Of a DNA stretch of 64,000 bases, positions 1 through 64,000 are shown one piece after another. The first letter of the stretch is position 1; the number at the start of each line of letters is the position of its first letter. The notes below the pieces were generated by a model. That model had not been told where the DNA came from, ran no database searches, and saw only the letters and a list, made by a program, of their open reading frames with translations. Where the stretch lies: NCBI RefSeq assembly GCF_022818495.1, contig NZ_CP089291.1:3675501-3739500 (forward strand). Reading direction: 5' to 3'. This stretch comes from Fodinisporobacter ferrooxydans (lineage in GTDB: Bacteria; Bacillota; Bacilli; Tumebacillales; MYW30-H2). The position numbers and the translations under genes were made by a program.

Positions 1-932
1 TTGCCCATGACCGACTTTAGATCAAGCAGGCTCCAAGGGCGTACATCCCATTTGCCGCCTGGTCCGGAATCGATCGACATATGTTCAAACTGAAACACCA
101 TATTAAATTCCTCGCGGCCCTCTTCTACATACAGCAATGCTTCTGTAGGACCGACACCTGACGTCTCGCCGACTGTCATGATATCGTAGCGGCTCAATAC
201 TTCTTGATGCAAGGATCGGATTTGTTTATGAACTTTCGGCAGATTGGCAAAATAACGATATCCGACCGTCCAGAAATTTTCTTCCGGATGCGGATCGTCC
301 GGCAGTCCGTCCGCTTTTCCGATATGATTGATCGCATCGACACGGAATCCGTCAATGCCTTTGTCCAGCCACCACTTGACCATTTTATGAATTTCATCTA
401 TGACTGCAGGATTTTCCCAATTCAAATCCGGTTGTTTCTTGGAGAATAAATGCAGATAGTATTCATCAGTCGTTTCATCGTATTCCCAGACGGAACCGCT
501 GAAAAACGATTCCCAATTGTTTGGCTCTTTCCCTTCCTTGCCGTGACGCCATATATAATAATCCCGTTTGGCATTGTCTTTGGATGATCGCGATTCAATA
601 AACCAGGGATGTTCATCGGAAGTATGATTCACAACCAGATCCATGATCAATTTCATTCCGCGATTGTGTACTTCTGCCAATAACCGGTCAAAATCCTCCA
701 TTGTTCCAAACTCGTCCATAATGTCATAATAATCGCTGATATCATAACCGTTGTCATCGTTGGGCGATTTGTAAATCGGACTCAGCCAGATGACATCAAT
801 CCCCAAATCTTTTAAATAATCCAGTTTTGCTAAAATTCCTTGCAAATCGCCGATCCCATCTCCATTGCTGTCTTGAAAGCTTCTCGGATAGATTTGATAT
901 ACGACCGCTTCTTTCCACCATGTTTTTTTCAT
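1..932 (-). CDS. GH13 alpha-glucosidase / oligo-1,6-glucosidase (3' end cut by window edge)
   Basis: This is a family GH13 glycosidase that would hydrolyse short alpha-glucosides in the cytoplasm. The first 310 residues are present and full-length relatives have about 555. The start MKKTWWKEAVVYQIYPRSF is typical of oligo-1,6-glucosidases. Conserved region I is DLVVNHTS, the nucleophile Asp lies in GFRVDAINH near residue 199, and the acid/base Glu lies in VGET near residue 256. The ATG follows an AGGAGA ribosome site. It is the last visible gene of the regulator-malE-malF-malG operon, so it probably acts on the sugars that transporter imports. Whether it prefers alpha-1,6 or alpha-1,4 links cannot be decided from this part. 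Confidence 0.93.
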   Translation of the reverse strand, partial: MKKTWWKEAVVYQIYPRSFQDSNGDGIGDLQGILAKLDYLKDLGIDVIWLSPIYKSPNDDNGYDISDYYDIMDEFGTMEDFDRLLAEVHNRGMKLIMDLVVNHTSDEHPWFIESRSSKDNAKRDYYIWRHGKEGKEPNNWESFFSGSVWEYDETTDEYYLHLFSKKQPDLNWENPAVIDEIHKMVKWWLDKGIDGFRVDAINHIGKADGLPDDPHPEENFWTVGYRYFANLPKVHKQIRSLHQEVLSRYDIMTVGETSGVGPTEALLYVEEGREEFNMVFQFEHMSIDSGPGGKWDVRPWSLLDLKSVMG

Positions 933-1015
933 TGTTTCTCTCCTAGATCCGCTTTTTCTTATCTGATTGTTTTTTCTATCTGAATGTCTGTTTTCGTTCA
1001 ATGGCAATGCCGGAC

Positions 1016-1846
1016 TTACCCTTTGACAGCACCAGCCGTCAATCCGGATACGATCCATTTGCGGAAAATGATGACCAATATAAAGATCGGAATCACAGAT
1101 ACGACAGAACCCGCAAAAATCGTTCCATACGGCACATCATATTGGCCGCTGAACAACGCGATTCCCACCGGAATGGTGCGCATCGCATCGGATGAGTTGA
1201 ACACAAGGGCCATGAAAAATTCTGTCCAGGCAGCCACAAATGTAAAGACAGACGCTGTAAACAAGCCTGGCGTAGTGATCGGCAAATAAATCCGGTAAAA
1301 GGTTTGAAAAACGGTGGCGCCATCCACTTTGGCCGCTTCAAACAACGCTTTTGGCACTTGCAAGAAGTAATTGCGCATGATCCAAATGGCAAACGGCAAG
1401 TTAAATGCAACATATGGAACGATCAGCGCTTGATAGGAATTCAACCAGCCCAATGAACGAAGCAGCATGTACAACGGCGATATGATGGCAATCGGCGGGA
1501 ACATGGATATGACCAAAAGCACAATCATGATGGCCGTCTTGTTGCGGATCGGCAAGGAAGCGACAGCAAAACCTGCCATACTGGAAAAGAACAAGACAAG
1601 AAATGTTGAGACGATTGACACAATCACGCTATTGATGATGTACACCTGAAAATGAAAATGCGTAAACGCCTCCGTATAATGCTGGAACGTCCATTGTGTC
1701 GGCAACAGGGTTGGCGGATACACGCTGATTTCCGTGTTGGGTTTAAACGATGTGACGACCATCCAATAAAACGGAAGAATGATAAGCAACAGAAAAAAGA
1801 GCAAGACGAAATATCCGAACACTTTTCGCGATTTTGACTGGATCAT
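1016..1846 (-). CDS. Carbohydrate ABC transporter permease, MalG type
   Basis: This 276-residue inner-membrane permease has six predicted membrane segments. The conserved EAA loop that docks the ATPase reads EAAKVDGATVFQTFYRIYLP. It pairs with the MalF-type permease encoded just upstream and overlaps it by four bases (ATGA), which points to translational coupling. With the lipoprotein two genes upstream it forms the uptake system for a malto- or alpha-glucoside. No ATPase gene lies nearby, so a shared MsmX-type ATPase encoded elsewhere is likely (inference from Bacillus systems). Confidence 0.95.
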   Translation of the reverse strand: MIQSKSRKVFGYFVLLFFLLLIILPFYWMVVTSFKPNTEISVYPPTLLPTQWTFQHYTEAFTHFHFQVYIINSVIVSIVSTFLVLFFSSMAGFAVASLPIRNKTAIMIVLLVISMFPPIAIISPLYMLLRSLGWLNSYQALIVPYVAFNLPFAIWIMRNYFLQVPKALFEAAKVDGATVFQTFYRIYLPITTPGLFTASVFTFVAAWTEFFMALVFNSSDAMRTIPVGIALFSGQYDVPYGTIFAGSVVSVIPIFILVIIFRKWIVSGLTAGAVKG

Positions 1847-2739
1847 GCCGATTCTCCTTCCACCAATGAGCGAAATGCCGATAAAAAGATCAAACAGGAA
1901 ATCAACACAAGAGCAACCGTACTGACGGCAATGGCGGAACCGACGCCAAAATGGAGATTTTGAAAGAGCGCCTGTTCACCGAGAATCGCCAGGGACTGCG
2001 TAGTCGTGCCAGGGCCGCCGCCTGTAAGTACGAACGGCAAATCAAAAATTCCAAACGCTTGCAAAATGCGGAACAATCCGGCAAGTGCGATACTGCTGCG
2101 CAACAGCGGGAATGTCACGCTCCAGAACGTCTGCCAGCGATTGGCGCCGTCCATATAGGCAGCTTCAAAATATTCTTTTGACAACATCTGCAGTCCGCCC
2201 AACAGAATGATGACAACAAACGGTGTGGTTTTCCAGATATCGGCAACCATCATCGCTATGACCGCACTCGTCGATGTCCCAAGCCACGTGACAGGCGCGC
2301 CGATTACATGCAGTACTTGCAAAATGTAATTCAAGACCCCATAGACGCCGTTGTAGATGTACGCCCACATCTGTGCGGAAATGACCGTGATCAGAGACCA
2401 TGGAATCAACATCACCACGAGTGAAACGTCTTTTAACTTTTCAATTCCGTTGATCGCAAGTGCGATCATCATGCCGATTACCAATTCGGCAACAACTGTT
2501 ACAATCGCATAATAAACGGTAAACCAGACGCTATGCCAATATACAGGAGACGAAAAAATCACGTTGTAATTGGAAAAACCGATAAATTTCATCAAAAATC
2601 CGTTTGTTGTAAGGCGAATGTCATTCAGGCTCATCCAGACGGAATAGAGAATCGGAAAAATCGTAACCAATCCAATAACCAGCAATGCCGGCAGCATGAG
2701 CGAATACCCGGCCCTTTTTTCCATTTTGCGTTCATTCAT
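1843..2739 (-). CDS. Carbohydrate ABC transporter permease, MalF type
   Basis: This is the 298-residue partner permease of the sugar transporter. The longest frame starts at 2820, but the preceding 27 residues are not family-like. The ATG at 2739 follows a GAGGTGG ribosome site and gives the usual short basic N-terminus before the first membrane helix. The EAA loop reads EAAYMDGANRWQTFWSVTFP. The gene lies between the binding-protein gene and the MalG-type permease, as in mal and msm operons. Confidence 0.93.
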   Translation of the reverse strand: MNERKMEKRAGYSLMLPALLVIGLVTIFPILYSVWMSLNDIRLTTNGFLMKFIGFSNYNVIFSSPVYWHSVWFTVYYAIVTVVAELVIGMMIALAINGIEKLKDVSLVVMLIPWSLITVISAQMWAYIYNGVYGVLNYILQVLHVIGAPVTWLGTSTSAVIAMMVADIWKTTPFVVIILLGGLQMLSKEYFEAAYMDGANRWQTFWSVTFPLLRSSIALAGLFRILQAFGIFDLPFVLTGGGPGTTTQSLAILGEQALFQNLHFGVGSAIAVSTVALVLISCLIFLSAFRSLVEGESA

Positions 2740-2770
2740 ACGTTTGCTGCACCACCTCAAAAAGTAAATA

Positions 2771-2796
2771 GCGAAGGCGCAAGAATGCGCCAACGC
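2771..2796 (-). terminator. Intra-operon hairpin between malE-like and malF-like genes
   Basis: In the minus-strand transcript GGCGCA and TGCGCC pair around a 4-nt loop. A short outer GCG/CGC stem extends the helix, and a T-rich run (TATTTACTTTTT) follows. It sits in the 134-bp gap after the binding-protein gene. Such hairpins commonly cause partial termination or protect the upstream message, so that more binding protein than permease is made. The T-run is imperfect. Confidence 0.5.
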
Positions 2797-2873
2797 CTGA
2801 TCAGAACTGCTATCTCTCATTTGCCTTTCGGATTTGTCAACGCCGATCTGTCATTGATCGCTGCCCAAACGGT

Positions 2874-4229
2874 TTATAGTCCGCCGGAACTTGCTGAAGA
2901 TTGAATCGCTTGCTGCGCTTTTTTCAGAGCGTCATCAACACTAATGCCGCCAGACAATGCCTGGTTCACATTGGTATACAGAGCTTGGGAAATTTGCGCA
3001 TAATTCGGATTCTGGCTTGGACGGGAAACGAATTTCGTCTGACTTACTATATTAAAGATAGGACTAACCTTTTTCACGTTCGGATCATTTTGCACGTCTT
3101 TGTTTGTCGGAATCTCGGAAAATTGTTTTGCCATGATCGTTTGTGCTTCTTTTCCTGTCATCCAGTCAATAAACGCCAATGTTGCCGGCACGTTCTTGGT
3201 ATGCGGGTTGACAAACAAATCCCAACCGCCGACCGAACTATAACCCGCACCGCCGCCGAATGTCGGCAAAACAGTAACGCCGACTTTTCCGACCACTTTC
3301 GAGTCTTTCGGATTTTGCGAACTTGTCCAAGCATACGACCAGTTCCTGAGGAATGCCGCATCCCCATTATTAAATACATTCATGGATTCCGGTTCTTTGA
3401 ACGTATCTTCCGCCGCAGGAGAAACTTTGGATGTAATCAAGCCGCGCATGAACGACAAAGCTTTCTTCGCTTCCGGTGAATCAAGGGCAGGTTTGCCGCT
3501 GCTGTCTAACACTTTTCCGCCGGCATCTGCCAAAATTTCTGTAAAATCACAAGTCAATCCTTCATAGGAAGCCCCTTGCCATACATATCCAAATTTTACA
3601 AGTCCCTTATTCTGCAATGTTTGTGCATCTTTCTGTACTTGTTCCCAACTTGTCGGTACTGGCAATCCCGCTTTATCCAACAAGTCTTTGCGGTAAAAGA
3701 GGAAAGCGGTATCTGCGAAAAACGGTGCCGCATACACTTTTCCCTGATATTTCGCACCATCTACAAGACCATTGGCGAAGCGGTTCCAAAAATCAGCCGG
3801 CAATACTTTATCAAGGGGCATTGCCAGTTGGGAATGGGCAAACTGCGCCGGCCATACCACATCACCCATATACACATCAGGCGTCGTTGCGCCGCCGCCA
3901 ATCGCCGTCGTCAGGCTGGCACGGTTGGTATCCGTATTGGTGTTTTGATTTTGCAAGGTAACTTTGATATTGGGATGTTCTTTGTTAAATGTGTCTACGA
4001 GAGTCTTGCGCAAGCCGTTGTTCGTAATCGGTGGAGCTGCCCAGACGATGGAACCGCTGGCTTTTGAAAAATCAACGGGCCCGTTTCCTGTTGCTGCCGT
4101 ATTGTTGGCGTTTTTGTTGTCTGCCGCTTGCTGCGTGTTATTGGTTGCCGCGCCGCAACCGGCTACCAGACTGCCGAGAGTCATGACTGCTGCACCTAAA
4201 ACCATACCTTTTTTCACGAATGATGACAT
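2874..4229 (-). CDS. Sugar ABC transporter substrate-binding lipoprotein (MalE family)
   Basis: This 451-residue extracellular binding protein has a lipoprotein signal peptide ending in LVAGC, so Cys25 should be lipidated. An Asn/Ala-rich linker follows, then a family 1 solute-binding domain. A strong GGGGAGG ribosome site lies 10 nt before the ATG. It is the second gene of the operon, 36 bp behind the regulator gene. The operon glucosidase suggests maltose, maltodextrin or a related alpha-glucoside as ligand, but the exact sugar is not readable from sequence. Confidence 0.95.
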   Translation of the reverse strand: MSSFVKKGMVLGAAVMTLGSLVAGCGAATNNTQQAADNKNANNTAATGNGPVDFSKASGSIVWAAPPITNNGLRKTLVDTFNKEHPNIKVTLQNQNTNTDTNRASLTTAIGGGATTPDVYMGDVVWPAQFAHSQLAMPLDKVLPADFWNRFANGLVDGAKYQGKVYAAPFFADTAFLFYRKDLLDKAGLPVPTSWEQVQKDAQTLQNKGLVKFGYVWQGASYEGLTCDFTEILADAGGKVLDSSGKPALDSPEAKKALSFMRGLITSKVSPAAEDTFKEPESMNVFNNGDAAFLRNWSYAWTSSQNPKDSKVVGKVGVTVLPTFGGGAGYSSVGGWDLFVNPHTKNVPATLAFIDWMTGKEAQTIMAKQFSEIPTNKDVQNDPNVKKVSPIFNIVSQTKFVSRPSQNPNYAQISQALYTNVNQALSGGISVDDALKKAQQAIQSSASSGGL

Positions 4230-4265
4230 AATGGTTTGACCTCCCCTTATCTTGGGTTTTGTTTT

Positions 4266-5297
4266 TTATGTGTTAACAGGTATCATACGAACGGATTCCC
4301 GCTCGACAATGCGGTGTGGCAGATAGTGAATGCCGCCATCGATTTGGGCGTTTTGATTTTGAATCGCCTGCAGCAAATACTCAATCGCCAGTTCTCCGAT
4401 TTGCTTGATCGGCTGTGCGACCGTAGTCAATGTTGGTGTCACCATCTGGGCAATCCGCAAGTTGTCAAATCCCATCACAGAGATATCGTCTGGTACCCGT
4501 AAACCACGATCATAAAGACAGCGCATGGCGCCAATCGCCATCGTGTCGCTGGCTGCAAAAACAGCTGTCAACTGATTTTGCTCCTGCTTCTCCAGCAATC
4601 GCGACATGGCAAGGTATCCATGTTCAAAGCGATAATTCCCAAATTCCTTCCAATCTTCACAAAACGGGATCGATGCATGCTGCAACCCTTTTTTATATCC
4701 CTCAAAGCGCGGGGCTCCGGCAATGATATCATCAAGCGGACCGGAGATCATGCCAATGCGGCGATGACCGCGAGAGACAAGATAGGATACTGCATCGAAA
4801 CACGCCCGCACGTCATCCACCTTGAATGCCGTCAACGGGAATTTCCCATAGCTTTGTGTCAGCGTCAGCACAACGGGGATCCCCAATCGGGACAGAATGG
4901 GGTCGTAGTCAACTGTGACCGGACGACTGGTAAAAATAATCCCATCCACCTGATGCTGTTTTAGAAATGTAAATCCATCTTGTGCTCGATCCAATCCATG
5001 ATGTGAATCAAACAACAGCACTTTCATTCCGTTATTCCTGGCAACTTCCTCGATACCGACATAAAGTTCACTGAAAAACATATCGCTCAGACCATGCACC
5101 AACAGACCTAACGTATCCGTTTTTTGCGCACTCAGGCCTCTTGCAATCGCATTCGGTGAAAATCCCAACGCAGCGATCGCCTCTTGCACCACTTGTTTTG
5201 TTTCTTCACTGACCAATTCAGGCGTATTTAACACCCGAGATACTGTTGCCGGCGAAACGCCTGCATGATTCGCTACATCGCGAATGGTTACTTTCAT
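4266..5297 (-). CDS. LacI/GalR family transcriptional regulator of the sugar operon
   Basis: This 343-residue repressor has a helix-turn-helix at the N-terminus (TIRDVANHAGVSPATVSRVL) and a periplasmic-binding-protein-like sugar-sensing domain. The start at 5297 is preferred over the longer frame at 5315, because GGGGGAT lies 7 nt upstream and MKVTIRDVA is the normal family start. It is the first gene of its own operon, so it should repress its own transcription and that of the transporter through the palindrome at 5402-5424. Confidence 0.95.
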   Translation of the reverse strand: MKVTIRDVANHAGVSPATVSRVLNTPELVSEETKQVVQEAIAALGFSPNAIARGLSAQKTDTLGLLVHGLSDMFFSELYVGIEEVARNNGMKVLLFDSHHGLDRAQDGFTFLKQHQVDGIIFTSRPVTVDYDPILSRLGIPVVLTLTQSYGKFPLTAFKVDDVRACFDAVSYLVSRGHRRIGMISGPLDDIIAGAPRFEGYKKGLQHASIPFCEDWKEFGNYRFEHGYLAMSRLLEKQEQNQLTAVFAASDTMAIGAMRCLYDRGLRVPDDISVMGFDNLRIAQMVTPTLTTVAQPIKQIGELAIEYLLQAIQNQNAQIDGGIHYLPHRIVERESVRMIPVNT

Positions 5298-5401
5298 CCC
5301 TAATATCCCCCACATTTTTTGATCCTATCATCAAAAAGTATAAATCTTTGAAGGGAATCGTATAAGTCCCAAAGGGATTTTTTCATGCATAACTTGCAAA
5401 T

Positions 5402-5424
5402 ATTTATGAAACAGTTTCATAAAT
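5402..5424. promoter_or_regulatory. Palindromic operator, probably for the LacI-type repressor
   Basis: Two perfect 11-bp arms (ATTTATGAAAC and GTTTCATAAAT) flank one central base. The site lies just downstream of the -10 box, at about +7 to +29, where a bound repressor would block elongation or promoter escape. The position and the adjacent regulator gene support the assignment. The exact protein is inferred. Confidence 0.7.
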
Positions 5425-5437
5425 CGATTTCATAGTG

Positions 5438-5467
5438 ATTGTAAACGAATACACCCCACTGTGTCAA
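5438..5467 (-). promoter_or_regulatory. Sigma-A promoter of the sugar operon
   Basis: On the minus strand TTGACA (5462-5467) and TACAAT (5438-5443) are separated by 18 bp. This would start transcription near 5431, about 135 nt before the regulator start codon. Confidence 0.8.
5439..5453 (+). promoter_or_regulatory. cre box (CcpA site) overlapping the -10 region
   Basis: TTGTAAACGAATACA matches the Bacillus cre consensus WTGNAANCGNWNNCW at every position. It overlaps the -10 box, which predicts carbon catabolite repression of the alpha-glucoside operon by CcpA. Confidence 0.7.
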
Positions 5468-5554
5468 CTGTATTTTTCGTCACAATTCATCAAGATTCGC
5501 CGCTGATTTCCTCCCCCGTTTTGGCGCTCTATTCTCGTTGTTTTCTCCCTGAAA

Positions 5555-5584
5555 TAAAAAAAACCAATCCGAACTGGATTGGTT
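5555..5584 (-). terminator. Rho-independent terminator after dnaD
   Basis: In the minus-strand transcript AACCAATCC and GGATTGGTT pair around a 5-nt loop and are followed by a long T-run. It begins 12 nt after the dnaD stop codon and separates dnaD from the sugar operon. Confidence 0.9.
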
Positions 5585-5595
5585 GGCGATTCTTT

Positions 5596-6363
5596 TCAGG
5601 TAGTGGAAGCTTCCTGCTGGTAATATTCATAAAAAACATCATATTTGCTGGTATTGGTTTTTTTCGCGGCCGCATGTTTCTCATGATTTTGTTTGGCTGG
5701 CTGCTGATTTTTGGATTCGGATTTTTTATTTTTATATTCTTCCCGGTGCATTTGCAATTGCTGCATGGTGCGTATGTTTTGTTTTCCCCATTCAAACAAA
5801 ATGCGATCAATATATTTGAAATTATATTTACCGGATAAGACAGATTCTCGCAACGCCTCAAGAATCATCAATTCATCATATCCATCCGTATCCAGCCATT
5901 GGATAATTTGTTCATACTCAATCGCTGTCAATGGACGTCCAAACTCCGATTCAAATACGGAAAACACGTTTTTGCTCCGAACGGGCTCAATCGGAGCCAT
6001 GTTCGGCTGCGGATGCAGACGATGTGTCAACATACCGATTACGGGTGACAAGTCATAGTTTTCACTGACCTGACCGTCTGTCGTCATGGGAACAATCGTT
6101 ATGTATCCACGGTTTACAAGCCGCTGCAAGACCGTAAAAATTTCGTCTGAGCCGATACTCATGCGTGCTGCCAAATCTGGCATCGTCGGAAACACATTTT
6201 GCTCCACTTGTTGAAACGTCAAAATATGCAAAATCAGCATCATTTCCGTTTCATTCAATCCTATATTCTGGTATTCCATCATGAATAATGAAGGAAAAGA
6301 CACAAATGGAACGGTGAAATAGGCGGCCATCGGCAATTCCATTCGATTATGAGACAGATTCAT
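5596..6363 (-). CDS. dnaD: DnaD-type replication initiation protein
   Basis: This 255-residue protein has a winged-helix-like N-terminal DDBH1 region (LNETEMMLILHILTFQQVE) and a C-terminal DnaD domain (FGRPLTAIEYEQIIQWLDTD, then ALRESVLSGKYNFKYIDRIL). A basic, Gln/Lys-rich tail follows. DnaD loads the replicative helicase with DnaB and DnaI and remodels DNA during initiation and restart. AAGGGGG lies 7 nt before the ATG. It follows asnS, as in B. subtilis, but the usual downstream nth gene is missing here and a terminator follows instead. Confidence 0.92.
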   Translation of the reverse strand: MNLSHNRMELPMAAYFTVPFVSFPSLFMMEYQNIGLNETEMMLILHILTFQQVEQNVFPTMPDLAARMSIGSDEIFTVLQRLVNRGYITIVPMTTDGQVSENYDLSPVIGMLTHRLHPQPNMAPIEPVRSKNVFSVFESEFGRPLTAIEYEQIIQWLDTDGYDELMILEALRESVLSGKYNFKYIDRILFEWGKQNIRTMQQLQMHREEYKNKKSESKNQQPAKQNHEKHAAAKKTNTSKYDVFYEYYQQEASTT

Positions 6364-6442
6364 GACAGCGCCCCCTTCTCATATCTAGTATAGCACGTAT
6401 ATCCTATGGAAAAACAGCAGAAATACAATGGAAGAATAGAAA

Positions 6443-6472
6443 GAGACAGCAACCGGTCACTGTCACTGTCTC
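6443..6472 (-). terminator. Possible weak terminator after asnS
   Basis: GAGACAG and CTGTCTC form a 7-bp stem around a 16-nt loop just past the asnS stop codon. On the minus strand a T-rich stretch (TTTCTATTC) follows. The loop is large and the T-run broken, so it may be only partly active, allowing dnaD to be read from the asnS transcript. Confidence 0.4.
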
Positions 6473-6521
6473 CTCGTGGATTCCGCTCATACGGCTTTGG
6501 TTTTTTTGTTCAGACACCCGA

Positions 6522-7814
6522 TTACGGATACAATCGATACAAAAGGCGTGGGAATGGAATGGTTTCACGGACGTGCTCCAGTCCGCAAATCCAAGCTACC
6601 ACCCGTTCAAGGCCAAGACCAAACCCGGAATGTGGAACAGAACCGTATTTCCGTAAATCCATATACCATTGATAAGCTTCCATAGGCAGTTGGTGTTCTT
6701 CATAGCGTTTTTGCAAAAGCACCGGATCGTCGATTCGTTGACTGCCGCCGATGATCTCCCCATATCCTTCCGGCGCCAACATATCGGCACAAAGGGCCAC
6801 TTCCGGACGATTCGGATCGGGTTTCATATAGAATGCCTTGATTCCAACCGGATAGCGTTCGATAAATACCGGTCGATCATAGGAAGACGCAATCTCCGTT
6901 TCATGAGGAGCGCCAAAATCTTCTCCCCACTTTATATCGTGGCCCCGTGCTTGCAAGAATTTGATCGCATCATCATACGAGATCCGCGGAAATGGTGCTT
7001 TCACAGTCTCCAATTTGGAAATATCCCGGCCGATCGTTTTTAATTCCAATGCGCAATGTGCCAAAATATGTTGAACGACGTGTGCGACAAGTTGTTCCTG
7101 GATCCGCAAATTCTCATCATGATCCGCAAACGCCATTTCCGGTTCGATCATCCAAAACTCGATCAAGTGACGGCGCGTCTTTGATTTTTCCGCGCGGAAT
7201 GTCGGTCCGAACGAATACACTCGTCCCAATGCCATAGCGGCTGCTTCCATATACAACTGACCACTCTGTGTCAGGTAAGCATCTTCTTCAAAATACTTGG
7301 TATGAAACAAATTGGTCGTTCCTTCGCAGGAAGAAGGTGTAAGAATCGGCGGATCTACAAGTGTAAAACCATCGTTGTCAAGGCAGCTTTGAATCGCTTT
7401 GATGATTTCCGCCCGAATCTTCAAGATAGCGCGTTGTCTGGGCGAACGAATCCAGAGGTGACGGTGATCCATCAAAAAATCGACGCCATGCTCCTTCGGC
7501 GTGATCGGATAATTCTCCGAATCGCCTACTACTTCTACATTCGTAACAGTCATTTCAAATCCGCTCGGCGCCCGGTCTTCTTTGCGAACCAATCCGGTTG
7601 CGCGAATGGAAGTCTCTTGTGTCAACGTATGGCAGAGCTGAAAGACTTGCTCAGGCACTTCCGCTTTTACGACAACTCCTTGAATAAATCCGGAGCCGTC
7701 CCGGATTTGCAAAAACTGTATTTTACCACTGGAGCGTTTGTTATGTAACCATCCTTCAATAAGTACTTCCTGATCGACAAATTGTCCAATGGTTCCGATA
7801 GTTGCCTTTCTCAT
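6522..7814 (-). CDS. asnS: Asparaginyl-tRNA synthetase
   Basis: This 430-residue class IIb aminoacyl-tRNA synthetase has an N-terminal OB-fold anticodon-binding domain ([20 protein letters not shown]) and a C-terminal catalytic core with motif 2 ([20 protein letters not shown]) and motif 3 ([10 protein letters not shown]). It charges tRNA-Asn. The start at 7814 is chosen because GGAGGGAG lies just upstream and MRKATIGTI is family-like. The longer frame from 7862 adds an unrelated Cys-rich stretch. In B. subtilis asnS follows ypmA, ypmB and aspB and precedes dnaD. Here aspB is absent and the FtsH-like pair sits between ypmB and asnS. Confidence 0.97.
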
Positions 7815-7870
7815 ATTCTCCCTCCAACTTGAGCGAACCGCACAACAAAATACGCAAAGCAAAGTATAAC

Positions 7871-7924
7871 AAAAAAAACACCTGAACGCAAAAATAAGAT
7901 TTTGTAAAACGTTCAGATGTTTTG
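7871..7924 (-). terminator. Terminator after the FtsH-like gene
   Basis: In the minus-strand transcript AAAACATCTGAACG and CGTTCAGGTGTTTT pair over 14 bp with a single mismatch around a 21-nt loop. A run of T follows. It starts about 12 nt after the protease stop codon and lies upstream of asnS. Confidence 0.8.
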
Positions 7925-7936
7925 ATCGTATAAAAA

Positions 7937-9490
7937 TTATACGGCAATCGGTTGACTTTCGCCGTTGTCGTCAATCGCGTGTTTTGCTGCTGTTTCTGCA
8001 GTCGTAAACTCCATATCTTCAGACATTCCAAGCTGCTTTTGCAACCAATTTCTGAATTCATCACCTGTCATGTTTTCATGCTGAACAATCGATTGGGCCA
8101 ATTCGCGAATTCCTTCCGCAAACGGTTCCAGCAATTCTTTCGTTTCCTTTTCCCGCTCGGACAGAATGAAGCGAATTTCTTCATCGAGGATCGTTTGCGG
8201 CAAATTGTCTGCATCGACAATTCCGATTCTCGACAAACCGCATTCCACTTCCGTACGAGCCAAATTGGAGGCTTGTTGAAAATCGTTTTGCGCCCCCGTA
8301 CTGCGATTGCCGTACAAAAGTTGTTCGGCAATTGTGCCGCCAAGGGCTACTTTGATTTGGTTGTTCAATTGATCGATCGTGTACAGATAGCTATCCTTTT
8401 CCGGAATCTGCCGGACGAATCCAAGGGCATTTCCACGGGGTGCGATCGTGATGTGGGAAACGGAATTCGGTCGCACCAATTCACTGATGATGGCATGGCC
8501 CAACTCATGAATCGCCACTCGCCGCAATTCTTCCCGATTGGGAATCCGTCCTGTCTTTTCTCCCATCAAGACTTTGTCGACCGCATCGCGGAAATGCTGC
8601 TGTTCAATCCTTTCTTTCTCTTCCCTAAGGGCCATAATCGCTGCTTCGTTCGTCAAACTTTCCAACTGGGCGCCGGAAAATCCATACGTCTCTTGCGCCA
8701 CATGCTCAAGATTCACATCACTTGACAAAGGCTTATTGCCCGTCTGAATCGAAAGGATATGCAGCCGGCCTTCCCGATCCGGAAGATCCACTTTAATCAT
8801 ACGGTCAAAACGTCCTGGTCGAAGAAGTGCAGAATCGAGGATATCGACCCGATTGGTTGCGGCTACTACCAAAACAAAAGGCGATTGCGTCGTCTGCATT
8901 CCGTCCATTTCCGTCAACAGCTGATTGAGGGTCTGGTCATATTCCTGATGGCTTTGCGCACCCCGGCGGCCGCCGACGACGTCAATCTCATCGATAAATA
9001 CGATCGCACTGTCTTTTCCTTCTTTTTTGGCAAGCATCCGGGCTTTTTTGAACAATTCCCGTACCCTTTGCGCTCCTACACCGACATACATCTCGACAAA
9101 TTCACTGCCGGAAGCTGATACAAATGCTGAATCCGTATACGTTGCTGCCGCTTTTGCCATCAACGTTTTTCCCGTTCCCGGGGGGCCGGTCAATAAAATG
9201 CCTTTTAATGGGCGTATCCCCAATGCTTGTATCTTTTCACGGCGTTTCAAGAAATCAAGTGCTTCCATCAACTCCCGTTTCGCCGTATCCTGACCGCCAA
9301 TTTGCGCAAAATCAATCGCATGCTTCACTGCTGCGCTTTTGGTTCCGCCTGTGACCGTTGTCCGTCGCTCCATCATAAACAATAAAGCAATGGACAACCC
9401 GATCAGAAACACGATCGGTACAATATTAAAACCGAGACTTGCGAGGAAAATCAAAACTGCGGCAACGAATCCGATCATCAATTCTTTCAC
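7937..9490 (-). CDS. FtsH-like AAA+ zinc metalloprotease lacking the extracytoplasmic domain
   Basis: This 517-residue membrane-anchored AAA+ protease has Walker A GPPGTGKT (102-109), Walker B IVFIDEID (163-170), the second-region-of-homology stretch [10 protein letters not shown], and the zinc site HELGH (328-332) with a third ligand Asp near 403 ([10 protein letters not shown]). All catalytic residues expected of FtsH are present. The N-terminus is unusual: two hydrophobic helices (about 5-20 and 23-39) are joined by only a few residues, so the 70-90-residue external domain of housekeeping FtsH is absent. The start is GTG, sharing GTGA with the stop of the upstream gene. It is probably a specialised paralogue. 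Its substrate is unknown. Confidence 0.88.
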
Positions 9491-10014
9491 GATGGATTCA
9501 CCCCCTGCTGTTGATTGTTGTATGGAATAATATCATCCAATTGATGGCTGTCTTGCGTCAATTGGATATATACGTTTGCCGAATCCATGGAAACATTGGC
9601 AACCACGTTTGCTTGTTTGGCACGACTCTCGATCGTTTGAATCATTTCCGTGTAATTGCCTTTGTGAATGCCTTCATATAATACAGGCTGCAAGGTTTGA
9701 TACAAATGTGCCAAAGCTTCTGAACGCGTATCGACAACCTGAATCTGTGTATCGCTGCCTAACGATTGCAGCACGACTTGCTTGATTTTATGATAGGTAG
9801 ACTGCAAATCTTGCACATTCCACACAGTAACTTTCACGGTCCGATTTTGATTCGAGATCATGACTTTCACGCTTTGGACAGATGGAACCTGCTTCAAAGC
9901 CTGCTCCGCCGGATGTTCGAGTCCAAAATTCTTGTAAACCGCCCAACCGCCGAATAAGATGGATAGTGTAATCACGATCACCACAAGTGTCGGGATAATT
10001 CGTATACGTGACAT
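9487..10014 (-). CDS. Single-pass membrane protein coupled to the FtsH-like protease
   Basis: I do not recognise a family for this 175-residue protein. It has one N-terminal membrane helix (about residues 8-26) and a polar region of about 150 residues. The stretch with QVPSVQSVKVMISNQNRTVKVTVW has the alternating pattern of a small alpha/beta fold. The orientation is probably N-in with the bulk outside. Its stop codon overlaps the GTG start of the protease gene by four bases, so the two products are probably made in fixed ratio and may act together. A GAGGAGGGATG ribosome site lies about 4 nt before the ATG. An adaptor, a regulator, or a separately encoded outer domain of the protease are all possible. 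Confidence 0.75.
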   Translation of the reverse strand: MSRIRIIPTLVVIVITLSILFGGWAVYKNFGLEHPAEQALKQVPSVQSVKVMISNQNRTVKVTVWNVQDLQSTYHKIKQVVLQSLGSDTQIQVVDTRSEALAHLYQTLQPVLYEGIHKGNYTEMIQTIESRAKQANVVANVSMDSANVYIQLTQDSHQLDDIIPYNNQQQGVNPS

Positions 10015-10315
10015 CGATACATCCCTCCTCTACGAATTCCGATGTTTGAAACTCTATTGTTCTGGTTTCTTAAAACTTATATTTCATGCATTCTATTAGA
10101 AATTACAAAACTCGAATCCGGAAATTGGTTTACATAACATCAGCACTCGATCAGTATATCATGAAATTCAGGAAAGATCAGTAGAAAAAACTAGAAAACA
10201 TCGAGTCATTTGCTTGAAAAATCCCGAACATGCCTGCATGAAATTCTTACGGCAATTTCGGCGCATCGGGAAAGACGTTTCACTGTAAAAAAAGTTCTAC
10301 TGTGTAGAGAAGAAT
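10015..10315 (-). other. Intergenic region upstream of the protease pair, with weak terminator for ypmB
   Basis: No gene is seen in these 301 bp. Near 10283-10311 the minus strand carries TCTAC and GTAGA around a short loop, followed by seven T, a plausible weak terminator for ypmB. A TATACT hexamer near 10156-10161 on the minus strand could be the -10 box of the downstream pair, but no good -35 box is seen at the right distance. Confidence 0.4.
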
Positions 10316-10834
10316 TCAATTGTGCAGCACATAGGTCCAAAGCAATTTTCCGGTGTAAAAATCAAAGTATGCATATTTTCCATGTCCATTTTGGTCTTTT
10401 CCATACACTTCCCAGACGAGTTTACTTTGTGCAACTTTGGAAAATTGGGTTTGCACATGCGGATCAATGAGACCAGGCAGCGCATGTATGACTTGGACGA
10501 TATCGACAGGCGACTGCTTGGCGATCGACAGGATCTTATCCCGCTGCAAACCGTTTGCGGCAAGCTCCGCATATGTCGAATGTGCGGTCGCAAAAGCCCA
10601 GACGTCCCTGCCTAAGGAATCTTTGCCGAAAAATACATATTCTGTGGGGCCGCCTGTATAAATCTCCCCTGTTTGTATCGTCTGTAGAATCGTCGAATCC
10701 AGTACGCGCTGGCCAGCGAGAACGAGCGTTTGGGTACGGGCTGCAAAAATGGTGTTGGCATACCAAATGGCGAAACCAAGAATGCAAATCACGAGAACGA
10801 GACTGACCAGGAACCACCGTTTCAATGTTTTCAT
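10316..10834 (-). CDS. ypmB: YpmB-family protein (DUF5590)
   Basis: This 172-residue protein has one N-terminal membrane helix (about 7-27) and an extracellular domain of the DUF5590/PepSY-like kind seen in Bacillus YpmB. The stretch KLVWEVYGKDQNGHGKYAYF and the C-terminal FDFYTGKLL are typical. Its function is not established. The gene directly follows ypmA, as in B. subtilis, which supports the assignment. The usual next gene aspB is missing. Confidence 0.8.
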   Translation of the reverse strand: MKTLKRWFLVSLVLVICILGFAIWYANTIFAARTQTLVLAGQRVLDSTILQTIQTGEIYTGGPTEYVFFGKDSLGRDVWAFATAHSTYAELAANGLQRDKILSIAKQSPVDIVQVIHALPGLIDPHVQTQFSKVAQSKLVWEVYGKDQNGHGKYAYFDFYTGKLLWTYVLHN

Positions 10835-10837
10835 CTG

Positions 10838-11008
10838 TCATTCCGTCCTATAGATTGTCACTACCAGTTTGTTTGCTTCATCACTTTTGGATAAGCCGAA
10901 CACTACATCCCTATCTTTCAAATTCCGGTTTAGAAAATCGATCAACTGATACAGATCATCGGTTGCTGTCACTTTTTTGGTTGCAATAATCTCCAATTGC
11001 CCTGGCAT
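10838..11008 (-). CDS. ypmA: YpmA-family small protein (DUF4264)
   Basis: This 56-residue protein, translated by hand from the minus strand, begins MPGQLEIIATKKVTATDD and ends VVTIYRTE. Bacillus YpmA has about the same length and the same ending pattern and also lies immediately before ypmB, here 3 bp away. The product is a small soluble protein of unknown role. The ribosome site is a purine-rich GAGGGAAGAG somewhat far from the ATG. Confidence 0.85.
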   Translation of the reverse strand: MPGQLEIIATKKVTATDDLYQLIDFLNRNLKDRDVVFGLSKSDEANKLVVTIYRTE

Positions 11009-11036
11009 AGTTTTTCTCTTCCCTCTCTCGAAAGCC

Positions 11037-11795
11037 TTACTGAAACGTCCACTGTTTCAATTGTTTCATCCATGCTTCATCGGTTAATGTCAAACGTAAT
11101 GGAGTTATGGAAATCCATCCGCTTTGCACAGCCGACACATCCGATTCCGGATCATTCTGTGTTGTTATTTCTTCACCGATCAGCCAATAATAGGACCGCC
11201 CCAAAGGATCCAGACGCTTCTCGTAATTGGTGCTGAAAGACCGTTCGCCAAGTGTTGTCACGCGCACACCCTGAATCGGCGCGTTTGCGGGCGGGACATT
11301 GATGTTTAGAATCCGATTTTTTTCAAACGGTTGGGATTGGATCATTGGAATCATTCGTTCTACAAATTGGGCTGCAGCTGCAAAGGCAAAATTTTTATAT
11401 CCGCATGCAGAGACCGCAACGGCCGGAATACCATTCATCGCAGCTTCTACTGCTGCCGAGACTGTCCCCGAGTAGAACACATCCATCCCCAAGTTCGAAC
11501 CGGCGTTCACACCTGAGATCACAATGTCCGGCTGTTCGTCCAGCAAAACATGCATGCCCATTTTTACACAATCAGCCGGCGTGCCGTTAATTTTGAATGC
11601 AGTTACGGGAAGGCCCAAGTCGACTTCATGCACATGCAGCGGCTTATGTAATGTAATGGCGTGTCCGGTGGCGCTTTTTTGGCGATCGGGAGCGACAACA
11701 GTCACTTGATGTTCGGTATGCTTGCATAAATGTTCAGCCAATACTTCAATGCCCTTCGCATAAATACCATCGTCATTTGTCAATAAAATCCGCAT
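11037..11795 (-). CDS. surE: 5'/3'-nucleotidase SurE
   Basis: This 252-residue cytoplasmic phosphatase dephosphorylates nucleoside monophosphates and is linked to stationary-phase survival. The metal-binding N-terminus MRILLTNDDG and the SGVNAGSNLG motif are intact. Its length fits the family. It ends 28 bp before ypmA, so the two may be cotranscribed. The gene faces away from the small plus-strand ORF at 11916. Confidence 0.96.
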   Translation of the reverse strand: MRILLTNDDGIYAKGIEVLAEHLCKHTEHQVTVVAPDRQKSATGHAITLHKPLHVHEVDLGLPVTAFKINGTPADCVKMGMHVLLDEQPDIVISGVNAGSNLGMDVFYSGTVSAAVEAAMNGIPAVAVSACGYKNFAFAAAAQFVERMIPMIQSQPFEKNRILNINVPPANAPIQGVRVTTLGERSFSTNYEKRLDPLGRSYYWLIGEEITTQNDPESDVSAVQSGWISITPLRLTLTDEAWMKQLKQWTFQ

Positions 11796-11915
11796 GGCGC
11801 CTCCTCCTATTTGCCAGTAAAGATGGATACGTCCTTGATTGGCAAAAACCTTTTCTTATACGTCCAATCCCTTAGGCAATACTATCTGTACACCAACGAG
11901 GGGGTGAAGGGAGTT

Positions 11916-12176
11916 ATGCAACAGCCTTCAAGTGTTCACCACCAGAACGCGAACCTGTCAAACATCCCACAGGATGTGCATACATTCGCTCGCGACATGG
12001 CTTCCCGGATTGGTATTTTGCATTATCTGGAATCCGGTGAATGGTGGGCTGCACCTTATGTCCTAAGCCGCACCATCCAATCGTCAGAGATCTCCGTCCG
12101 GAACGTGTACGGGAACCTAAATCACATCAATAAACGCTTCAAATTATTGACACACAAGGATCTCCAGCGATTTTAA
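11916..12176 (+). CDS. Small orphan protein, 86 residues, unknown
   Basis: This plus-strand frame begins at an ATG 8 nt after AGGGGGTGA-like sequence, a good ribosome site. The product is hydrophilic with no membrane helix or signal peptide, contains the aromatic stretch LESGEWWAAPYVLSRTI and ends HKDLQRF. I know no family for it. It is the only plus-strand gene among some 29 kb of minus-strand genes. Coding status rests on the ribosome site, an uninterrupted frame and protein-like composition. Confidence 0.5.
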   Translation: MQQPSSVHHQNANLSNIPQDVHTFARDMASRIGILHYLESGEWWAAPYVLSRTIQSSEISVRNVYGNLNHINKRFKLLTHKDLQRF

Positions 12177-12245
12177 CACGTATTCCGCGTCTCTTGTGAC
12201 AGATAACGTGAATCTTGAATCAGGTGGAATGTTTACGCCATCTGA

Positions 12246-12290
12246 TTCTTATCTGAATCAACAACGATTTATTTTCTTATCTGAATCAAC
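12246..12290. repeat. Short direct repeat, 17 bp, two copies 28 bp apart
   Basis: TTCTTATCTGAATCAAC occurs at 12246-12262 and again at 12274-12290. The first copy is preceded by TGATTC, making a small TGATTC/GAATCA inverted repeat. It lies in the gap between the plus-strand orphan ORF and the 3' end of mtaD. It could be a weak bidirectional terminator or a local duplication. Confidence 0.5.
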
Positions 12291-12299
12291 GCCAACGAT

Positions 12300-13598
12300 T
12301 CATTGCCGTTGCAACAACCGATCTACAATCTGGTTTGCCTGTTTGAAAATTTGCGTCTCATCCAATGTCAAACATGCTTTGTTTTGAATCACGACACGAC
12401 CATCGATAATCACATCTCGTACATCACCGGCCGCTGCGGCATACACCAAGTGTGCAAGAATGTCATGACGCGGTTGCAGATGTGGTTTTTGAAAATCTAC
12501 AATAATAAAGTCGGCGAGACTTCCCACAGTCAAAGTTCCTAATGAATTCCCCAAAAACAATGCATCCGCACCGCCTTTTGTGGCCAGATGCAGCGCTGTG
12601 GAAGCAGAAATGGCCAGCGGATTTTCCAACAGACCTTTATGAATCATCGCAGCCATCCGCATTTCCTCAAACATATCCAGGCGATTGTTGCTGGCCGCTC
12701 CATCTGTTCCAAGACCTACGACAATCCCCCGTTCCAGCATTTTCGTAAGCGGTGCAATGCCGCTGCCTAATTTTAAATTGCTGTTGGGATTGTGGGCGAT
12801 CGCCATGCCGCAAGCCGCAATGATATCCAGATCCTCGTCCGTCACATGCACGCAATGTGCGCCAATGACCGGACGATCCAGCAGACCGACTTCTTTTACT
12901 AATTGTATGGGCGTTTTGCCGTATTGTTGTAAACAATCTGCAACTTCTTTGCGAGTCTCGGATAAATGGATTTGGATGGGCACTTGCAGTTCCTTGGAAA
13001 GTTCGGCAATCCCCCGCAAGTATTCAGGAGGACATGTATAAGGCGCATGCGGACCAAGCATCGTTCGAATTCTGCCGTTTGCATATCCTTCATATTTGCC
13101 CACGAATTCCACCGCTTCCTGTTTTGCCGACTCCCCTTTCTCCCCAAATCCGATGAGTCCGCGCGACAGTACCGCACGCATCCCGGATTGCTCAACAGCC
13201 AGCGCCACTTGCTCTTCAAAAAAATACATATCGGTAAAACAGGTCGTACCCGATTTCAACATTTCTAATATGCCCAATTGCGTACCGACATAAATATCTT
13301 CTGCCGTCAATTGATCTTCCAGCGGCCAGATCTTGTTTTGCAGCCATTCCTGCAACGGCAAATCATCCGCATATCCGCGCAGCAAAGCCATCGCCGCATG
13401 TCCATGCGTATTGATCAGTCCAGGCATCACAACACAGCCGCCGGCGTCGATCACTTGATCAAAGCGATCTTTGGCATCTTGCCACTCGCCGCTGCCGATT
13501 TTTTCGATGTAGGAACCGTTCGTAACAATATACCCGTTTTCGATGATTGCGGCAGTCGCCGAAGCGACTATCGCGGCATGTTCGATCAATAATTTCAT
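12300..13598 (-). CDS. mtaD: 5-methylthioadenosine / S-adenosylhomocysteine deaminase
   Basis: This 432-residue amidohydrolase has the zinc motif NTHGHAAM near residue 66, IHLSET, GAHCVH and the catalytic Asp in GLGTDGAASNN. Members of this family deaminate methylthioadenosine, S-adenosylhomocysteine or 5'-deoxyadenosine. The gene heads away from mtnA and mtnP in the same transcript, so a role in clearing methylthioadenosine and related nucleosides is likely. Substrate preference cannot be told from sequence. Confidence 0.9.
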   Translation of the reverse strand: MKLLIEHAAIVASATAAIIENGYIVTNGSYIEKIGSGEWQDAKDRFDQVIDAGGCVVMPGLINTHGHAAMALLRGYADDLPLQEWLQNKIWPLEDQLTAEDIYVGTQLGILEMLKSGTTCFTDMYFFEEQVALAVEQSGMRAVLSRGLIGFGEKGESAKQEAVEFVGKYEGYANGRIRTMLGPHAPYTCPPEYLRGIAELSKELQVPIQIHLSETRKEVADCLQQYGKTPIQLVKEVGLLDRPVIGAHCVHVTDEDLDIIAACGMAIAHNPNSNLKLGSGIAPLTKMLERGIVVGLGTDGAASNNRLDMFEEMRMAAMIHKGLLENPLAISASTALHLATKGGADALFLGNSLGTLTVGSLADFIIVDFQKPHLQPRHDILAHLVYAAAAGDVRDVIIDGRVVIQNKACLTLDETQIFKQANQIVDRLLQRQ

Positions 13599-13634
13599 AA
13601 TCCCATGACTCCTCTGCCATTCCTATATCTACAT

Positions 13635-14666
13635 TTATGCTTTTACCAGTTGTTTCATCGCTTCGCTATTTGGGCGATGGATTACGCCGTTTTCCGTAAT
13701 GATTGCAGTGATCAACCGATGCGGCGTCACATCAAATGCCGGATGCAGTGCATCAACTCCAAGCGGAGCCACCCGTTGTCCGCCAAACGTCAGAACTTCT
13801 TCGCTGGAGCGTTGTTCGATCTCGATAGCTTCACCCGTTGTCATGCTCCAATCGATGGTTGACATCGGCGCAGCAACATAGAACGGTATCCTGTGGGCAT
13901 TGGCAAGGACCGCCAAGGAATAGGTGCCGATTTTATTGGCTGTATCTCCATTGCTTGCCACCCGATCGGCGCCGACAATTACAAGATCCACCATGTTTTG
14001 CTGCATCAAATAGCCGGCCATACTGTCTGTGACAATCGTTACAGGAATATGTTCCGCTTGCAGCTCAAACGCGGTCAACCGGGCGCCCTGCAAATAGGGG
14101 CGAGTTTCATCCGCATACACTTGACTGACTTTGCCTTTGGCAAATGCGGAACGGATTACCCCAAGGGCCGTTCCGTATTCGACCGTTGCCAGTGTGCCCG
14201 TATTGCAATGCGTCAATATCCTTGCATCTGACGGAATCAGCGTTTCTCCGTTCTCGCCGATTTTGCGATTGACGACGATATCTTCCCGCGCAATCGCCTC
14301 TGCTTCATCAACCAATCGACGCACGAATTCTTCTGTCGCAAGAGGCAAGTTCAGAATGCCCCGCATGCGCTCGATGGCCCAAAATAAATTCACGGCGGTC
14401 GGCCGTGTCTGACTCATCTGATCCAGGACTTCATTCATACTCTTGACAAAGTCTTCCGCATTGAAATGCTTGCGTTCCTGTGCGGCGATTGCAATGCCAT
14501 ATGCGGCAGCCGCGCCGATCGCCGGCGCGCCGCGGACGTTCATATCGACGATGCAACGCGCCACTTCTTTCGCAGTCGTACAATGGATCCAGCGTTCTTC
14601 CTGCGGCAGTTTTGTCTGATCCAGTATATCGATTGACGTACCGTAAAACTTTAATGATTGTAACAT
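13635..14666 (-). CDS. mtnA: S-methyl-5-thioribose-1-phosphate isomerase
   Basis: This 343-residue enzyme converts methylthioribose-1-phosphate to methylthioribulose-1-phosphate in methionine salvage. The family signatures NVRGAPAIGAAAAYG, LTHCNTGTLATVEYGTALG (catalytic Cys) and the catalytic Asp in VIVGADRVASNGDTANKIGT are present. It lies between mtnP and mtaD, giving the order mtnP-mtnA-mtaD. The later pathway genes are not nearby. Confidence 0.96.
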   Translation of the reverse strand: MLQSLKFYGTSIDILDQTKLPQEERWIHCTTAKEVARCIVDMNVRGAPAIGAAAAYGIAIAAQERKHFNAEDFVKSMNEVLDQMSQTRPTAVNLFWAIERMRGILNLPLATEEFVRRLVDEAEAIAREDIVVNRKIGENGETLIPSDARILTHCNTGTLATVEYGTALGVIRSAFAKGKVSQVYADETRPYLQGARLTAFELQAEHIPVTIVTDSMAGYLMQQNMVDLVIVGADRVASNGDTANKIGTYSLAVLANAHRIPFYVAAPMSTIDWSMTTGEAIEIEQRSSEEVLTFGGQRVAPLGVDALHPAFDVTPHRLITAIITENGVIHRPNSEAMKQLVKA

Positions 14667-14686
14667 CGGCGTTCTCCCAATCCTGA

Positions 14687-15496
14687 CTATTTTGCCAACG
14701 ATCCCAACTCATGCAGAGCATGTGGGCATTGACAGGTTCTTTCCCCTGACGAATCTTCGATCACTTGATAAAACAGTTCGCGAACGTTTGCCACATTTGC
14801 CTGCATGACTTCCATAACTTCCCGGTGTGTCAAAGCTTCCTTCGAAATGCCGGCACAGTAATTGGTCACCATGGCAACAGTGGCATAGCACATTTCCTGC
14901 TCCTTTGCCAGCACCACTTCGGGAACGGAAGTCATGCCGACAACATCGCCGCCAAAGCCGGCAAACATCCGAATCTCTGCAGGCGTCTCAAAACGCGGTC
15001 CTTCTGTGCATACATAGGTTCCTGATGCCTGCAGGACAATCCCCAAACAGTCGGCAGCTTTGGACACTTCTCCTCGCAACCGTCCGCAATACGGGTCAGT
15101 CATATCAATATGAACAACCCCTTGTTCCCCTTCAAAAAATGTGACAGGCCGCTGTTTCGTAAAATCGATAAATTGGTCGACAAGCACCAAAGACCCCGGT
15201 TGCAACCCTGCGTGCAATGAGCCAACGGCAGCAGTTGCCAATATTTGTTGCACGCCGATCGACCGCAATGCCCAAATATTCGCCCGGTAATTGACTTTAT
15301 GCGGCGGCACCGCATGTCCTTTTCCATGCCTTGGCATAAAAGCAACCGTTTTTCCTTGCAGTCGGCCAATGTGTAAAGAAACATCTCCATACGGCGTTGC
15401 GATCGAGTGTTGCTTGGGCTGCTCCAACAAATCCGGTTGGTAAACGCCCGTTCCGCCGATAATCCCATAGCTTGCCTGTGTTTGTATTGTACTCAT
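14687..15496 (-). CDS. mtnP: 5'-methylthioadenosine phosphorylase
   Basis: This 269-residue purine nucleoside phosphorylase of the MTAP family cleaves methylthioadenosine to adenine and methylthioribose-1-phosphate, the substrate of MtnA. The motifs GIIGGTGVY, PRHGKGHAVPPHKVNYRAN and TEGPRFETPAEIRMF are diagnostic. The start at 15496 is chosen because GGAG lies 8 nt upstream. An ATG two codons earlier is too close to it, and the longer frame adds 33 unrelated residues. Confidence 0.95.
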   Translation of the reverse strand: MSTIQTQASYGIIGGTGVYQPDLLEQPKQHSIATPYGDVSLHIGRLQGKTVAFMPRHGKGHAVPPHKVNYRANIWALRSIGVQQILATAAVGSLHAGLQPGSLVLVDQFIDFTKQRPVTFFEGEQGVVHIDMTDPYCGRLRGEVSKAADCLGIVLQASGTYVCTEGPRFETPAEIRMFAGFGGDVVGMTSVPEVVLAKEQEMCYATVAMVTNYCAGISKEALTHREVMEVMQANVANVRELFYQVIEDSSGERTCQCPHALHELGSLAK

Positions 15497-15693
15497 GTTC
15501 ATTGCTCCAATATGTAAAGTAAATGTGTATATGTGTTCAAATGCCTTTCGATCAGTTATGGTATCATTTAACCAAAAACGTCGAAACAAAGTCAATACGC
15601 CGTTCTTTTTCGTGTTTCAATCATTCATTCCGGACGACGCGCAGAAGAATCGCGGTTTGGATGCAGGTATGCAAATAAATGGACGAACGCAAA

Positions 15694-15724
15694 CAGACCA
15701 GGCAGCCGCACACAACCTGGTCTG
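15694..15724. repeat. Inverted repeat in the rex-mtnP gap
   Basis: CAGACCAGG and CCTGGTCTG form a perfect 9-bp stem with a 13-nt loop. It lies in the 334-bp gap between mtnP and rex (15497-15830), where no gene is seen. There is no clear T-run on either strand. A weak terminator or an operator are both possible. Confidence 0.5.
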
Positions 15725-15781
15725 AAACGATAGCAAAACAAGCAAAACGAAAAATCCGTATCGTATTGAAATCTTCCTATT

Positions 15782-15830
15782 AGAGGATGTTCAAAAAGCA
15801 GTCAAAACTTTCTTTTTTGAACACGCACGA
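15782..15830. repeat. Dispersed repeat, copy 1 (AGAGGATGTTCAAAAAGC family)
   Basis: The element starts AGAGGATGTTCAAAAAGCAG and continues with TCAAAAC. After a short loop it turns back with TTTTTTGAAC, so the middle of the sequence can fold. The same opening occurs at 23573 and, slightly diverged, at 54149. It directly follows the rex stop codon on the minus strand, a typical place for a terminator-like repeat. Confidence 0.65.
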
Positions 15831-16454
15831 TTACAAATAATAGGCAAGACTTTGCAACTCTGTCGTCAAATCCGCGTTGCGCAAATGAACATTGGCGGGT
15901 ACCTTGAGCGTGACAGGCGCAAAATTCAAGATGGTTCGAACACCGGCAGCGACAAGTTTGTTCACGACTTCCTGTGCAGCAAATGCAGGAACTGTAATAA
16001 TTCCCATCTCAATCTCTTGTTTTGCGACGATCGCTGACAATTCATCCAAATGATAGATATTCATGGCGCCGATGCTTGTACCCACTTTTTTCGGATCTGT
16101 ATCAAAGATGGCCGTAATCGTCAGGTTTTCTTTTAAATACTGATTATAATTGCTGATGGCAATCCCAAGATGTCCTGCCCCTACAAGAGCCACTCGAATG
16201 GTACGATCCAGTTTCAAGATCTGTTTGATTTTTTCTATTAAGTAAATGACTTCATACCCGATGCCTTTTCGCCCAAATTCGCCAAAATATGCAAGATCTT
16301 TCCGAATTTGAGCCGGATTCATGTCTAATTTTTGCCCTAGTTCATGAGAGGATACCGTCCGGATATTCATATCGAACAAATGTTGCAAATACCTCAGATA
16401 AATCGGTAATCTTCGTACAACTGCTTCTGATATTTTTGGAGTTTTGGATTGCAG
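15831..16454 (-). CDS. rex: Redox-sensing repressor Rex (probable CTG start)
   Basis: This NADH/NAD+ sensor represses fermentation and respiration genes. An N-terminal winged helix precedes a Rossmann domain (VALVGAGHLGIAISNYN). The first ATG (16388) would cut away the conserved start of the winged helix. Upstream the same frame encodes KTPKISEAVVRRLPIYLRYL, a clear Rex N-terminus, and an in-frame stop lies just before it. The only start-like codon there is CTG at 16454-16452, a few bases after a very strong AGGAGGGGG. This gives 207 residues, the normal Rex length. Confidence 0.88.
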   Translation of the reverse strand: MQSKTPKISEAVVRRLPIYLRYLQHLFDMNIRTVSSHELGQKLDMNPAQIRKDLAYFGEFGRKGIGYEVIYLIEKIKQILKLDRTIRVALVGAGHLGIAISNYNQYLKENLTITAIFDTDPKKVGTSIGAMNIYHLDELSAIVAKQEIEMGIITVPAFAAQEVVNKLVAAGVRTILNFAPVTLKVPANVHLRNADLTTELQSLAYYL

Positions 16455-16584
16455 ACTAACCCCCTCCTATACCCTGACATCCGAATGCAAACGCATTTCC
16501 ATTACCATCGTACATTTGATGGTTCCTGTTCGTCAAATGATTTTTCCATTTTTTCGCTTTCTGCAAAGCAAGAGCTGCAGTCGT

Positions 16585-19347
16585 TTACGGCCGCAGCCAA
16601 TGATAGACAGCCGCATAGATTTCCCGTCTTGTCCCTTGAAACATGCGCGGCTTGGGAAGGGATTGGATAAATCGTTTGCCATAGGAAGAATCGACAATTC
16701 TTCGATCAAATACGACAACAGCACCGACATCTTGCGTGGAGCGAACCAATCTGCCAAATCCCTGCTTGAAGCGTACAATGGCTTGCGGTACCGCATATTC
16801 AGAAAATGCGTTATGGCCTTTTGCTTTCAGCAGTTCTGTACGGGCTTCGATGACCGGATGATTCGGCGGCCAGAAAGGCAGGCGGACAATTGCCAGACAG
16901 GACAACTGCTCGCCTGGAATATCCACACCTTCCCAGAAGCTGCTCGTCCCGAATAACACCGCTTGTTCATGATTTTTAAATGTCTGGATTAAATGATGGC
17001 GATTGGAACTATTGATCCCTTGTGCGAATAACGCAATCCCGAATTGTTGAAAGGCGTCAAAGGATTGTTTGTAAACTTCATGCATCATTTTATAGGATGT
17101 GAACAGGACGAGCATTCGTCCTTTGCTGATACGGCCAAGCTTGACCAGCGTGTCACATAATTCCCGTATAAACAGTTCCGGCTCCTCTGTCATGCCCGGC
17201 ATGTCTGTCGGCACACATAATAACGCCTGCTCGGAATAGCGAAAGGGCGATTCAACCGTTAATGTTTGCAACTCTTCTTCTTTTTGCGATCGCAAAAGAC
17301 CAAGTCGCTGCACAGCATGTTGGAATCCTTTGTTGACAGTAAACGTAGCAGATGTCAGAATAATGGACTGCTTTTTCGAAAAAAGCATTTGATCAAGCAG
17401 CGGACCAACATCAATCGGTGCTGTATAGATACCGACAATCCCTTTATGGCCTCTGTCTTCACGTTCAATCCATGTGACCGTATTTTCATCTGTTGCCTGG
17501 TAGAAGTTGGTCATATCTTCCCAGATCCGGTCAACTTCCTTCGCCAATCCGATCGCATCCTCGATCATGCCTTCCAATTCTTCCGATTCCAGGTCCTCTA
17601 GTCCTGCTTCCAGTCCTTTGATATGTTTGCGCAAAGACTGCAGTGTCACTTGAAAGTTATCGAAGGACAAGCCGATCGGCTGCCAACTTTCTTCCTTGCG
17701 GTCATTTGCGCGGATGCGCAGCACAGAACGTCCGCCGTCTGATGACCCGGTATGGCTTGCCACAAATTGGGACAAAAGGTCAAACATCTCCTCAGTTGCT
17801 TGGCGCAGAGTCAAACAATCTTGCATGACAGAATCGATTTTGTTTGTCCATGCCGCCATTCGTTCCGGCTCTGTATGAAACACGCGTGTGAACGTTTGTT
17901 TAAGCAAAGGCAATTGGCCTGTTTTCCCATCTTTGTGCAAACGGTTCAATATGCCCATGACGCGATAATAATGGATTTCCGTTCCGAGATGTTTGGTTGC
18001 ACCGTCTTCCAAATGATGTGCCTCATCGAAAATTAAGTGGTCGTATCCCGGCAAAATGTTATGGTCTGCTTTTAAATCGGTCAGAACAAGGGAATGATTG
18101 GTAATGACGACATCAGCGCCACTTGCAGCCGCCTTGGCACGATGATAATAACAATATTTAAACCACGGGCATTTTTTGTTAATGCAAGTTTCCGCTTCGC
18201 TCTGGATTTGCGCCCACAGCTCCTGTCCATCAAACGAGAGCGGAAGTTCTTCTCTGTCGCCGGCTGGCGTATCTTTTAGCCACACGAGCATTTTCATCAG
18301 AAACGCCGCTATGTTTTTGTCAGAAAGAAGCCCAAGTGTATTCAATGATGTCGCTACTTTACGCATGCACACGTAATTGTTCCGGCCTTTCAGCACCGCA
18401 AATTGTACGGGAAGCTGCAGGAGTTGTTCGACTAAGGGAACGTCCCGCTCCAACAACTGTGTTTGCAGATGAATGGTATGCGTGGCGACAATGACTTTTT
18501 CATCAGAACTTGCGGCAAACTGTGCGGCCGGAATCAAATACGCAAGCGATTTCCCAGTGCCAGTGCCCGCTTCTACAATCAAATGCTGACCATCGTTCAG
18601 CGCCAGTGCTACCTGGTGAAGCATTTCCAACTGTCCTTGCCGCGGCTGGTAGGAGGGAAACAGTTGCTTCATCGGTCCATCTGCTGCCATAGAATCCAGG
18701 CAATCACTGACGACAAATGGAACAGACTCCCTTTCTGTTTTCTCTTGAATGACTCGCTCCCGGAATAACAATTGTTGAATGATTTGACGGCCTTCTGGCG
18801 CTTGCAGATGTGTAAGAGAGGAAGTTTTTTGAAAAATCGTTTGCACGACCAGATGGTAACCGGAATCTACCATAGACGATAGTTCCATGATCTGCTGCAG
18901 CAGAAGATAGGGCCATTCAGCAATCGTATGCTGGATCATTTGAAAAACATTGATGACGATATCTGCTTCATCCAAATGTTCCGGATTTAACGAATGGCTG
19001 CGCTGTAGTTGCTCCACGACATCTGAAAATGACTGAAACTGCATGGCAGGCCAAACGTATGCCGCCACTGTCGGGAGATGAATGAAGGCATTGCTTGGAA
19101 ATGTATACCCCTCATCTTCACACCAGGTCCGTATCATATGAATCATTTCCAAATCGCAGGCGGTCACCATAGGATACTGTTGCGTCATCTTTAAAAACTG
19201 ACTCGCATCGCCATGATGTTCCGAAAAGGAGCACTGTTCCACGATCTGCTCCTGTTTCACAATTCCCACGGTAAATGTCCAATGCTCCGTTTGGGCATCT
19301 CTTGCCATTGGTTCTTGCCATATAAGCACTGAGTAGCAGTCTAACAT
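16585..19347 (-). CDS. dinG: DinG-family helicase with degenerate N-terminal exonuclease domain
   Basis: This 920-residue XPD-like superfamily 2 helicase has Walker A EAGTGTGKS near residue 260 and the DEAH box IFDEAHHLED. Four cysteines match the iron-sulphur cluster of E. coli DinG: one in NYVCMRK, then TCINKKCPWFKYC with the exact C-x4-C-x5-C spacing. The first 200 residues correspond to the DnaQ-like exonuclease of Bacillus DinG, but the DxE catalytic motif is replaced (VLIWQEPMARD), so nuclease activity is doubtful. The start at 19347 follows AAAGGTGGG. Its neighbours panD, panC and panB match the B. subtilis order. Confidence 0.9.
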   Translation of the reverse strand: MLDCYSVLIWQEPMARDAQTEHWTFTVGIVKQEQIVEQCSFSEHHGDASQFLKMTQQYPMVTACDLEMIHMIRTWCEDEGYTFPSNAFIHLPTVAAYVWPAMQFQSFSDVVEQLQRSHSLNPEHLDEADIVINVFQMIQHTIAEWPYLLLQQIMELSSMVDSGYHLVVQTIFQKTSSLTHLQAPEGRQIIQQLLFRERVIQEKTERESVPFVVSDCLDSMAADGPMKQLFPSYQPRQGQLEMLHQVALALNDGQHLIVEAGTGTGKSLAYLIPAAQFAASSDEKVIVATHTIHLQTQLLERDVPLVEQLLQLPVQFAVLKGRNNYVCMRKVATSLNTLGLLSDKNIAAFLMKMLVWLKDTPAGDREELPLSFDGQELWAQIQSEAETCINKKCPWFKYCYYHRAKAAASGADVVITNHSLVLTDLKADHNILPGYDHLIFDEAHHLEDGATKHLGTEIHYYRVMGILNRLHKDGKTGQLPLLKQTFTRVFHTEPERMAAWTNKIDSVMQDCLTLRQATEEMFDLLSQFVASHTGSSDGGRSVLRIRANDRKEESWQPIGLSFDNFQVTLQSLRKHIKGLEAGLEDLESEELEGMIEDAIGLAKEVDRIWEDMTNFYQATDENTVTWIEREDRGHKGIVGIYTAPIDVGPLLDQMLFSKKQSIILTSATFTVNKGFQHAVQRLGLLRSQKEEELQTLTVESPFRYSEQALLCVPTDMPGMTEEPELFIRELCDTLVKLGRISKGRMLVLFTSYKMMHEVYKQSFDAFQQFGIALFAQGINSSNRHHLIQTFKNHEQAVLFGTSSFWEGVDIPGEQLSCLAIVRLPFWPPNHPVIEARTELLKAKGHNAFSEYAVPQAIVRFKQGFGRLVRSTQDVGAVVVFDRRIVDSSYGKRFIQSLPKPRMFQGTRREIYAAVYHWLRP

Positions 19348-19361
19348 ACAACCCACCTTTA

Positions 19362-19400
19362 TAAAGAAAACTTGGCTTCGCCAAGCTTTTCGGCGAAGCC
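19362..19400 (-). terminator. Terminator between the TPR gene and dinG
   Basis: GGCTTCGCC (19392-19400 complement) and GGCGAAGCC pair over 9 bp in the minus-strand transcript. AAG and TTTTCTTT follow. It lies 94 nt after the TPR stop codon and just upstream of the dinG ribosome site, so dinG probably has its own promoter or receives only read-through. Confidence 0.65.
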
Positions 19401-19494
19401 ACAAAAGGCGAACCACGGAGGTTCACCATATCTTGTACGATTCGGAACGCATACATTTTAGAGGTCGATCGCGCAAAACTCTTTTCCGTCATTT

Positions 19495-20976
19495 TCAAAT
19501 CGATTGTGGCTGAAGCTCCCCGCATTTGCTCCAATACTCTTGCGCACGTTCATGATCTCCCATAAAATAATGGTTTAATCCTTTATAGAATAAAGTCTCA
19601 ACCGCATGACTGTCAAATCCCAAGGCAGCATTCAAATATCGCATGGACTGTTCGTACTGTTTTTGCGCCATTGCGATCCGGCCCAAATGAACCAGCGCGA
19701 TGCGTTTGATATTCGGATCTTTATTGCGTACCACGCGATGCAATAGATCTCTCGCGGCGGAAGCTTCCCCCAACTCGCCATAAATATGGGAAAGACCAAT
19801 CAGTCCATAGGGTTCTGCCGCATGATACCGCAATAACGTCTCAAATACCTTTTGTGCTTTTTGCAGTTCCCCCTGTTGTATCAAAAGCCAACCAAAATAA
19901 AATAACCCTTCTTTGCTTTTCGGTTGGATGCTTAAGTGTTTTTGCACAAATGCCCGGGCCTTATCCGTGTTTCCTCGCCATAACGCAATCCATCCCAATC
20001 CGGAATACGCCCGTCCACATGCAGGATCAAAGGATAAGGCTTTTTGATAGCTTTTTATAGCTTCTTCGTAATTTCCAAGCTCAAGTTCCAGTTCTGCCAA
20101 TAAGCAAACAAAATCGGAGCGCTCCGGCTGCCGCTGCACCAACTGCAGCGCATACCCTTTACCCTCATCCGCGTACCCTAAGAACCGCCATAATTTGGCA
20201 CATAATTCGCCTGCTTCCAAATCTTCCAGATTGGAGCGAAATGCTTGCATAAATTGTTGCAGCGCCTGCACGTATTTTCCCGTTTTAAAATGGCAAACAC
20301 CCAAATTAAAAGACAGGTCTTTTAATTCCGGCATGATCTCCTGCGCCCGGGAAAAATGCCGAATCGCATCGCCATACTGACGTTCCTGCGCCTCCAAAAC
20401 GCCTTTTGCCTGATATACAGTCGCTAATACAAGGGGTTCATTCGCCACATGTTGTAAAAGTTTTAGATGTCTGCGCGCCTCCTCACGTCTCCCCTGCATC
20501 ACACAGGCGACGGCCAGATACATGCGGGCAATAGTCGAATGGTCTTGATTCTGTGCGACGGCATGTTCAAATTCCCGGATTGCTTCCGGATACATCAACA
20601 ATTGAAAAAACCCTACACCTTTTTGAAAGGAACGGACGTGTAAAGACGTTTCCAACGGTTCGTGAAACTTGGCTATCGATCCTTTGGGAATCGGAGTTGA
20701 CATATGTTTTGTCAAAAACTGATTCCATTCCGATGTGGAAGAATCGGACACTTCGGCTGCAGTTGTCGATGCAAATTGATCCAACTGATATGTTTCAATA
20801 ATGTCTGAACAATGTTCGTCAAAGTCGATCCATTTTTCCAGAAAACTGTCGCAAACATTCCGCAGCGCGAATAATTCTTCCGCCAAATACAGTTTTTGAT
20901 CAGCGTCAGCCGTTTGCAGCTGTTGTTGAATTCTGCCAACTGCACGTTCGAGAAGTTCAAATTGCTTTTTAAACAT
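19495..20976 (-). CDS. Tetratricopeptide-repeat protein
   Basis: This 493-residue soluble protein is made mostly of TPR helices from about residue 105 to the end. Units such as KGVLEAQERQYGDAIRHFSR, LAELELELGNYEEAIKSYQK and GRIAMAQKQYEQSMRYLNAA are visible. The N-terminal 80 residues are probably helical. It lies between panD and dinG. B. subtilis has a TPR protein, YpiA, in this general neighbourhood but in a different position, so orthology is not claimed. The role is unknown, probably protein binding. Confidence 0.85.
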   Translation of the reverse strand: MFKKQFELLERAVGRIQQQLQTADADQKLYLAEELFALRNVCDSFLEKWIDFDEHCSDIIETYQLDQFASTTAAEVSDSSTSEWNQFLTKHMSTPIPKGSIAKFHEPLETSLHVRSFQKGVGFFQLLMYPEAIREFEHAVAQNQDHSTIARMYLAVACVMQGRREEARRHLKLLQHVANEPLVLATVYQAKGVLEAQERQYGDAIRHFSRAQEIMPELKDLSFNLGVCHFKTGKYVQALQQFMQAFRSNLEDLEAGELCAKLWRFLGYADEGKGYALQLVQRQPERSDFVCLLAELELELGNYEEAIKSYQKALSFDPACGRAYSGLGWIALWRGNTDKARAFVQKHLSIQPKSKEGLFYFGWLLIQQGELQKAQKVFETLLRYHAAEPYGLIGLSHIYGELGEASAARDLLHRVVRNKDPNIKRIALVHLGRIAMAQKQYEQSMRYLNAALGFDSHAVETLFYKGLNHYFMGDHERAQEYWSKCGELQPQSI

Positions 20977-21032
20977 AAAGATCCCCCAAAAAGCGATATC
21001 TTTTTGGTAGTATGCTCTATTTTTGCTTTGCT

Positions 21033-21413
21033 TTATACCGTCTGTCCATGTTTTTCCTCAATAATTTCCGCAATCGTGTTATCTTCATTCATCAAAGCAA
21101 TCATTGGCTTAAAATTCGGCAACTCCTTATCATCGACCAAGGCATAGGAAATAATGATCACAATATCCCCTTCCTGCACCAATCGGGCTGCCGCACCGTT
21201 CAGACAAATCACTCCGGAGCCCCGCGGGCCTTTGATCACGTAAGTTTCCAAACGAGCGCCATTGTTATTGTTGACAATTTGCACTTTTTCATTAGGCAGA
21301 ATATCAACAGCTTCCAAAATCTCTTCATCGATGGTGATACTCCCGACGTAATTCAAGTTTGCTTCTGTCACGCGGGCACGGTGGATTTTTGCTTTCATCA
21401 TTGTACGCAACAT
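21033..21413 (-). CDS. panD: Aspartate 1-decarboxylase
   Basis: This 126-residue pyruvoyl enzyme makes beta-alanine for pantothenate synthesis. The self-cleavage site is YVGSITID, where Ser25 becomes the pyruvoyl group. Tyr58-type and Lys9-type residues of the family are present ([12 protein letters not shown] at the start). The start at 21413 has GGGGGTGA 5-6 nt upstream, and the longer frame from 21473 is rejected. It is separated from panC by 95 bp and probably shares its transcript. Confidence 0.96.
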
Positions 21414-21508
21414 CAATTTCACCCCCAAATCAAACATTTCACTTTTGAATTTCAACGCGGAAACGGATACCATTTTTTATCCCATTGTATACAACTAAAC
21501 TCTGCAAG

Positions 21509-22363
21509 CTAAAGCGGCGGAGCTTCCAGCAAACAATTGTCGATCAAGCGCGTGTTCCCAAAGCGAACAGCCAATGCCAAAAGGCCTGTCCCTGTCAAAG
21601 CGGTTAGAGACTGGAACGTCTCCGGATCCCGAATTTCCACGTAATCGATTCTTGCCAACGGCTGTTCTTGAATTTGCTTGAGTACCGCAGCGCGAATCGT
21701 AGACGCGTCCCTTTCCCCCGCCCCCGCCATTCGCTGTGCCAACTGCAAGGACTTGTTTAAGGATAACGCTTGTTGCCGCTCTTCCGACGATAAGTAAACA
21801 TTTCTCGAACTTAATGCCAATCCATCCGACTCCCGGACAATCGGGCATGGAATGATTTCGATGGGAATATTCAAATCCCGTACCATGGTTTTGATAACGG
21901 CGACTTGCTGAAAATCTTTTTGGCCAAAATAGGCCCGATCTGCTTGTGTAATCTGAAATAATTTTGTGACAACAGTGGCAACGCCGCTGAAATGACCGGG
22001 CCTCGATGCACCGCACATGACATCCGTAATTCCTTTTACCTCTACAGATGTCTGGATCGGCACCGGATACATTTCCGAGACTGTCGGCGTAAACAGCACA
22101 TCCGCAGACACAGATGCGGCCAATTGAAAGTCATGCTGCAAGTTTCTCGGATACTTCTCATAATCCTCATTCGGACCAAACTGCAACGGATTTACAAAGA
22201 TCGACACGATCACATGATCTGTTTCTTTTTTGGCAGTTTCCATCAGACTCCTATGCCCTTCGTGCAAATAGCCCATCGTAGGGACAAAACCGACCGTTTT
22301 GTTTTCTCTTTTCCATCGTTTTACGATGGATCGCAGTTCTTGTATGGTTTCCACTTGTATCAT
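21509..22363 (-). CDS. panC: Pantothenate synthetase
   Basis: This 284-residue enzyme joins pantoate and beta-alanine with ATP. The class signatures PTMGYLHEGHRSLM and IFVNPLQFGPNEDYEKYPR (ATP and pantoate binding) are present, and SSRNVYLS is the KMSKS-like loop. The start at 22363 shares ATGA with the panB stop, the usual coupling. An ATG four codons earlier abuts the ribosome site and is less likely. Confidence 0.96.
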   Translation of the reverse strand: MIQVETIQELRSIVKRWKRENKTVGFVPTMGYLHEGHRSLMETAKKETDHVIVSIFVNPLQFGPNEDYEKYPRNLQHDFQLAASVSADVLFTPTVSEMYPVPIQTSVEVKGITDVMCGASRPGHFSGVATVVTKLFQITQADRAYFGQKDFQQVAVIKTMVRDLNIPIEIIPCPIVRESDGLALSSRNVYLSSEERQQALSLNKSLQLAQRMAGAGERDASTIRAAVLKQIQEQPLARIDYVEIRDPETFQSLTALTGTGLLALAVRFGNTRLIDNCLLEAPPL

Positions 22364-23235
22364 AATCGTTTCCATTCCTCCTGCAATGCGGCAATGTCGT
22401 TGCGCAGTTGTTCAGCCCATTCTTTTTTCATCCCAAAGGAATGGTCATGATCAGGAAATGCCTGTTCTTTTACTTCTTTCCGATATTCTGCAATCGCTTC
22501 AACCATTTGTCCGTATCCATCCATATATTGTTTCGCAAAACGCGGCAGATACGCTTCCGACAAGCCCAACAAATCATGCAGCACCAATACCTGTCCGTCA
22601 CATTCTGCGCCTGCACCGATTCCGATCGTCGGAATGCTCAAAGCTTCCGTAATCAATCCTGCCAGCACCCGCGGCACACATTCCAGCACGATCCCGGAGC
22701 AGCCTGCTTGCTCCAGTTCTTTCGCAGCGATAAAAATGCGCTTCGCTGAAATCGGATCACTTCCTTGCACTTTAAACCCGCCGAGTTGATTTACCGCCTG
22801 TGGGGTTAAACCGATATGGCCGATCACCGGAATTCCCGCCTGTACCAACGCTTCAATTTGGGAAGCGATTTCCGTTCCGCCTTCCATTTTTACAGCGTCG
22901 GCCAAACCTTCTTGCATCAATCTGCCTGCATGGATGATAGCATCCTGCACATTCGTATACGTCAAAAAAGGCAAGTCCGCAACTACCATCGTTTGTTTTG
23001 CACCCCGGGTCACCGCTTTTGTGTGGTGAACCATATCCTCGATGGTAACAGGCAATGTGGAATCATACCCCAATACGGCCATTCCCAGAGAGTCCCCCAC
23101 GAGAATCATGTCGATACCGGCCGCTTCCGCCATTTTCGCTGAAGGATAATCATATGCTGTCATCATGACGAGTTTTTCTTTGTGTATTTTTTTCTCACGC
23201 AAATCCGTTACGCTAAGTTTTTTATTTGCCATCAT
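22360..23235 (-). CDS. panB: 3-methyl-2-oxobutanoate hydroxymethyltransferase
   Basis: This 291-residue enzyme makes ketopantoate, the first committed step of pantothenate synthesis. The motifs LVMMTAYDYPSAKMAEAAGID, with the longer hallmark VGDSLGMAVLGYDSTLPV, and GHIGLTPQ are present. AAGGAGGA precedes two adjacent ATGs, and either may serve. panB, panC and panD form one unit, as in B. subtilis. A terminator precedes it, so the unit probably has its own promoter. Confidence 0.97.
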   Translation of the reverse strand: MMANKKLSVTDLREKKIHKEKLVMMTAYDYPSAKMAEAAGIDMILVGDSLGMAVLGYDSTLPVTIEDMVHHTKAVTRGAKQTMVVADLPFLTYTNVQDAIIHAGRLMQEGLADAVKMEGGTEIASQIEALVQAGIPVIGHIGLTPQAVNQLGGFKVQGSDPISAKRIFIAAKELEQAGCSGIVLECVPRVLAGLITEALSIPTIGIGAGAECDGQVLVLHDLLGLSEAYLPRFAKQYMDGYGQMVEAIAEYRKEVKEQAFPDHDHSFGMKKEWAEQLRNDIAALQEEWKRL

Positions 23236-23307
23236 TCTGTCCTCCTTACGCCTTAGAATGCCACGCGAGGAACCTAAGCTTCCATTCCATTCGCAAAAAA
23301 CCGAAAT

Positions 23308-23345
23308 AAAAAAACTTGCCCGGCCGATCCGCGAGCAAGCTTTTT
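23308..23345 (-). terminator. Terminator between birA and panB
   Basis: In the minus-strand transcript AAAAAGCTTGC and GCAAGTTTTTTT pair around a 15-nt loop, leaving a T-run. It lies upstream of panB and would stop transcripts coming from cca-birA. Confidence 0.75.
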
Positions 23346-23572
23346 ATCCGGAGCTATGTAAACAGACACATGCGTATCGATTCGCCGGTATGGCAGATCC
23401 TTTCCCGGTTTTCGCAAATCCGGGAAGCGATGCCGCTCATACACGCGCATGGCTGTAAAATGATAAGACAATCGAATAGAAACAGGAGTGCAGTTCTCGC
23501 GGATACCGCCTCTTACATCATCTAATCACAAATTTTCTAATCTGTCTACCAAGAGGGATGTTTAAAAACAAG

Positions 23573-23626
23573 AGAGGATGTTCAAAAAGCAGTCGAAACA
23601 CCCGCACCGCTTTTTGAACATCCTCT
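23573..23626. repeat. Dispersed repeat, copy 2, with perfect 18-bp inverted arms
   Basis: AGAGGATGTTCAAAAAGC (23573-23590) and its exact complement GCTTTTTGAACATCCTCT (23609-23626) flank an 18-nt loop. The second arm overlaps the birA stop codon by two bases. A diverged half copy (AGAGGGATGTTTAAAAAC) lies just to the left at 23552-23569. No T-run follows on the minus strand, so it is better called a REP-like element than a plain terminator. Confidence 0.8.
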
Positions 23627-24413
23627 AGGAGCTTGTCAACATTTGCAGCTCGCCGGAATGGATCCGTATCGTTTCCCCGTCGTTTTTTTGGATGATGAGA
23701 CAGCCATCCGGATCGATACCCGTGGCAACGCCGCTGATTTGCGCATGGTTGTAGTTGACTTGGACGGTTTTGCCCAGTGTATGGTTGAACGTCTCCCATT
23801 CCTGGCGAAATTTCGCAAAGGAACGTTCGGTTAAAAATTGGCGATAACAGTCTGCGAATTCTTTCAGTATGGCGTCTGCCACTCGATCCCGATCCCATTC
23901 TTTTCCTGTCACCGCAAGCAGGGATGTAGACGTTTTTTGCAAATAGGACGGAAATTCATTCGGCAGGATGTTCACATTGACACCAATGCCGATCACGGCT
24001 GACTTTACCTGTTTTTCCCGGACAGTCGTCTCGGTCAAAATGCCGCATACTTTCCGGTTGCCGTAAAAGATATCATTGGGCCATTTTATGTTTGGGCTGC
24101 TGCCAGTCAAATGGGCCAGTCCGCGCCGAACCGCGATGGCTGTCACCAATGTCAACTGGGATGCGACCGACAATGGCAAATAAGGATGTACAACGATTGA
24201 CATCCAGACACCTGCTGCTTTTGGAGAGTCCCAGTGTTTGCCCTGCCTGCCCCGCCCTTCCGTTTGCCGATCCGCCAAAAAAACGGTAAATTCCGGAACG
24301 TCCATCGATTGCAAGCGTTCCAGCGCAAGTGTATTCGTCGAATGAACCGTTCCAAATTGAAAGATTTGAAACGGTCCTGCTGCTCTGACTGTATCATGAC
24401 TGTATGGTTCCAT
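23625..24413 (-). CDS. birA: Biotin-[acetyl-CoA-carboxylase] ligase, catalytic domain only
   Basis: This 262-residue biotin protein ligase attaches biotin to the carboxylase carrier protein. The motifs GRGRQGKHWDSPKAAGVWMS (biotin and ATP loop) and KWPNDIF are intact, and a small C-terminal SH3-like domain follows. The N-terminal DNA-binding helix-turn-helix of B. subtilis BirA is absent, so this is a group I enzyme that should not repress biotin genes. The ATG at 24413 has AAAGGAAG upstream; the longer frame starts with TTG. It overlaps the cca 3' end by 20 bases. Confidence 0.93.
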   Translation of the reverse strand: MEPYSHDTVRAAGPFQIFQFGTVHSTNTLALERLQSMDVPEFTVFLADRQTEGRGRQGKHWDSPKAAGVWMSIVVHPYLPLSVASQLTLVTAIAVRRGLAHLTGSSPNIKWPNDIFYGNRKVCGILTETTVREKQVKSAVIGIGVNVNILPNEFPSYLQKTSTSLLAVTGKEWDRDRVADAILKEFADCYRQFLTERSFAKFRQEWETFNHTLGKTVQVNYNHAQISGVATGIDPDGCLIIQKNDGETIRIHSGELQMLTSS

Positions 24414-25677
24414 TCTGCTTCCTTTCCGCAATCTGAGTTTTTGCCCAGTCCATCAACTGCTGCCGTTGATTGGGGAGGTGTCCGTGCAGTACGCCCATGG
24501 CAAGTTCTTGCAGCATTTGTCCGATCCAGGGCCCGCCTTTGCCGCCCGCAAGCGGAAGCAGATCCCTGCCATCGAGCTGGAGTTGCTTGGAATTGTGAAT
24601 GGGCATGGCGTTACATACATCCCGCACCCGTGTTTCATCGATTCGATGTGCAGGATGCAACTGGTTATGTATGTGAACTCCCTGTATTGCGATTTGCAAC
24701 CCATATGCAAAAAGCATGTCTTTTAAAAAAATAAAGGTCTGATCTCCTGATCTTTCATGGTCTGTACATTCGATTTGCAACCGCATGCTGCATGCAAGGA
24801 TTTGCCTGCCTGTCGCAACCGTTTCCCGGCCATAGCGCAGGGAACGCAGCCATTCCCCAAACTCCTGCTCCGTCTTGTTCAAAAGTCGTGCCAACAAGGC
24901 AAGCTGTGCAGCTTCATCCGTCATATTTTTATAACAATTGACAAATACTTGCCATTTCGGGAGGTGTTCCAAGCGATAGGACAAATCAAATACGCGCAGC
25001 CATCCTGTGTCAGCTAACTGCTGCAAAGGAATGGAATGTGCGGCAGAAATCATTTTCCTCCACTCCACACCCACCCGTTCTCTCGCGATCTGTTCGAGCT
25101 TATCGGAACAGGACGCAATCGCTTCGAATGTTGAGGCGTCAATTGCAAACCCGAGTTGCGCCATAAAGCGGAAGGCGCGGACACACCGCAGCAGGTCTTC
25201 CCGCATGCGTTCCATCGGGTTTCCTACGCCGCGGATTGTCCGCTCATTGATATCCTTGACGCCGCCATACGGATCTACCAGCTCCCCGAGCAGGGAACAG
25301 GCGATGGCGTTCATGGTAAAATCCCGCCGCTGCAGATCTGCCAGAATGGATGTTTCGAATTGAACTTCGGAGGGATGCCGGGTATCCAGATACTTTCTTT
25401 CACTTCGGAACGTAGTCACCTCGATGTGTACAGCTTCATGGATCACCGTCACAGTTCCAAACCGAATCCCCGTCTCGACGGTGTGGGGAAAAAGCCGGGC
25501 GACGATTTCGGGACGAGCGGATGTAGTGATATCGAAATCGACAATCGGCAGACCCAACAATACATTGCGTACACAGCCGCCTACCAGATAGGCATCATAT
25601 CCGGCAGAGACAAGCGTGCGCAAAATCTGATACGCCGCTTTCCCTTGTGTCGAATCAAACAGACTTCGCATAATCAT
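24394..25677 (-). CDS. cca: CCA tRNA nucleotidyltransferase
   Basis: This class II enzyme, about 427 residues, builds or repairs the CCA end of tRNAs. The head domain has LVGGCVRNVLLGLPIVDFDI with the metal-binding DxD, then RRDFTMNAIA and the nucleotide template region near ERMREDLLRCVRAFRF. The start is uncertain. The longest frame begins at 25719, inside bshA. The ATG at 25677 with weak GGAAA upstream is used here, and 25671 is also possible. All cases overlap the bshA 3' end. The bshA-cca-birA order is as in B. subtilis. Confidence 0.93.
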   Translation of the reverse strand: MIMRSLFDSTQGKAAYQILRTLVSAGYDAYLVGGCVRNVLLGLPIVDFDITTSARPEIVARLFPHTVETGIRFGTVTVIHEAVHIEVTTFRSERKYLDTRHPSEVQFETSILADLQRRDFTMNAIACSLLGELVDPYGGVKDINERTIRGVGNPMERMREDLLRCVRAFRFMAQLGFAIDASTFEAIASCSDKLEQIARERVGVEWRKMISAAHSIPLQQLADTGWLRVFDLSYRLEHLPKWQVFVNCYKNMTDEAAQLALLARLLNKTEQEFGEWLRSLRYGRETVATGRQILACSMRLQIECTDHERSGDQTFIFLKDMLFAYGLQIAIQGVHIHNQLHPAHRIDETRVRDVCNAMPIHNSKQLQLDGRDLLPLAGGKGGPWIGQMLQELAMGVLHGHLPNQRQQLMDWAKTQIAERKQNGTIQS

Positions 25678-26809
25678 AACAGGGTTTTCCATCGATTGCC
25701 AACTGGTACAATCGTTCATATTCGTTCACCAAATCCTCCAAAGTAAACCTGTCCAGCACCCGTTTTCGTGCATAGACGGCAAAACTTGCATGCAAATGGT
25801 CGTCAAGCAGCAATTGAATCGCACCTTCCGCCATGCTTTGCACATCGCCGACCGGATACAGATAGCCGCATTTCCCGTGTTCGACGACTTCCGGAATGCC
25901 GCCAGCGTCCGAGCCGATGACAGGCACTCCGCAGGCCATTGCCTCAAGTGCAACCAAACCAAAGCTCTCTTTCTCCGATGGCAATACAAACAGATCTGCC
26001 AGGGAATAGAGTTTTGCCACTTCATCCTGTTTTCCCAAAAATTTCACGTTGGATTCCAAATGTTTTTCTTTGACGATTTGCCTGACTTTTGCCAATTCCG
26101 GCCCTTCCCCTACAAGCAGCAGCACGCTGGGAACCGTTTGTTGCACCCGATCAAACACCTCGACTACATCCAGCACTCGTTTTACTGCCCGAAAATTGGA
26201 AGCATGCAAGAGGATCTTCTGCTCCGGTTTGGCAAAACAGTTGCGCATTTGCTTCACGTCGATGCGCCTGTATGTATTGGGATCGACAAAATTATAAACG
26301 CGCCGGATCGGACAGCGGGGCCGGAATAACTCTTCCGTTTGTTTGACCAGGCTGTCGGAAACAGCCGTAACCAAATCGCTTTTTTCAATGCCAAAACGAA
26401 TCATATCTCGCAGCGAACGATCTTGCGCCAATACGGTAATATCCGTTCCATGCAATGTGGTGATGATTTTCACACGGGATTCGGGACGCATTTCCTTTGC
26501 CAAATACGCACATACTGCATGGGGAATGGCATAATGGCTGTGCAGAATATCCAATTCCGCATATTCGATCACTTCCGCCAGCTTGGTGGCGAGGGATAAT
26601 TCATGCGGCGGATTTTTAAACAACGCATAATTTGCCACATCTACTTCGTGAAACATAATGTTTTCATGAAACTCCCCAAGCAGCCGAAAGGGGATCGCGT
26701 CTGAAATGATATGCACTTTATGTCCCCTGGAAGCCAATGCTTTCCCCAATTCGGTCGCCAATACGCCAGAACCGCCAAGCGTCGGATAGCAACTGATTCC
26801 GATATTCAC
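25655..26809 (-). CDS. bshA: N-acetyl-alpha-D-glucosaminyl L-malate synthase
   Basis: This 384-residue GT4 glycosyltransferase performs the first step of bacillithiol synthesis, joining UDP-GlcNAc and L-malate. The start MNIGISCYPTLGGSGVLATE and the C-terminal nucleotide-sugar site with PSEKESFGLVALEAMACGVP are characteristic. It is followed by cca and preceded by bshB1, the standard Bacillus arrangement. The final enzyme BshC is not in the window. Confidence 0.96.
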   Translation of the reverse strand: MNIGISCYPTLGGSGVLATELGKALASRGHKVHIISDAIPFRLLGEFHENIMFHEVDVANYALFKNPPHELSLATKLAEVIEYAELDILHSHYAIPHAVCAYLAKEMRPESRVKIITTLHGTDITVLAQDRSLRDMIRFGIEKSDLVTAVSDSLVKQTEELFRPRCPIRRVYNFVDPNTYRRIDVKQMRNCFAKPEQKILLHASNFRAVKRVLDVVEVFDRVQQTVPSVLLLVGEGPELAKVRQIVKEKHLESNVKFLGKQDEVAKLYSLADLFVLPSEKESFGLVALEAMACGVPVIGSDAGGIPEVVEHGKCGYLYPVGDVQSMAEGAIQLLLDDHLHASFAVYARKRVLDRFTLEDLVNEYERLYQLAIDGKPCYDYAKSV

Positions 26810-26850
26810 GGATACCCCACCTTTTTTCCATTCGGCTTAGGATTTGGAAC

Positions 26851-27564
26851 CTAAGCGAATGTTGTCAAATCTTGAATTGCCAACAATTGTGCCGGAAGCA
26901 AGCCTTCCGCAAAACGGGCATTGATCTGTTGGCCAAACATCGCATCGCGCCCTTCCACGGCATTTAGGAAAATACCGTTGTTTAAAGGTGTTTCCGCTTT
27001 GCCGGACTGCCGCTGAAATTGCGTGGCATATGCCAGAAGCGCCTCCCGCTTGCGGCCATAAACACTTGAAACATCAACGGCAAGGGGAACGGAATGCGTA
27101 TCATTGATAAAATAGTAATACAACTGCTGCGGACGATATGGCTCTGCATGACTGTCTGCCGGTTGATACTTGCGCAGTCCTGCGGAAAACCAGGCCTCGC
27201 GCACGATTTGCGCACACCAGCCGTGATCCGGATGGCGATCGGACGGATGTGGCGCCAAGATAATTCTGGGTCTTGTCTCCCTTAAAATGCCGACAACCCG
27301 ATCGATCATAAAGCGCTCGAGCCTAAGCCCGCGGTCTTGCAAATGCAGTTGAAAGCGCGCTTGTACGCCGAGAATGTCAGCAGCCCGTTGCGCTTCCTGC
27401 CTTCTTGTTTCCACCGTTCCGTTGGAAGACATTTCCGCCTCGGTAAGATCACAAATGCCTACTTTATATCCCAATTCCGCATGGAGTGCGAGAATGCCGC
27501 CTGCACCGATTTCCACGTCATCCGGATGTGCGCCAAACGCCAGAACTGTGAAATCTTCCGTCAT
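26851..27564 (-). CDS. bshB1: Bacillithiol biosynthesis deacetylase BshB1
   Basis: This 237-residue LmbE/PIG-L zinc deacetylase removes the acetyl group from GlcNAc-malate. The zinc motif [12 protein letters not shown] and the later [12 protein letters not shown] are intact. Its start overlaps the mgsA stop by four bases (ATGA), so translation is coupled. A short inverted repeat (CTTAGG/CCTAAG) spans its stop codon. Confidence 0.96.
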
Positions 27565-27968
27565 TTCCGCTCACCTAATCCGTCCCGCCAGCCGAAAAAT
27601 CCGGCCCGCAATCCCTGAATCAACACTTCCGCGGTTGCCAGATTCGTAGCGACCGGTATGTTGTGCACATCACATAAGCGCAGTAAGGCGATAATATCCG
27701 GTTCATGCGGTTGTGCCATCAGCGGATCCCGCAAAAATATGACCAAGTCCATCTGATCTTCCGCAATCCGCGCGCCGATTTGCTGGTCACCGCCAAGGGG
27801 GCCGGATAAAAAGCGGTGGATTTGCAAGTTTGTCTGTTCCATGATCCGTGCGCCTGTCGTACCGGTCGAAAACAGCTTGGCCTGTGCCAAAATGGTTTCA
27901 TAAGCGATAGCAAAATTGACCATTTCTTCCTTTTTTCGGTCATGTGCAATGAGAGCGATATGCAGCAT
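27561..27968 (-). CDS. mgsA: Methylglyoxal synthase
   Basis: This 135-residue enzyme converts dihydroxyacetone phosphate to methylglyoxal and phosphate. The phosphate-binding start [19 protein letters not shown] and the catalytic region [13 protein letters not shown] are present. It sits between dapB and bshB1, as in B. subtilis. Placement beside bacillithiol genes makes sense because bacillithiol detoxifies methylglyoxal. Confidence 0.97.
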
Positions 27969-28012
27969 TTGTTTTCCTTCCTCTACTTAAAAATAAAACT
28001 GCTTCTATACGG

Positions 28013-28056
28013 ATTCGTTTCCTATTCGTTTCCTATTCGTTTCCTATTCGTTTCCT
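28013..28056. repeat. Tandem repeat, four exact copies of an 11-bp unit
   Basis: ATTCGTTTCCT is repeated four times without change in the 138-bp gap between dapB and mgsA. The unit is not a multiple of three and lies outside genes. Its copy number could vary by slippage and change the distance between the two genes. Confidence 0.95.
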
Positions 28057-28106
28057 ATATAGTGCCTCTGCCGGCAGCAGCCAGTCCAGCGGGAGTGCCT
28101 ATCGGA

Positions 28107-28922
28107 CTATTGCAAGAGATTCTCAAGGCCATATACCATTCCCGTATATGTCATGACTTTCCGGCATGCAAGTACAATCCCTGGCATAAAGGACTCTCTG
28201 GAAAAAGAGTCATGACGAATCGAGAGCGCCTGCCCTGTGCTGCCGAACAGCACTTCCTGATGCGCTACATACCCCGGCAAACGCACGCTGTGGATGCGAA
28301 TGCCGTCAAGCTCGGCACCGCGAGCGCCGCGCAGCCGCTCCTCCTCATCCGGATGTCCTTGGCGAAACGACTCCCTGACTTCTGCAATCATTTCCGCCGT
28401 TTTTTGTGCCGTACCAGAGGGGGCATCCAATTTTTTGTCGTGATGCATTTCGATAATTTCCACATGTGGCAAATATTTCGCCGCCTGTTTGGCAAACTGC
28501 ATCATCAAGATCGCGCCGATGGCAAAATTCGGTGCGATCAAACCGCCGATTTCCCGCTGCCGGCACGCTCTGTCCCATGTTTTCACATCGTCCAGAGTAA
28601 TGCCTGTCGTGCCGATCACCGGCCGGGTTCCATAGCGTATCGCCAACTCTGCATGTTCTTTTACCACTTGGGGTGTCGTAAGATCGACCAACACATCCGG
28701 CGACTGTTCCGCAATCAATCGTTCCAGATCGGTTGTAAAAGAAGTGCCGGTGGCACCTATGCCGATCACTTCCCCCACATCTACGCCGGACAACGTCCGA
28801 TCGATGGCGCCTGCCAATTCCAGATCTTCCGTTCCCAACACTGTTTTTACAAATTCCCTGCCCATGCGGCCCTTTGCGCCTGCGATGGCTACTCGAATCC
28901 TTTGCTGCCTTGTGTCACTCAT
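28107..28922 (-). CDS. dapB: 4-hydroxy-tetrahydrodipicolinate reductase
   Basis: This 271-residue NAD(P)H enzyme of the diaminopimelate/lysine pathway has the dinucleotide motif VAIAGAKGRMGREF and the substrate motif EMHHDKKLDAPSGTA. Diaminopimelate also feeds peptidoglycan, and its intermediate gives dipicolinate in spores. The ATG at 28922 has AGGAG 7 nt upstream. The longer frame adds a TTG-initiated pair of residues. Its position between mazG and mgsA is conserved. Confidence 0.97.
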   Translation of the reverse strand: MSDTRQQRIRVAIAGAKGRMGREFVKTVLGTEDLELAGAIDRTLSGVDVGEVIGIGATGTSFTTDLERLIAEQSPDVLVDLTTPQVVKEHAELAIRYGTRPVIGTTGITLDDVKTWDRACRQREIGGLIAPNFAIGAILMMQFAKQAAKYLPHVEIIEMHHDKKLDAPSGTAQKTAEMIAEVRESFRQGHPDEEERLRGARGAELDGIRIHSVRLPGYVAHQEVLFGSTGQALSIRHDSFSRESFMPGIVLACRKVMTYTGMVYGLENLLQ

Positions 28923-29071
28923 TGTCAAACTCCTATTCTATGTAAAGATGTTCAAAGAAGCATGGCATCCTTCGAAGCATGGCATGTTTCTTTTGCTTTT
29001 TCCAAATTTGTTTCAAACCATTATGTTCTTCTCAGTGTATCAAATCTTTGGAAAGACAGAAAGATCTGCGA

Positions 29072-29404
29072 TTATTCCGGATCTTTCGGTGTCCATCGAT
29101 TGGCGTCACGGGTTTGGAACTTATGCACGACCTGGCGAAAAGATTCGGCCAGATCGATTTCCAGGGAATTGGCAAGGCATGTAATGACAAAAAGCAGATC
29201 TCCCAATTCCAATCCGATGCTTCCTTCCTCTTCGTTCGCTTTTTTCGGCTTTTCTCCATAGTGATGATTCACTTCACGAGCCAATTCTCCTAATTCTTCC
29301 GACAGCCGCACGACCAAAGTCATGGGTTGAAAATAGCCTTCTTTATACTGTGAAATATAGCGATCCACAATCTCTTGCATCTCTCGGATGGTTAGTTCAG
29401 TCAT
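29072..29404 (-). CDS. MazG-like nucleotide pyrophosphohydrolase (YpjD type)
   Basis: This 110-residue all-alpha NTP pyrophosphohydrolase has the conserved acidic residues of the MazG fold in RLSEELGELAREVNHHYGEK and GLELGDLLFVITCLAN. It probably hydrolyses aberrant or surplus dNTPs. The start at 29404 follows AAAGGAGA; the longer frame is rejected. It is the first clear gene of the run mazG-dapB-mgsA-bshB1-bshA-cca-birA, as in the ypjD cluster of B. subtilis. Confidence 0.92.
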   Translation of the reverse strand: MTELTIREMQEIVDRYISQYKEGYFQPMTLVVRLSEELGELAREVNHHYGEKPKKANEEEGSIGLELGDLLFVITCLANSLEIDLAESFRQVVHKFQTRDANRWTPKDPE

Positions 29405-29507
29405 GTTGGATTCTCCTTTTGAATATTTGCAACACATGTTGAATATTTGCAATGTATGTTGCCATCCCAAAATCATCATCAGTGTCTAACGTTTCGCTGT
29501 TTACCAT
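29397..29507 (-). CDS. Possible 36-residue leader ORF ahead of the MazG-like gene
   Basis: An ATG at 29507, 6 nt after AGGA, opens a short frame beginning MVNSETLDTDDDFGMATY that runs into the mazG start and overlaps it by 8 bases. The frame crosses a 20-bp tandem duplication. The product resembles nothing I know. It may be a translational coupler or chance. Confidence 0.25.
   Translation of the reverse strand: MVNSETLDTDDDFGMATYIANIQHVLQIFKRRIQHD
29419..29458. repeat. 20-bp tandem duplication upstream of the MazG-like gene
   Basis: TTGAATATTTGCAACACATG is followed at once by the near copy TTGAATATTTGCAATGTATG, which differs at three positions. It ends 14 bp from the mazG start codon, so it places repeated AT-rich sequence next to the ribosome site. 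Confidence 0.85.
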
Positions 29508-29611
29508 ATAGCTTCCTACAATTATACACGGTTTCCGCCGCATCCGCAGTCGAAATCCGCGCCCCCAACGTGGATTTCGACTGTCCAAAAGAATTTGTAC
29601 AAGCGAAACGT
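29489..29611. repeat. Nested inverted repeats between mazG-like gene and ylbJ
   Basis: An outer pair, ACGTTTCGCT (29489-29498) and AGCGAAACGT (29602-29611), encloses an inner perfect 12-bp pair, CAGTCGAAATCC (29547-29558) and GGATTTCGACTG (29572-29583), with a 13-nt loop. No T-run follows on either strand. The element sits in the 288-bp gap between divergent genes. It may be a structured RNA, an operator region or a relic. Confidence 0.6.
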
Positions 29612-29692
29612 GGACAAACATATTCGGCAATTCTGTTCATATGATTGGAAAGAGTAGTCCAAGCACGCATTTGTTGAAGGAGTTGATTGTCT

Positions 29693-30955
29693 GTGACAGG
29701 AAAAGCCAGGCGTTCGATGACCATTTTTCTGGCCGTCGTCGTCGTATTTCTCACGATTTCCCTCGTACTGTATCCTGAACAGGCGTTCCAGGCTGGGACG
29801 GACGGATTAAAAGTATTCTGGGATGCAGTGTTCCCATCACTCCTTCCCTTCTTTATTCTGTCTGAAGTGATGTTGGGGTTAGGGGTAGTCAATGCGTTGG
29901 GAGTCATCTTGGAGCCGTTAATGCGGCCGCTGTTCAGCGTCCCAGGTGCAGGTGCATTCGCATTATCCATGGGACTGGCCGCCGGATATCCAATGGATGC
30001 AGTCATTACAGCAAAATTTCGCCGTAATAAGCTATGCAGCAGAATTGAAGGGGAGCGTCTGTTGGCATTTACGAATACGGCAGATCCATTATTTATGTTT
30101 GGCTCCGTAGCCGTCGGCATGTTTAAATCGCCGTCCCTTGGCATGCTTTTAGCAATCGCCCATTATATCAGCGCATTTCTCGTTGGTTTTAGCTTTAAAT
30201 TTTACGGCAGACGAACTGAACGTAAAGAACGGGAAGAAGAATCGTTCACCAGGGAAACTCGTACTGACAAAAAAGGCCGAATGTTTAGCCGCGCGATTCT
30301 GGAATTGATAAAAGCCAGAGAAGAAGATGGCAGAACACTTGGAAAATTATTGGGCGATGCCGTCAATGATTCCATCAAAACACTTTTTATGATTTGCGGT
30401 TTTATTATTTTCTTCGCCGTACTGATTCGGGTGTTGACAGAAGTCGGCTTCACAAGCCTGCTGTCGTATCCGCTTCATAGTTTATTCGCGCTGCTTGGCA
30501 TCGACCCGCATTTGATCGGGCCGACATTGAGCGGAATATTTGAAATCGATATCGGCGCATCCCAGGCTAGCCAGGTGGCTGCTCCAATGGTGCAAAAATT
30601 TTTGATTGTCAGCGCCATCATCGCATGGAGCGGATTGTCTGTGCATGGACAAGTGGCAAGTGTTTTGACAGGTACAGACATCCGGATGTTCCCTTATATT
30701 ATGGCGCGCATGTTCCACGCAGTCTTGGCTGCCATTCTTACCGTCGTATTTTACAACTTGGGTTTTGGCAACGAATTGGCACATACTTTTTTCCTGCCGA
30801 CATTGTGGTCTGGAGTTACACCGACAAGCGCCCATTGGCTGGTTTCCTGGACAGCGTTAAAAAATTGGGCCGACCTGTTGGGGATCACCATTGGATTATC
30901 GCTGCTTGTATACGTCGGCAGCCGATTCAGAAGACGCGCCCCTTCTTCCCGGTAA
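29693..30955 (+). CDS. ylbJ: YlbJ sporulation integral membrane protein
   Basis: This 420-residue protein of the nucleoside-recognition (Gate) family has many membrane helices. The stretches FWDAVFPSLLPFFILSEVML and GISEIDIGASQ-like GIFEIDIGASQASQ are typical. In B. subtilis ylbJ is a sigma-E gene required for engulfment-stage sporulation and heat resistance. Start choice is between TTG at 29687 and GTG at 29693. GGAG lies 4 nt before the first and 10 nt before the second. The gene is divergent from mazG and convergent with uppP. Confidence 0.92.
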   Translation: MTGKARRSMTIFLAVVVVFLTISLVLYPEQAFQAGTDGLKVFWDAVFPSLLPFFILSEVMLGLGVVNALGVILEPLMRPLFSVPGAGAFALSMGLAAGYPMDAVITAKFRRNKLCSRIEGERLLAFTNTADPLFMFGSVAVGMFKSPSLGMLLAIAHYISAFLVGFSFKFYGRRTERKEREEESFTRETRTDKKGRMFSRAILELIKAREEDGRTLGKLLGDAVNDSIKTLFMICGFIIFFAVLIRVLTEVGFTSLLSYPLHSLFALLGIDPHLIGPTLSGIFEIDIGASQASQVAAPMVQKFLIVSAIIAWSGLSVHGQVASVLTGTDIRMFPYIMARMFHAVLAAILTVVFYNLGFGNELAHTFFLPTLWSGVTPTSAHWLVSWTALKNWADLLGITIGLSLLVYVGSRFRRRAPSSR

Positions 30956-30958
30956 CGG

Positions 30959-31003
30959 ACATATAAAAACCCCCGTACACATCGCGCGGGGGTTTTTATA
31001 TGT
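30959..31003. terminator. Bidirectional terminator between ylbJ and uppP
   Basis: A perfect 17-bp stem (ACATATAAAAACCCCCG with CGGGGGTTTTTATATGT) surrounds an 11-nt loop. Each strand ends in a T-rich stretch, so it serves both convergent genes. It lies 3 bp after the ylbJ stop and 12 bp after the uppP stop. Confidence 0.95.
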
Positions 31004-31015
31004 CCATTCTCCAAA

Positions 31016-31804
31016 TTAAAACCAATAATGTGTTACAAACTGATCGAACAGCACAAATCCTCCAACCAGCCATACATAATAACTAAACACCCGCAATCGT
31101 TTTGTTTGAATCGCATGGACCATATATCGGATAGAAGCATATCCGGCAAGCGCTGCGGCAACCATCCCCGCAATAGCCGGAAGCAATCCGACAGATGGGG
31201 TTCCGGTGCTTTCCAGCAAGTCTTTTACTTCCAGTATTGTCGCTCCGAGAATGACAGGTACAGATACGAGAAAAGAAAAATGGGCGGCAAGTTCACGATC
31301 AAAGCCTCGAAACAATGCTCCTGTAATCGTCAAACCGGAGCGGGAGATGGCCGGCAAGATGGCCGCACCTTGTAAAATCCCCACAATACAGGCATCTCCA
31401 TATGTAATTTGCCGGATTGTTTTTCCCCTGCTTTTTTTTCCATCGGCAAACCACAAAATAACACCCGTTGCCATGAATTCCACTCCTAATGTTCCACCAT
31501 TTTCAAACAATCGGTCAAATACATCTTGAAACAGAACACCGATGATTGCGGTAGGAATCACTGCTACATAGACAAGTCGGGCAAATCTCGATAAAGGGTG
31601 TCGCACAATGTCCCACAAAGAATGCCAATAGACGATGACAAGAGCGACCAATGTACCAAGATGCAAAAGAACGTCCATCGTCAGTGCGCCGTCTTTGACT
31701 CCCAACACTTTTTGTACGAACACAAGATGACCGGAACTGCTGACCGGCAAAAACTCGGTAATTCCCTGTACCACTCCGAGAATGATACTTTGCCATAGAT
31801 TCAT
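31016..31804 (-). CDS. uppP: Undecaprenyl-diphosphatase
   Basis: This 262-residue membrane enzyme of the BacA family recycles undecaprenyl pyrophosphate for cell wall synthesis, and excess activity confers bacitracin resistance. The motifs VVQGITEFLPVSSSGHLV and AISRSGLTI (the SRS phosphatase motif) are intact. GGAGG lies 7 nt before the ATG at 31804. An ATG two codons upstream and the frame from 31837 are less likely. Confidence 0.95.
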   Translation of the reverse strand: MNLWQSIILGVVQGITEFLPVSSSGHLVFVQKVLGVKDGALTMDVLLHLGTLVALVIVYWHSLWDIVRHPLSRFARLVYVAVIPTAIIGVLFQDVFDRLFENGGTLGVEFMATGVILWFADGKKSRGKTIRQITYGDACIVGILQGAAILPAISRSGLTITGALFRGFDRELAAHFSFLVSVPVILGATILEVKDLLESTGTPSVGLLPAIAGMVAAALAGYASIRYMVHAIQTKRLRVFSYYVWLVGGFVLFDQFVTHYWF

Positions 31805-31945
31805 GCACATGCCTCCCTTTCCTGCAGCCTTGTCCAAAAGATCTGCCTAGATAATGCCTATGCTGCTCCATGCGACATTATAAGTCGCGAACAGTAATGA
31901 ATCGGCAATCCTGCAAATACACTGGTATCAGGAGGGGGACATGCA

Positions 31946-32992
31946 ATGAATCGATTATCCTGGAAACAATCCTTTCAAATTGGATGTACATACATTGGTA
32001 CTGTTATCGGTGCAGGATTTGCATCCGGTCAAGAGATTTTGCAATTTTTCACCATTCATGGCACATACGCCTACTTTGGCATTTTTCTTGCCACTGTGTT
32101 GTTTGCATGGGGCGGCATCCGCTTGCTGCGGTTCGGCTACGAATTGCGTGCCATCTCGTACAATCAGTTGACAGAATATAGATTCGGTAAACAATTGGCG
32201 CGAATTCTCGATTCCTCCATGTCGATCATGCTGTTTGGCATAACAGTAGCCATGTTGGCAGGTGTAGGCGCCCTCTTTCAGGAACAGTTCCACCTTTCTT
32301 TTCATTTCGGCGTGCTTCTGACCATCGGACTCACTCTTTTTGTATTATTGAAAGGCATGAAAGGGATATTGTCAGCAAACTCTATCATTGTTCCTTGTAT
32401 GTTTTTGTTTACCATTCTGATTTTTATTTTGACACTGCGTCAGGGAATTGTATCTCCATCAGCCATTGCCGAACAAGAGAATCATTGGAAATGGGGGCTC
32501 TCTTCCATTTCATACGCGGCATTTAATCTCGGATTGGCCGTTTCGGTTTTAATTCCGCTGGGGACACAGGCGGGCACGATCCAAACATTAAAATTGGGCG
32601 GCCTGATCGGAGCAGTCGGCCTCGGCGTCATGATGGTGATTGTACATATCGCCCTGGCGGCACACATGCCAGGAATGATCGCCTTTGAGGTTCCGATGGG
32701 ATACATTGCCGCCAAAATGAATCCATGGCTGCAAATCGGCTTTTCTTTTGTCTTGTGGGGAGAAATATTCTCATCGCTGATCGGCAACGTGTATGCCCTC
32801 AGCAGCCAAATGAAGCCCGGCGCTTCTATGCTGCAAACATTGTTTCTCAACATCTGCATTTTGACTGTCGCTTTTTTTGTCGCGCAGATTGGATTCTCAA
32901 AGCTGGTAACGATTCTCTACCCGCTATTTGGCTACTTAAGTTTCTTTTTTATACTTGCTATCCTTTTTCCCATCCGGCACCGCAATGAATAG
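31946..32992 (+). CDS. YkvI-family membrane transporter (APC superfamily)
   Basis: This 348-residue protein has about ten membrane helices. The opening SFQIGCTYIGTVIGAGFASGQE carries the broken-helix GAGFASGQE motif of YkvI/LeuT-fold proteins. Its substrate is unknown. A strong AGGAGGGGG lies 7 nt before the ATG. It is divergent from uppP and followed 70 bp later by the YitT gene on the same strand. Confidence 0.88.
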   Translation: MNRLSWKQSFQIGCTYIGTVIGAGFASGQEILQFFTIHGTYAYFGIFLATVLFAWGGIRLLRFGYELRAISYNQLTEYRFGKQLARILDSSMSIMLFGITVAMLAGVGALFQEQFHLSFHFGVLLTIGLTLFVLLKGMKGILSANSIIVPCMFLFTILIFILTLRQGIVSPSAIAEQENHWKWGLSSISYAAFNLGLAVSVLIPLGTQAGTIQTLKLGGLIGAVGLGVMMVIVHIALAAHMPGMIAFEVPMGYIAAKMNPWLQIGFSFVLWGEIFSSLIGNVYALSSQMKPGASMLQTLFLNICILTVAFFVAQIGFSKLVTILYPLFGYLSFFFILAILFPIRHRNE

Positions 32993-33062
32993 AAAGATTC
33001 AATGAAACTGCTAAAACAACACCGTATATTTTGTCGGAAAATTTTTCGCGGAAAAAGGAAAG

Positions 33063-33998
33063 ATGTGGCATAATAAAAGCTGTAGGAAACATGTGACGAT
33101 CCATCAGCGGGAAATTTGGAAAGGCGGGATTTCTATACCATTGAAGTTGAAAGGAAAATGGAATAGCAATATTTGGAGTATTTTCGGCATTTTGCTGGGG
33201 TCTTTTATTTATTCAGCCGGTCTTAATAATTTCATTATTATTAATCATTTGGCAGAAGGCGGATTTGTAGGCATTTCGATCTTGTTTCTGTATCTGTTCC
33301 ATATACCCGTAAGTATTACGTTCTTTGTGTTAAACGTTCCTTTGTTGATTCTAGCCTGGAAATTTTTTGGCCGCAGTTTTATCTGGAAAACCATTCTCGG
33401 CGTTGTCTGTGTGTCTGTGTTTTCGGAAATCACGCAACATTGGCAACCCCCGATTCACGATCGTTTGCTTGCCGCTTTATATGGCGGTGTTGTCACCGGA
33501 ATCGGCCTTGGAATTATCTTTCGCTTTGGTGCTACTACCGGAGGATCCGATATTATCGCACGATTGGTTCGGCAATCTTTCGGTCTGCCAATGGGGCGAA
33601 TCATGTTTTCGATCGACGTCATGATTATCGTGATCGTCGCTTTTTTAATCGGAAAAGAGACAGCGATGTATTCACTTGTTGCATTATTTGTAGCCAGCCG
33701 CGTCATCGATTTTGTATTGGAAGGTCCATCTTCCAGCAAAGCAGCGATGATTATTTCGGAACATCCGCATGAAATTGCGGAACGAGTACATAAAGAATTG
33801 GAACGAGGAACGACACTTTTAAAAGGACGCGGAGGATTTACCGGCCAAACGAAAGAAGTCGTGTATTGTGTTGTTGCACGAGAGCAAATTTTCCGTTTGC
33901 AGCAAATTGTTGCCGAGCTGGATGAGCGGGCGTTTGTAGTGATGAACGATGTACACGATGTGCTCGGAGAAGGATTTACATTCGATTCGGGTGTATGA
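33063..33998 (+). CDS. YitT/DUF2179 family membrane protein
   Basis: This protein has five or six membrane helices (from about residue 38) and a C-terminal DUF2179 cytoplasmic domain (LLKGRGGFTGQTKEVVYCVV, then LQQIVAELDERAFVVMNDVH). The motif TTGGSDIIARL is characteristic. The function is unknown. The start is doubtful: the ATG at 33063 has AAGGA only 3 nt upstream, while TTG at 33141 would give the more usual short N-terminus. Confidence 0.87.
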   Translation: MWHNKSCRKHVTIHQREIWKGGISIPLKLKGKWNSNIWSIFGILLGSFIYSAGLNNFIIINHLAEGGFVGISILFLYLFHIPVSITFFVLNVPLLILAWKFFGRSFIWKTILGVVCVSVFSEITQHWQPPIHDRLLAALYGGVVTGIGLGIIFRFGATTGGSDIIARLVRQSFGLPMGRIMFSIDVMIIVIVAFLIGKETAMYSLVALFVASRVIDFVLEGPSSSKAAMIISEHPHEIAERVHKELERGTTLLKGRGGFTGQTKEVVYCVVAREQIFRLQQIVAELDERAFVVMNDVHDVLGEGFTFDSGV

Positions 33999-34026
33999 AA
34001 AATGTTTGAAAAAGGAATGTTTAAAA

Positions 34027-34052
34027 AAGGACAGTCGATCGCGACTGCCCTT
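34027..34052. terminator. Bidirectional terminator between yitT-like gene and qcrC
   Basis: CAGTCG and CGACTG pair around a 4-nt loop, and AAGG/CCTT extends the stem past one mismatch. The minus strand then reads CCTTTTTTAAA, a good T-run for the qcr operon. The plus strand reads CCTTCCTTTG, a weaker end for the yitT-like gene. Confidence 0.75.
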
Positions 34053-34100
34053 CCTTTGTGTTTCCTACAGAAATTTTGACAAATCTGTGAGAATTGTTTA

Positions 34101-34898
34101 TCATTGTTTTTGTTGGGATAGCCAGTGCGCCACTTGCTTGATCTGATTCGGATCTGTCAATGTGCCGCCTGCCGGCATATTCGGCGGAAAGCCTTTTTTG
34201 ATAATCGCTTCCAGTTTGGCTTCATCAAATTTCTTGCCGATTCCCAACAGTTTGGGGCCAACTGCTCCTTTCAGATCAGCGCCGTGACATCCGGCGCACG
34301 TTTGACCGAATATTTTGGCGCCCGGATCATTGGTGTTGACGAGCGCACCGGCCGCAGCCTTGCCGCTGCTTCCGCCGCTGCCGCCAGTATCTTTGGATGC
34401 GCCCGCCGTCAATTCAGCCAACGCTTGCGGGTTTGCAGCAAGCTCCATATGATACGCGACTTGGGCTTCCCGTGTCAGCCAGATCATGAATACAACTGCA
34501 ACAACCATGGAAAGAGTTGCCAAACGCTTGCCCGGTCTGCGGTTTTTCTTGATATCAAGCCATGGTACGAGTAAAAGCGCCAGAAATGATACGAGCGGAA
34601 CTGCTACAGTTCCTACTACTTCCACAGATCCCGGGAAGTATTTGAGCAATTGATAGAGAAATAAAAAATACCAGTCTGGTACAGGGATAAAGTTTGAATC
34701 ATCCGGATTGGCACGCGGTGTCAAATCGACAGGATTGTATATCACCCATATAATAAATCCGGCGAGAACAACGGCTCCCATGATCCATTCTTTCAGGAGA
34801 AAATTTGGGAAAAAAGGTTCGGTACCCAAAGGCAGAGTCTTGTCTCTTTTAAAACGAGGCACTCCCGGTATACGTTCCCTTGAATTATCAGCCGACAT
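34101..34898 (-). CDS. qcrC: Menaquinol:cytochrome c reductase, cytochrome b/c subunit
   Basis: This 265-residue membrane protein fuses a subunit IV-like part of cytochrome b (three helices; FIPVPDWYFLFLYQLLKYFP near the quinol site) to a C-terminal cytochrome c domain. The heme is bound by CAGCH with axial Met in NMPAGG. A Gly/Ser-rich linker joins them. This fusion is typical of Bacillus-type bc complexes, which pass electrons from menaquinol to a cytochrome c oxidase. It is the third gene of qcrA-qcrB-qcrC. Confidence 0.96.
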   Translation of the reverse strand: MSADNSRERIPGVPRFKRDKTLPLGTEPFFPNFLLKEWIMGAVVLAGFIIWVIYNPVDLTPRANPDDSNFIPVPDWYFLFLYQLLKYFPGSVEVVGTVAVPLVSFLALLLVPWLDIKKNRRPGKRLATLSMVVAVVFMIWLTREAQVAYHMELAANPQALAELTAGASKDTGGSGGSSGKAAAGALVNTNDPGAKIFGQTCAGCHGADLKGAVGPKLLGIGKKFDEAKLEAIIKKGFPPNMPAGGTLTDPNQIKQVAHWLSQQKQ

Positions 34899-34936
34899 TC
34901 AGGCAACCTCCTTTGCGGGAAATCAAACATTAACGA

Positions 34937-35608
34937 TTACATAGGTCCGGCAATGCCTTGCTTGCGAATCATGACAAAATGCAATGCAAGCAAGATAAGC
35001 AATGCGGCCGGCAAGAAAAATACATGAATGGCAAAGAAACGGGTGAGCGTCATCGCCCCTAATGCATTGCCGCCGATCAGCAAAGCTTTGATGCTGCCGC
35101 CGATAAACGGTACGGAATCCGCGATTTGCGCGCCGACAGAAGTTGCCCAGTACGCTTTCTGATCCCACGGCAACAGATATCCGGTAAAGCCGAAAAACAG
35201 CATCACTGCAAAAATCAAAACACCCACTACCCAGTTTAATTCGCGCGGCGCTTTATATGCACCGGTAAAAAACACCCGCAGCATATGCAGGAACATCATG
35301 ATCAAAACGAGACTCGCACCCCAGAAATGCATGCCGCGGGCGATTTTCCCAAGCAGCACCTGGTCTGTGATGTATTTCACGCTGCTGTATGCATTGTGAA
35401 TATCCGGTACGTAATACATGGCCAAAAACATGCCTGACAGTATCTGCGTTACAATAATGAGAAAAGTCAAACCGCCAAAACAGTAAATAAATGCGGACAT
35501 TTTCGTGGCCGGGTTGACGTGTGCCGGTACTTCGTGATCTGCTATATCACGCCAGATCGGAGTGACGCCAAGGCGCTCATCAATCCAATCATAGATTCGT
35601 TTCAACAT
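34937..35608 (-). CDS. qcrB: Menaquinol:cytochrome c reductase, cytochrome b6 subunit
   Basis: This 223-residue cytochrome b6-type subunit has four helices. Heme-ligand histidines lie in RGMHFWGASLVLIMMFLHML and TLTRFFAIHVFFLPA. The short length and its separation from subunit IV follow the b6 pattern. It lies 8 bp after qcrA. Confidence 0.96.
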   Translation of the reverse strand: MLKRIYDWIDERLGVTPIWRDIADHEVPAHVNPATKMSAFIYCFGGLTFLIIVTQILSGMFLAMYYVPDIHNAYSSVKYITDQVLLGKIARGMHFWGASLVLIMMFLHMLRVFFTGAYKAPRELNWVVGVLIFAVMLFFGFTGYLLPWDQKAYWATSVGAQIADSVPFIGGSIKALLIGGNALGAMTLTRFFAIHVFFLPAALLILLALHFVMIRKQGIAGPM

Positions 35609-35616
35609 GTTAGCAC

Positions 35617-36174
35617 CTACCCTTTGTTTGGTCTACGATGAACGGTAGTATCCAGCAATACTTCCCCGCCTTCGATTTTGACGCTATATGCATCAAGCGG
35701 TCGTGTTGCCGGAGAGCCGGGACTCTGATAGCCGTACTTGTCAAATTTGCTGCCATGACAAGGACAATGGAACCACCATGGACCATCTTTGGATGGGATC
35801 GGTTTGCCATTTGCATCAAGCGTACCGTTGATCTGGCAACCAAGATGTGTGCACTTGGGGGAATACGCCAGCAATCCGTCAGGTTCGTTTGCTTTCTTGA
35901 TCACCCATGCGCGAATGTTCACATCGTTGTGAATCCATCCGTCCGATTGCTTGGCTTTAAACTCGACTAACGTAGGCAGATCCGAATTGAAATCGGAAAC
36001 TTTCTTTCCTGTCTTCACAAATGCACTGTCGGCTCCTCGGGTCAATGGATCGACAGCAAATGTGACAAGCGGTGCGGCGATAACCGCTCCCATGAAAGCG
36101 CCCGTTCCACCTAGGGCATACGTCAGAAACTGGCGTCGAGTCAGGCCTTCTTTGTCTTTGTTTTCTTTGTCCAT
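35617..36174 (-). CDS. qcrA: Rieske iron-sulphur subunit of the bc complex
   Basis: This 185-residue protein has a twin-arginine signal (TRRQFLTYALGG) that also serves as membrane anchor. The [2Fe-2S] cluster ligands lie in CTHLGC and CPCHGS. It takes electrons from menaquinol and is the first gene of the operon, behind the promoter at 36318-36346. Confidence 0.97.
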   Translation of the reverse strand: MDKENKDKEGLTRRQFLTYALGGTGAFMGAVIAAPLVTFAVDPLTRGADSAFVKTGKKVSDFNSDLPTLVEFKAKQSDGWIHNDVNIRAWVIKKANEPDGLLAYSPKCTHLGCQINGTLDANGKPIPSKDGPWWFHCPCHGSKFDKYGYQSPGSPATRPLDAYSVKIEGGEVLLDTTVHRRPNKG

Positions 36175-36317
36175 TCTACTTTCCTAACCTCCTTGCTGTC
36201 GTAACATACTGACACTTTGATAGATTCATCGAGCAACGACTCAAGAACCATCCTTCCATGTCTTTGAAACGAAGAAAATTTTCAATTGGAAAATTGACCC
36301 GATCTTGTTACGCTTTC

Positions 36318-36346
36318 ATCTTACTCTCGGAAAAAATGAGTGTCAA
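36318..36346 (-). promoter_or_regulatory. Sigma-A promoter of qcrABC
   Basis: On the minus strand TTGACA (36341-36346) and TAAGAT (36318-36323) are 17 bp apart. Transcription would start near 36311, about 137 nt before qcrA. A short inverted repeat (AATTTTC/GAAAATT) lies in the early leader near 36278-36296. Confidence 0.75.
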
Positions 36347-36367
36347 GGAAGGAAACGCGAGCAAATA

Positions 36368-36381
36368 TCACACTTATGTGA
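36368..36381. promoter_or_regulatory. Inverted-repeat site upstream of the qcr promoter
   Basis: TCACA and TGTGA flank a 4-bp centre. The site is centred near -64 relative to the predicted qcr start, a usual place for an activator. The half-sites recall CRP/FNR-family half-sites but in reversed order, so the binding protein is not identified. Confidence 0.4.
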
Positions 36382-36482
36382 CAAAACGATTGCGGATCCA
36401 ATCTGCCGCCAGCCGCAAATTCCGCAACAAGCTGATCTTCGAAAGGAATCGGGTTCCCAAACACGGTGAAACCCATCGTGCA

Positions 36483-37136
36483 TTACTGTTCTGTCCACAT
36501 AGCTGTGATCCGGTCCGCCAGTTTTTGTTGAATCAGCCTCAGAATTTTTTCACCATGTTTTGCGTTTGCAGCTGCCGGATTCCCTGACTCTGCTTGCAAG
36601 TCTACCAACTCCGAACGGATCGCCAACATAACGGAAGTCTCGTTTTCTATGCCAGAGTCTGCGTTGGGCGCGATTTTTTCATCAGAATCTTGATTTTCGA
36701 TAGAATCCTGATATTCCATCCACCAATGGCTGACGAGTACTGTCAATTCTTCCTTTGCAAGCCGCTCTGTCACAGCGCGGAGCACATCTGCATTTCCCTT
36801 GTGGCCGTTAACCAAAACGACGTATTTGATTCCCAGATGTTTCAGCTGAGTGAGGGAATCATACAGGTAATCGCGAAATATATGGTTGTGCATGCCTGCA
36901 GATCCATCCGGTTCAAAAGAATGGAACGGATGCCCGAAAGCAATGGCAGGAAACGCCAAAATCCGCCCGGAAAACTGATCTTCCAATTGTGTTGCAATCG
37001 TTTCGGCAATGAAACTGCCAGTTCCAAATGGCAAATGGGGACCGTGGAACGTCATGGAACCTACCGGGACCATAGCAGTATCAAAATAGGGGCGCAACTC
37101 TTCGAATATTCCTGCTTTTACTTGTGCAAATTTCAA
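36483..37136 (-). CDS. Creatininase-fold protein with altered metal ligands
   Basis: This roughly 217-residue protein is of the creatininase/MftE amidohydrolase family. The core VPVGSMTFHGPHLPFGTG aligns with the family motif PxGSxExHGPHLPxGTD, but the metal-binding Glu is Thr and the Asp is Gly. NGHKGN and ETSVMLAIRSELV are retained. Catalysis is therefore doubtful. The start is probably TTG at 37136, 10 nt after AAAGGAG. The ATG at 37157 has no ribosome site. It lies between ypiB and qcrA, where Bacillus has ypiF. Confidence 0.8.
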   Translation of the reverse strand: MKFAQVKAGIFEELRPYFDTAMVPVGSMTFHGPHLPFGTGSFIAETIATQLEDQFSGRILAFPAIAFGHPFHSFEPDGSAGMHNHIFRDYLYDSLTQLKHLGIKYVVLVNGHKGNADVLRAVTERLAKEELTVLVSHWWMEYQDSIENQDSDEKIAPNADSGIENETSVMLAIRSELVDLQAESGNPAAANAKHGEKILRLIQQKLADRITAMWTEQ

Positions 37137-37242
37137 CGGATCATCACTCCTTTGCATCGCTTTTTGCTTTTTGCATGTTTTTATTTATGATCAAACTGTA
37201 TCATCAAAGCTTCTTGAAAATCAGCGATTCTAAATAAAAGTC

Positions 37243-37284
37243 ATAAAAAAATCACATAATAACCAAAACGGTTAAAATGTGATT
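37243..37284 (-). terminator. Terminator after ypiB
   Basis: In the minus-strand transcript AATCACAT...AACC and GGTT...ATGTGATT pair around a 5-nt loop with a small internal bulge, and seven T follow. It starts 9 nt after the ypiB stop codon. Confidence 0.85.
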
Positions 37285-37292
37285 CCACGCAC

Positions 37293-37835
37293 TCAATCTT
37301 GCTGCATTTTTAATTCATGTGTCAAATCCATAAAGCGCTTATGATCTCGCGCATCAAGAGCCTCATCGATTCGTCTGTATAAACGATAGCGGCGATAATC
37401 CCGCAAGGATTGGCTTAAAATCAATTCCGCCTGCAGCTCGATCAAAGCATCGATCGATTCTCTCGTATCGTCCATCGGATTTGTTTCCAATACGGCGGCA
37501 TATTCCGGAGAGACGGTGCGGTCTTTAAAAAACAGTCCGATATACATGTCTTCCGTCGGGTGATTGTGTATATCCAAAAACGCTTTCTCGACATCTGATG
37601 TCACACGTTTATTTTTATAAAATTTAAAAGGAGTCATTTGCACACATTTCGTAGAAATTAAAATGGTTTTTGGCAAATTGCGGAAATTGTCAATGAAATG
37701 AACCCGTTCAAGCAATTGATCGTTGGAGCACAAATATTGGAGCAACCATTCCGCTTCCCGGTTTTGCAATTCGTAGTTATCAAGAAACCATTTAATGAAC
37801 TGTTTTTTCTCCGTTACATGAATAACCTCTCCCAT
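37293..37835 (-). CDS. ypiB: YpiB / UPF0302 family protein
   Basis: This 180-residue soluble protein matches Bacillus YpiB in length and in the stretch KQFIKWFLDNYELQNREAEW and the C-terminal helical IDEALDARDHKRFMDLTHEL. The function is not established. It lies upstream of the qcr genes, as in B. subtilis. The ATG at 37835 follows AGGAGGG by 6 nt. The longer frame reads through the ribosome site as repeated Gly codons. Confidence 0.88.
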   Translation of the reverse strand: MGEVIHVTEKKQFIKWFLDNYELQNREAEWLLQYLCSNDQLLERVHFIDNFRNLPKTILISTKCVQMTPFKFYKNKRVTSDVEKAFLDIHNHPTEDMYIGLFFKDRTVSPEYAAVLETNPMDDTRESIDALIELQAELILSQSLRDYRRYRLYRRIDEALDARDHKRFMDLTHELKMQQD

Positions 37836-38243
37836 TGCATTCCCTCCTCCTCCCAAATACTCTTACATAAGAGGTTGTTCACCGTATCTGTGTCAATCCG
37901 CCCATTCCCCCGCGCTGATTTCCATCAGATTTCATGGTTGCTTCTTGCGAATTCTTTGCATCATATGCCTTCATCCATGCATATTCTGAAAAATGTTGAG
38001 AATATTCGATGTTTGATTTATTATATTCGGTGATGCGTCAAGGATTTCCTTTTTCTTTACCCAAATCAAAAAGATAGTTGTATTCATTCTAATGGAGCCG
38101 AGAAAATCTATCTATAGAAAAAGACTGGGATGCCTGGAAAAAGCAAAACGCAGTTCCTTTGATTTCCCAAAGAAACTGCGTATGCTTCAGACCGTTATGG
38201 AGTTGTTGACCGGTTTACGCCGATATTTTCGGGTGATTCCCGG
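37836..38243. other. Intergenic region between ypiB and the XPB-associated gene
   Basis: No gene is seen in these 408 bp. A TTGACA near 37889-37894 on the minus strand is a possible -35 box for ypiB, but no good -10 box lies at standard distance. The right part holds the terminator at 38138-38181. Confidence 0.5.
38138..38181 (-). terminator. Terminator after the XPB-associated gene
   Basis: In the minus-strand transcript ACGCAGTT and AACTGCGT, extended by CTTTG/CAAAG inside one mismatch, form a long stem. TTTGCTTTTT follows. It lies about 63 nt past the stop codon of the upstream gene. Confidence 0.85.
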
Positions 38244-39824
38244 TTATTCCTGTAATACTATGTTTCCCGCTTGATCCAATAATACGAGGACTTGTCCAAT
38301 CTGCTCTTTTGCAATTAATAGATAACGATCCCCGATGACTTCTTCCACATGTTTCATAATTCCCGGAATTCTCAAAAGTTCTTCCCGCACACATTCATCT
38401 GCACACTCCAGCAATGTCCCTTGAAACGCCCGAATTTTTCCATATCCTTCTGTCCATTGCCCAATTCTTTGCAGCACCATTTCCGGTACAGGTTCAATCG
38501 AGTAGCGATCCAAGACGCTGCGTATTTGCTCGGGCGAGTGCCCATTTTTCACAAAACGTTTCACGCTCGTCTCCGTAATCCGGTAACTGCGGACATGTCC
38601 TCCTTGCAAATAATCCGCAAATGCATACAGTTCCTGGTCCATAGGAGAGTGACCTTCCGCCAAGACGAGAATCTCAAAATTGGGCTGCACCACAATCGAA
38701 GGTTGCACATTCGGCGGTTGGATTTGCGATAGAGGTGCATACTCATCGGGAAAAAACAACTGTCTTCCGATTTGTGTAAGTGTGACCGCAACTCCGCCGT
38801 CTTCCCTTTTTCCTGTTTTGAGAATTCCCAGATACCGCAACATTTGCACGATTCGTTCATGAATAATCGTAGAAACCGTGTCATAATAGTACGGTTCTAT
38901 ATAATGTTGCAAAACCTTCTCGAGAGATTCTGCCACGGCCCATTTCTCTTTACAAGCATATGCAAGAAAGGCCACCGCCAAATGAAGTTGCGGAATGCAG
39001 CGGCCATATATTTTTTCCCAATACCCATGCAATTCAGAAATGCGCTCAAGATCCGGCTTGGCAAACCAGTCCTCTTCAGGCGGACAAGACTGTAATATTC
39101 CATCTCTTCCTTCGACAATCCAACCCTTTCCAAAGCAAAAATCGTACAATAATGCAAAGCGATCCGGATAATCCCGAAATCGTCTGCCATAGCCGAAGCG
39201 CCATTGCTGTCCGCTGATCGGCGGTTCCTGGATTTCAAACAGTTGCTGAAGCTGTTGCTGAAAACGCTTGAAAATCGCGCCGTCCTGTGTGAGCCGGATC
39301 TCGTTTTGCGCAACAAATTGCAGAAACTTCTGCAGATCTCGCAGCATGGCAAGACCATCTTCCCGATAATAGGACGGTTCCCTTTCCAAATAATCGACGT
39401 TCTGTGTCAAATCGATCGCAATCCATTGTTTGATCATCCCTCGCAAATCGTCAGGAATCCGAAATACATGGGAATATATGGATGTACCTGAACGAAAGAT
39501 CCAGCCGAGATCGACAAGTTCTGTCCATAAACCTTCCGGCCCCACTTTTCCGATTCGATCCCCCAGCGTCTTTTCGGCGGCTACCAAAAGATCCTCCCGC
39601 GTAAATTGACTTCGCTTGTCCAATGCAAGACGAATCAGCAGCCGCTTTTGCGCTTGTGCCAATTTCGCCAATCGTTCCTGCACAAAGGATACATTTTGGA
39701 AATGTTCCATCAACGTTTGCAATAAATCATTTTTGGAATGGTACCGGCAGGATAAATTCTGACGTTTGGCAATGGTTCTAAGCACATGGATATCTGCATC
39801 ATTTAGACAGGTGATCAGATTCAT
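38244..39824 (-). CDS. Helicase-associated (XPB partner) protein
   Basis: This 526-residue protein matches the helicase-associated domain family that accompanies bacterial XPB. N-terminal winged-helix-like repeats occupy the first half, and the C-terminal part contains QPSIVVQPNFEILVLAEGHS and SYRITETSVKRFVKNGHSPE, typical of that domain. It has no Walker motifs. The start at 39824 follows AGGAGGGG and overlaps the XPB 3' end by 26 bases. Mycobacteria have a similar neighbour pair (Rv0861c/Rv0862c). It probably binds the helicase or DNA. Confidence 0.82.
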   Translation of the reverse strand: MNLITCLNDADIHVLRTIAKRQNLSCRYHSKNDLLQTLMEHFQNVSFVQERLAKLAQAQKRLLIRLALDKRSQFTREDLLVAAEKTLGDRIGKVGPEGLWTELVDLGWIFRSGTSIYSHVFRIPDDLRGMIKQWIAIDLTQNVDYLEREPSYYREDGLAMLRDLQKFLQFVAQNEIRLTQDGAIFKRFQQQLQQLFEIQEPPISGQQWRFGYGRRFRDYPDRFALLYDFCFGKGWIVEGRDGILQSCPPEEDWFAKPDLERISELHGYWEKIYGRCIPQLHLAVAFLAYACKEKWAVAESLEKVLQHYIEPYYYDTVSTIIHERIVQMLRYLGILKTGKREDGGVAVTLTQIGRQLFFPDEYAPLSQIQPPNVQPSIVVQPNFEILVLAEGHSPMDQELYAFADYLQGGHVRSYRITETSVKRFVKNGHSPEQIRSVLDRYSIEPVPEMVLQRIGQWTEGYGKIRAFQGTLLECADECVREELLRIPGIMKHVEEVIGDRYLLIAKEQIGQVLVLLDQAGNIVLQE

Positions 39825-41478
39825 ACATGTTCCCCTCCTGCAGCAAAGTTTCAAAATCCCGCAGTTCATACTGATATCCTTGTTCTGTCAAAAACATTTG
39901 ACGGCGTGTTGATGATTCTTGATCAAGGGATTGCTTTGTAACAAGAGTATAAAAATAGGATGGTCTGCCGCCTGCATTGGGCCGCAAAATTCGGCCCAAT
40001 CGTTGCGCTTCTTCCTGCCTGGAGCCAAATGTTCCGGAAATCTGAATCGCAACGTTGGCACACGGCATATCAACTGCCACATTGGCGACCTTCGACACGA
40101 CAAGTGATTGGATTTCCCCCGCCCGAAACTTTGCAAACCATTCCTCCCGCTGCTTTACAGGCGTCTTTCCTGTGATGACAGGAACTTGCAGGCGATTTCC
40201 CGCCGCCTGCAATTGATTGATGTATTGTCCAATGACCAGCACCCGATCTTCTGCATGTTGTCTCAGCAGCGCTTCCAATGCATCGATTTTGCGGGGATTT
40301 TCCGCTGCCAGCCGATGTTGTTCCCGTTTCCCGGCCTGTAAATAGTTAAATTTATCTTTTTCCACAAAAGGAATGGAAACTTCCACACAGCGTGCAGGCG
40401 CAATCCATCCGGATTTCTCAATCGTTTTCCAAGGGACGTCATATTTTTTGGGACCAACCATGACAAATGCTTCTTCTTCCAGCCCGTCTTCCCGAACTAA
40501 TGTAGCTGTCAACCCTAAGCGGCGCCGGGATTGCAAGTCGGCGCTCAGTCGAAAGATCGGCGCTGGCAGGAGATGTACTTCATCATAGATGACAAACCCC
40601 CAAGGTGCCTGTCGGATGCAGTCCAGATGTGGATATGTTTCACCCTTGCGATATGTAGCCATTTGGTATGTCGCAATTGTGACGGGGTATAATGTTTTCC
40701 GCCCGGACGTGTAGATGCCGATGCACTCATTTGGAAGAGTGGTTCGATCTAATATCTCACGTTTCCATTGCTCTGCAGATGTGGCATTCGGCGTAAGGAT
40801 CAACGTGCACATCGAAAGACGCTGCATGGCGGCAATGCCGACAATCGTTTTTCCAGCCCCGCACGGCAATACAATGACGCCATTGCATTCTCCGCCGGCG
40901 AAAAAATGATCCAATGCTTCGATTTGGTAGGGTCGTAAAAAATCGGATCCATGTTTCCATTGAAACACACAAGGTTCACCATCCGTATACCCCGCTTGAT
41001 CCACCACCGGATAACCCAAGCGCAAACAAGCCTGTTTCACGCTTCCCCTGTGATCCCTGCTGCATATCAATCCTTCCGGAACCCGCTCAACTGGGATGGT
41101 TTGAAAATCGCCGGTCCGCTGAAATTCGTTGAGAATTGACGCATCACCAAGCAAGAGAAGATAATCCGGATCTCGAAAAGGAACTAATCGCAGCAATCCG
41201 TACTTTTGAAATTCATCGATGATCCGGTGCTTCATGGCTGGCTGTACCGGATATTCGCTGTTGTCTTCCAGAATCTGCACAATTCTCGTACTCGTCCAGC
41301 CGATCGCAGCAGCATTCCATAGTGATAACCGGGAAATTTTATAATAATGAATATACTCCGGGCTTTTGATGTTTTCTGCAAACTGCAACAATTGTCTGCG
41401 TACCTCTGCGTAGTCAGAATGTGTCGTGTTCAATAAAATGGTACCATCACTTTGAACGAGCAAAGGGCGACTGAACAT
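39799..41478 (-). CDS. XPB/ERCC3-type DNA repair helicase
   Basis: This 559-residue superfamily 2 helicase has Walker A LPCGAGKTIVG near residue 206, the DEVH box VIYDEVHLLP and motif III GLTATLVREDG, whose RED residues are the XPB-specific motif. The C-terminal RecA domain ends with the arginine-finger region AQRLGRILRP. An N-terminal damage-recognition-like domain of about 170 residues precedes the core. XPB opens DNA in eukaryotic repair and transcription. The bacterial forms are 3'-5' helicases of less certain role. It is the first gene of a two-gene unit. Confidence 0.93.
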   Translation of the reverse strand: MFSRPLLVQSDGTILLNTTHSDYAEVRRQLLQFAENIKSPEYIHYYKISRLSLWNAAAIGWTSTRIVQILEDNSEYPVQPAMKHRIIDEFQKYGLLRLVPFRDPDYLLLLGDASILNEFQRTGDFQTIPVERVPEGLICSRDHRGSVKQACLRLGYPVVDQAGYTDGEPCVFQWKHGSDFLRPYQIEALDHFFAGGECNGVIVLPCGAGKTIVGIAAMQRLSMCTLILTPNATSAEQWKREILDRTTLPNECIGIYTSGRKTLYPVTIATYQMATYRKGETYPHLDCIRQAPWGFVIYDEVHLLPAPIFRLSADLQSRRRLGLTATLVREDGLEEEAFVMVGPKKYDVPWKTIEKSGWIAPARCVEVSIPFVEKDKFNYLQAGKREQHRLAAENPRKIDALEALLRQHAEDRVLVIGQYINQLQAAGNRLQVPVITGKTPVKQREEWFAKFRAGEIQSLVVSKVANVAVDMPCANVAIQISGTFGSRQEEAQRLGRILRPNAGGRPSYFYTLVTKQSLDQESSTRRQMFLTEQGYQYELRDFETLLQEGNMYESDHLSK

Positions 41479-41745
41479 ACACCTGGCCTCACTTTCCTAA
41501 ATGGCTGTTCATGAGGAATGTGAAATGTCACACATATAAACACGCATCGATGATGGAAACGTTGTGTATCGGTTCCAAACATTTCATATGTAGTATGTGA
41601 GTTGTCGGCAGAACTATTCAATAAAGTGAAACTTGCATCAGTCGGAGTTTTCTGAATTCGATTCAATGTAATGTTCAAACGTCAATACTGGAGCGCACGA
41701 TCGGCATTTGCAGCACTTCGAGAGTGAGTTAGGAAAAAATGGACA

Positions 41746-41781
41746 AAAAAAACCTATCACTGTAAATATACAGGATAGGCA
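41746..41781 (-). terminator. Second terminator of the trp-tyrA operon
   Basis: In the minus-strand transcript CCTATC-CTGTA and TACAG-GATAGG pair around a 4-nt loop with one bulged base. Eight T follow. It lies about 190 nt past tyrA, as a back-up to the nearer terminator. Confidence 0.85.
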
Positions 41782-41935
41782 ATGATAGGAGTGGAGAGAA
41801 ACCAGAAATTCAAGCCTTATGGTTATATTCTAACTACCAATTGTTAGAATGTCAACGATTTTTTGAAAACGTTATCATATTTTTTTAAAAAATTTTTCTC
41901 CTACTTTCCTCATACGCACGATCTTACATTTTGGG

Positions 41936-41967
41936 ATAAAAAGAAAGAGATTGCACGATGCAATCTC
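41936..41967 (-). terminator. First terminator of the trp-tyrA operon
   Basis: GAGATTGCA and TGCAATCTC form a perfect 9-bp stem with a 3-nt loop, followed on the minus strand by TTTCTTTTTAT. It begins 5 nt after the tyrA stop codon. Confidence 0.9.
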
Positions 41968-41972
41968 AGGCT

Positions 41973-43091
41973 TCATCCGATCTCTTCATCGTATTTGTGT
42001 ACCAGAAAGTTCATTGTTTGGAGCAACTCAATTGCCTTCTCCATTTCTTCCAGCCGATGAAACTGCAAGACGAGTTGTCCGTTCACGTCTTCCCGGCTTT
42101 CCATAATGCCGATATTCCGCAAGTTGATTTCTTTCTCCGCCAAAAGTGTGGCAACTGTCGCAATCGCACCCGGACGGTCAGCCACATCGACTGTGCATTG
42201 ATACAATTCCGGCAAAGCTCCGCGCCTGCGAACAGGCAACGCGTCCCGCCAGTCTTTTGCCGATGCAAAAAACGCCTGCAAGGAGTGCTCTTGTTTTCCG
42301 CGGACGAAATTCCGGATCTCCGTACATGCTGCAATAAACTGTGTCATAATTTCATCCAATGCGTCTGCATTCGTTACCATAATATCGCGCCATAAATCCG
42401 GATTCCCGGAAGCAATCCGGGTAACATCCCGGAATCCCCCAGCTGCCAGTTGGGCGTAGAGGGGTTCCTGTTCGGCAAATCCGGATACGAACTGCACCAG
42501 CGTGGATGCGAGCACATGTGGCAGATGGCTGATCGTGCCGACGACCCGATCATGCAGCTTCGGATCCAAAATCATCACATTGGCTCTAAGCCCCTCAATA
42601 AATTGCCGCAATTTTTGCAAGGATTCAGGGTTTGTTGCAGCAGTAGGAGTCAAGACGTATTTGGCATTTTCAAACAAACGCTCATTGGCGGCACGCACAC
42701 CGGAACGCTCCGAGCCGGCCATCGGATGTCCGCCGATAAACTCGATCGTTTCCGGCATGCTTTGGGCTGCATATGCGCATATGTCCGTTTTCGTACCACC
42801 CACATCCGTAACGATCACACCGGGTTGCAACGGCATGTCGCAGAGTGTTTTTAAAATGGACAGGGTTTGTTTGACAGGCGTCGCAATCACAATCAAATCT
42901 GCGTTCTTCACGGCAGTCGGCAAATCTGTCGTGCCTTCGTCAATGACATGCAGATCGATGGCCATTTGCACCATATTCGGATCTACATCCGTGCCGACGA
43001 CCCGCTCCGCCAATTGATAGTAACGGCTTGCCACGGCCAGGGAGCCGCCGATCAAACCACATCCAATAACTGTTAGCTGCCGAAAAATCAT
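41973..43091 (-). CDS. tyrA: Prephenate dehydrogenase with C-terminal ACT domain
   Basis: This 372-residue enzyme makes 4-hydroxyphenylpyruvate for tyrosine. The Rossmann motif VIGCGLIGGSLAVA is at the N-terminus, the catalytic His lies in FIGGHPMAGSE, and a C-terminal ACT domain (DVADRPGAIATVATLLAEKE) suggests feedback control by an amino acid. The start at 43091 shares ATGA with the trpA stop. The 474-residue open frame upstream is an artefact of reading trpA out of frame. It ends the operon. hisC and aroE, found beside tyrA in B. subtilis, are absent. Confidence 0.96.
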   Translation of the reverse strand: MIFRQLTVIGCGLIGGSLAVASRYYQLAERVVGTDVDPNMVQMAIDLHVIDEGTTDLPTAVKNADLIVIATPVKQTLSILKTLCDMPLQPGVIVTDVGGTKTDICAYAAQSMPETIEFIGGHPMAGSERSGVRAANERLFENAKYVLTPTAATNPESLQKLRQFIEGLRANVMILDPKLHDRVVGTISHLPHVLASTLVQFVSGFAEQEPLYAQLAAGGFRDVTRIASGNPDLWRDIMVTNADALDEIMTQFIAACTEIRNFVRGKQEHSLQAFFASAKDWRDALPVRRRGALPELYQCTVDVADRPGAIATVATLLAEKEINLRNIGIMESREDVNGQLVLQFHRLEEMEKAIELLQTMNFLVHKYDEEIG

Positions 43092-43918
43092 ATCGCACCT
43101 TCGATCGCTTGTTTGCATGATCGAACAAAGGAGAGCAGTTCCTGGCGCAGTTCGAATGCTTTGCCGTGATCGCCTGCGTCTAACGCTTTGCCCAATTCTC
43201 CGATCCGGCGCACGATTGCACTGCCGATAATAATCGCATCTGCCCGATCGGCGAGCATGTTTGCTTGCTCCGGTGTGGAAACGCCAAATCCGACAGCTAC
43301 AGGGACTTGCGCATGATCTCTGACTGTATGCAGGAACACATCCAAATTGCTTGCAAATTTTGCTCGCTCTCCCGTAACGCCCAAAGAAGATACACAATAG
43401 ACAAATCCACGGGCGTTTTTACAAATCGCAGCTACCCGCTCTCTGCTCGTCGGCGCTACCAATGGAATCAGATCAATCTCATGCGCATCGGCAATCGCCA
43501 GCAATTCGGCGCTTTCTTCCATCGGCAAATCCGGGATGATCAGTCCGTTGGCGCCTACGTTCGCCGCCTGCCGGACAAAGGATTCCATGCCATATTGAAT
43601 GACCGGATTGGCATACGTAAACAAAATAATCGGTATTTCAATTCCGGATTTCCGGACATTGCTTACGATTTCAAACGCTTGCGGCAATTCGAATCCGTTT
43701 TGTAAAGACCGCAAGGAAGCCTCCTGAATGACAGGTCCATCTGCCAGCGGATCGGAATAAGGAATCCCCAGCTCGATCACATCCGCACCCGCCTCTGCCA
43801 ACTCCCGAATGAGTTGAACCGTCGTGCCGCAATCCGGATCGCCGGCAGTGATAAATGGTATCAGTGCACGGTTGCCATGTTCGAATTCCTGGTTAATTTG
43901 TTGTGCAATTCGGCTCAT
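43088..43918 (-). CDS. trpA: Tryptophan synthase alpha subunit
   Basis: This 276-residue TIM-barrel subunit cleaves indole-glycerol phosphate to indole and glyceraldehyde-3-phosphate. The catalytic Glu lies in [17 protein letters not shown], and the second catalytic Asp in [18 protein letters not shown] and GSAIVRRI form the phosphate site. It overlaps trpB by four bases. Confidence 0.98.
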
Positions 43919-45105
43919 TGCGCTCCCTCCAAATACTGTGCAATGCTATGCACGTCTTTGTCGCCGCGACCGGACAAACAGATGACCAAACGGCTGTCAC
44001 TGGGCAATGTCGGGGCGATTTTGACGGCGTGCGCAACCGCATGTGCGCTCTCTAATGCCGGGATAATGCCTTCTGTCTGCGTCAGCAATTGAAACGCATC
44101 GACCGCTTCCTGGTCGGTAATCGGGACATACTGCGCCCGCTTGCTGTCAAATAAATAGGAATGTTCCGGACCGATGCCGGGATAATCCAATCCGGCCGAG
44201 ATGGAATGGGCCGGTGTGACTTGTCCATAGCGGTCTTGCAAAAGATACGTCATGGCGCCATGAATAATCCCCGGGTTGCCTTTTGTCAAAGTCGCCGCAT
44301 GCCGGTCTGTCTCCACGCCTTCACCGGCAGCTTCCACACCAATCAGTCGTACGTCTGTATCTTCAATAAACGGATAGAACATTCCGATTGCATTGCTGCC
44401 GCCGCCGACGCATGCGACTACAACGTCAGGCAGACTGCCGAACAAATCAAGGGACTGCCGTTTCGTTTCGTCGCCGATGACCCGCTGGAAGTTGCGCACC
44501 ATCATCGGATAGGGATGCGGTCCTACGACAGACCCGATAATGTAAAACGTATCTTCCACATGCTCGACCCAATGGCGCAGCGCCTCATTGGTCGCATCCT
44601 TGAGCGTCCGCGTGCCGCTGCTCGCCGGAACCACTTCCGCGCCTAACATGCGCATGCGAAATACGTTCAACTCTTGCCGCGCCATGTCTTCTTCACCCAT
44701 GAACACTGTGCAGTCAAGGCCCAACAACGCGGAAACGGTGGCAGTTGCCACGCCATGTTGGCCGGCGCCTGTTTCTGCGATTACCCGTTTTTTTCCTGTA
44801 TACTTGGCCAGCAGCCCTTGTCCCAACGTATTGTTGATTTTGTGCGCGCCTGTATGGTTTAAATCCTCGCGTTTCAAGTAAATTTGGGCACCCTGCAACT
44901 GCTCGCTGAGACGTTTTGCATAATACAGCGGTGTCGGTCGGCCGGAATAGGATTGCAAAAGCTCTTTCAATTCTTCCTGAAATTCAGGATGTTTGGAATA
45001 GGCATAATAGTCCTTTTCCAACTGATCCAACGCGTTCATCAACGTTTCCGGCACATATTTGCCGCCAAATTTGCCAAACCGACCATATCGATCCGGATAT
45101 GTCAT
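43915..45105 (-). CDS. trpB: Tryptophan synthase beta subunit
   Basis: This 396-residue PLP enzyme condenses indole and serine to tryptophan. The PLP lysine lies in [18 protein letters not shown] and the phosphate loop in [23 protein letters not shown] is also intact. Its ATG overlaps the trpF stop by four bases, so it is coupled to its neighbour. Confidence 0.98.
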
Positions 45106-45743
45106 AAACTGTACACCCTCTCAAGTAAGGAAATCATAGATGGAAAACATTGCGTGCCGTCATCCCCTTCAATTCCTGATGAAACATCAATCAGATCGGG
45201 ATGATAGGCATGAATCAGCTCGTCCACATTCTGTATGCGGATCCCGCCTGCCACGATGAGCGGTAACTCCGGCAACAGCGCCCGGTACTCAGAGATTTTG
45301 GACCAGTCAAAAGGCTTCCCCGTACCGCCTGCCGCCTTCGGGTCATACGTATCCAGCAGCATTCCGTCAATGCTTCCACGATATGCAACAATGTCTGCAA
45401 CAGCAATCGACGAACGCACAGAAAATGCTTTCCATATTTTTTTTGGAAGATCCTCTGCCAAAGCAGAACAAAATTCCGGCGACTCATTTCCATGAAGCTG
45501 CAAAACATCCAATTGGCAGAATTCTGCGATTGTTTTGATTTCATCCTGTGAATGATTCACAAATACTCCGACTTTTTGCATGGATGAACCAAGCATGCGA
45601 GAAAGTTGTTGTGCCTGCTCCATCGTCACTTTTCGACGTGAATCTGCAAAAACAAAACCGACATATGCCGGTTGAATCGTTGCATCTGCCAATTGTCGGG
45701 CAATCGTCTGATCCCGCAGGCCGCATATTTTCACTTGCGTCAC
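45102..45743 (-). CDS. trpF: Phosphoribosylanthranilate isomerase
   Basis: This 213-residue TIM-barrel enzyme performs the Amadori rearrangement of phosphoribosylanthranilate. The catalytic Cys lies in VKICGLRD and the Asp in GMLLDTYDP. The C-terminal DVSSGIEG forms the phosphate site. Four-base overlaps join it to trpC and trpB. Confidence 0.97.
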
Positions 45744-46531
45744 TCGGCAGCCCCCCGCAATCTTTGCAATGCCAGACCGATGTCAGGAGAACGCATCAAC
45801 GATTCCCCTACTAGCACAGCATCCGCTCCATATCGTTGTACCTCTTGTATATGCCGGCGGGATTCAATCCCGCTTTCACTTACCAGCCAAACGTCATCCG
45901 GTACATCCTTTGAAATATGGAATGTCGTTGTTCGGTCGACTTGAAATGTGTGCAAATCCCGATTGTTGACACCGATGACTTTGGGATGGATCTGCATCGC
46001 CCGTTCCAACTCCTGCCGTGTATGCACTTCAACTAAAACGGCCATGCCCAATTCTTCTGCAACATTGTACAGATGTGCATATTGCGCATCGTCGAGACAA
46101 GCCATAATCAGCAAAACCACATCAGCCCCATGAGCCCGTGCTTCGATCACCTGCATTTCATCGATGACGAAGTCTTTTCGCAGCAAAGGCAGATCGACGA
46201 CTTTTCGAACTTCCGAAAGATAAGCAAGAGATCCTTGAAAATAGGAAACATCTGTGAGTATGGAAATCATGGCTGCACCATTTTCCTGATAGGTTCTTGC
46301 AATATCCAGCGGCTGAAAATCTTCCCGAATCAATCCTTTGGAAGGGGACGCTTTTTTGATTTCGGCAATGACGGCAACTTCTCCTGACACATGTGCCTTT
46401 GCAAATGCGTCAGAGAGCGACAATGGAGGCTTTTGTGCCTGCGCTCTTTGCAACAGTTCCTGAACGCTTGTCGTTTGCCGCAATTGACGCACTTCTTCCC
46501 GTTTCGTCGTTACAATCCGATCCAAAATCAT
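45740..46531 (-). CDS. trpC: Indole-3-glycerol phosphate synthase
   Basis: This 263-residue TIM-barrel enzyme closes the indole ring. IAEIKKASPSKGLIREDF carries the catalytic Lys and substrate site. LLRKDFVIDEMQVIEARAHG and GVNNRDLHTFQVD are typical. It overlaps trpD by four bases. Confidence 0.98.
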   Translation of the reverse strand: MILDRIVTTKREEVRQLRQTTSVQELLQRAQAQKPPLSLSDAFAKAHVSGEVAVIAEIKKASPSKGLIREDFQPLDIARTYQENGAAMISILTDVSYFQGSLAYLSEVRKVVDLPLLRKDFVIDEMQVIEARAHGADVVLLIMACLDDAQYAHLYNVAEELGMAVLVEVHTRQELERAMQIHPKVIGVNNRDLHTFQVDRTTTFHISKDVPDDVWLVSESGIESRRHIQEVQRYGADAVLVGESLMRSPDIGLALQRLRGAAE

Positions 46532-47583
46532 TGTGCTATCTCCTTCTGATGTTCCATGCGCAAACCGGTTAATTCTTGAGTGAATTCCGACAATTGCTGC
46601 AATTTATCATATGCTTTCCCGGAATCGATCATTTCTTCCGCTATTTTGACTCCTGCCCGCAAGCTGTCGGCTAAGCCCCCAACATACAAACTGGCAGCCG
46701 CATTCAATGCGACAATCCCGCGTGCTCCATCCGAGCGCTTTCCCGCCAGGACTTCACGAATCATTTGTGCATTATACAGTGCATCACCGCCGCGGATATC
46801 GGATAAAGGATACGTATCCATCCCCAATTGCTCCGGTGTTATCGAATATTCTAAAATCGAACCATCCTTGACTTCCGCAACAGTCGTAGATCCACATACA
46901 GACAGTTCATCAAGTCCGCCGGCTCCATGGACGATCAAGGCATGTTCCGTTCCCAATCGAGCCATGACCTGGGCAATTTTGGCCACCAAATTTTCATTGT
47001 ATACGCCTAAAACCTGGCGTGGCGCCATCGCTGGATTTGTCAAAGGCCCCAAAACGTTAAACACGGTACGAAAGCCCAACTCTTTTCGCGGTCCGACTGC
47101 ATGTTTCATCGCCGGATGATACAGAGGTGCAAACATGAAACAAACGCCGACTTCCCGGAAGCAGGTCTGAGCTTCTTCCTGACTGAGCTGTATTTCCACG
47201 CCCAGCTGCTGCAATACGTCGGCACTGCCGCTTTTGCTGGAAACCGCCCGGTTTCCGTGTTTTGCCACCGGAACTCCCGCAGCAGCCACAACAAATGCCG
47301 CTGCTGTAGAAATATTGAACGTATCCGCACCGTCCCCGCCTGTACCGCACGTATCGATAAACGTTTGATAGGGACTTGCAAACGGTACGGCGAAGGAGCG
47401 CATCGCATTGGCAAATCCGACGATTTCATCCACTGTTTCGCCGCGCAGCCGCAGCGCTGTCAGAAAGCCGGCGATCTGTGCCGGTGTAGCATCCCCTTGC
47501 ATAATCGTCTGCATGGCAGCATATGCTTCTTGCTCCAATAACATTTGTCCGTCTGCCACTTTTCGTAAGGTTGTGGAAAACAT
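46528..47583 (-). CDS. trpD: Anthranilate phosphoribosyltransferase
   Basis: This 351-residue enzyme attaches ribose phosphate to anthranilate. The phosphoribosyl motif DTCGTGGDGADTFNISTAAA and KHGNRAVSSKSGSADVLQQL-type region are intact. The start at 47583 has GGAG 8 nt upstream, and the longer frame from 47661 reads leader sequence. It is the first gene after the leader. In Bacillus trpE occupies this place, so the usual order is broken here. Confidence 0.97.
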   Translation of the reverse strand: MFSTTLRKVADGQMLLEQEAYAAMQTIMQGDATPAQIAGFLTALRLRGETVDEIVGFANAMRSFAVPFASPYQTFIDTCGTGGDGADTFNISTAAAFVVAAAGVPVAKHGNRAVSSKSGSADVLQQLGVEIQLSQEEAQTCFREVGVCFMFAPLYHPAMKHAVGPRKELGFRTVFNVLGPLTNPAMAPRQVLGVYNENLVAKIAQVMARLGTEHALIVHGAGGLDELSVCGSTTVAEVKDGSILEYSITPEQLGMDTYPLSDIRGGDALYNAQMIREVLAGKRSDGARGIVALNAAASLYVGGLADSLRAGVKIAEEMIDSGKAYDKLQQLSEFTQELTGLRMEHQKEIAQ

Positions 47584-47657
47584 GTTCATCTCTCCTCTAC
47601 TCGACTCGACTATTCTGAATGGCTGATTCGATCGCGAATGAATCACGTCTTTATTAA

Positions 47658-47690
47658 GCAAAAAAGCCGGGACTTTGCTGAGCCCCGACT
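47658..47690 (-). terminator. Intrinsic terminator of the trp leader (attenuator)
   Basis: In the minus-strand transcript GTCGGGGC (47682-47689) and GTCCCGGC (47666-47673) pair over 8 bp, two of them G-U, around an 8-nt loop. A run of six T follows. It lies about 75 nt before trpD and after the GAG-rich region, so it can control read-through into trp. An upstream AGCCCC (47712-47717) can pair with GGGGCT of its 5' arm and would compete with the hairpin. Confidence 0.8.
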
Positions 47691-47769
47691 TTTATGAACA
47701 ATTCAAAGAATGGGGCTGAAGTCGAAAGCGGATAGACCGCCTGCCCATTGCTTATTGTATCAATTTTGT

Positions 47770-47871
47770 CTCTCATCTCAGCTCAACTCTATGGTTCAAA
47801 AGCAATGGAACCATCTCAACTTGTCAATACTCGTCTCAATCGTACTCTGCTCAATCATCTGGCATACTCTC
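47770..47871 (-). promoter_or_regulatory. GAG-repeat region of the trp leader, probable TRAP binding site
   Basis: On the minus strand four GAG triplets (47887-style numbering on the plus strand: 47787-47789, 47782-47784, 47777-47779, 47772-47774) follow each other with exact 2-nt spacers. Upstream lie six more at 47815, 47830, 47835, 47845, 47850 and 47867, two pairs again with 2-nt spacers. Between the two groups a 7-bp hairpin (ATGGTTC/GAACCAT, 47791-47814) would bring the groups together. Ten or eleven GAG/UAG triplets upstream of an attenuator is the known TRAP arrangement in Bacillus. mtrB is not in the window. Confidence 0.75.
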
Positions 47872-48041
47872 TGCAATCATTTCGGCAAAACGCAATCGAT
47901 CTCTGAAAATCTCGATCATTTTCACACGAGTTGCCTGTTTCAATCAATAGAATTCAAATGAAATACCACTCAAATGACAGCTCATATATCACTCAAATGA
48001 TCGCTCATCCAAGTGAACACAATCTTGTATAGGTCTTCTCT

Positions 48042-48047
48042 ATTATA
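48042..48047 (-). promoter_or_regulatory. Possible -10 box of a trp-specific promoter
   Basis: A consensus TATAAT lies on the minus strand 36 nt after the aroH stop, at the head of the roughly 450-nt leader. No good -35 hexamer is seen at 16-18 bp. The trp genes may therefore depend mainly on the promoter ahead of aroC. Confidence 0.35.
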
Positions 48048-48082
48048 TACGCATCAACACCAAATGAAAACCACTTCTTCGA

Positions 48083-48451
48083 TTATTTCCGCACATGTGC
48101 CAGATCCGGCCGCAAACGCTGTGCTTCTTTTTGAAACACATGCACAATTTCCCTTTGCGTTTTTTCTGTATTTGCGTGCACAAGCAGACGAATGCAGTTG
48201 GCAAGTCCCCCAGGAACCGGAATCTCCATTGTGCACATGACAGGCACGTACTCCCAACCGGGTTTCGTGCGGATGGCTTTGGCGGGAAAAGCTGCCGTCA
48301 GATCAGTTGTGACCGTAATCAGGACAGACGCAATATCGTCAGCCAAAACCCCATTTTCCTCGATTATGCTGTCAAACAATTCGCGAGTTGCATGAAGAAT
48401 TTCCGCTTCTTCATTCTGTTCAACCGTTGTGGCTCCCCGAATACCTCGTAC
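48083..48451 (-). CDS. aroH: Chorismate mutase, AroH type
   Basis: This 122-residue trimeric chorismate mutase of the Bacillus AroH fold converts chorismate to prephenate. The start MVRGIRGATTVEQNE and the active-site stretch VPVMCTMEIPVPG are diagnostic. GGAG lies 7 nt before the ATG at 48451. It follows aroB after 4 bp, as in B. subtilis. Confidence 0.97.
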   Translation of the reverse strand, partial: VRGIRGATTVEQNEEAEILHATRELFDSIIEENGVLADDIASVLITVTTDLTAAFPAKAIRTKPGWEYVPVMCTMEIPVPGGLANCIRLLVHANTEKTQREIVHVFQKEAQRLRPDLAHVRK

Positions 48452-48455
48452 CATA

Positions 48456-49565
48456 CTACCTCTCCTTTGCAACAGCTTGTAGTGCGACTTTGGCAGAATC
48501 GATCGGTACTCCGATGCGAATGGCAGCTTTCCCGATTTCTTGCAACAGGATGAACGTCAATTGTTCGGCTCTTGCCTTTTTGTCTTTTCTCATCAGTTCG
48601 ATCGCTTCATTCGCGTCGATCGGAATCGGCAACCGCACAGGCAAGGAAAGAGATGTCAGAACGTTCTCCACTTCTTCCTTCAAGCTTTGGGAGTGTTCGT
48701 TAAGCAATGCCCCCAATGCAAGCGCCGCAACCATGCCAATGGAGACGGCTTCCCCATGTGTCAACGTACCATATCCTAAGAGAGTTTCAAAGGCATGGCC
48801 GAAGGTGTGGCCAAAATTCAACAACGCCCGCTCATTTGTTTCTTTTTCGTCCCGTTCCACGATTCCGGCTTTTACTTTGCAAGACCGATACAACAGTTCG
48901 GCCAAAACGTCAAGGTTGCGTTCCCGAATTCCTGCATGATGCTCGGCCAACCATTGCCACAGGGAAACATCCGCGATCAGCGCATGCTTGACAGCTTCTG
49001 CAAGCCCGGACCTAAACTCCCGCTCCGGCAGTGTTTGCAAAGTCGAAACATCGTACAGTACCGCTCTTGGCTGATGGAAAGCGCCGATAATATTTTTCCC
49101 TTTCGGATGATTGACGGCTACCTTGCCGCCGATGCTGCTGTCATGTGCAAGCAATGTGGTAGGGATCTGGACAAAGGAGACGCCACGCATATACGTGGCA
49201 GCGACAAATCCAGCCAAATCGCCGACAACACCGCCGCCGATCGCCAGTATCCAAGTATCCCGATCGAATCCGGCTGTATATGCAAGATCATAAAATCGTG
49301 CCGCTTCTTCCAGGGACTTGGATTGTTCCCCGGCCGGAATCGCAGCCGCAATCATCCTTGTACAGGACATTTCCAAAGTGGACCGCAATTGTTGAAACCA
49401 AGGCAATGCTGCTACCGTATCATCTGTGATCACCATTGTCGGAGTCTTTTTCGACCATCCAAACTCTTCCAACGTTTTGTCGATTGTCTCAGGCAAACCA
49501 TTTCCGATGCGAATGACATAAGAGCCGCTGGATGCTTGTACGCGCAATTCGTGAATCCCGTTCAT
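48456..49565 (-). CDS. aroB: 3-dehydroquinate synthase
   Basis: This 369-residue enzyme performs the second shikimate step. The NAD site GGGVVGDLAGFVAATYMRG, IPTTLLAHDSSIGGKVAVNH and zinc ligands in FGHTFGHAFE are present. Its ATG overlaps the aroC stop by four bases. Confidence 0.98.
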   Translation of the reverse strand: MNGIHELRVQASSGSYVIRIGNGLPETIDKTLEEFGWSKKTPTMVITDDTVAALPWFQQLRSTLEMSCTRMIAAAIPAGEQSKSLEEAARFYDLAYTAGFDRDTWILAIGGGVVGDLAGFVAATYMRGVSFVQIPTTLLAHDSSIGGKVAVNHPKGKNIIGAFHQPRAVLYDVSTLQTLPEREFRSGLAEAVKHALIADVSLWQWLAEHHAGIRERNLDVLAELLYRSCKVKAGIVERDEKETNERALLNFGHTFGHAFETLLGYGTLTHGEAVSIGMVAALALGALLNEHSQSLKEEVENVLTSLSLPVRLPIPIDANEAIELMRKDKKARAEQLTFILLQEIGKAAIRIGVPIDSAKVALQAVAKER

Positions 49566-50719
49566 CGGCTTTGCAGATACGCCATGTACGAATCGTAATT
49601 GCGCTTTACCTCTCCAAAAGAATCACCCGCAAATTTCTCCAGAAATGCTTGCGCCAACGTCCAGCAAACAACCGCTTCGCCAACGACAGCCGCAGCAGGC
49701 ACCGCACACGTATCCGAACGTTCAATACTCGCCAAATAGGGTTCTTTTGTATTCATATCCACACTTTGCAATGGTTTGTATAATGTGGGGATGGGCTTCA
49801 TGGCAGCACGAATCACAATCGGCTGACCATTGCTGATGCCGCCCTCAATTCCGCCGGCGCCATTTGTCCGCCTCTGATACATGCCCTCCTGATAAAAAAT
49901 CTCATCATGAACCTGGGATCCGGGACGCTCGGCGACTTCAAATCCCATTCCGATCTCGACGCCTTTTATGGCTTGAAATCCCATTAACGCTCCTGCCAGC
50001 CGGCCATCCAACCGCTGGTCGGGCTGGGCATAGGATCCAAGACCTATGGGCAAGCCTGTAGCGATAATTTCAAACGTCCCGCCAAGGGTATCCCCGTCAT
50101 TTTTGGCTTGTTCAATCTGCGCAATCATGGCTTGCTCCGCTGTCGGATCGACACAGCGAACTTCCGAAGCTTCGGCGCGCTCCATGAATGTGACAAAAGG
50201 CATATCCGGGATATCGGCAACGACGGATCCGATTCGAACAACATGTCCGAATACCCGTATCCCAAATTGCTCCAAAATCTGGCGAGCGACTGCCCCGCAC
50301 GCCACAAGTGTTGCCGTATTGCGCGCACTGGAGCGTTCCAGTACGTTGCGTATGTCTTTATGGTCGTATTTCAAGGCGCCTGCCAAATCCGCATGTCCAG
50401 GTCTTGGCTTTGTCACTTCTGCCAAATTCTCCGGCGGTTCACCAAATACGGCCATCTTCTCCTGCCAATTTTTCCAGTCCCGATTTGTAATATGCAAAGT
50501 AATCGGTGTACCGAGTGTTTTTCCGAAACGCACACCGCTCGTAATCGTCGCCTGATCGCTTTCGATCTTCATGCGATAGCCGCGGCCATATCCTTGCTGT
50601 CTGCGATAAAGTTGGTGATTGAGCCCATCTTGGTCAATCGGAAATTGACTGGGCACTCCGTCCACAATTGCTGTTAATTCCGGACCATGTGATTCTCCGG
50701 CTGTAAGATATCTCAGCAT
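49562..50719 (-). CDS. aroC: Chorismate synthase
   Basis: This 385-residue FMN-dependent enzyme (called aroF in older B. subtilis maps) makes chorismate. Signatures include GESHGPELTAIVDGVPS, RPGHADLAGALKY and RSSARNTATLVACGAVAR. It is the first gene of the aro-trp unit and has its own promoter at 50781-50809. Confidence 0.98.
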   Translation of the reverse strand: MLRYLTAGESHGPELTAIVDGVPSQFPIDQDGLNHQLYRRQQGYGRGYRMKIESDQATITSGVRFGKTLGTPITLHITNRDWKNWQEKMAVFGEPPENLAEVTKPRPGHADLAGALKYDHKDIRNVLERSSARNTATLVACGAVARQILEQFGIRVFGHVVRIGSVVADIPDMPFVTFMERAEASEVRCVDPTAEQAMIAQIEQAKNDGDTLGGTFEIIATGLPIGLGSYAQPDQRLDGRLAGALMGFQAIKGVEIGMGFEVAERPGSQVHDEIFYQEGMYQRRTNGAGGIEGGISNGQPIVIRAAMKPIPTLYKPLQSVDMNTKEPYLASIERSDTCAVPAAAVVGEAVVCWTLAQAFLEKFAGDSFGEVKRNYDSYMAYLQSR

Positions 50720-50780
50720 TCTCCGCTCCCCTTTACGCCTAAACGCGTTAAAGCAATAAATTTATCTGATTATTTGGTAC

Positions 50781-50809
50781 ATTATATTACAGGTTTGCCG
50801 TTCTGACAA
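50781..50809 (-). promoter_or_regulatory. Sigma-A promoter of the aroC-aroB-aroH-trp-tyrA unit
   Basis: On the minus strand TTGTCA (50804-50809) and TATAAT (50781-50786) are 17 bp apart. Transcription would start near 50774, about 55 nt before aroC. Confidence 0.85.
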
Positions 50810-50925
50810 TCCTTATCCTGCGCATCCATCCTTACATTCGGTGTTATGACCGCTCTGCTGCGTTCAACCGCCGGAATTCGATCATGACGTGCATTCATCA
50901 TCGCGAATTTTTCTTAGGAAACCCA

Positions 50926-51942
50926 TCATAAGGAAAGAAGCCATGCTTTCAGAAGTTGAACCGCATGCGCAAAATCTGCCTGATGCATCATTTCGCTTCC
51001 CGTTTCATGGTGGCGAACGGGTATGGAAATGCCGCCTGCGGGCACTCCCGTTCTGGTTGCGGCCATTGTCCCGGCATCACTGACCCGCTCATGGGCAATT
51101 GCCCACTGATACGGGATGGATTGTGCATCCGCAAGTGTTGCCATATGCATTCGCAGTTCTTTATTGACGATCAGGTTTCTTTCCATGACTACAATCGCAG
51201 GACCTTGTCCAAGAGCGACCGTAGCACATTTGACGCCTGGCGCATCATTTGCACTCACACAGCCCACTCCCATCCCCACGCGCGGGTCAAGGGAATACAG
51301 AGCAGGCTTGATGCCGCGCGTTCCGACTCGGTGTTGTGCCGAAAACACGGCGCAAACGGGAAATGCCAGGGTCGGCAGCGTCTGCAATACATGCAGGACG
51401 GCTGCACAGCCTGCCCGATTGTCAAGTGCTTTCCCGATCCAAACCTGATTTTGCAGAGACATCCACGGGAGATGAAGGACTGCCACATCACCTATGGACG
51501 GGGATGGGATCGGTTGGGGTATTTCGCCGTTTGCTGCGCGGTTTCCGGATATCCCGATGTCGATATGCAAATGGGCAAACGTTCGCTCCTTTTCATCTTT
51601 CAAGGAATCCCCGGCAACGACTCCAATCGCGCCATCTGAGAACATCACCCGTTGCCCGATCCACTTGTGCGGGTTTGACGATCCTACCGGGCCGACACGC
51701 AAAAAGCCCTGTTCGTCCACATCGATGACCATCAGCCCGGCTTCGTCCATATTTACCGTGATTACAACCGGCTTTGCGGATGGATCTGTCCCCGGTTTTT
51801 GGACAATCAGATTTCCAAGGGCATCCGTATGGATCTCACAATCCACAGTTGCCAAAGCCTGTTGCAAGATTTCCCGGATCTGATCTTCCGCTCCTGCAGG
51901 ACCATACGCTTCCGAGAGACGTTTTATGAGTTCTATCATCAT
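50926..51942 (-). CDS. M42 peptidase paralogue with lost metal ligands (probable pseudo-enzyme)
   Basis: This 338-residue protein has the full length and fold signals of M42 aminopeptidases (SEAYGPAGAEDQIREIL at the start, ALDNRAGCAAVLHVL in the middle). Compared with its two neighbours the metal-binding positions are changed: AHMDE is VNMDE, QEE is QHR, the IEG/VDV acid is absent (GVGCVSAND), and the C-terminal His is replaced (RHHETGSE). Only the DNR aspartate remains. It is unlikely to hydrolyse peptides and may be a structural or regulatory partner. Its start overlaps the second paralogue by four bases. Confidence 0.88.
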   Translation of the reverse strand: MMIELIKRLSEAYGPAGAEDQIREILQQALATVDCEIHTDALGNLIVQKPGTDPSAKPVVITVNMDEAGLMVIDVDEQGFLRVGPVGSSNPHKWIGQRVMFSDGAIGVVAGDSLKDEKERTFAHLHIDIGISGNRAANGEIPQPIPSPSIGDVAVLHLPWMSLQNQVWIGKALDNRAGCAAVLHVLQTLPTLAFPVCAVFSAQHRVGTRGIKPALYSLDPRVGMGVGCVSANDAPGVKCATVALGQGPAIVVMERNLIVNKELRMHMATLADAQSIPYQWAIAHERVSDAGTMAATRTGVPAGGISIPVRHHETGSEMMHQADFAHAVQLLKAWLLSL

Positions 51943-52961
51943 GGATTGCCCCCCTTCGCAAGTTCATCCAGTATCTTTGCCGTCAACTCCACCGTATGTT
52001 CAACATCTTCCCGGCAGATGATCTGGGCAGGCGCATGTATATAACGTGTCGGAACGGATAAGGATCCTGTCAAAATCCCTTCCCGCGCCAAATGAATCGC
52101 GCCTGCGTCGTTTCCGCCGCCGGTCGCCCTGCGCATTTGATGCGGAATTTGATAGGTTTCCGCCGTTTTCTTCATAAAACGCAAAAACGATCGGTTTGCC
52201 ATTGACGCATTGTCCATAACTGATATTGCCGGCCCTGCGCCAAGAATTGTCGCTTGTCCATGCGGTGGCGCGCCTATGACATCGAAACAAATCGTCCCTT
52301 CAATCACTAGCGCGATGTCCGGTTGAATGCGGTAGGCGGCAGGCCCCGCTCCTCTCAGTCCGATCTCTTCCTGTACCGTAAACGCAAATGTCACGGGAAT
52401 GTCCGGGCAGCGCTTCATGACTTCCAGCAATACGCTGCAGCCGACGCGATCATCAAATGCCTTGGCACAGAACCTGCCTTCTTCCAGCTCTTTAAACATT
52501 GTCGCAAACACCGCATAATCGCCGATATGTACATGCTTTTCCGCTTCTTCTTTGTGTTTGGCACCAATATCGATATACAGTTGATCGATCGGCAGCGGCT
52601 TTTTTCGCTCGTCCGGCGTTTGCAAATGGATCGCCTTTGCGCCGATCACACCGGGAATCCGATTCGGTCCGACGGTCACAACCTTGGAAACGAGTATGCG
52701 CGGATCGATTCCGCCTACAGGCCGGAATTTCAACAGGCCATTGTCCTCAATATGGACAATCATCAGCCCGACTTCATCCATATGTGCGCAAAGCATGACT
52801 TTTGGTCCTATCGCAGCAGAATGCATCTCCACATACAAGCTTCCCAAAACATCTGTATACATGGTTTTCGCATACGGCTTTGCCGCGACTGCGATCAACT
52901 GCCGCACTTCATCTTCACAACCGGACGGACCGAATGCTTCCGTCAACTGTCTAAGTAACAT
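51939..52961 (-). CDS. M42 family metallo-aminopeptidase (second paralogue)
   Basis: This 340-residue dinuclear-metal aminopeptidase of the TET/FrvX/YsdC kind trims peptides in the cytoplasm. The ligands are visible: His and Asp in MLCAHMDEVGLMI, Asp in FDDRVGCSVLLE, Glu-Glu in TVQEEIGLRGA, an acid in VIEGTICFD and His in RYIHAPAQII. It overlaps the first paralogue by 19 bases and the third by four, so the three are cotranscribed. Such enzymes form dodecameric shells. Confidence 0.93.
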   Translation of the reverse strand: MLLRQLTEAFGPSGCEDEVRQLIAVAAKPYAKTMYTDVLGSLYVEMHSAAIGPKVMLCAHMDEVGLMIVHIEDNGLLKFRPVGGIDPRILVSKVVTVGPNRIPGVIGAKAIHLQTPDERKKPLPIDQLYIDIGAKHKEEAEKHVHIGDYAVFATMFKELEEGRFCAKAFDDRVGCSVLLEVMKRCPDIPVTFAFTVQEEIGLRGAGPAAYRIQPDIALVIEGTICFDVIGAPPHGQATILGAGPAISVMDNASMANRSFLRFMKKTAETYQIPHQMRRATGGGNDAGAIHLAREGILTGSLSVPTRYIHAPAQIICREDVEHTVELTAKILDELAKGGNP

Positions 52962-54022
52962 GTGAGTCCCTCCACAAACGCCTTGTCACAACTTGCAATA
53001 AAGGATGCCAGCAAGACTCCTGCCAATTGTACATCCCGATAGTCGATCACTTCCACAGATGTGTGCATATAGCGCAAAGGAATCGAAACAAGTCCTGTCG
53101 CGTGGCCTTCTGCCGTAATTTGAATCGCTCTTGCATCGGTCGGTGTCGGCCCCTGTGTCGTACGGATTTGAAAGGGAATCCTTTGCTTTTGCGCCGTATC
53201 GATCAAGCGGCGAAAGACTTTGCCATGAATATTGGGACCAAAGGCAATGGCTGGCCCGCCATGCAGCTCCGCCGTCAAATCCTTGGCCACACCCGGCATG
53301 GCAGCATGGCAAACATCAACGGCAATGCCAAGATCCGGCCGAATGCCAAACGTACCGGCAAACGCTCCAACCATCGTCACTTCCTCTTGCACAGTCGCAA
53401 CCGCATACACATCCGCCTGTACCTGCAAGCGCTGCAATTCCTGCAGACATTCCAGAACAGCAACGATACTCGACCGATTATCGAGTGATTTGCCGGCCAT
53501 TCGATCACCCAAAAGGGGAACCGCTTGCCTTGCAATCGTCACAAGGTCCCCGATCGCCACACACTCCCGGACAAGGGCTTCCGATACGCCGAGGTCAATA
53601 AATACGTCGGTCAACAAAATGGCTTGCTCCCGTTCCTTCTGTGCACTCAAATGAGGAGGTTTGGATCCGATCACCCCCGAAAATTGCCGTTTGCCATGTA
53701 CGACCACTTCCTGCCCGAGCAATGTCCGGGGATCGAAACCACCCAATTGCGTCACGCGCAGAAATCCGCCTGTTTCGATTTTTGATACCATCAAGCCGAT
53801 CTCATCCATATGCGCCGCCAGCAGAACTTTTGGTTTGCGCATGTCTTCGGATGAGGAAGATCCGCGGATACAAGCGATGACATTTCCCAAAGCATCTTGT
53901 CGAACATCGGAAGTAAATCGCTGCAATTCCGCCATGATCCGTTTTGCAATATTCCCTTCATGGCCGCTTGGACTTGCTGTCTCGATGAGTTCCCGCAGAA
54001 CCTGTTTGTAATCTTTGCACAC
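52943..54022 (-). CDS. M42 family metallo-aminopeptidase (first paralogue)
   Basis: This protein of about 359 residues has all expected M42 ligands: LLAAHMDEIGLMV, LDNRSSIVAVLE, TVQEEVTMVGAFAG, IAVDVCHAAM and RYMHTSVEVIDYRDV. The long frame from 54127 reads unrelated sequence. GTG at 54022, 8 nt after AAAAAGGGGA, gives the normal start CKDYKQVLRELIETASPSGH. It is the promoter-proximal member of three tandem paralogues. Confidence 0.92.
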   Translation of the reverse strand: MCKDYKQVLRELIETASPSGHEGNIAKRIMAELQRFTSDVRQDALGNVIACIRGSSSSEDMRKPKVLLAAHMDEIGLMVSKIETGGFLRVTQLGGFDPRTLLGQEVVVHGKRQFSGVIGSKPPHLSAQKEREQAILLTDVFIDLGVSEALVRECVAIGDLVTIARQAVPLLGDRMAGKSLDNRSSIVAVLECLQELQRLQVQADVYAVATVQEEVTMVGAFAGTFGIRPDLGIAVDVCHAAMPGVAKDLTAELHGGPAIAFGPNIHGKVFRRLIDTAQKQRIPFQIRTTQGPTPTDARAIQITAEGHATGLVSIPLRYMHTSVEVIDYRDVQLAGVLLASFIASCDKAFVEGLTCYLDS

Positions 54023-54135
54023 TCTACAAGTCCCCTTTTTTATGCAGACTCTCTGTTCATTTACAAGAGTCCGTTCAGTAAATGGGCCAGAACTCCTCCG
54101 CGTCCGACTTGACCACGTTTTGAGCACACCCTATA

Positions 54136-54176
54136 AGAGGATGTCCAAAGAGGATGTCCAAAAAGTAGTCAAAACT
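54136..54176. repeat. Dispersed repeat, copy 3, with tandem half copy
   Basis: AGAGGATGTCCAAAAAGTAG (from 54149), followed by TCAAAACT, is a diverged copy of the element at 15782 and 23573. It is preceded at 54136-54148 by the same first 13 bases. No matching second arm is seen here. It lies in the gap between the first M42 gene and the small membrane protein gene. Confidence 0.65.
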
Positions 54177-54219
54177 CCACGGCGGATTTCCTTAAGGCTT
54201 GTTGCAATCCATGTACTCT

Positions 54220-54522
54220 TTACTTTTTTAATGCAATCATTTTCATCTGCTGGTTGAGTCTTGCGTACATCCATTCTCCGATGCCAATGGCAATTCCCGT
54301 AGGCGCCAATGCCAGCTGCCAGGATGCAAAACCTGACGCCAGAGCTTGCAATACGAACGGCATACTGAGCGAAAGACTGACGATTCCTCCGAAGGACAGG
54401 CAAGCGGCATATGTAATCCAATCATCCAATATCCTCTTAAACATGTAAAAACGCAGCGATGATTTCCGTGCAGCCTTATACGTCATATAAAGGGCACATA
54501 AAAGAATCAGCAGTGACAGCAT
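54220..54522 (-). CDS. Small membrane protein, YtpI-like
   Basis: This 100-residue protein has three hydrophobic segments (about 1-15, 33-60 and 66-83) separated by basic loops. Length and pattern recall Bacillus YtpI, a family of unknown role, but the match is by general look only. The ATG at 54522 has GGGGGAG 6 nt upstream; the ATG at 54537 lacks a site. It lies 37 bp after the RluA-type gene. Confidence 0.7.
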   Translation of the reverse strand: MLSLLILLCALYMTYKAARKSSLRFYMFKRILDDWITYAACLSFGGIVSLSLSMPFVLQALASGFASWQLALAPTGIAIGIGEWMYARLNQQMKMIALKK

Positions 54523-54559
54523 TCCAATCTCCCCCATTTGATCAAATATTGTCCTCGCA

Positions 54560-55516
54560 TCAACTGTTGCTGTTAAATTCCTTCAATTGATCGAGCAATT
54601 TGCGCAAATCTTCCGGCAGATTCGACTCGAAACACATGGTTTGCTTTGTCACCGGATGTGTAAAACGCAAGGTGGCTGCATGCAGCGCTTGTCTCATGGC
54701 GCCAAACTGCTTGGAAAACTTGAGACTCTGCTCCGTGCCATATAATGCATCACCAAGCAAAGGATGCCCAATGCTTGCAAAGTGTACGCGAATTTGATGC
54801 GTTCGCCCTGTCTCCAACTGCAGCGAAACCGCTGTCGCCCATTCACCAAATCGCTCCCGCACCTGAAAATGCGTCACAGACGGCTTGCCATGCAAATCAT
54901 CCACCATCCGCCTTGTCGTGTGGGATTCATCCCGGCCGATCGGAGCGTTGATAGATCCTTTGTCATCTGCAAGCCTGCCATATGCAACCGCAAAGTAATA
55001 CCGCTGCATCTTGTGCTGCTTGATTTCCTTGCTTAATGTTTGATGCACGAAATGTGTTTTGGCAAAAACGATGGCGCCGCTGGTATCCCGATCCAGCCGA
55101 TGCACAGGGCGAATTTTGTACTGGCAGCCTTGCCTTTCATAATGATGCGCAAGCCCGTTTGCGAGCGTACCGTTGGGATAGTTTTTGGTCGGATGTACGA
55201 CGATTCCCGATGTTTTATCGATCACTACGAGATAGGGATCTTCATATAAAATCGAGAAAGGAATCGGCTCCGGCTCCACTTTCAACATTTCATCCCTGGG
55301 AAAGGAAATGCGAATGCGGTCTCCTGCCTGTACCCGATTGGTAAGATAACAGAATTCACCGTTGCGGGTGACTCCGCCCTGCTCCAAAATTTCCCGCAGC
55401 ACGGGCCTTGACATTCCTGTCTGCCGCTTGATCAAGTCTTTGATCATGCAACCTTCATCTTCCTGTTCTGCCAGTATCATCAGATCCCCGGTTGATTCGT
55501 CATGTGTCAACAGCAT
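54560..55516 (-). CDS. RluA family pseudouridine synthase
   Basis: This 318-residue RNA pseudouridine synthase has the catalytic motif HRLDRDTSG near residue 140 and LQLETGRTHQIRVHFASIGH. An S4-like N-terminal region (RPVLREILEQGGVTRNGE) precedes it. The target RNA position is not predictable from sequence. AAGGA, 8 nt before the ATG, lies inside the last codons of cheR, and the two genes are only one base apart. Confidence 0.92.
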   Translation of the reverse strand: MLLTHDESTGDLMILAEQEDEGCMIKDLIKRQTGMSRPVLREILEQGGVTRNGEFCYLTNRVQAGDRIRISFPRDEMLKVEPEPIPFSILYEDPYLVVIDKTSGIVVHPTKNYPNGTLANGLAHHYERQGCQYKIRPVHRLDRDTSGAIVFAKTHFVHQTLSKEIKQHKMQRYYFAVAYGRLADDKGSINAPIGRDESHTTRRMVDDLHGKPSVTHFQVRERFGEWATAVSLQLETGRTHQIRVHFASIGHPLLGDALYGTEQSLKFSKQFGAMRQALHAATLRFTHPVTKQTMCFESNLPEDLRKLLDQLKEFNSNS

Positions 55517-55517
55517 A

Positions 55518-56300
55518 TCATCGATCCTTCATGTAAAAAAACGTATCATACATTTTCAAGTGATAAGCGGCCGGATTAAAAATCTGTTCTGTGCTGCCGA
55601 CAAACAATACGCCGCCATTGCGCAGGGATTTGCTGAATTTTTGATATAATACATGTTTTGCATCATCTGTAAAATATATAATCACATTGCGGCAAATGAT
55701 CAGATCAAAATCGTTTTCAAAGGAATCCGACAAGAGATTTTGTTTGCGAAATGTGACTGCTTTCCGAATTTCAGGCGCAATCTGAAACTGCGTTGCATCA
55801 TATTTTTGAAAATAATTTCGTACAATGTCCTGAGGCATTTCTTGCATGGATTTCGCTTCATATATGCCGAGCTGTGCCCGCTTCAGCGCGCTTGCGTCGA
55901 TGTCTGTCGCCAAAATGTAGGACTGTCCAAGGACTCCGTGCTGCTGCAAAAGAATCGCCAGCGTGTACGGTTCTTCCCCTGTCGAACAAGCGGCGCTCCA
56001 AATGCGCAGTTTTTTGCGGTGCGCCAACAATTCCGGGATGATTCTGGCGTTTAACACATCCCAGCGGTTGGCATTGCGGAAAAACTCCGAAACGTTGATC
56101 GTCATGCGATCTAAAAACTCGTCAAACATGACGGGATTGTCGGTGATAAACTGAAAATAGGAATCGAAATCCTGAAACCCCCGTTTATCGCGCAATGCCG
56201 TTAACCGTCGTTCCATTTGCGGGCGTTTGTACTTGCGCAAATCAATCCCGGTCTTTTGCAATACTTTGTCCATAAAATGATCAAAATCTTGTGTTGACAT
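55518..56300 (-). CDS. cheR: CheR-type protein-glutamate methyltransferase
   Basis: This 260-residue SAM-dependent enzyme methylates chemoreceptor glutamates. An N-terminal helical domain (LRKYKRPQMERRLTALRDKR) precedes the SAM domain with WSAACSTGEEPYTLAI and ICRNVIIYFT. In B. subtilis cheR lies directly before aroC (old aroF). Here five genes, rluA-like to the M42 triplet, lie between them. No other chemotaxis gene is in the window. Confidence 0.95.
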   Translation of the reverse strand: MSTQDFDHFMDKVLQKTGIDLRKYKRPQMERRLTALRDKRGFQDFDSYFQFITDNPVMFDEFLDRMTINVSEFFRNANRWDVLNARIIPELLAHRKKLRIWSAACSTGEEPYTLAILLQQHGVLGQSYILATDIDASALKRAQLGIYEAKSMQEMPQDIVRNYFQKYDATQFQIAPEIRKAVTFRKQNLLSDSFENDFDLIICRNVIIYFTDDAKHVLYQKFSKSLRNGGVLFVGSTEQIFNPAAYHLKMYDTFFYMKDR

Positions 56301-56418
56301 ACAGTTCCTCTTTCCATTGATTCTCTAGTGATGATTCGCCAAACGTAAACTAAATCCTCCTGCATATGGAAAAGAAACAAAAAACAAACGTCTGAAACGG
56401 ATTGAAGGAGGGAAATGG

Positions 56419-57366
56419 ATGACAAGCAAGCCGTTATCGAAATCATCCTTTCAGTTAGGTTACGCATTGAGCGGCGGCACATTGCGGTCGGCTGCCCACA
56501 TCGGAGTCATCGAAGTGCTGCATGCACACGGCATTGAAGCTGATATCGTAGCTGGCACAAGCGGCGGCAGTCTGATCGGTGCCATGTATGCAAACGGCCT
56601 GTCCCCGGTTTGGATGAGCGGCATTGCCAACCGTTTTCCGGGCATTCGCCTGATCGATTGGTCAATGCCGCTGCTGCAGGCGCTCAAGATCCTCACACTG
56701 GTACCCTTGCATTATTTGCACATCGTTAAAAATCCTGCACACTTCATACCTTTTGGCTTGATAAAAGGAAAAAAATTCGAACAATATGTACGTACTCTGC
56801 TCGCAGTCACACCCGTCCGCACACCCATTCCATTGGTAGTCGCCACAACCGATCTTTTGCAAAATCAAACGGTCATTTACCACTCGCGCCTGTCCCTGCC
56901 AGAGGATACAAACGGCCTTGCACAAGCGGGAACATGGATTCCTTTGGATACTGCCGACGATCAACGGTTGTTGGCATCCGTGATTCATGCCAGCTGTGCA
57001 TTGCCGGGCCTATTTGAACCTGTTGCGATTGGCGGCCGGACACTCATTGACGGCGGCATCCGCAACTATTTGCCGATTGATCTGTTGTCTGTACTCGGTG
57101 TAAAAAAAGTGATTGCGGTTGATCTGCATAAAACGGCAATCGATGATCCCATCGATATGTTTCCTGAAGTCATCAACCGCTCCTTTGACATCATGCTCGA
57201 TCAAATTACATTATTCCGCGCCAAAGCATATCATCCGTTTATCATCACACCAAAGATCAAACATGTAAATTGGACGTCTTTTGACAAAGTGCTTGCCTGT
57301 ATCGATGCGGGTAGAGAAGCGGCATTGCAAGCTTTGCCTGCGATTAAAGACTATTTGAAACAATAG
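56419..57366 (+). CDS. Patatin-like phospholipase family protein
   Basis: This 315-residue protein of the bacterial RssA/YlbK-like patatin family has the nucleophile Ser in GTSGGSLIG (near residue 50) and the dyad Asp in LIDGGIRNYLP. The oxyanion stretch is SGGTLRSAAHIGV. It probably cleaves acyl esters at or near the membrane. GGAGGGAAATGG precedes the ATG. It is divergent from cheR, and its 3' end overlaps glgP on the other strand by 23 bp. Confidence 0.93.
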   Translation: MTSKPLSKSSFQLGYALSGGTLRSAAHIGVIEVLHAHGIEADIVAGTSGGSLIGAMYANGLSPVWMSGIANRFPGIRLIDWSMPLLQALKILTLVPLHYLHIVKNPAHFIPFGLIKGKKFEQYVRTLLAVTPVRTPIPLVVATTDLLQNQTVIYHSRLSLPEDTNGLAQAGTWIPLDTADDQRLLASVIHASCALPGLFEPVAIGGRTLIDGGIRNYLPIDLLSVLGVKKVIAVDLHKTAIDDPIDMFPEVINRSFDIMLDQITLFRAKAYHPFIITPKIKHVNWTSFDKVLACIDAGREAALQALPAIKDYLKQ

Positions 57367-59785
57367 GAAGCGCCTGCAGCTGCCAAATCTCGTCAGCATA
57401 GTCGGTTATGGTGCGGTCGCTGGAAAAGCCTCCCGAATGTGCGATATTTACAATGGAGGATTGGTTCCAGCGCCGCCGATCCCGATATGTTCGGTCGATT
57501 TTTGCATGAATGTCAACATACGAAGCAAAATCGGCCAGTACAAAATATTCATCATTGTTTGCCAAAATGGAATCAAAAATGATTTGGAAATCGGCTTGAT
57601 TCGCGGATAGACCGCCGTGAATGAGTTGATCCATGACATACGCCAAACGCGGATCCTTTTTATACAACTCAAACGCACGGTAATTTCCGTTTGCATAAAA
57701 CTGCAGCACTTCGTCAGCCGCCAGTCCGAACACAAACATGTTGTCATTGCCAACTTTCTCAAATATTTCGATATTGGCGCCGTCCATCGTGCCGACCGTA
57801 AGGGCCCCGTTCATCATAAATTTCATATTTCCCGTCCCTGAGGCTTCTTTGCCGGCTGTAGAGATCTGTTCACTGACATCTGCTGCCGGTATGATCGACT
57901 CCGCCAAAGACACGCGATAATTTTCCAGGAATATGACTTTGAGCTTGCCGCGAATGGCTGGATCCTTGTTGATGCGCTCAGCAGTTCCATGGATGAGTTT
58001 AATCACGCGTTTTGCCAAGTGATATCCAGGTGCTGCTTTTGCCCCGAAAATAAACGTCCGCGGCCGCAGATCCAGATCCGGGTTTTCCCGCAATCGGCGA
58101 TAGAGGTCTAAAATATGAAATACGTTCAACAATTGCCGCTTATATGCATGCAGGCGTTTGACCTGAATATCAAATATGGACGTTTCATCAACGGCAATTC
58201 CCGTCATATCCTGAATCATGTTTGCCAATTTGTGTTTATTTTCTTGTTTCACTTGTTCCACCGCTTGTTGCAAGGAAGAGTCTTCCGCATGCTTTAACAA
58301 CTGTAAAAGAGCTGTCGGTTGGGAGATCCAACGATCGCCAATGGTCTCTGTAATCAGACTGGCGAGTTTGGGGTTTGCTTTTAACAACCAGCGGCGATGT
58401 GTGATTCCGTTTGTCTTGTTGTTGAATTTATGCGGATAAAATTGATTGAACCGCTGCATTTCCCGCTTCTTCAAAATTTCCGTGTGCAGTTTGGCAACGC
58501 CGTTGACACTGTGACTGCCGACAATTGCGAGATGGGCCATTTTTACAGCCCCATCGGCAATGATCGCCATTTTATGAATTCGCTCCCAATCACCCGGATA
58601 TCGATTCCAGAGGTCTTTGCAAAAGCGTTCGTTGATTTCATCGACAATCATATACACGCGCGGCAAAAGGGATCGAAACATGTCTGTCGGCCATGTTTCC
58701 AGTGCTTCTGCCAGAATCGTGTGATTGGTGTAGGAAATGGTGCGTGTCGTGATGAACCAGGCATCATCCCAGCCCAATCCTTCTTCATCGAGCAAGATCC
58801 GCATAAGCTCCGGAATGGCCAATACGGGATGTGTGTCATTCACATGGATCGCGACAGTTTCATGAAAATGGGCGATCGATCCATTCTTCTTTTTGAAGCT
58901 GCGAATAATGCTATGAACGCCTGCAGATACGAGAAAATATTGTTGCTTGAGCCGCAATAGTTTGCCTTCATATGTAGAATCATCCGGATACAAAAATTCC
59001 GAAATCGCTTCTAATGAATGTTTATATTCCACAATTTTCTGATAGCTTTGTTCTTGAAACGGCTGTTCTTGCTCAAAATCAACGACAGGCTCCGCACTCC
59101 ACAAGCGCAATGTATTCACCGTTTGATTGCGATACCCGATCACCGGCACATCATAAGGGACTGCCAATACCCGCTCTGCCGGCTCCGAGTAAAATTGCAG
59201 CCGCCCATTTTCCGTTACAGGCTGTACATGACCGCCAAACGTGATTTCCAGCGCTTTCTCAGGACGGCGAATCTCCCATACATAGCCATCTTTTAACCAA
59301 TATTCAGGCAATTCCACCTGATACCCATTGATGATTTTTTGTTCGAAGAATCCGTGCTTATACCGGATCCCCGAACCATGTCCCGGCAGTTGCAGCGACG
59401 CAAGGGAATCGAGAAAACAGGCGGCCAATCGTCCCAGCCCTCCATTCCCCAGTCCCGCATCCGATTCCTGCTGAAGAATCTCTTCAAAAGACAGCCCCAG
59501 CTCGGCAAGCCCCTCTGCACAAACATCCCGAATGCCCAGATTGATCAGATTGGATTCCAGCAAACGGCCAATCAAAAACTCCATGGAAAAATAATAGACT
59601 TGTTTGCATCCGGTGTGTTTGTATTTGGTATTTGTGTCGATCCAACGCTTGCTGATGAATTCCCGGACGAGCGTCCCCAAGACAGTGAAACAATCATATG
59701 CCGTTGCATCATCGACGATCTTCCCTTGCATCACTTGCAATTTTTCTAGAAATGCTCGTTGAAAGGCTCTCGTATCGGAAAACAT
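57344..59785 (-). CDS. glgP: Glycogen phosphorylase
   Basis: This 813-residue GT35 enzyme releases glucose-1-phosphate from glycogen. The PLP lysine lies in EASGTGNMKFMMNGALTVGT, and HVNDTHPVLAIPELMR and KRLHAYKRQLLNVFH are typical. It is the last gene of glgB-C-D-A-P. No terminator follows, and it overlaps the convergent patatin gene. Confidence 0.98.
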   Translation of the reverse strand: MFSDTRAFQRAFLEKLQVMQGKIVDDATAYDCFTVLGTLVREFISKRWIDTNTKYKHTGCKQVYYFSMEFLIGRLLESNLINLGIRDVCAEGLAELGLSFEEILQQESDAGLGNGGLGRLAACFLDSLASLQLPGHGSGIRYKHGFFEQKIINGYQVELPEYWLKDGYVWEIRRPEKALEITFGGHVQPVTENGRLQFYSEPAERVLAVPYDVPVIGYRNQTVNTLRLWSAEPVVDFEQEQPFQEQSYQKIVEYKHSLEAISEFLYPDDSTYEGKLLRLKQQYFLVSAGVHSIIRSFKKKNGSIAHFHETVAIHVNDTHPVLAIPELMRILLDEEGLGWDDAWFITTRTISYTNHTILAEALETWPTDMFRSLLPRVYMIVDEINERFCKDLWNRYPGDWERIHKMAIIADGAVKMAHLAIVGSHSVNGVAKLHTEILKKREMQRFNQFYPHKFNNKTNGITHRRWLLKANPKLASLITETIGDRWISQPTALLQLLKHAEDSSLQQAVEQVKQENKHKLANMIQDMTGIAVDETSIFDIQVKRLHAYKRQLLNVFHILDLYRRLRENPDLDLRPRTFIFGAKAAPGYHLAKRVIKLIHGTAERINKDPAIRGKLKVIFLENYRVSLAESIIPAADVSEQISTAGKEASGTGNMKFMMNGALTVGTMDGANIEIFEKVGNDNMFVFGLAADEVLQFYANGNYRAFELYKKDPRLAYVMDQLIHGGLSANQADFQIIFDSILANNDEYFVLADFASYVDIHAKIDRTYRDRRRWNQSSIVNIAHSGGFSSDRTITDYADEIWQLQALPIVSNSL

Positions 59786-59874
59786 TCTCCAGCTCCTTTT
59801 TTGCAGGTATTTTGGTTTGGTCTACTCTGAAATGTTGCTTCGGTATAAATGGGATATGAGTATATAGATCCCAC

Positions 59875-61344
59875 TCAAGTTACGTCTTCCATTTTTTTCA
59901 AATCTTCATACATGGCTTTGTACTTCCTTGCCGAATTTGTCCAACCGAAATCCATCTGACTGGCCTCTTTGACCAAATTATTCCATACCTGCGGATTCTG
60001 ATAGAACCACAGTGCCCGGTGTATCGCATACAGCATGTCATGTGCGTTGATATTGCGAAAACTAAAGCCGTTTCCGGTGCCTGTCGCTTCATTATAGGAT
60101 TGAACCGTATCCCGCAATCCGCCCGTTTCCCGCACGATGGGAATGCTTCCATAGCGCATGGCGATCATTTGGCTGAGTCCACAGGGTTCAAAAATCGAAG
60201 GCATTAAAAACAGGTCGGAAGCCATGTAAATGTTTCGTGCCAAACGTTCGTCAAATCCGATTCGCACATACAGTTTGTCTGGATACCGCTTTGCAAATTC
60301 AGAAAATCTTTGCTCATATCGATCCTCTCCTGAACCGAGGATCACCATCTGTACATCCGATTTCATGATCTCGTCGATGACGTGCAGCACAAGATCCAAG
60401 CCTTTTTGCGCCGTCAATCGGGTAATCATCCCGATTACAGGCGTTCGTTCCTTTTCCGGCAAGCGGAAATGCTTTTGCAAGCGCCTTTTATTGATCTGCT
60501 TTTGCCGCAGCAAATCATCTGCATGTGCATACAAATCCGGATCTGTATAAGGATCGTAGGATTGGACGTCAATTCCATTTAAAATGCCTGTGAGATCCTT
60601 TTGCCGGTGCCGCAGCAGCCCATCCAATCGCTCCCCAAAATAGTCGTGCTGGATCTCACTCGCATATGTGGGGCTGACCGTTGTCAATCGGTCGGAATAT
60701 ACCAATCCCGCTTTCATATAGTTGACCTGCCCATAAAACTCCATTTGATCGATTGTAAAATAGTCTTCGGAAAGTCCGAGTATGTCTCCCAATATCGGGT
60801 GCGGGAAAATTCCTTGGTACTGAAGATTATGAATGGTGAAAACCGTTTGGACCGATTGATAGAATGGATGTGCCGCATAATGTGTCTTTAAAAATAAACT
60901 GACAAGTCCCGAATGCCAATCATGACAGTGCATGATATCCGGCTGAAAAGAAAGGGCCGGCAGCATTTCCAGAACGGCCCGGCAAAAATAAGCGAAGCGC
61001 TCCGCATCGTCTTCACAACCATAAATGGAATCCCGTTTAAAATAATATTCATTGTCGATAAAATAATGAGGAACTTCATCATAAATCAGTTGTTTTACGC
61101 CGCAATATTGATTTCTCCAACCGAGGGGTACCGTTCCAGTCACCAAATCTGTCATTTGCTGTCGGTATGTATCCGGAATTTGACCATAACAGGGCAAGAC
61201 GACGCGAACATCCGCACCCAAGGAACGAAGCGCCCGCGGCAATGCGCCAATCACATCTGCCAAACCGCCTGTTTTTACGAACGGTACTCCTTCTGCTGCC
61301 ACAAATAGTATTTTCAACTTTGTCACATCTATCAACTGCGCCAC
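59875..61344 (-). CDS. glgA: Glycogen synthase (ADP-glucose)
   Basis: This 489-residue GT5 enzyme extends alpha-1,4 glucan from ADP-glucose. The ADP-glucose motif KTGGLADVIGALPRAL and the C-terminal PSIFEPCGLSQMIAMRYGSI are present. The frame starts with GTG at 61344, about ten residues longer than the usual start, and no strong ribosome site decides it. It lies between glgD and glgP. Confidence 0.97.
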   Translation of the reverse strand: MAQLIDVTKLKILFVAAEGVPFVKTGGLADVIGALPRALRSLGADVRVVLPCYGQIPDTYRQQMTDLVTGTVPLGWRNQYCGVKQLIYDEVPHYFIDNEYYFKRDSIYGCEDDAERFAYFCRAVLEMLPALSFQPDIMHCHDWHSGLVSLFLKTHYAAHPFYQSVQTVFTIHNLQYQGIFPHPILGDILGLSEDYFTIDQMEFYGQVNYMKAGLVYSDRLTTVSPTYASEIQHDYFGERLDGLLRHRQKDLTGILNGIDVQSYDPYTDPDLYAHADDLLRQKQINKRRLQKHFRLPEKERTPVIGMITRLTAQKGLDLVLHVIDEIMKSDVQMVILGSGEDRYEQRFSEFAKRYPDKLYVRIGFDERLARNIYMASDLFLMPSIFEPCGLSQMIAMRYGSIPIVRETGGLRDTVQSYNEATGTGNGFSFRNINAHDMLYAIHRALWFYQNPQVWNNLVKEASQMDFGWTNSARKYKAMYEDLKKMEDVT

Positions 61345-61434
61345 ATCCCTATTGTTCTCGTTGCAAGTCTGTTTTTATTGCACATCGTAAAAAACATGTA
61401 CATGTTGTGGAAACGTCAAAATGTCACGGAAACG

Positions 61435-62550
61435 TCATGAAACGATCTGCCGCTTTCCGATGACTCGGGGCATGCCCGGCTCGCCATGGATCTTGCTGCC
61501 TTGCGTCACACGCACTTCTTTATCCAGAATCGCCAGCTCGACTGTCGCATCAAGAGCAACGGAACATTTCTGCAGCAATATGCTGTTTTTGACGTGCGCA
61601 CCTTTTTCCACCTTCACTCCCCGAAACAATATGCTGTTCTCCACCGTTCCCTCAATGATGCATCCATTGGCAATCAAGGAATTCCTTGCGGTTGCCAAAG
61701 GACCATACCGGGCAGGAGGCTCATCCTTGATTTTCGTATAAATGGAGCCATATTGAAAAAACAGGGATTGCCACCATTCCGGCCGCAGCAGCTCCATGCT
61801 GTGGCGAAAATAGCTTTCAATGGAATGAATCATTGTTACGTGTCCGTCATATCTGTATGCCTGTACCCGCAAGGATGACAGACGCTCCTGCAACAGTTCC
61901 CGGTTGACATCGAAAGCTTCCTTTGCCGCGGCTGCCTCAATCAACTGGATAAATAAAGATTTCTTGACGATATACGTTTCCAAAAAGACATTTTGCCATT
62001 CATTTGACTGTTTGCAGCGATCCATGTGTACAACCCGGCCGTTTTCCAGTGAGAATCCCATACAATTGCTTGCTTCCGCGGCTGTCAGCCGCATTTCCTG
62101 ATACAAAACGGTGATATCCGCACAACTCTCTTTATGCGACTGAACAAGCGGTTTAAAGTCGATGGGAAACAACATGTGCCCTTTTGTAACGATCACATAC
62201 TCACCTTTACTGCGTTTAAAGAAATCAATATGTCCATAAAAATTTTGCAGATCCCCACGATACACACCGAAGGGGTACTCAACGGCCGGCGGCAGAATAA
62301 ACAAGCCTCCGTCCTTCCGGTTTAAATCCCATTCTTTCCCCGATCCCAAGTGATCCATCAGCGATCTTGCATGGTTTAATGTGAATACCGCCACATTTCG
62401 CACACCGGAATGAACGAGATTTGACAAGACAAAATCGATTAACCGATAGCGGCCTCCGAAAGGTACTGACGCGATCGAACGATTTTGCGTCAGCGGTCCC
62501 AAAAAGGAAGACGTATCTCCAAGATTAATGACGCCAATCACCTGATTCAT
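61435..62550 (-). CDS. glgD: ADP-glucose pyrophosphorylase, GlgD subunit
   Basis: This 371-residue subunit of the Bacillus-type heteromeric enzyme resembles GlgC but lacks the GGxGxRL nucleotide loop (VINLGDTSSFLGPLTQNRSI instead), so it is probably the regulatory or structural half. VPFGGRYRLIDFVLSNL is retained. The ATG at 62550 is used. A GTG at 62559 that shares GTGA with the glgC stop is a fair alternative. Confidence 0.95.
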   Translation of the reverse strand: MNQVIGVINLGDTSSFLGPLTQNRSIASVPFGGRYRLIDFVLSNLVHSGVRNVAVFTLNHARSLMDHLGSGKEWDLNRKDGGLFILPPAVEYPFGVYRGDLQNFYGHIDFFKRSKGEYVIVTKGHMLFPIDFKPLVQSHKESCADITVLYQEMRLTAAEASNCMGFSLENGRVVHMDRCKQSNEWQNVFLETYIVKKSLFIQLIEAAAAKEAFDVNRELLQERLSSLRVQAYRYDGHVTMIHSIESYFRHSMELLRPEWWQSLFFQYGSIYTKIKDEPPARYGPLATARNSLIANGCIIEGTVENSILFRGVKVEKGAHVKNSILLQKCSVALDATVELAILDKEVRVTQGSKIHGEPGMPRVIGKRQIVS

Positions 62551-62555
62551 TCCTG

Positions 62556-63749
62556 TCACGCCTTTCCTTCATCGCTTGTTATGATCGAATCATCCGGAAT
62601 CATCGTTTCTTCACCAATCACCACAATCGGTGCATATTCAGATGCATCTTCCCGCCAATCCTTTTGGCCGCCGATCTGGCAGTTGTCGCCAATCACGGTG
62701 CCGGCGCCGATAATCGCCTTATGAATGCGGACATTCTTGCCGATGATAACATTCGGCATAATGACGGAATGGGTAATTTTCGTATCCGTACCCACATGTA
62801 CTCCGTAAAATAATACGGAGTGCGCCACATCTCCAAAAACCATGCAGCCTTCATTGATCAGACTGTGTTGAACATTTGCGGCAGCTGCCAAATATTGCGG
62901 CGGTTGATTCGGATTGACCGAATAAATGCGCCATGTACTGTCATTCATATCAAGCTGCGGCTGATTCGATACAATATCCATATGCGCTTCGTATAAACTT
63001 TCAATGGTTCCGACATCCTTCCAATACCCCTGAAAAAGATGACAATTCATTTTCATTCCCGCTTTCAGCATGGCGGGCAATACATCTTTGCCAAAGTCAT
63101 GGCTGGACAGTTGCTCACTATTATCTAGCAATAAATGTTCATGAAGCAGTTTCCAGTTGAATATGTAAATGCCCATGGATGCCAAATTCGTTTTCGGATT
63201 TTCCGGCTTTTCTTCAAATCCTGTGATCCACTGCTCCTCATCTACGTTGATGATGCCGAAGCGCGACGCTTCTTCCCACGGGACGCGGATCGCTGCGATG
63301 GTGACAGCCGCGCCTTTTGCTTTATGTTCTTGCAGCATTTCATCGTAGTTCATTTTATAGATATGATCACCTGATAGAACGAGAACATAATCCGGATCAT
63401 ACGTTTGTATATACGGGATATTTTGATAGATGGCATTTGCCGTTCCTGCATACCATGTTCCGCCGTTTTTTTGCTGAAAGGGCGGCAATACGGTTACTCC
63501 CCCATGTTTTCGGTCAAGATCCCAGGGACTGCCGATCCCAAGATACGTATGCAAGACAAGGGGCTGATACTGTGTCAATACACCGACTGTATCGATTCCC
63601 GAATTGGTGCAATTGCTAAGGGCAAAATCGATGATTCGATATTTTCCGCCGAAGGGAACGGCCGGCTTTGCCAGCTTATGCGTAAGAACTCCCAGCCTTC
63701 TGCCCTCGCCTCCTGCCAAAAGCATCGCAATGCATTCTTTTTTGCTCAT
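62556..63749 (-). CDS. glgC: Glucose-1-phosphate adenylyltransferase, GlgC catalytic subunit
   Basis: This 397-residue enzyme makes ADP-glucose. The catalytic loop [20 protein letters not shown] and [18 protein letters not shown] are intact. A C-terminal left-handed beta-helix with hexapeptide repeats follows ([20 protein letters not shown]). AAAGGGGA lies 7 nt before the ATG at 63749. The longer frame reads the glgB end out of frame. It overlaps glgB by four bases. Confidence 0.97.
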
Positions 63750-64000
63750 ATGGTAGTCCCCTTTCCGCCTCTGGCAGATTTCTTTAACACGACCATCGCT
63801 AACGGCGGCAAGCAGATATGGATACTTTTTTTCCGATTGTGCCATGGAATCCCTTCACTCTGGATACAACCGCGATTGACTTGTCCCGACCCTCCATATA
63901 TATGCTTGTCGCTGTTGAAAACTTCCTCGTATGCTCCAGACTTTGGAACGCCGATTCGATACTGCGGATACAATATGGGTGTAAAATTGCAGATAATAAT
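63746..64000 (-). CDS. glgB: 1,4-alpha-glucan branching enzyme, C-terminal end (cut by window edge)
   Basis: The last 84 codons are present, read by hand from the minus strand. The stretch [18 protein letters not shown] and later GGSGQVNRG, then ending with [15 protein letters not shown], matches the C-terminal beta domain of GlgB. The catalytic barrel lies outside the window. The stop codon shares ATGA with the glgC start, completing the order glgB-C-D-A-P known from Bacillus. Confidence 0.92.

Follow-up and report, generated by a model that had tools for sequence, protein, structure and literature searches.

TRAP, the product of mtrB, is a textbook example of an RNA-binding sensor, detailed knowledge of which comes from a small number of Bacillus species. 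The leader of the B. subtilis trpEDCFBA operon contains 11 (G/U)AG triplets and is subject to TRAP attenuation (PMC3913778, PMC4027176): once TRAP carrying tryptophan has wrapped the triplets, RNA polymerase halts ahead of the genes (PMC3913778). This single site serves both steps of control, as translation of trpE is also lowered, through a hairpin sequestering its Shine-Dalgarno sequence (PMC11255114). At trpG, trpP and ycbK of B. subtilis, TRAP bound to the start region blocks ribosomes directly (PMC11255114, PMC4347634). The trp leader of B. halodurans features 19 NAG triplets and is served by a 12-subunit TRAP, a ring size to which residues Lys15 and Asp71 have been linked (PMC3184956). 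Each of the TRAP targets described in these papers has one site.

The trp operon of Fodinisporobacter ferrooxydans, located in the window analyzed here (the whole stretch of 64,000 nucleotides, to which positions refer), appears to be organized differently: we estimate a probability of about 0.75 that it is controlled by TRAP and that a second TRAP site, over the Shine-Dalgarno sequence of its first gene, is functional as well. All features of the operon lie on the minus strand, in the order aroC-aroB-aroH, predicted promoter, leader, trpD-trpC-trpF-trpB-trpA-tyrA. The predicted promoter, TTTTCA-17-TATAAT (48042..48070), is found directly 3' of aroH and matches the consensus at 10 of 12 positions; a TTGACG-type promoter can be read by eye at the corresponding place in relatives. 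The first gene, trpD (TIGR01245; 46528..47583, preferred start ATG 47583), is overlapped by trpC (45740..46531), which is overlapped in turn by trpF (45102..45743), then trpB (43915..45105) and trpA (43088..43918), the last three named from sequence and position; the start of tyrA, coding for prephenate dehydrogenase (41973..43091), overlaps the trpA stop. That trpD comes first in the operon is explained by the location of trpE, which accompanies trpG in another part of the genome: the sole genomic match to the anthranilate synthase N-domain is behind trpG, about 680 kb away.

A preliminary description of the leader had listed ten GAGs, a hairpin, a terminator and two complementary stretches, and all were found again at the same positions. 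To these can be added that the upstream GAGs of the first site share a 5-nt register. The first half of this site (47815..47852) comprises eight slots in one such register, five of them occupied by GAG (starts 47852, 47847, 47837, 47832 and 47817); the further GAG at 47869-47871 falls outside it. A 7-bp hairpin, AUGGUUC/GAACCAU (47791..47814, arms 47814-47808/47797-47791), joins it to the second half (47772..47789), composed of four GAGs (starts 47789, 47784, 47779 and 47774) with exact 2-nt spacers. Site 1 thus totals nine GAGs in 12 register slots, some slots not being GAG, and is split by the hairpin. When the leader was shuffled preserving dinucleotides, a chain of four was reached in 6 of 1000 cases. 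The proposal that the site might extend up to 48006 was not borne out: GAGs do exist between 48006 and 47969, but their spacing of 11–12 nt is not that of TRAP sites. This distance is due to a loose tandem repeat, TCATTTGAGTG, present on the minus strand within 47950-48010, near the predicted transcript start, in copies about 20–25 nt apart.

Between the triplets of site 1 and trpD lies an intrinsic terminator, AAAGUCGGGGCU-CAGCAA-AGUCCCGGCUUU followed by a U run (about 47659..47692), with a 12-bp stem of -17.3 kcal/mol; a simple terminator scan did not list it, because of different stem-length and tail settings. Two pairings with parts of this terminator had been suggested, based on GCTGAG (47782-47777) facing CTCAGC (47682-47677), and on AGCCCC (47717-47712). 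The former, GCUGAG:CUCAGC, is seen in a truncated fold of the free transcript, while equilibrium folds show no clean switch. The latter, AGCCCC:GGGGCU, appears only in a truncated fold with masked triplets, and so does not resemble an antiterminator of the TRAP-free state. Folding the leader with and without masked GAGs, as had been proposed, turned out to be non-discriminating, the terminator being predicted in all states (P about 0.99). Over the 14 genomes of the order, masking the triplets, compared with random masks, produced no consistent free-energy shift toward or away from the terminator.

Conservation of a GAG-antiterminator helix was evaluated in seven relatives and is unsupported: 15 of 15 pairs are found in three closely related leaders, 9–10 of 15 in the other four, so that the helix is kept only within one genus. 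In the same seven relatives, the hairpin located between triplets and terminator features two pairs changed on both sides.

Since T-box and leader-peptide attenuation are both known at trp operons of other bacteria, and the present leader does have a terminator, the GAGs could in principle be incidental to one of these mechanisms. No T-box or other Rfam family scores at gathering level in the window, however, although another locus of the same genome does give a T-box, and no leader ORF contains more than one Trp codon. Lacking an Rfam match in the window and tandem Trp codons, both mechanisms were rejected as highly improbable.

A second series of triplets, absent from the preliminary description, runs up to the start of trpD. 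This site 2, UAG-UC-GAG-UC-GAG-UA-GAG-GA-GAG (47590..47612), proceeds by exact 5-nt steps and contains the trpD Shine-Dalgarno sequence (GGAG, 47595-47592); it is separated from site 1 by about 157–160 nt, including the strong terminator. A chain of five over the Shine-Dalgarno sequence was reached in only 1 of 1000 dinucleotide shuffles of the leader. Five KAG pairs at 5-nt distance precede the trpD start, as compared to at most one for each of the 46 other genes in the window, and to a mean of 0.04 for 28 other ORFs in the loci of relatives. The strict pattern KAG-N2-KAG-N2-KAG-N2-KAG has six matches in the 4.86-Mb genome, five of them at trp genes: two overlap each other at site 2, one is in site 1, one precedes trpG-trpE and one covers the start region of a second trpB; the sixth falls within an unrelated gene.

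All 14 genomes of the order contain trpD leaders with a GAG/UAG series and an intrinsic terminator. KAG distances, pooled over these leaders, peak at 5, 10, 15 and 20 nt, with 75 pairs observed at 5 nt versus 25 expected, a value reached in none of 300 shuffles. Long chains are found in the leaders of some relatives (nine triplets in G007, seven in G010). Most genomes of the order also keep the series over the trpD Shine-Dalgarno sequence, which is found again in a second family (f11); in the Shine-Dalgarno regions of the order, too, the pooled distances peak at 5 and 10 nt, and nearly so at 15. In F. ferrooxydans this series is limited to five triplets, in G002 it is weak and in G006 absent, while in G010 about ten GAGs are found at the trpD start.

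Purine-rich Shine-Dalgarno sequences favour some GAGs on their own. It might be that TRAP binds site 1 alone, and that the trpD start has a strong, purine-rich Shine-Dalgarno sequence whose GAGs are periodic by chance. This would be in line with the location of the core AGGAG inside the series, with the lack of a Shine-Dalgarno series in G006, and with the chains of equal length often obtained from composition-preserving shuffles of single relatives. When relatives are pooled, in contrast, the peaks at 5 and 10 nt were unreached in 300 shuffles keeping the triplets; almost no 5-nt KAG pairs precede the starts of other genes in the same genomes, and the G010 series reaches far upstream of any Shine-Dalgarno sequence. 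A chance origin is accordingly considered unlikely, and the second site is probably functional, to judge from its spacing and recurrence.

The number of triplets raises the further question of how many rings are involved. The nine GAGs of site 1 and the five triplets of site 2 are each fewer than the 11–12 of a full ring, so a single ring might bind both series as two halves, only the read-through mRNA being fully bound; the presence, in genus g12 of family f11, of one hairpin-split site over the Shine-Dalgarno sequence could be seen in the same light. Such a ring is argued against by the distance between the two series, about 157 nt with a strong terminator in between, and by the G007 and G010 leaders, whose chains would by themselves suffice for a ring of their own. 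We regard the shared ring as quite improbable, and the two series as probably separate sites.

Outside the order, mtrB was found in 210 of 300 genomes of the class, and TRAP-type series at trpD-first operons were seen in several other families. The series is confined to the leader in G018, G065, G221, G230, G244 and the f48 pair, and to the Shine-Dalgarno region in f25; both are present in many f11 genomes. In f11, where the pattern described above is repeated in 21 genomes, the 5-nt peak amounts to 75 pairs versus 18 expected in the Shine-Dalgarno regions, and to 80 versus 27 expected upstream. Genus g12 of this family has almost no upstream series; over the Shine-Dalgarno sequence it features GAGs, a GC-rich hairpin and more GAGs, thus resembling site 1 of F. 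ferrooxydans. This independent occurrence renders plausible the earlier suggestion of a split site bridged by a hairpin. A contig scan using a single trpD protein as query was uninformative, returning only seven distant loci.

These data suggest, somewhat more probably than the opposite, that a double lock is conserved on trpD-first operons of at least two families, consisting of an attenuation site and a site over the Shine-Dalgarno sequence of the first gene; in one genus the two would be fused into one site, split by a hairpin, on the Shine-Dalgarno sequence, and other families would lack one of them.

The regulator presupposed by the preliminary description is encoded in the same chromosomal region, about 5 kb past the window end (mtrB; PF02081, 136 bits). 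The 75-residue MtrB matches solved TRAP structures over nearly its full length and keeps the RNA-binding residues Lys37, Lys56 and Arg58; Lys15 and Asp71 are also present, while residue 72 is Ala, not Thr. Within the order, mtrB was found in 12 of 14 genomes, the two others being fragmented assemblies. A homologue of anti-TRAP (rtpA), whose presence had also been suggested as a check, was found on the plus strand (L087 1501-1671; G000:C1:4581439-4581606; 80.7 bits), the only one among the 14 genomes. No T-box is present in the 1.5 kb upstream of it; whereas rtpA of B. subtilis is under a tRNA-Trp T-box, here the T-box is found on an EamA transporter gene instead.

That EamA gene (L121, minus strand; G000:C1:4068152-4068184) combines a T-box leader (Rfam, 118.6 bits), whose specifier was read by eye as UGG (Trp), with GAGs over its start, an arrangement like that of B. 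subtilis ycbK. A search of the genome allowing two mismatches in the pattern yielded this ycbK-like site and two unconvincing ones. The trpG-trpE leader features seven GAGs with 2–4 nt spacers; masking them raises the predicted Shine-Dalgarno hairpin from 0.07 to 0.72, but random masks in that stretch do likewise, so that the hairpin is consistent with TRAP without being specific to it. A second trpB-like gene (PALP fold, 397 aa; L008 about 1480-1530, minus strand; G000:C1:4635190-4635207) displays GAG-TT-TAG-A-TAG-CT-GAG-GC-GAG-CA-GAG in its Shine-Dalgarno region and is possibly a new TRAP target, one that the cited literature does not mention. The putative regulon would thus include trpG-trpE, the T-box/EamA gene and possibly the second trpB.

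Similar series were observed at other genes of relatives. GAGs also cover the trpG Shine-Dalgarno sequence in the trpG-trpE operons of G002 (L073/L086), G004 (L075) and G001 (L085); in G002 and G004 a second series is found upstream of it, and the double arrangement may for this reason not be confined to trpD. A gene similar to DAHP synthase/chorismate mutase features GAGGAGAGGAGAG-TTGAG/ATGAG over its start in G007, G008 and G010 (L065, L066, L068), which may reflect TRAP control of the initial step in aromatic biosynthesis, or simply a strong Shine-Dalgarno sequence. In G006, a genome where mtrB was not found, about eleven GAG/UAG triplets at 5-nt steps precede a methyltransferase-like ORF (L064/L077, G006:C28:1966-2011, minus strand).

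Tryptophan control of the operon through TRAP, proposed in the preliminary description, withstood both of the checks named there for its refutation and is supported by mtrB, by anti-TRAP, by the conserved triplets and terminator, by the 5-nt periodicity, and by GAG series at further expected TRAP targets of this genome, trpG-trpE and the EamA gene; on these grounds, control of the trpD operon by TRAP is very likely. Some points weigh on the other side: site 2 is short, equilibrium folds show no TRAP-dependent switch, and mtrB was not found in two of the 14 genomes, both fragmented assemblies. In its sequence, the leader bears the hallmarks of attenuation as well as of ribosome blocking. In the mechanism we propose, with ample tryptophan a TRAP ring would bind site 1, and RNA polymerase would stop before trpD. 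On transcripts escaping termination, TRAP bound to site 2 would block the ribosome directly, as on B. subtilis trpG, trpP and ycbK. Because each gene of trpD-C-F-B-A-tyrA overlaps the next, such a block should, by coupling, also reduce expression of the genes that follow. Anti-TRAP would probably relieve TRAP.

The two-site trpD operon makes it possible to ask whether the same sensor acts in two successive steps, first on RNA polymerase and then on the ribosome, what share each step has, and whether one ring or two are bound. Across families, the leader-only, double, fused and Shine-Dalgarno-only arrangements represent a ready natural series, in which one may trace how a single RNA-protein control is rebuilt when an operon is without trpE.

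In the literature searched, no mRNA with two TRAP sites is described; since Gutierrez-Preciado and colleagues (2007) was not included in it, earlier notice of the arrangement is possible. Judging from its sequence features, the arrangement represents TRAP control in a modified form rather than a system of a new kind. With the B. subtilis trp leader it shares triplets mostly 2 nt apart, a downstream intrinsic terminator, mtrB and anti-TRAP; it differs in having trpD, not trpE, as first gene, in the hairpin splitting the series and in the second series on the Shine-Dalgarno sequence. Site 2, in turn, covers the Shine-Dalgarno sequence and would block ribosomes directly, like the sites of B. subtilis trpG, trpP and ycbK; unlike them, it shares its mRNA with a terminator-coupled site. 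As in B. halodurans, triplets exceed the need of one ring, and MtrB shares Lys15 and Asp71; unlike in B. halodurans, the extra series is found about 160 nt downstream, past the terminator, on the Shine-Dalgarno sequence.
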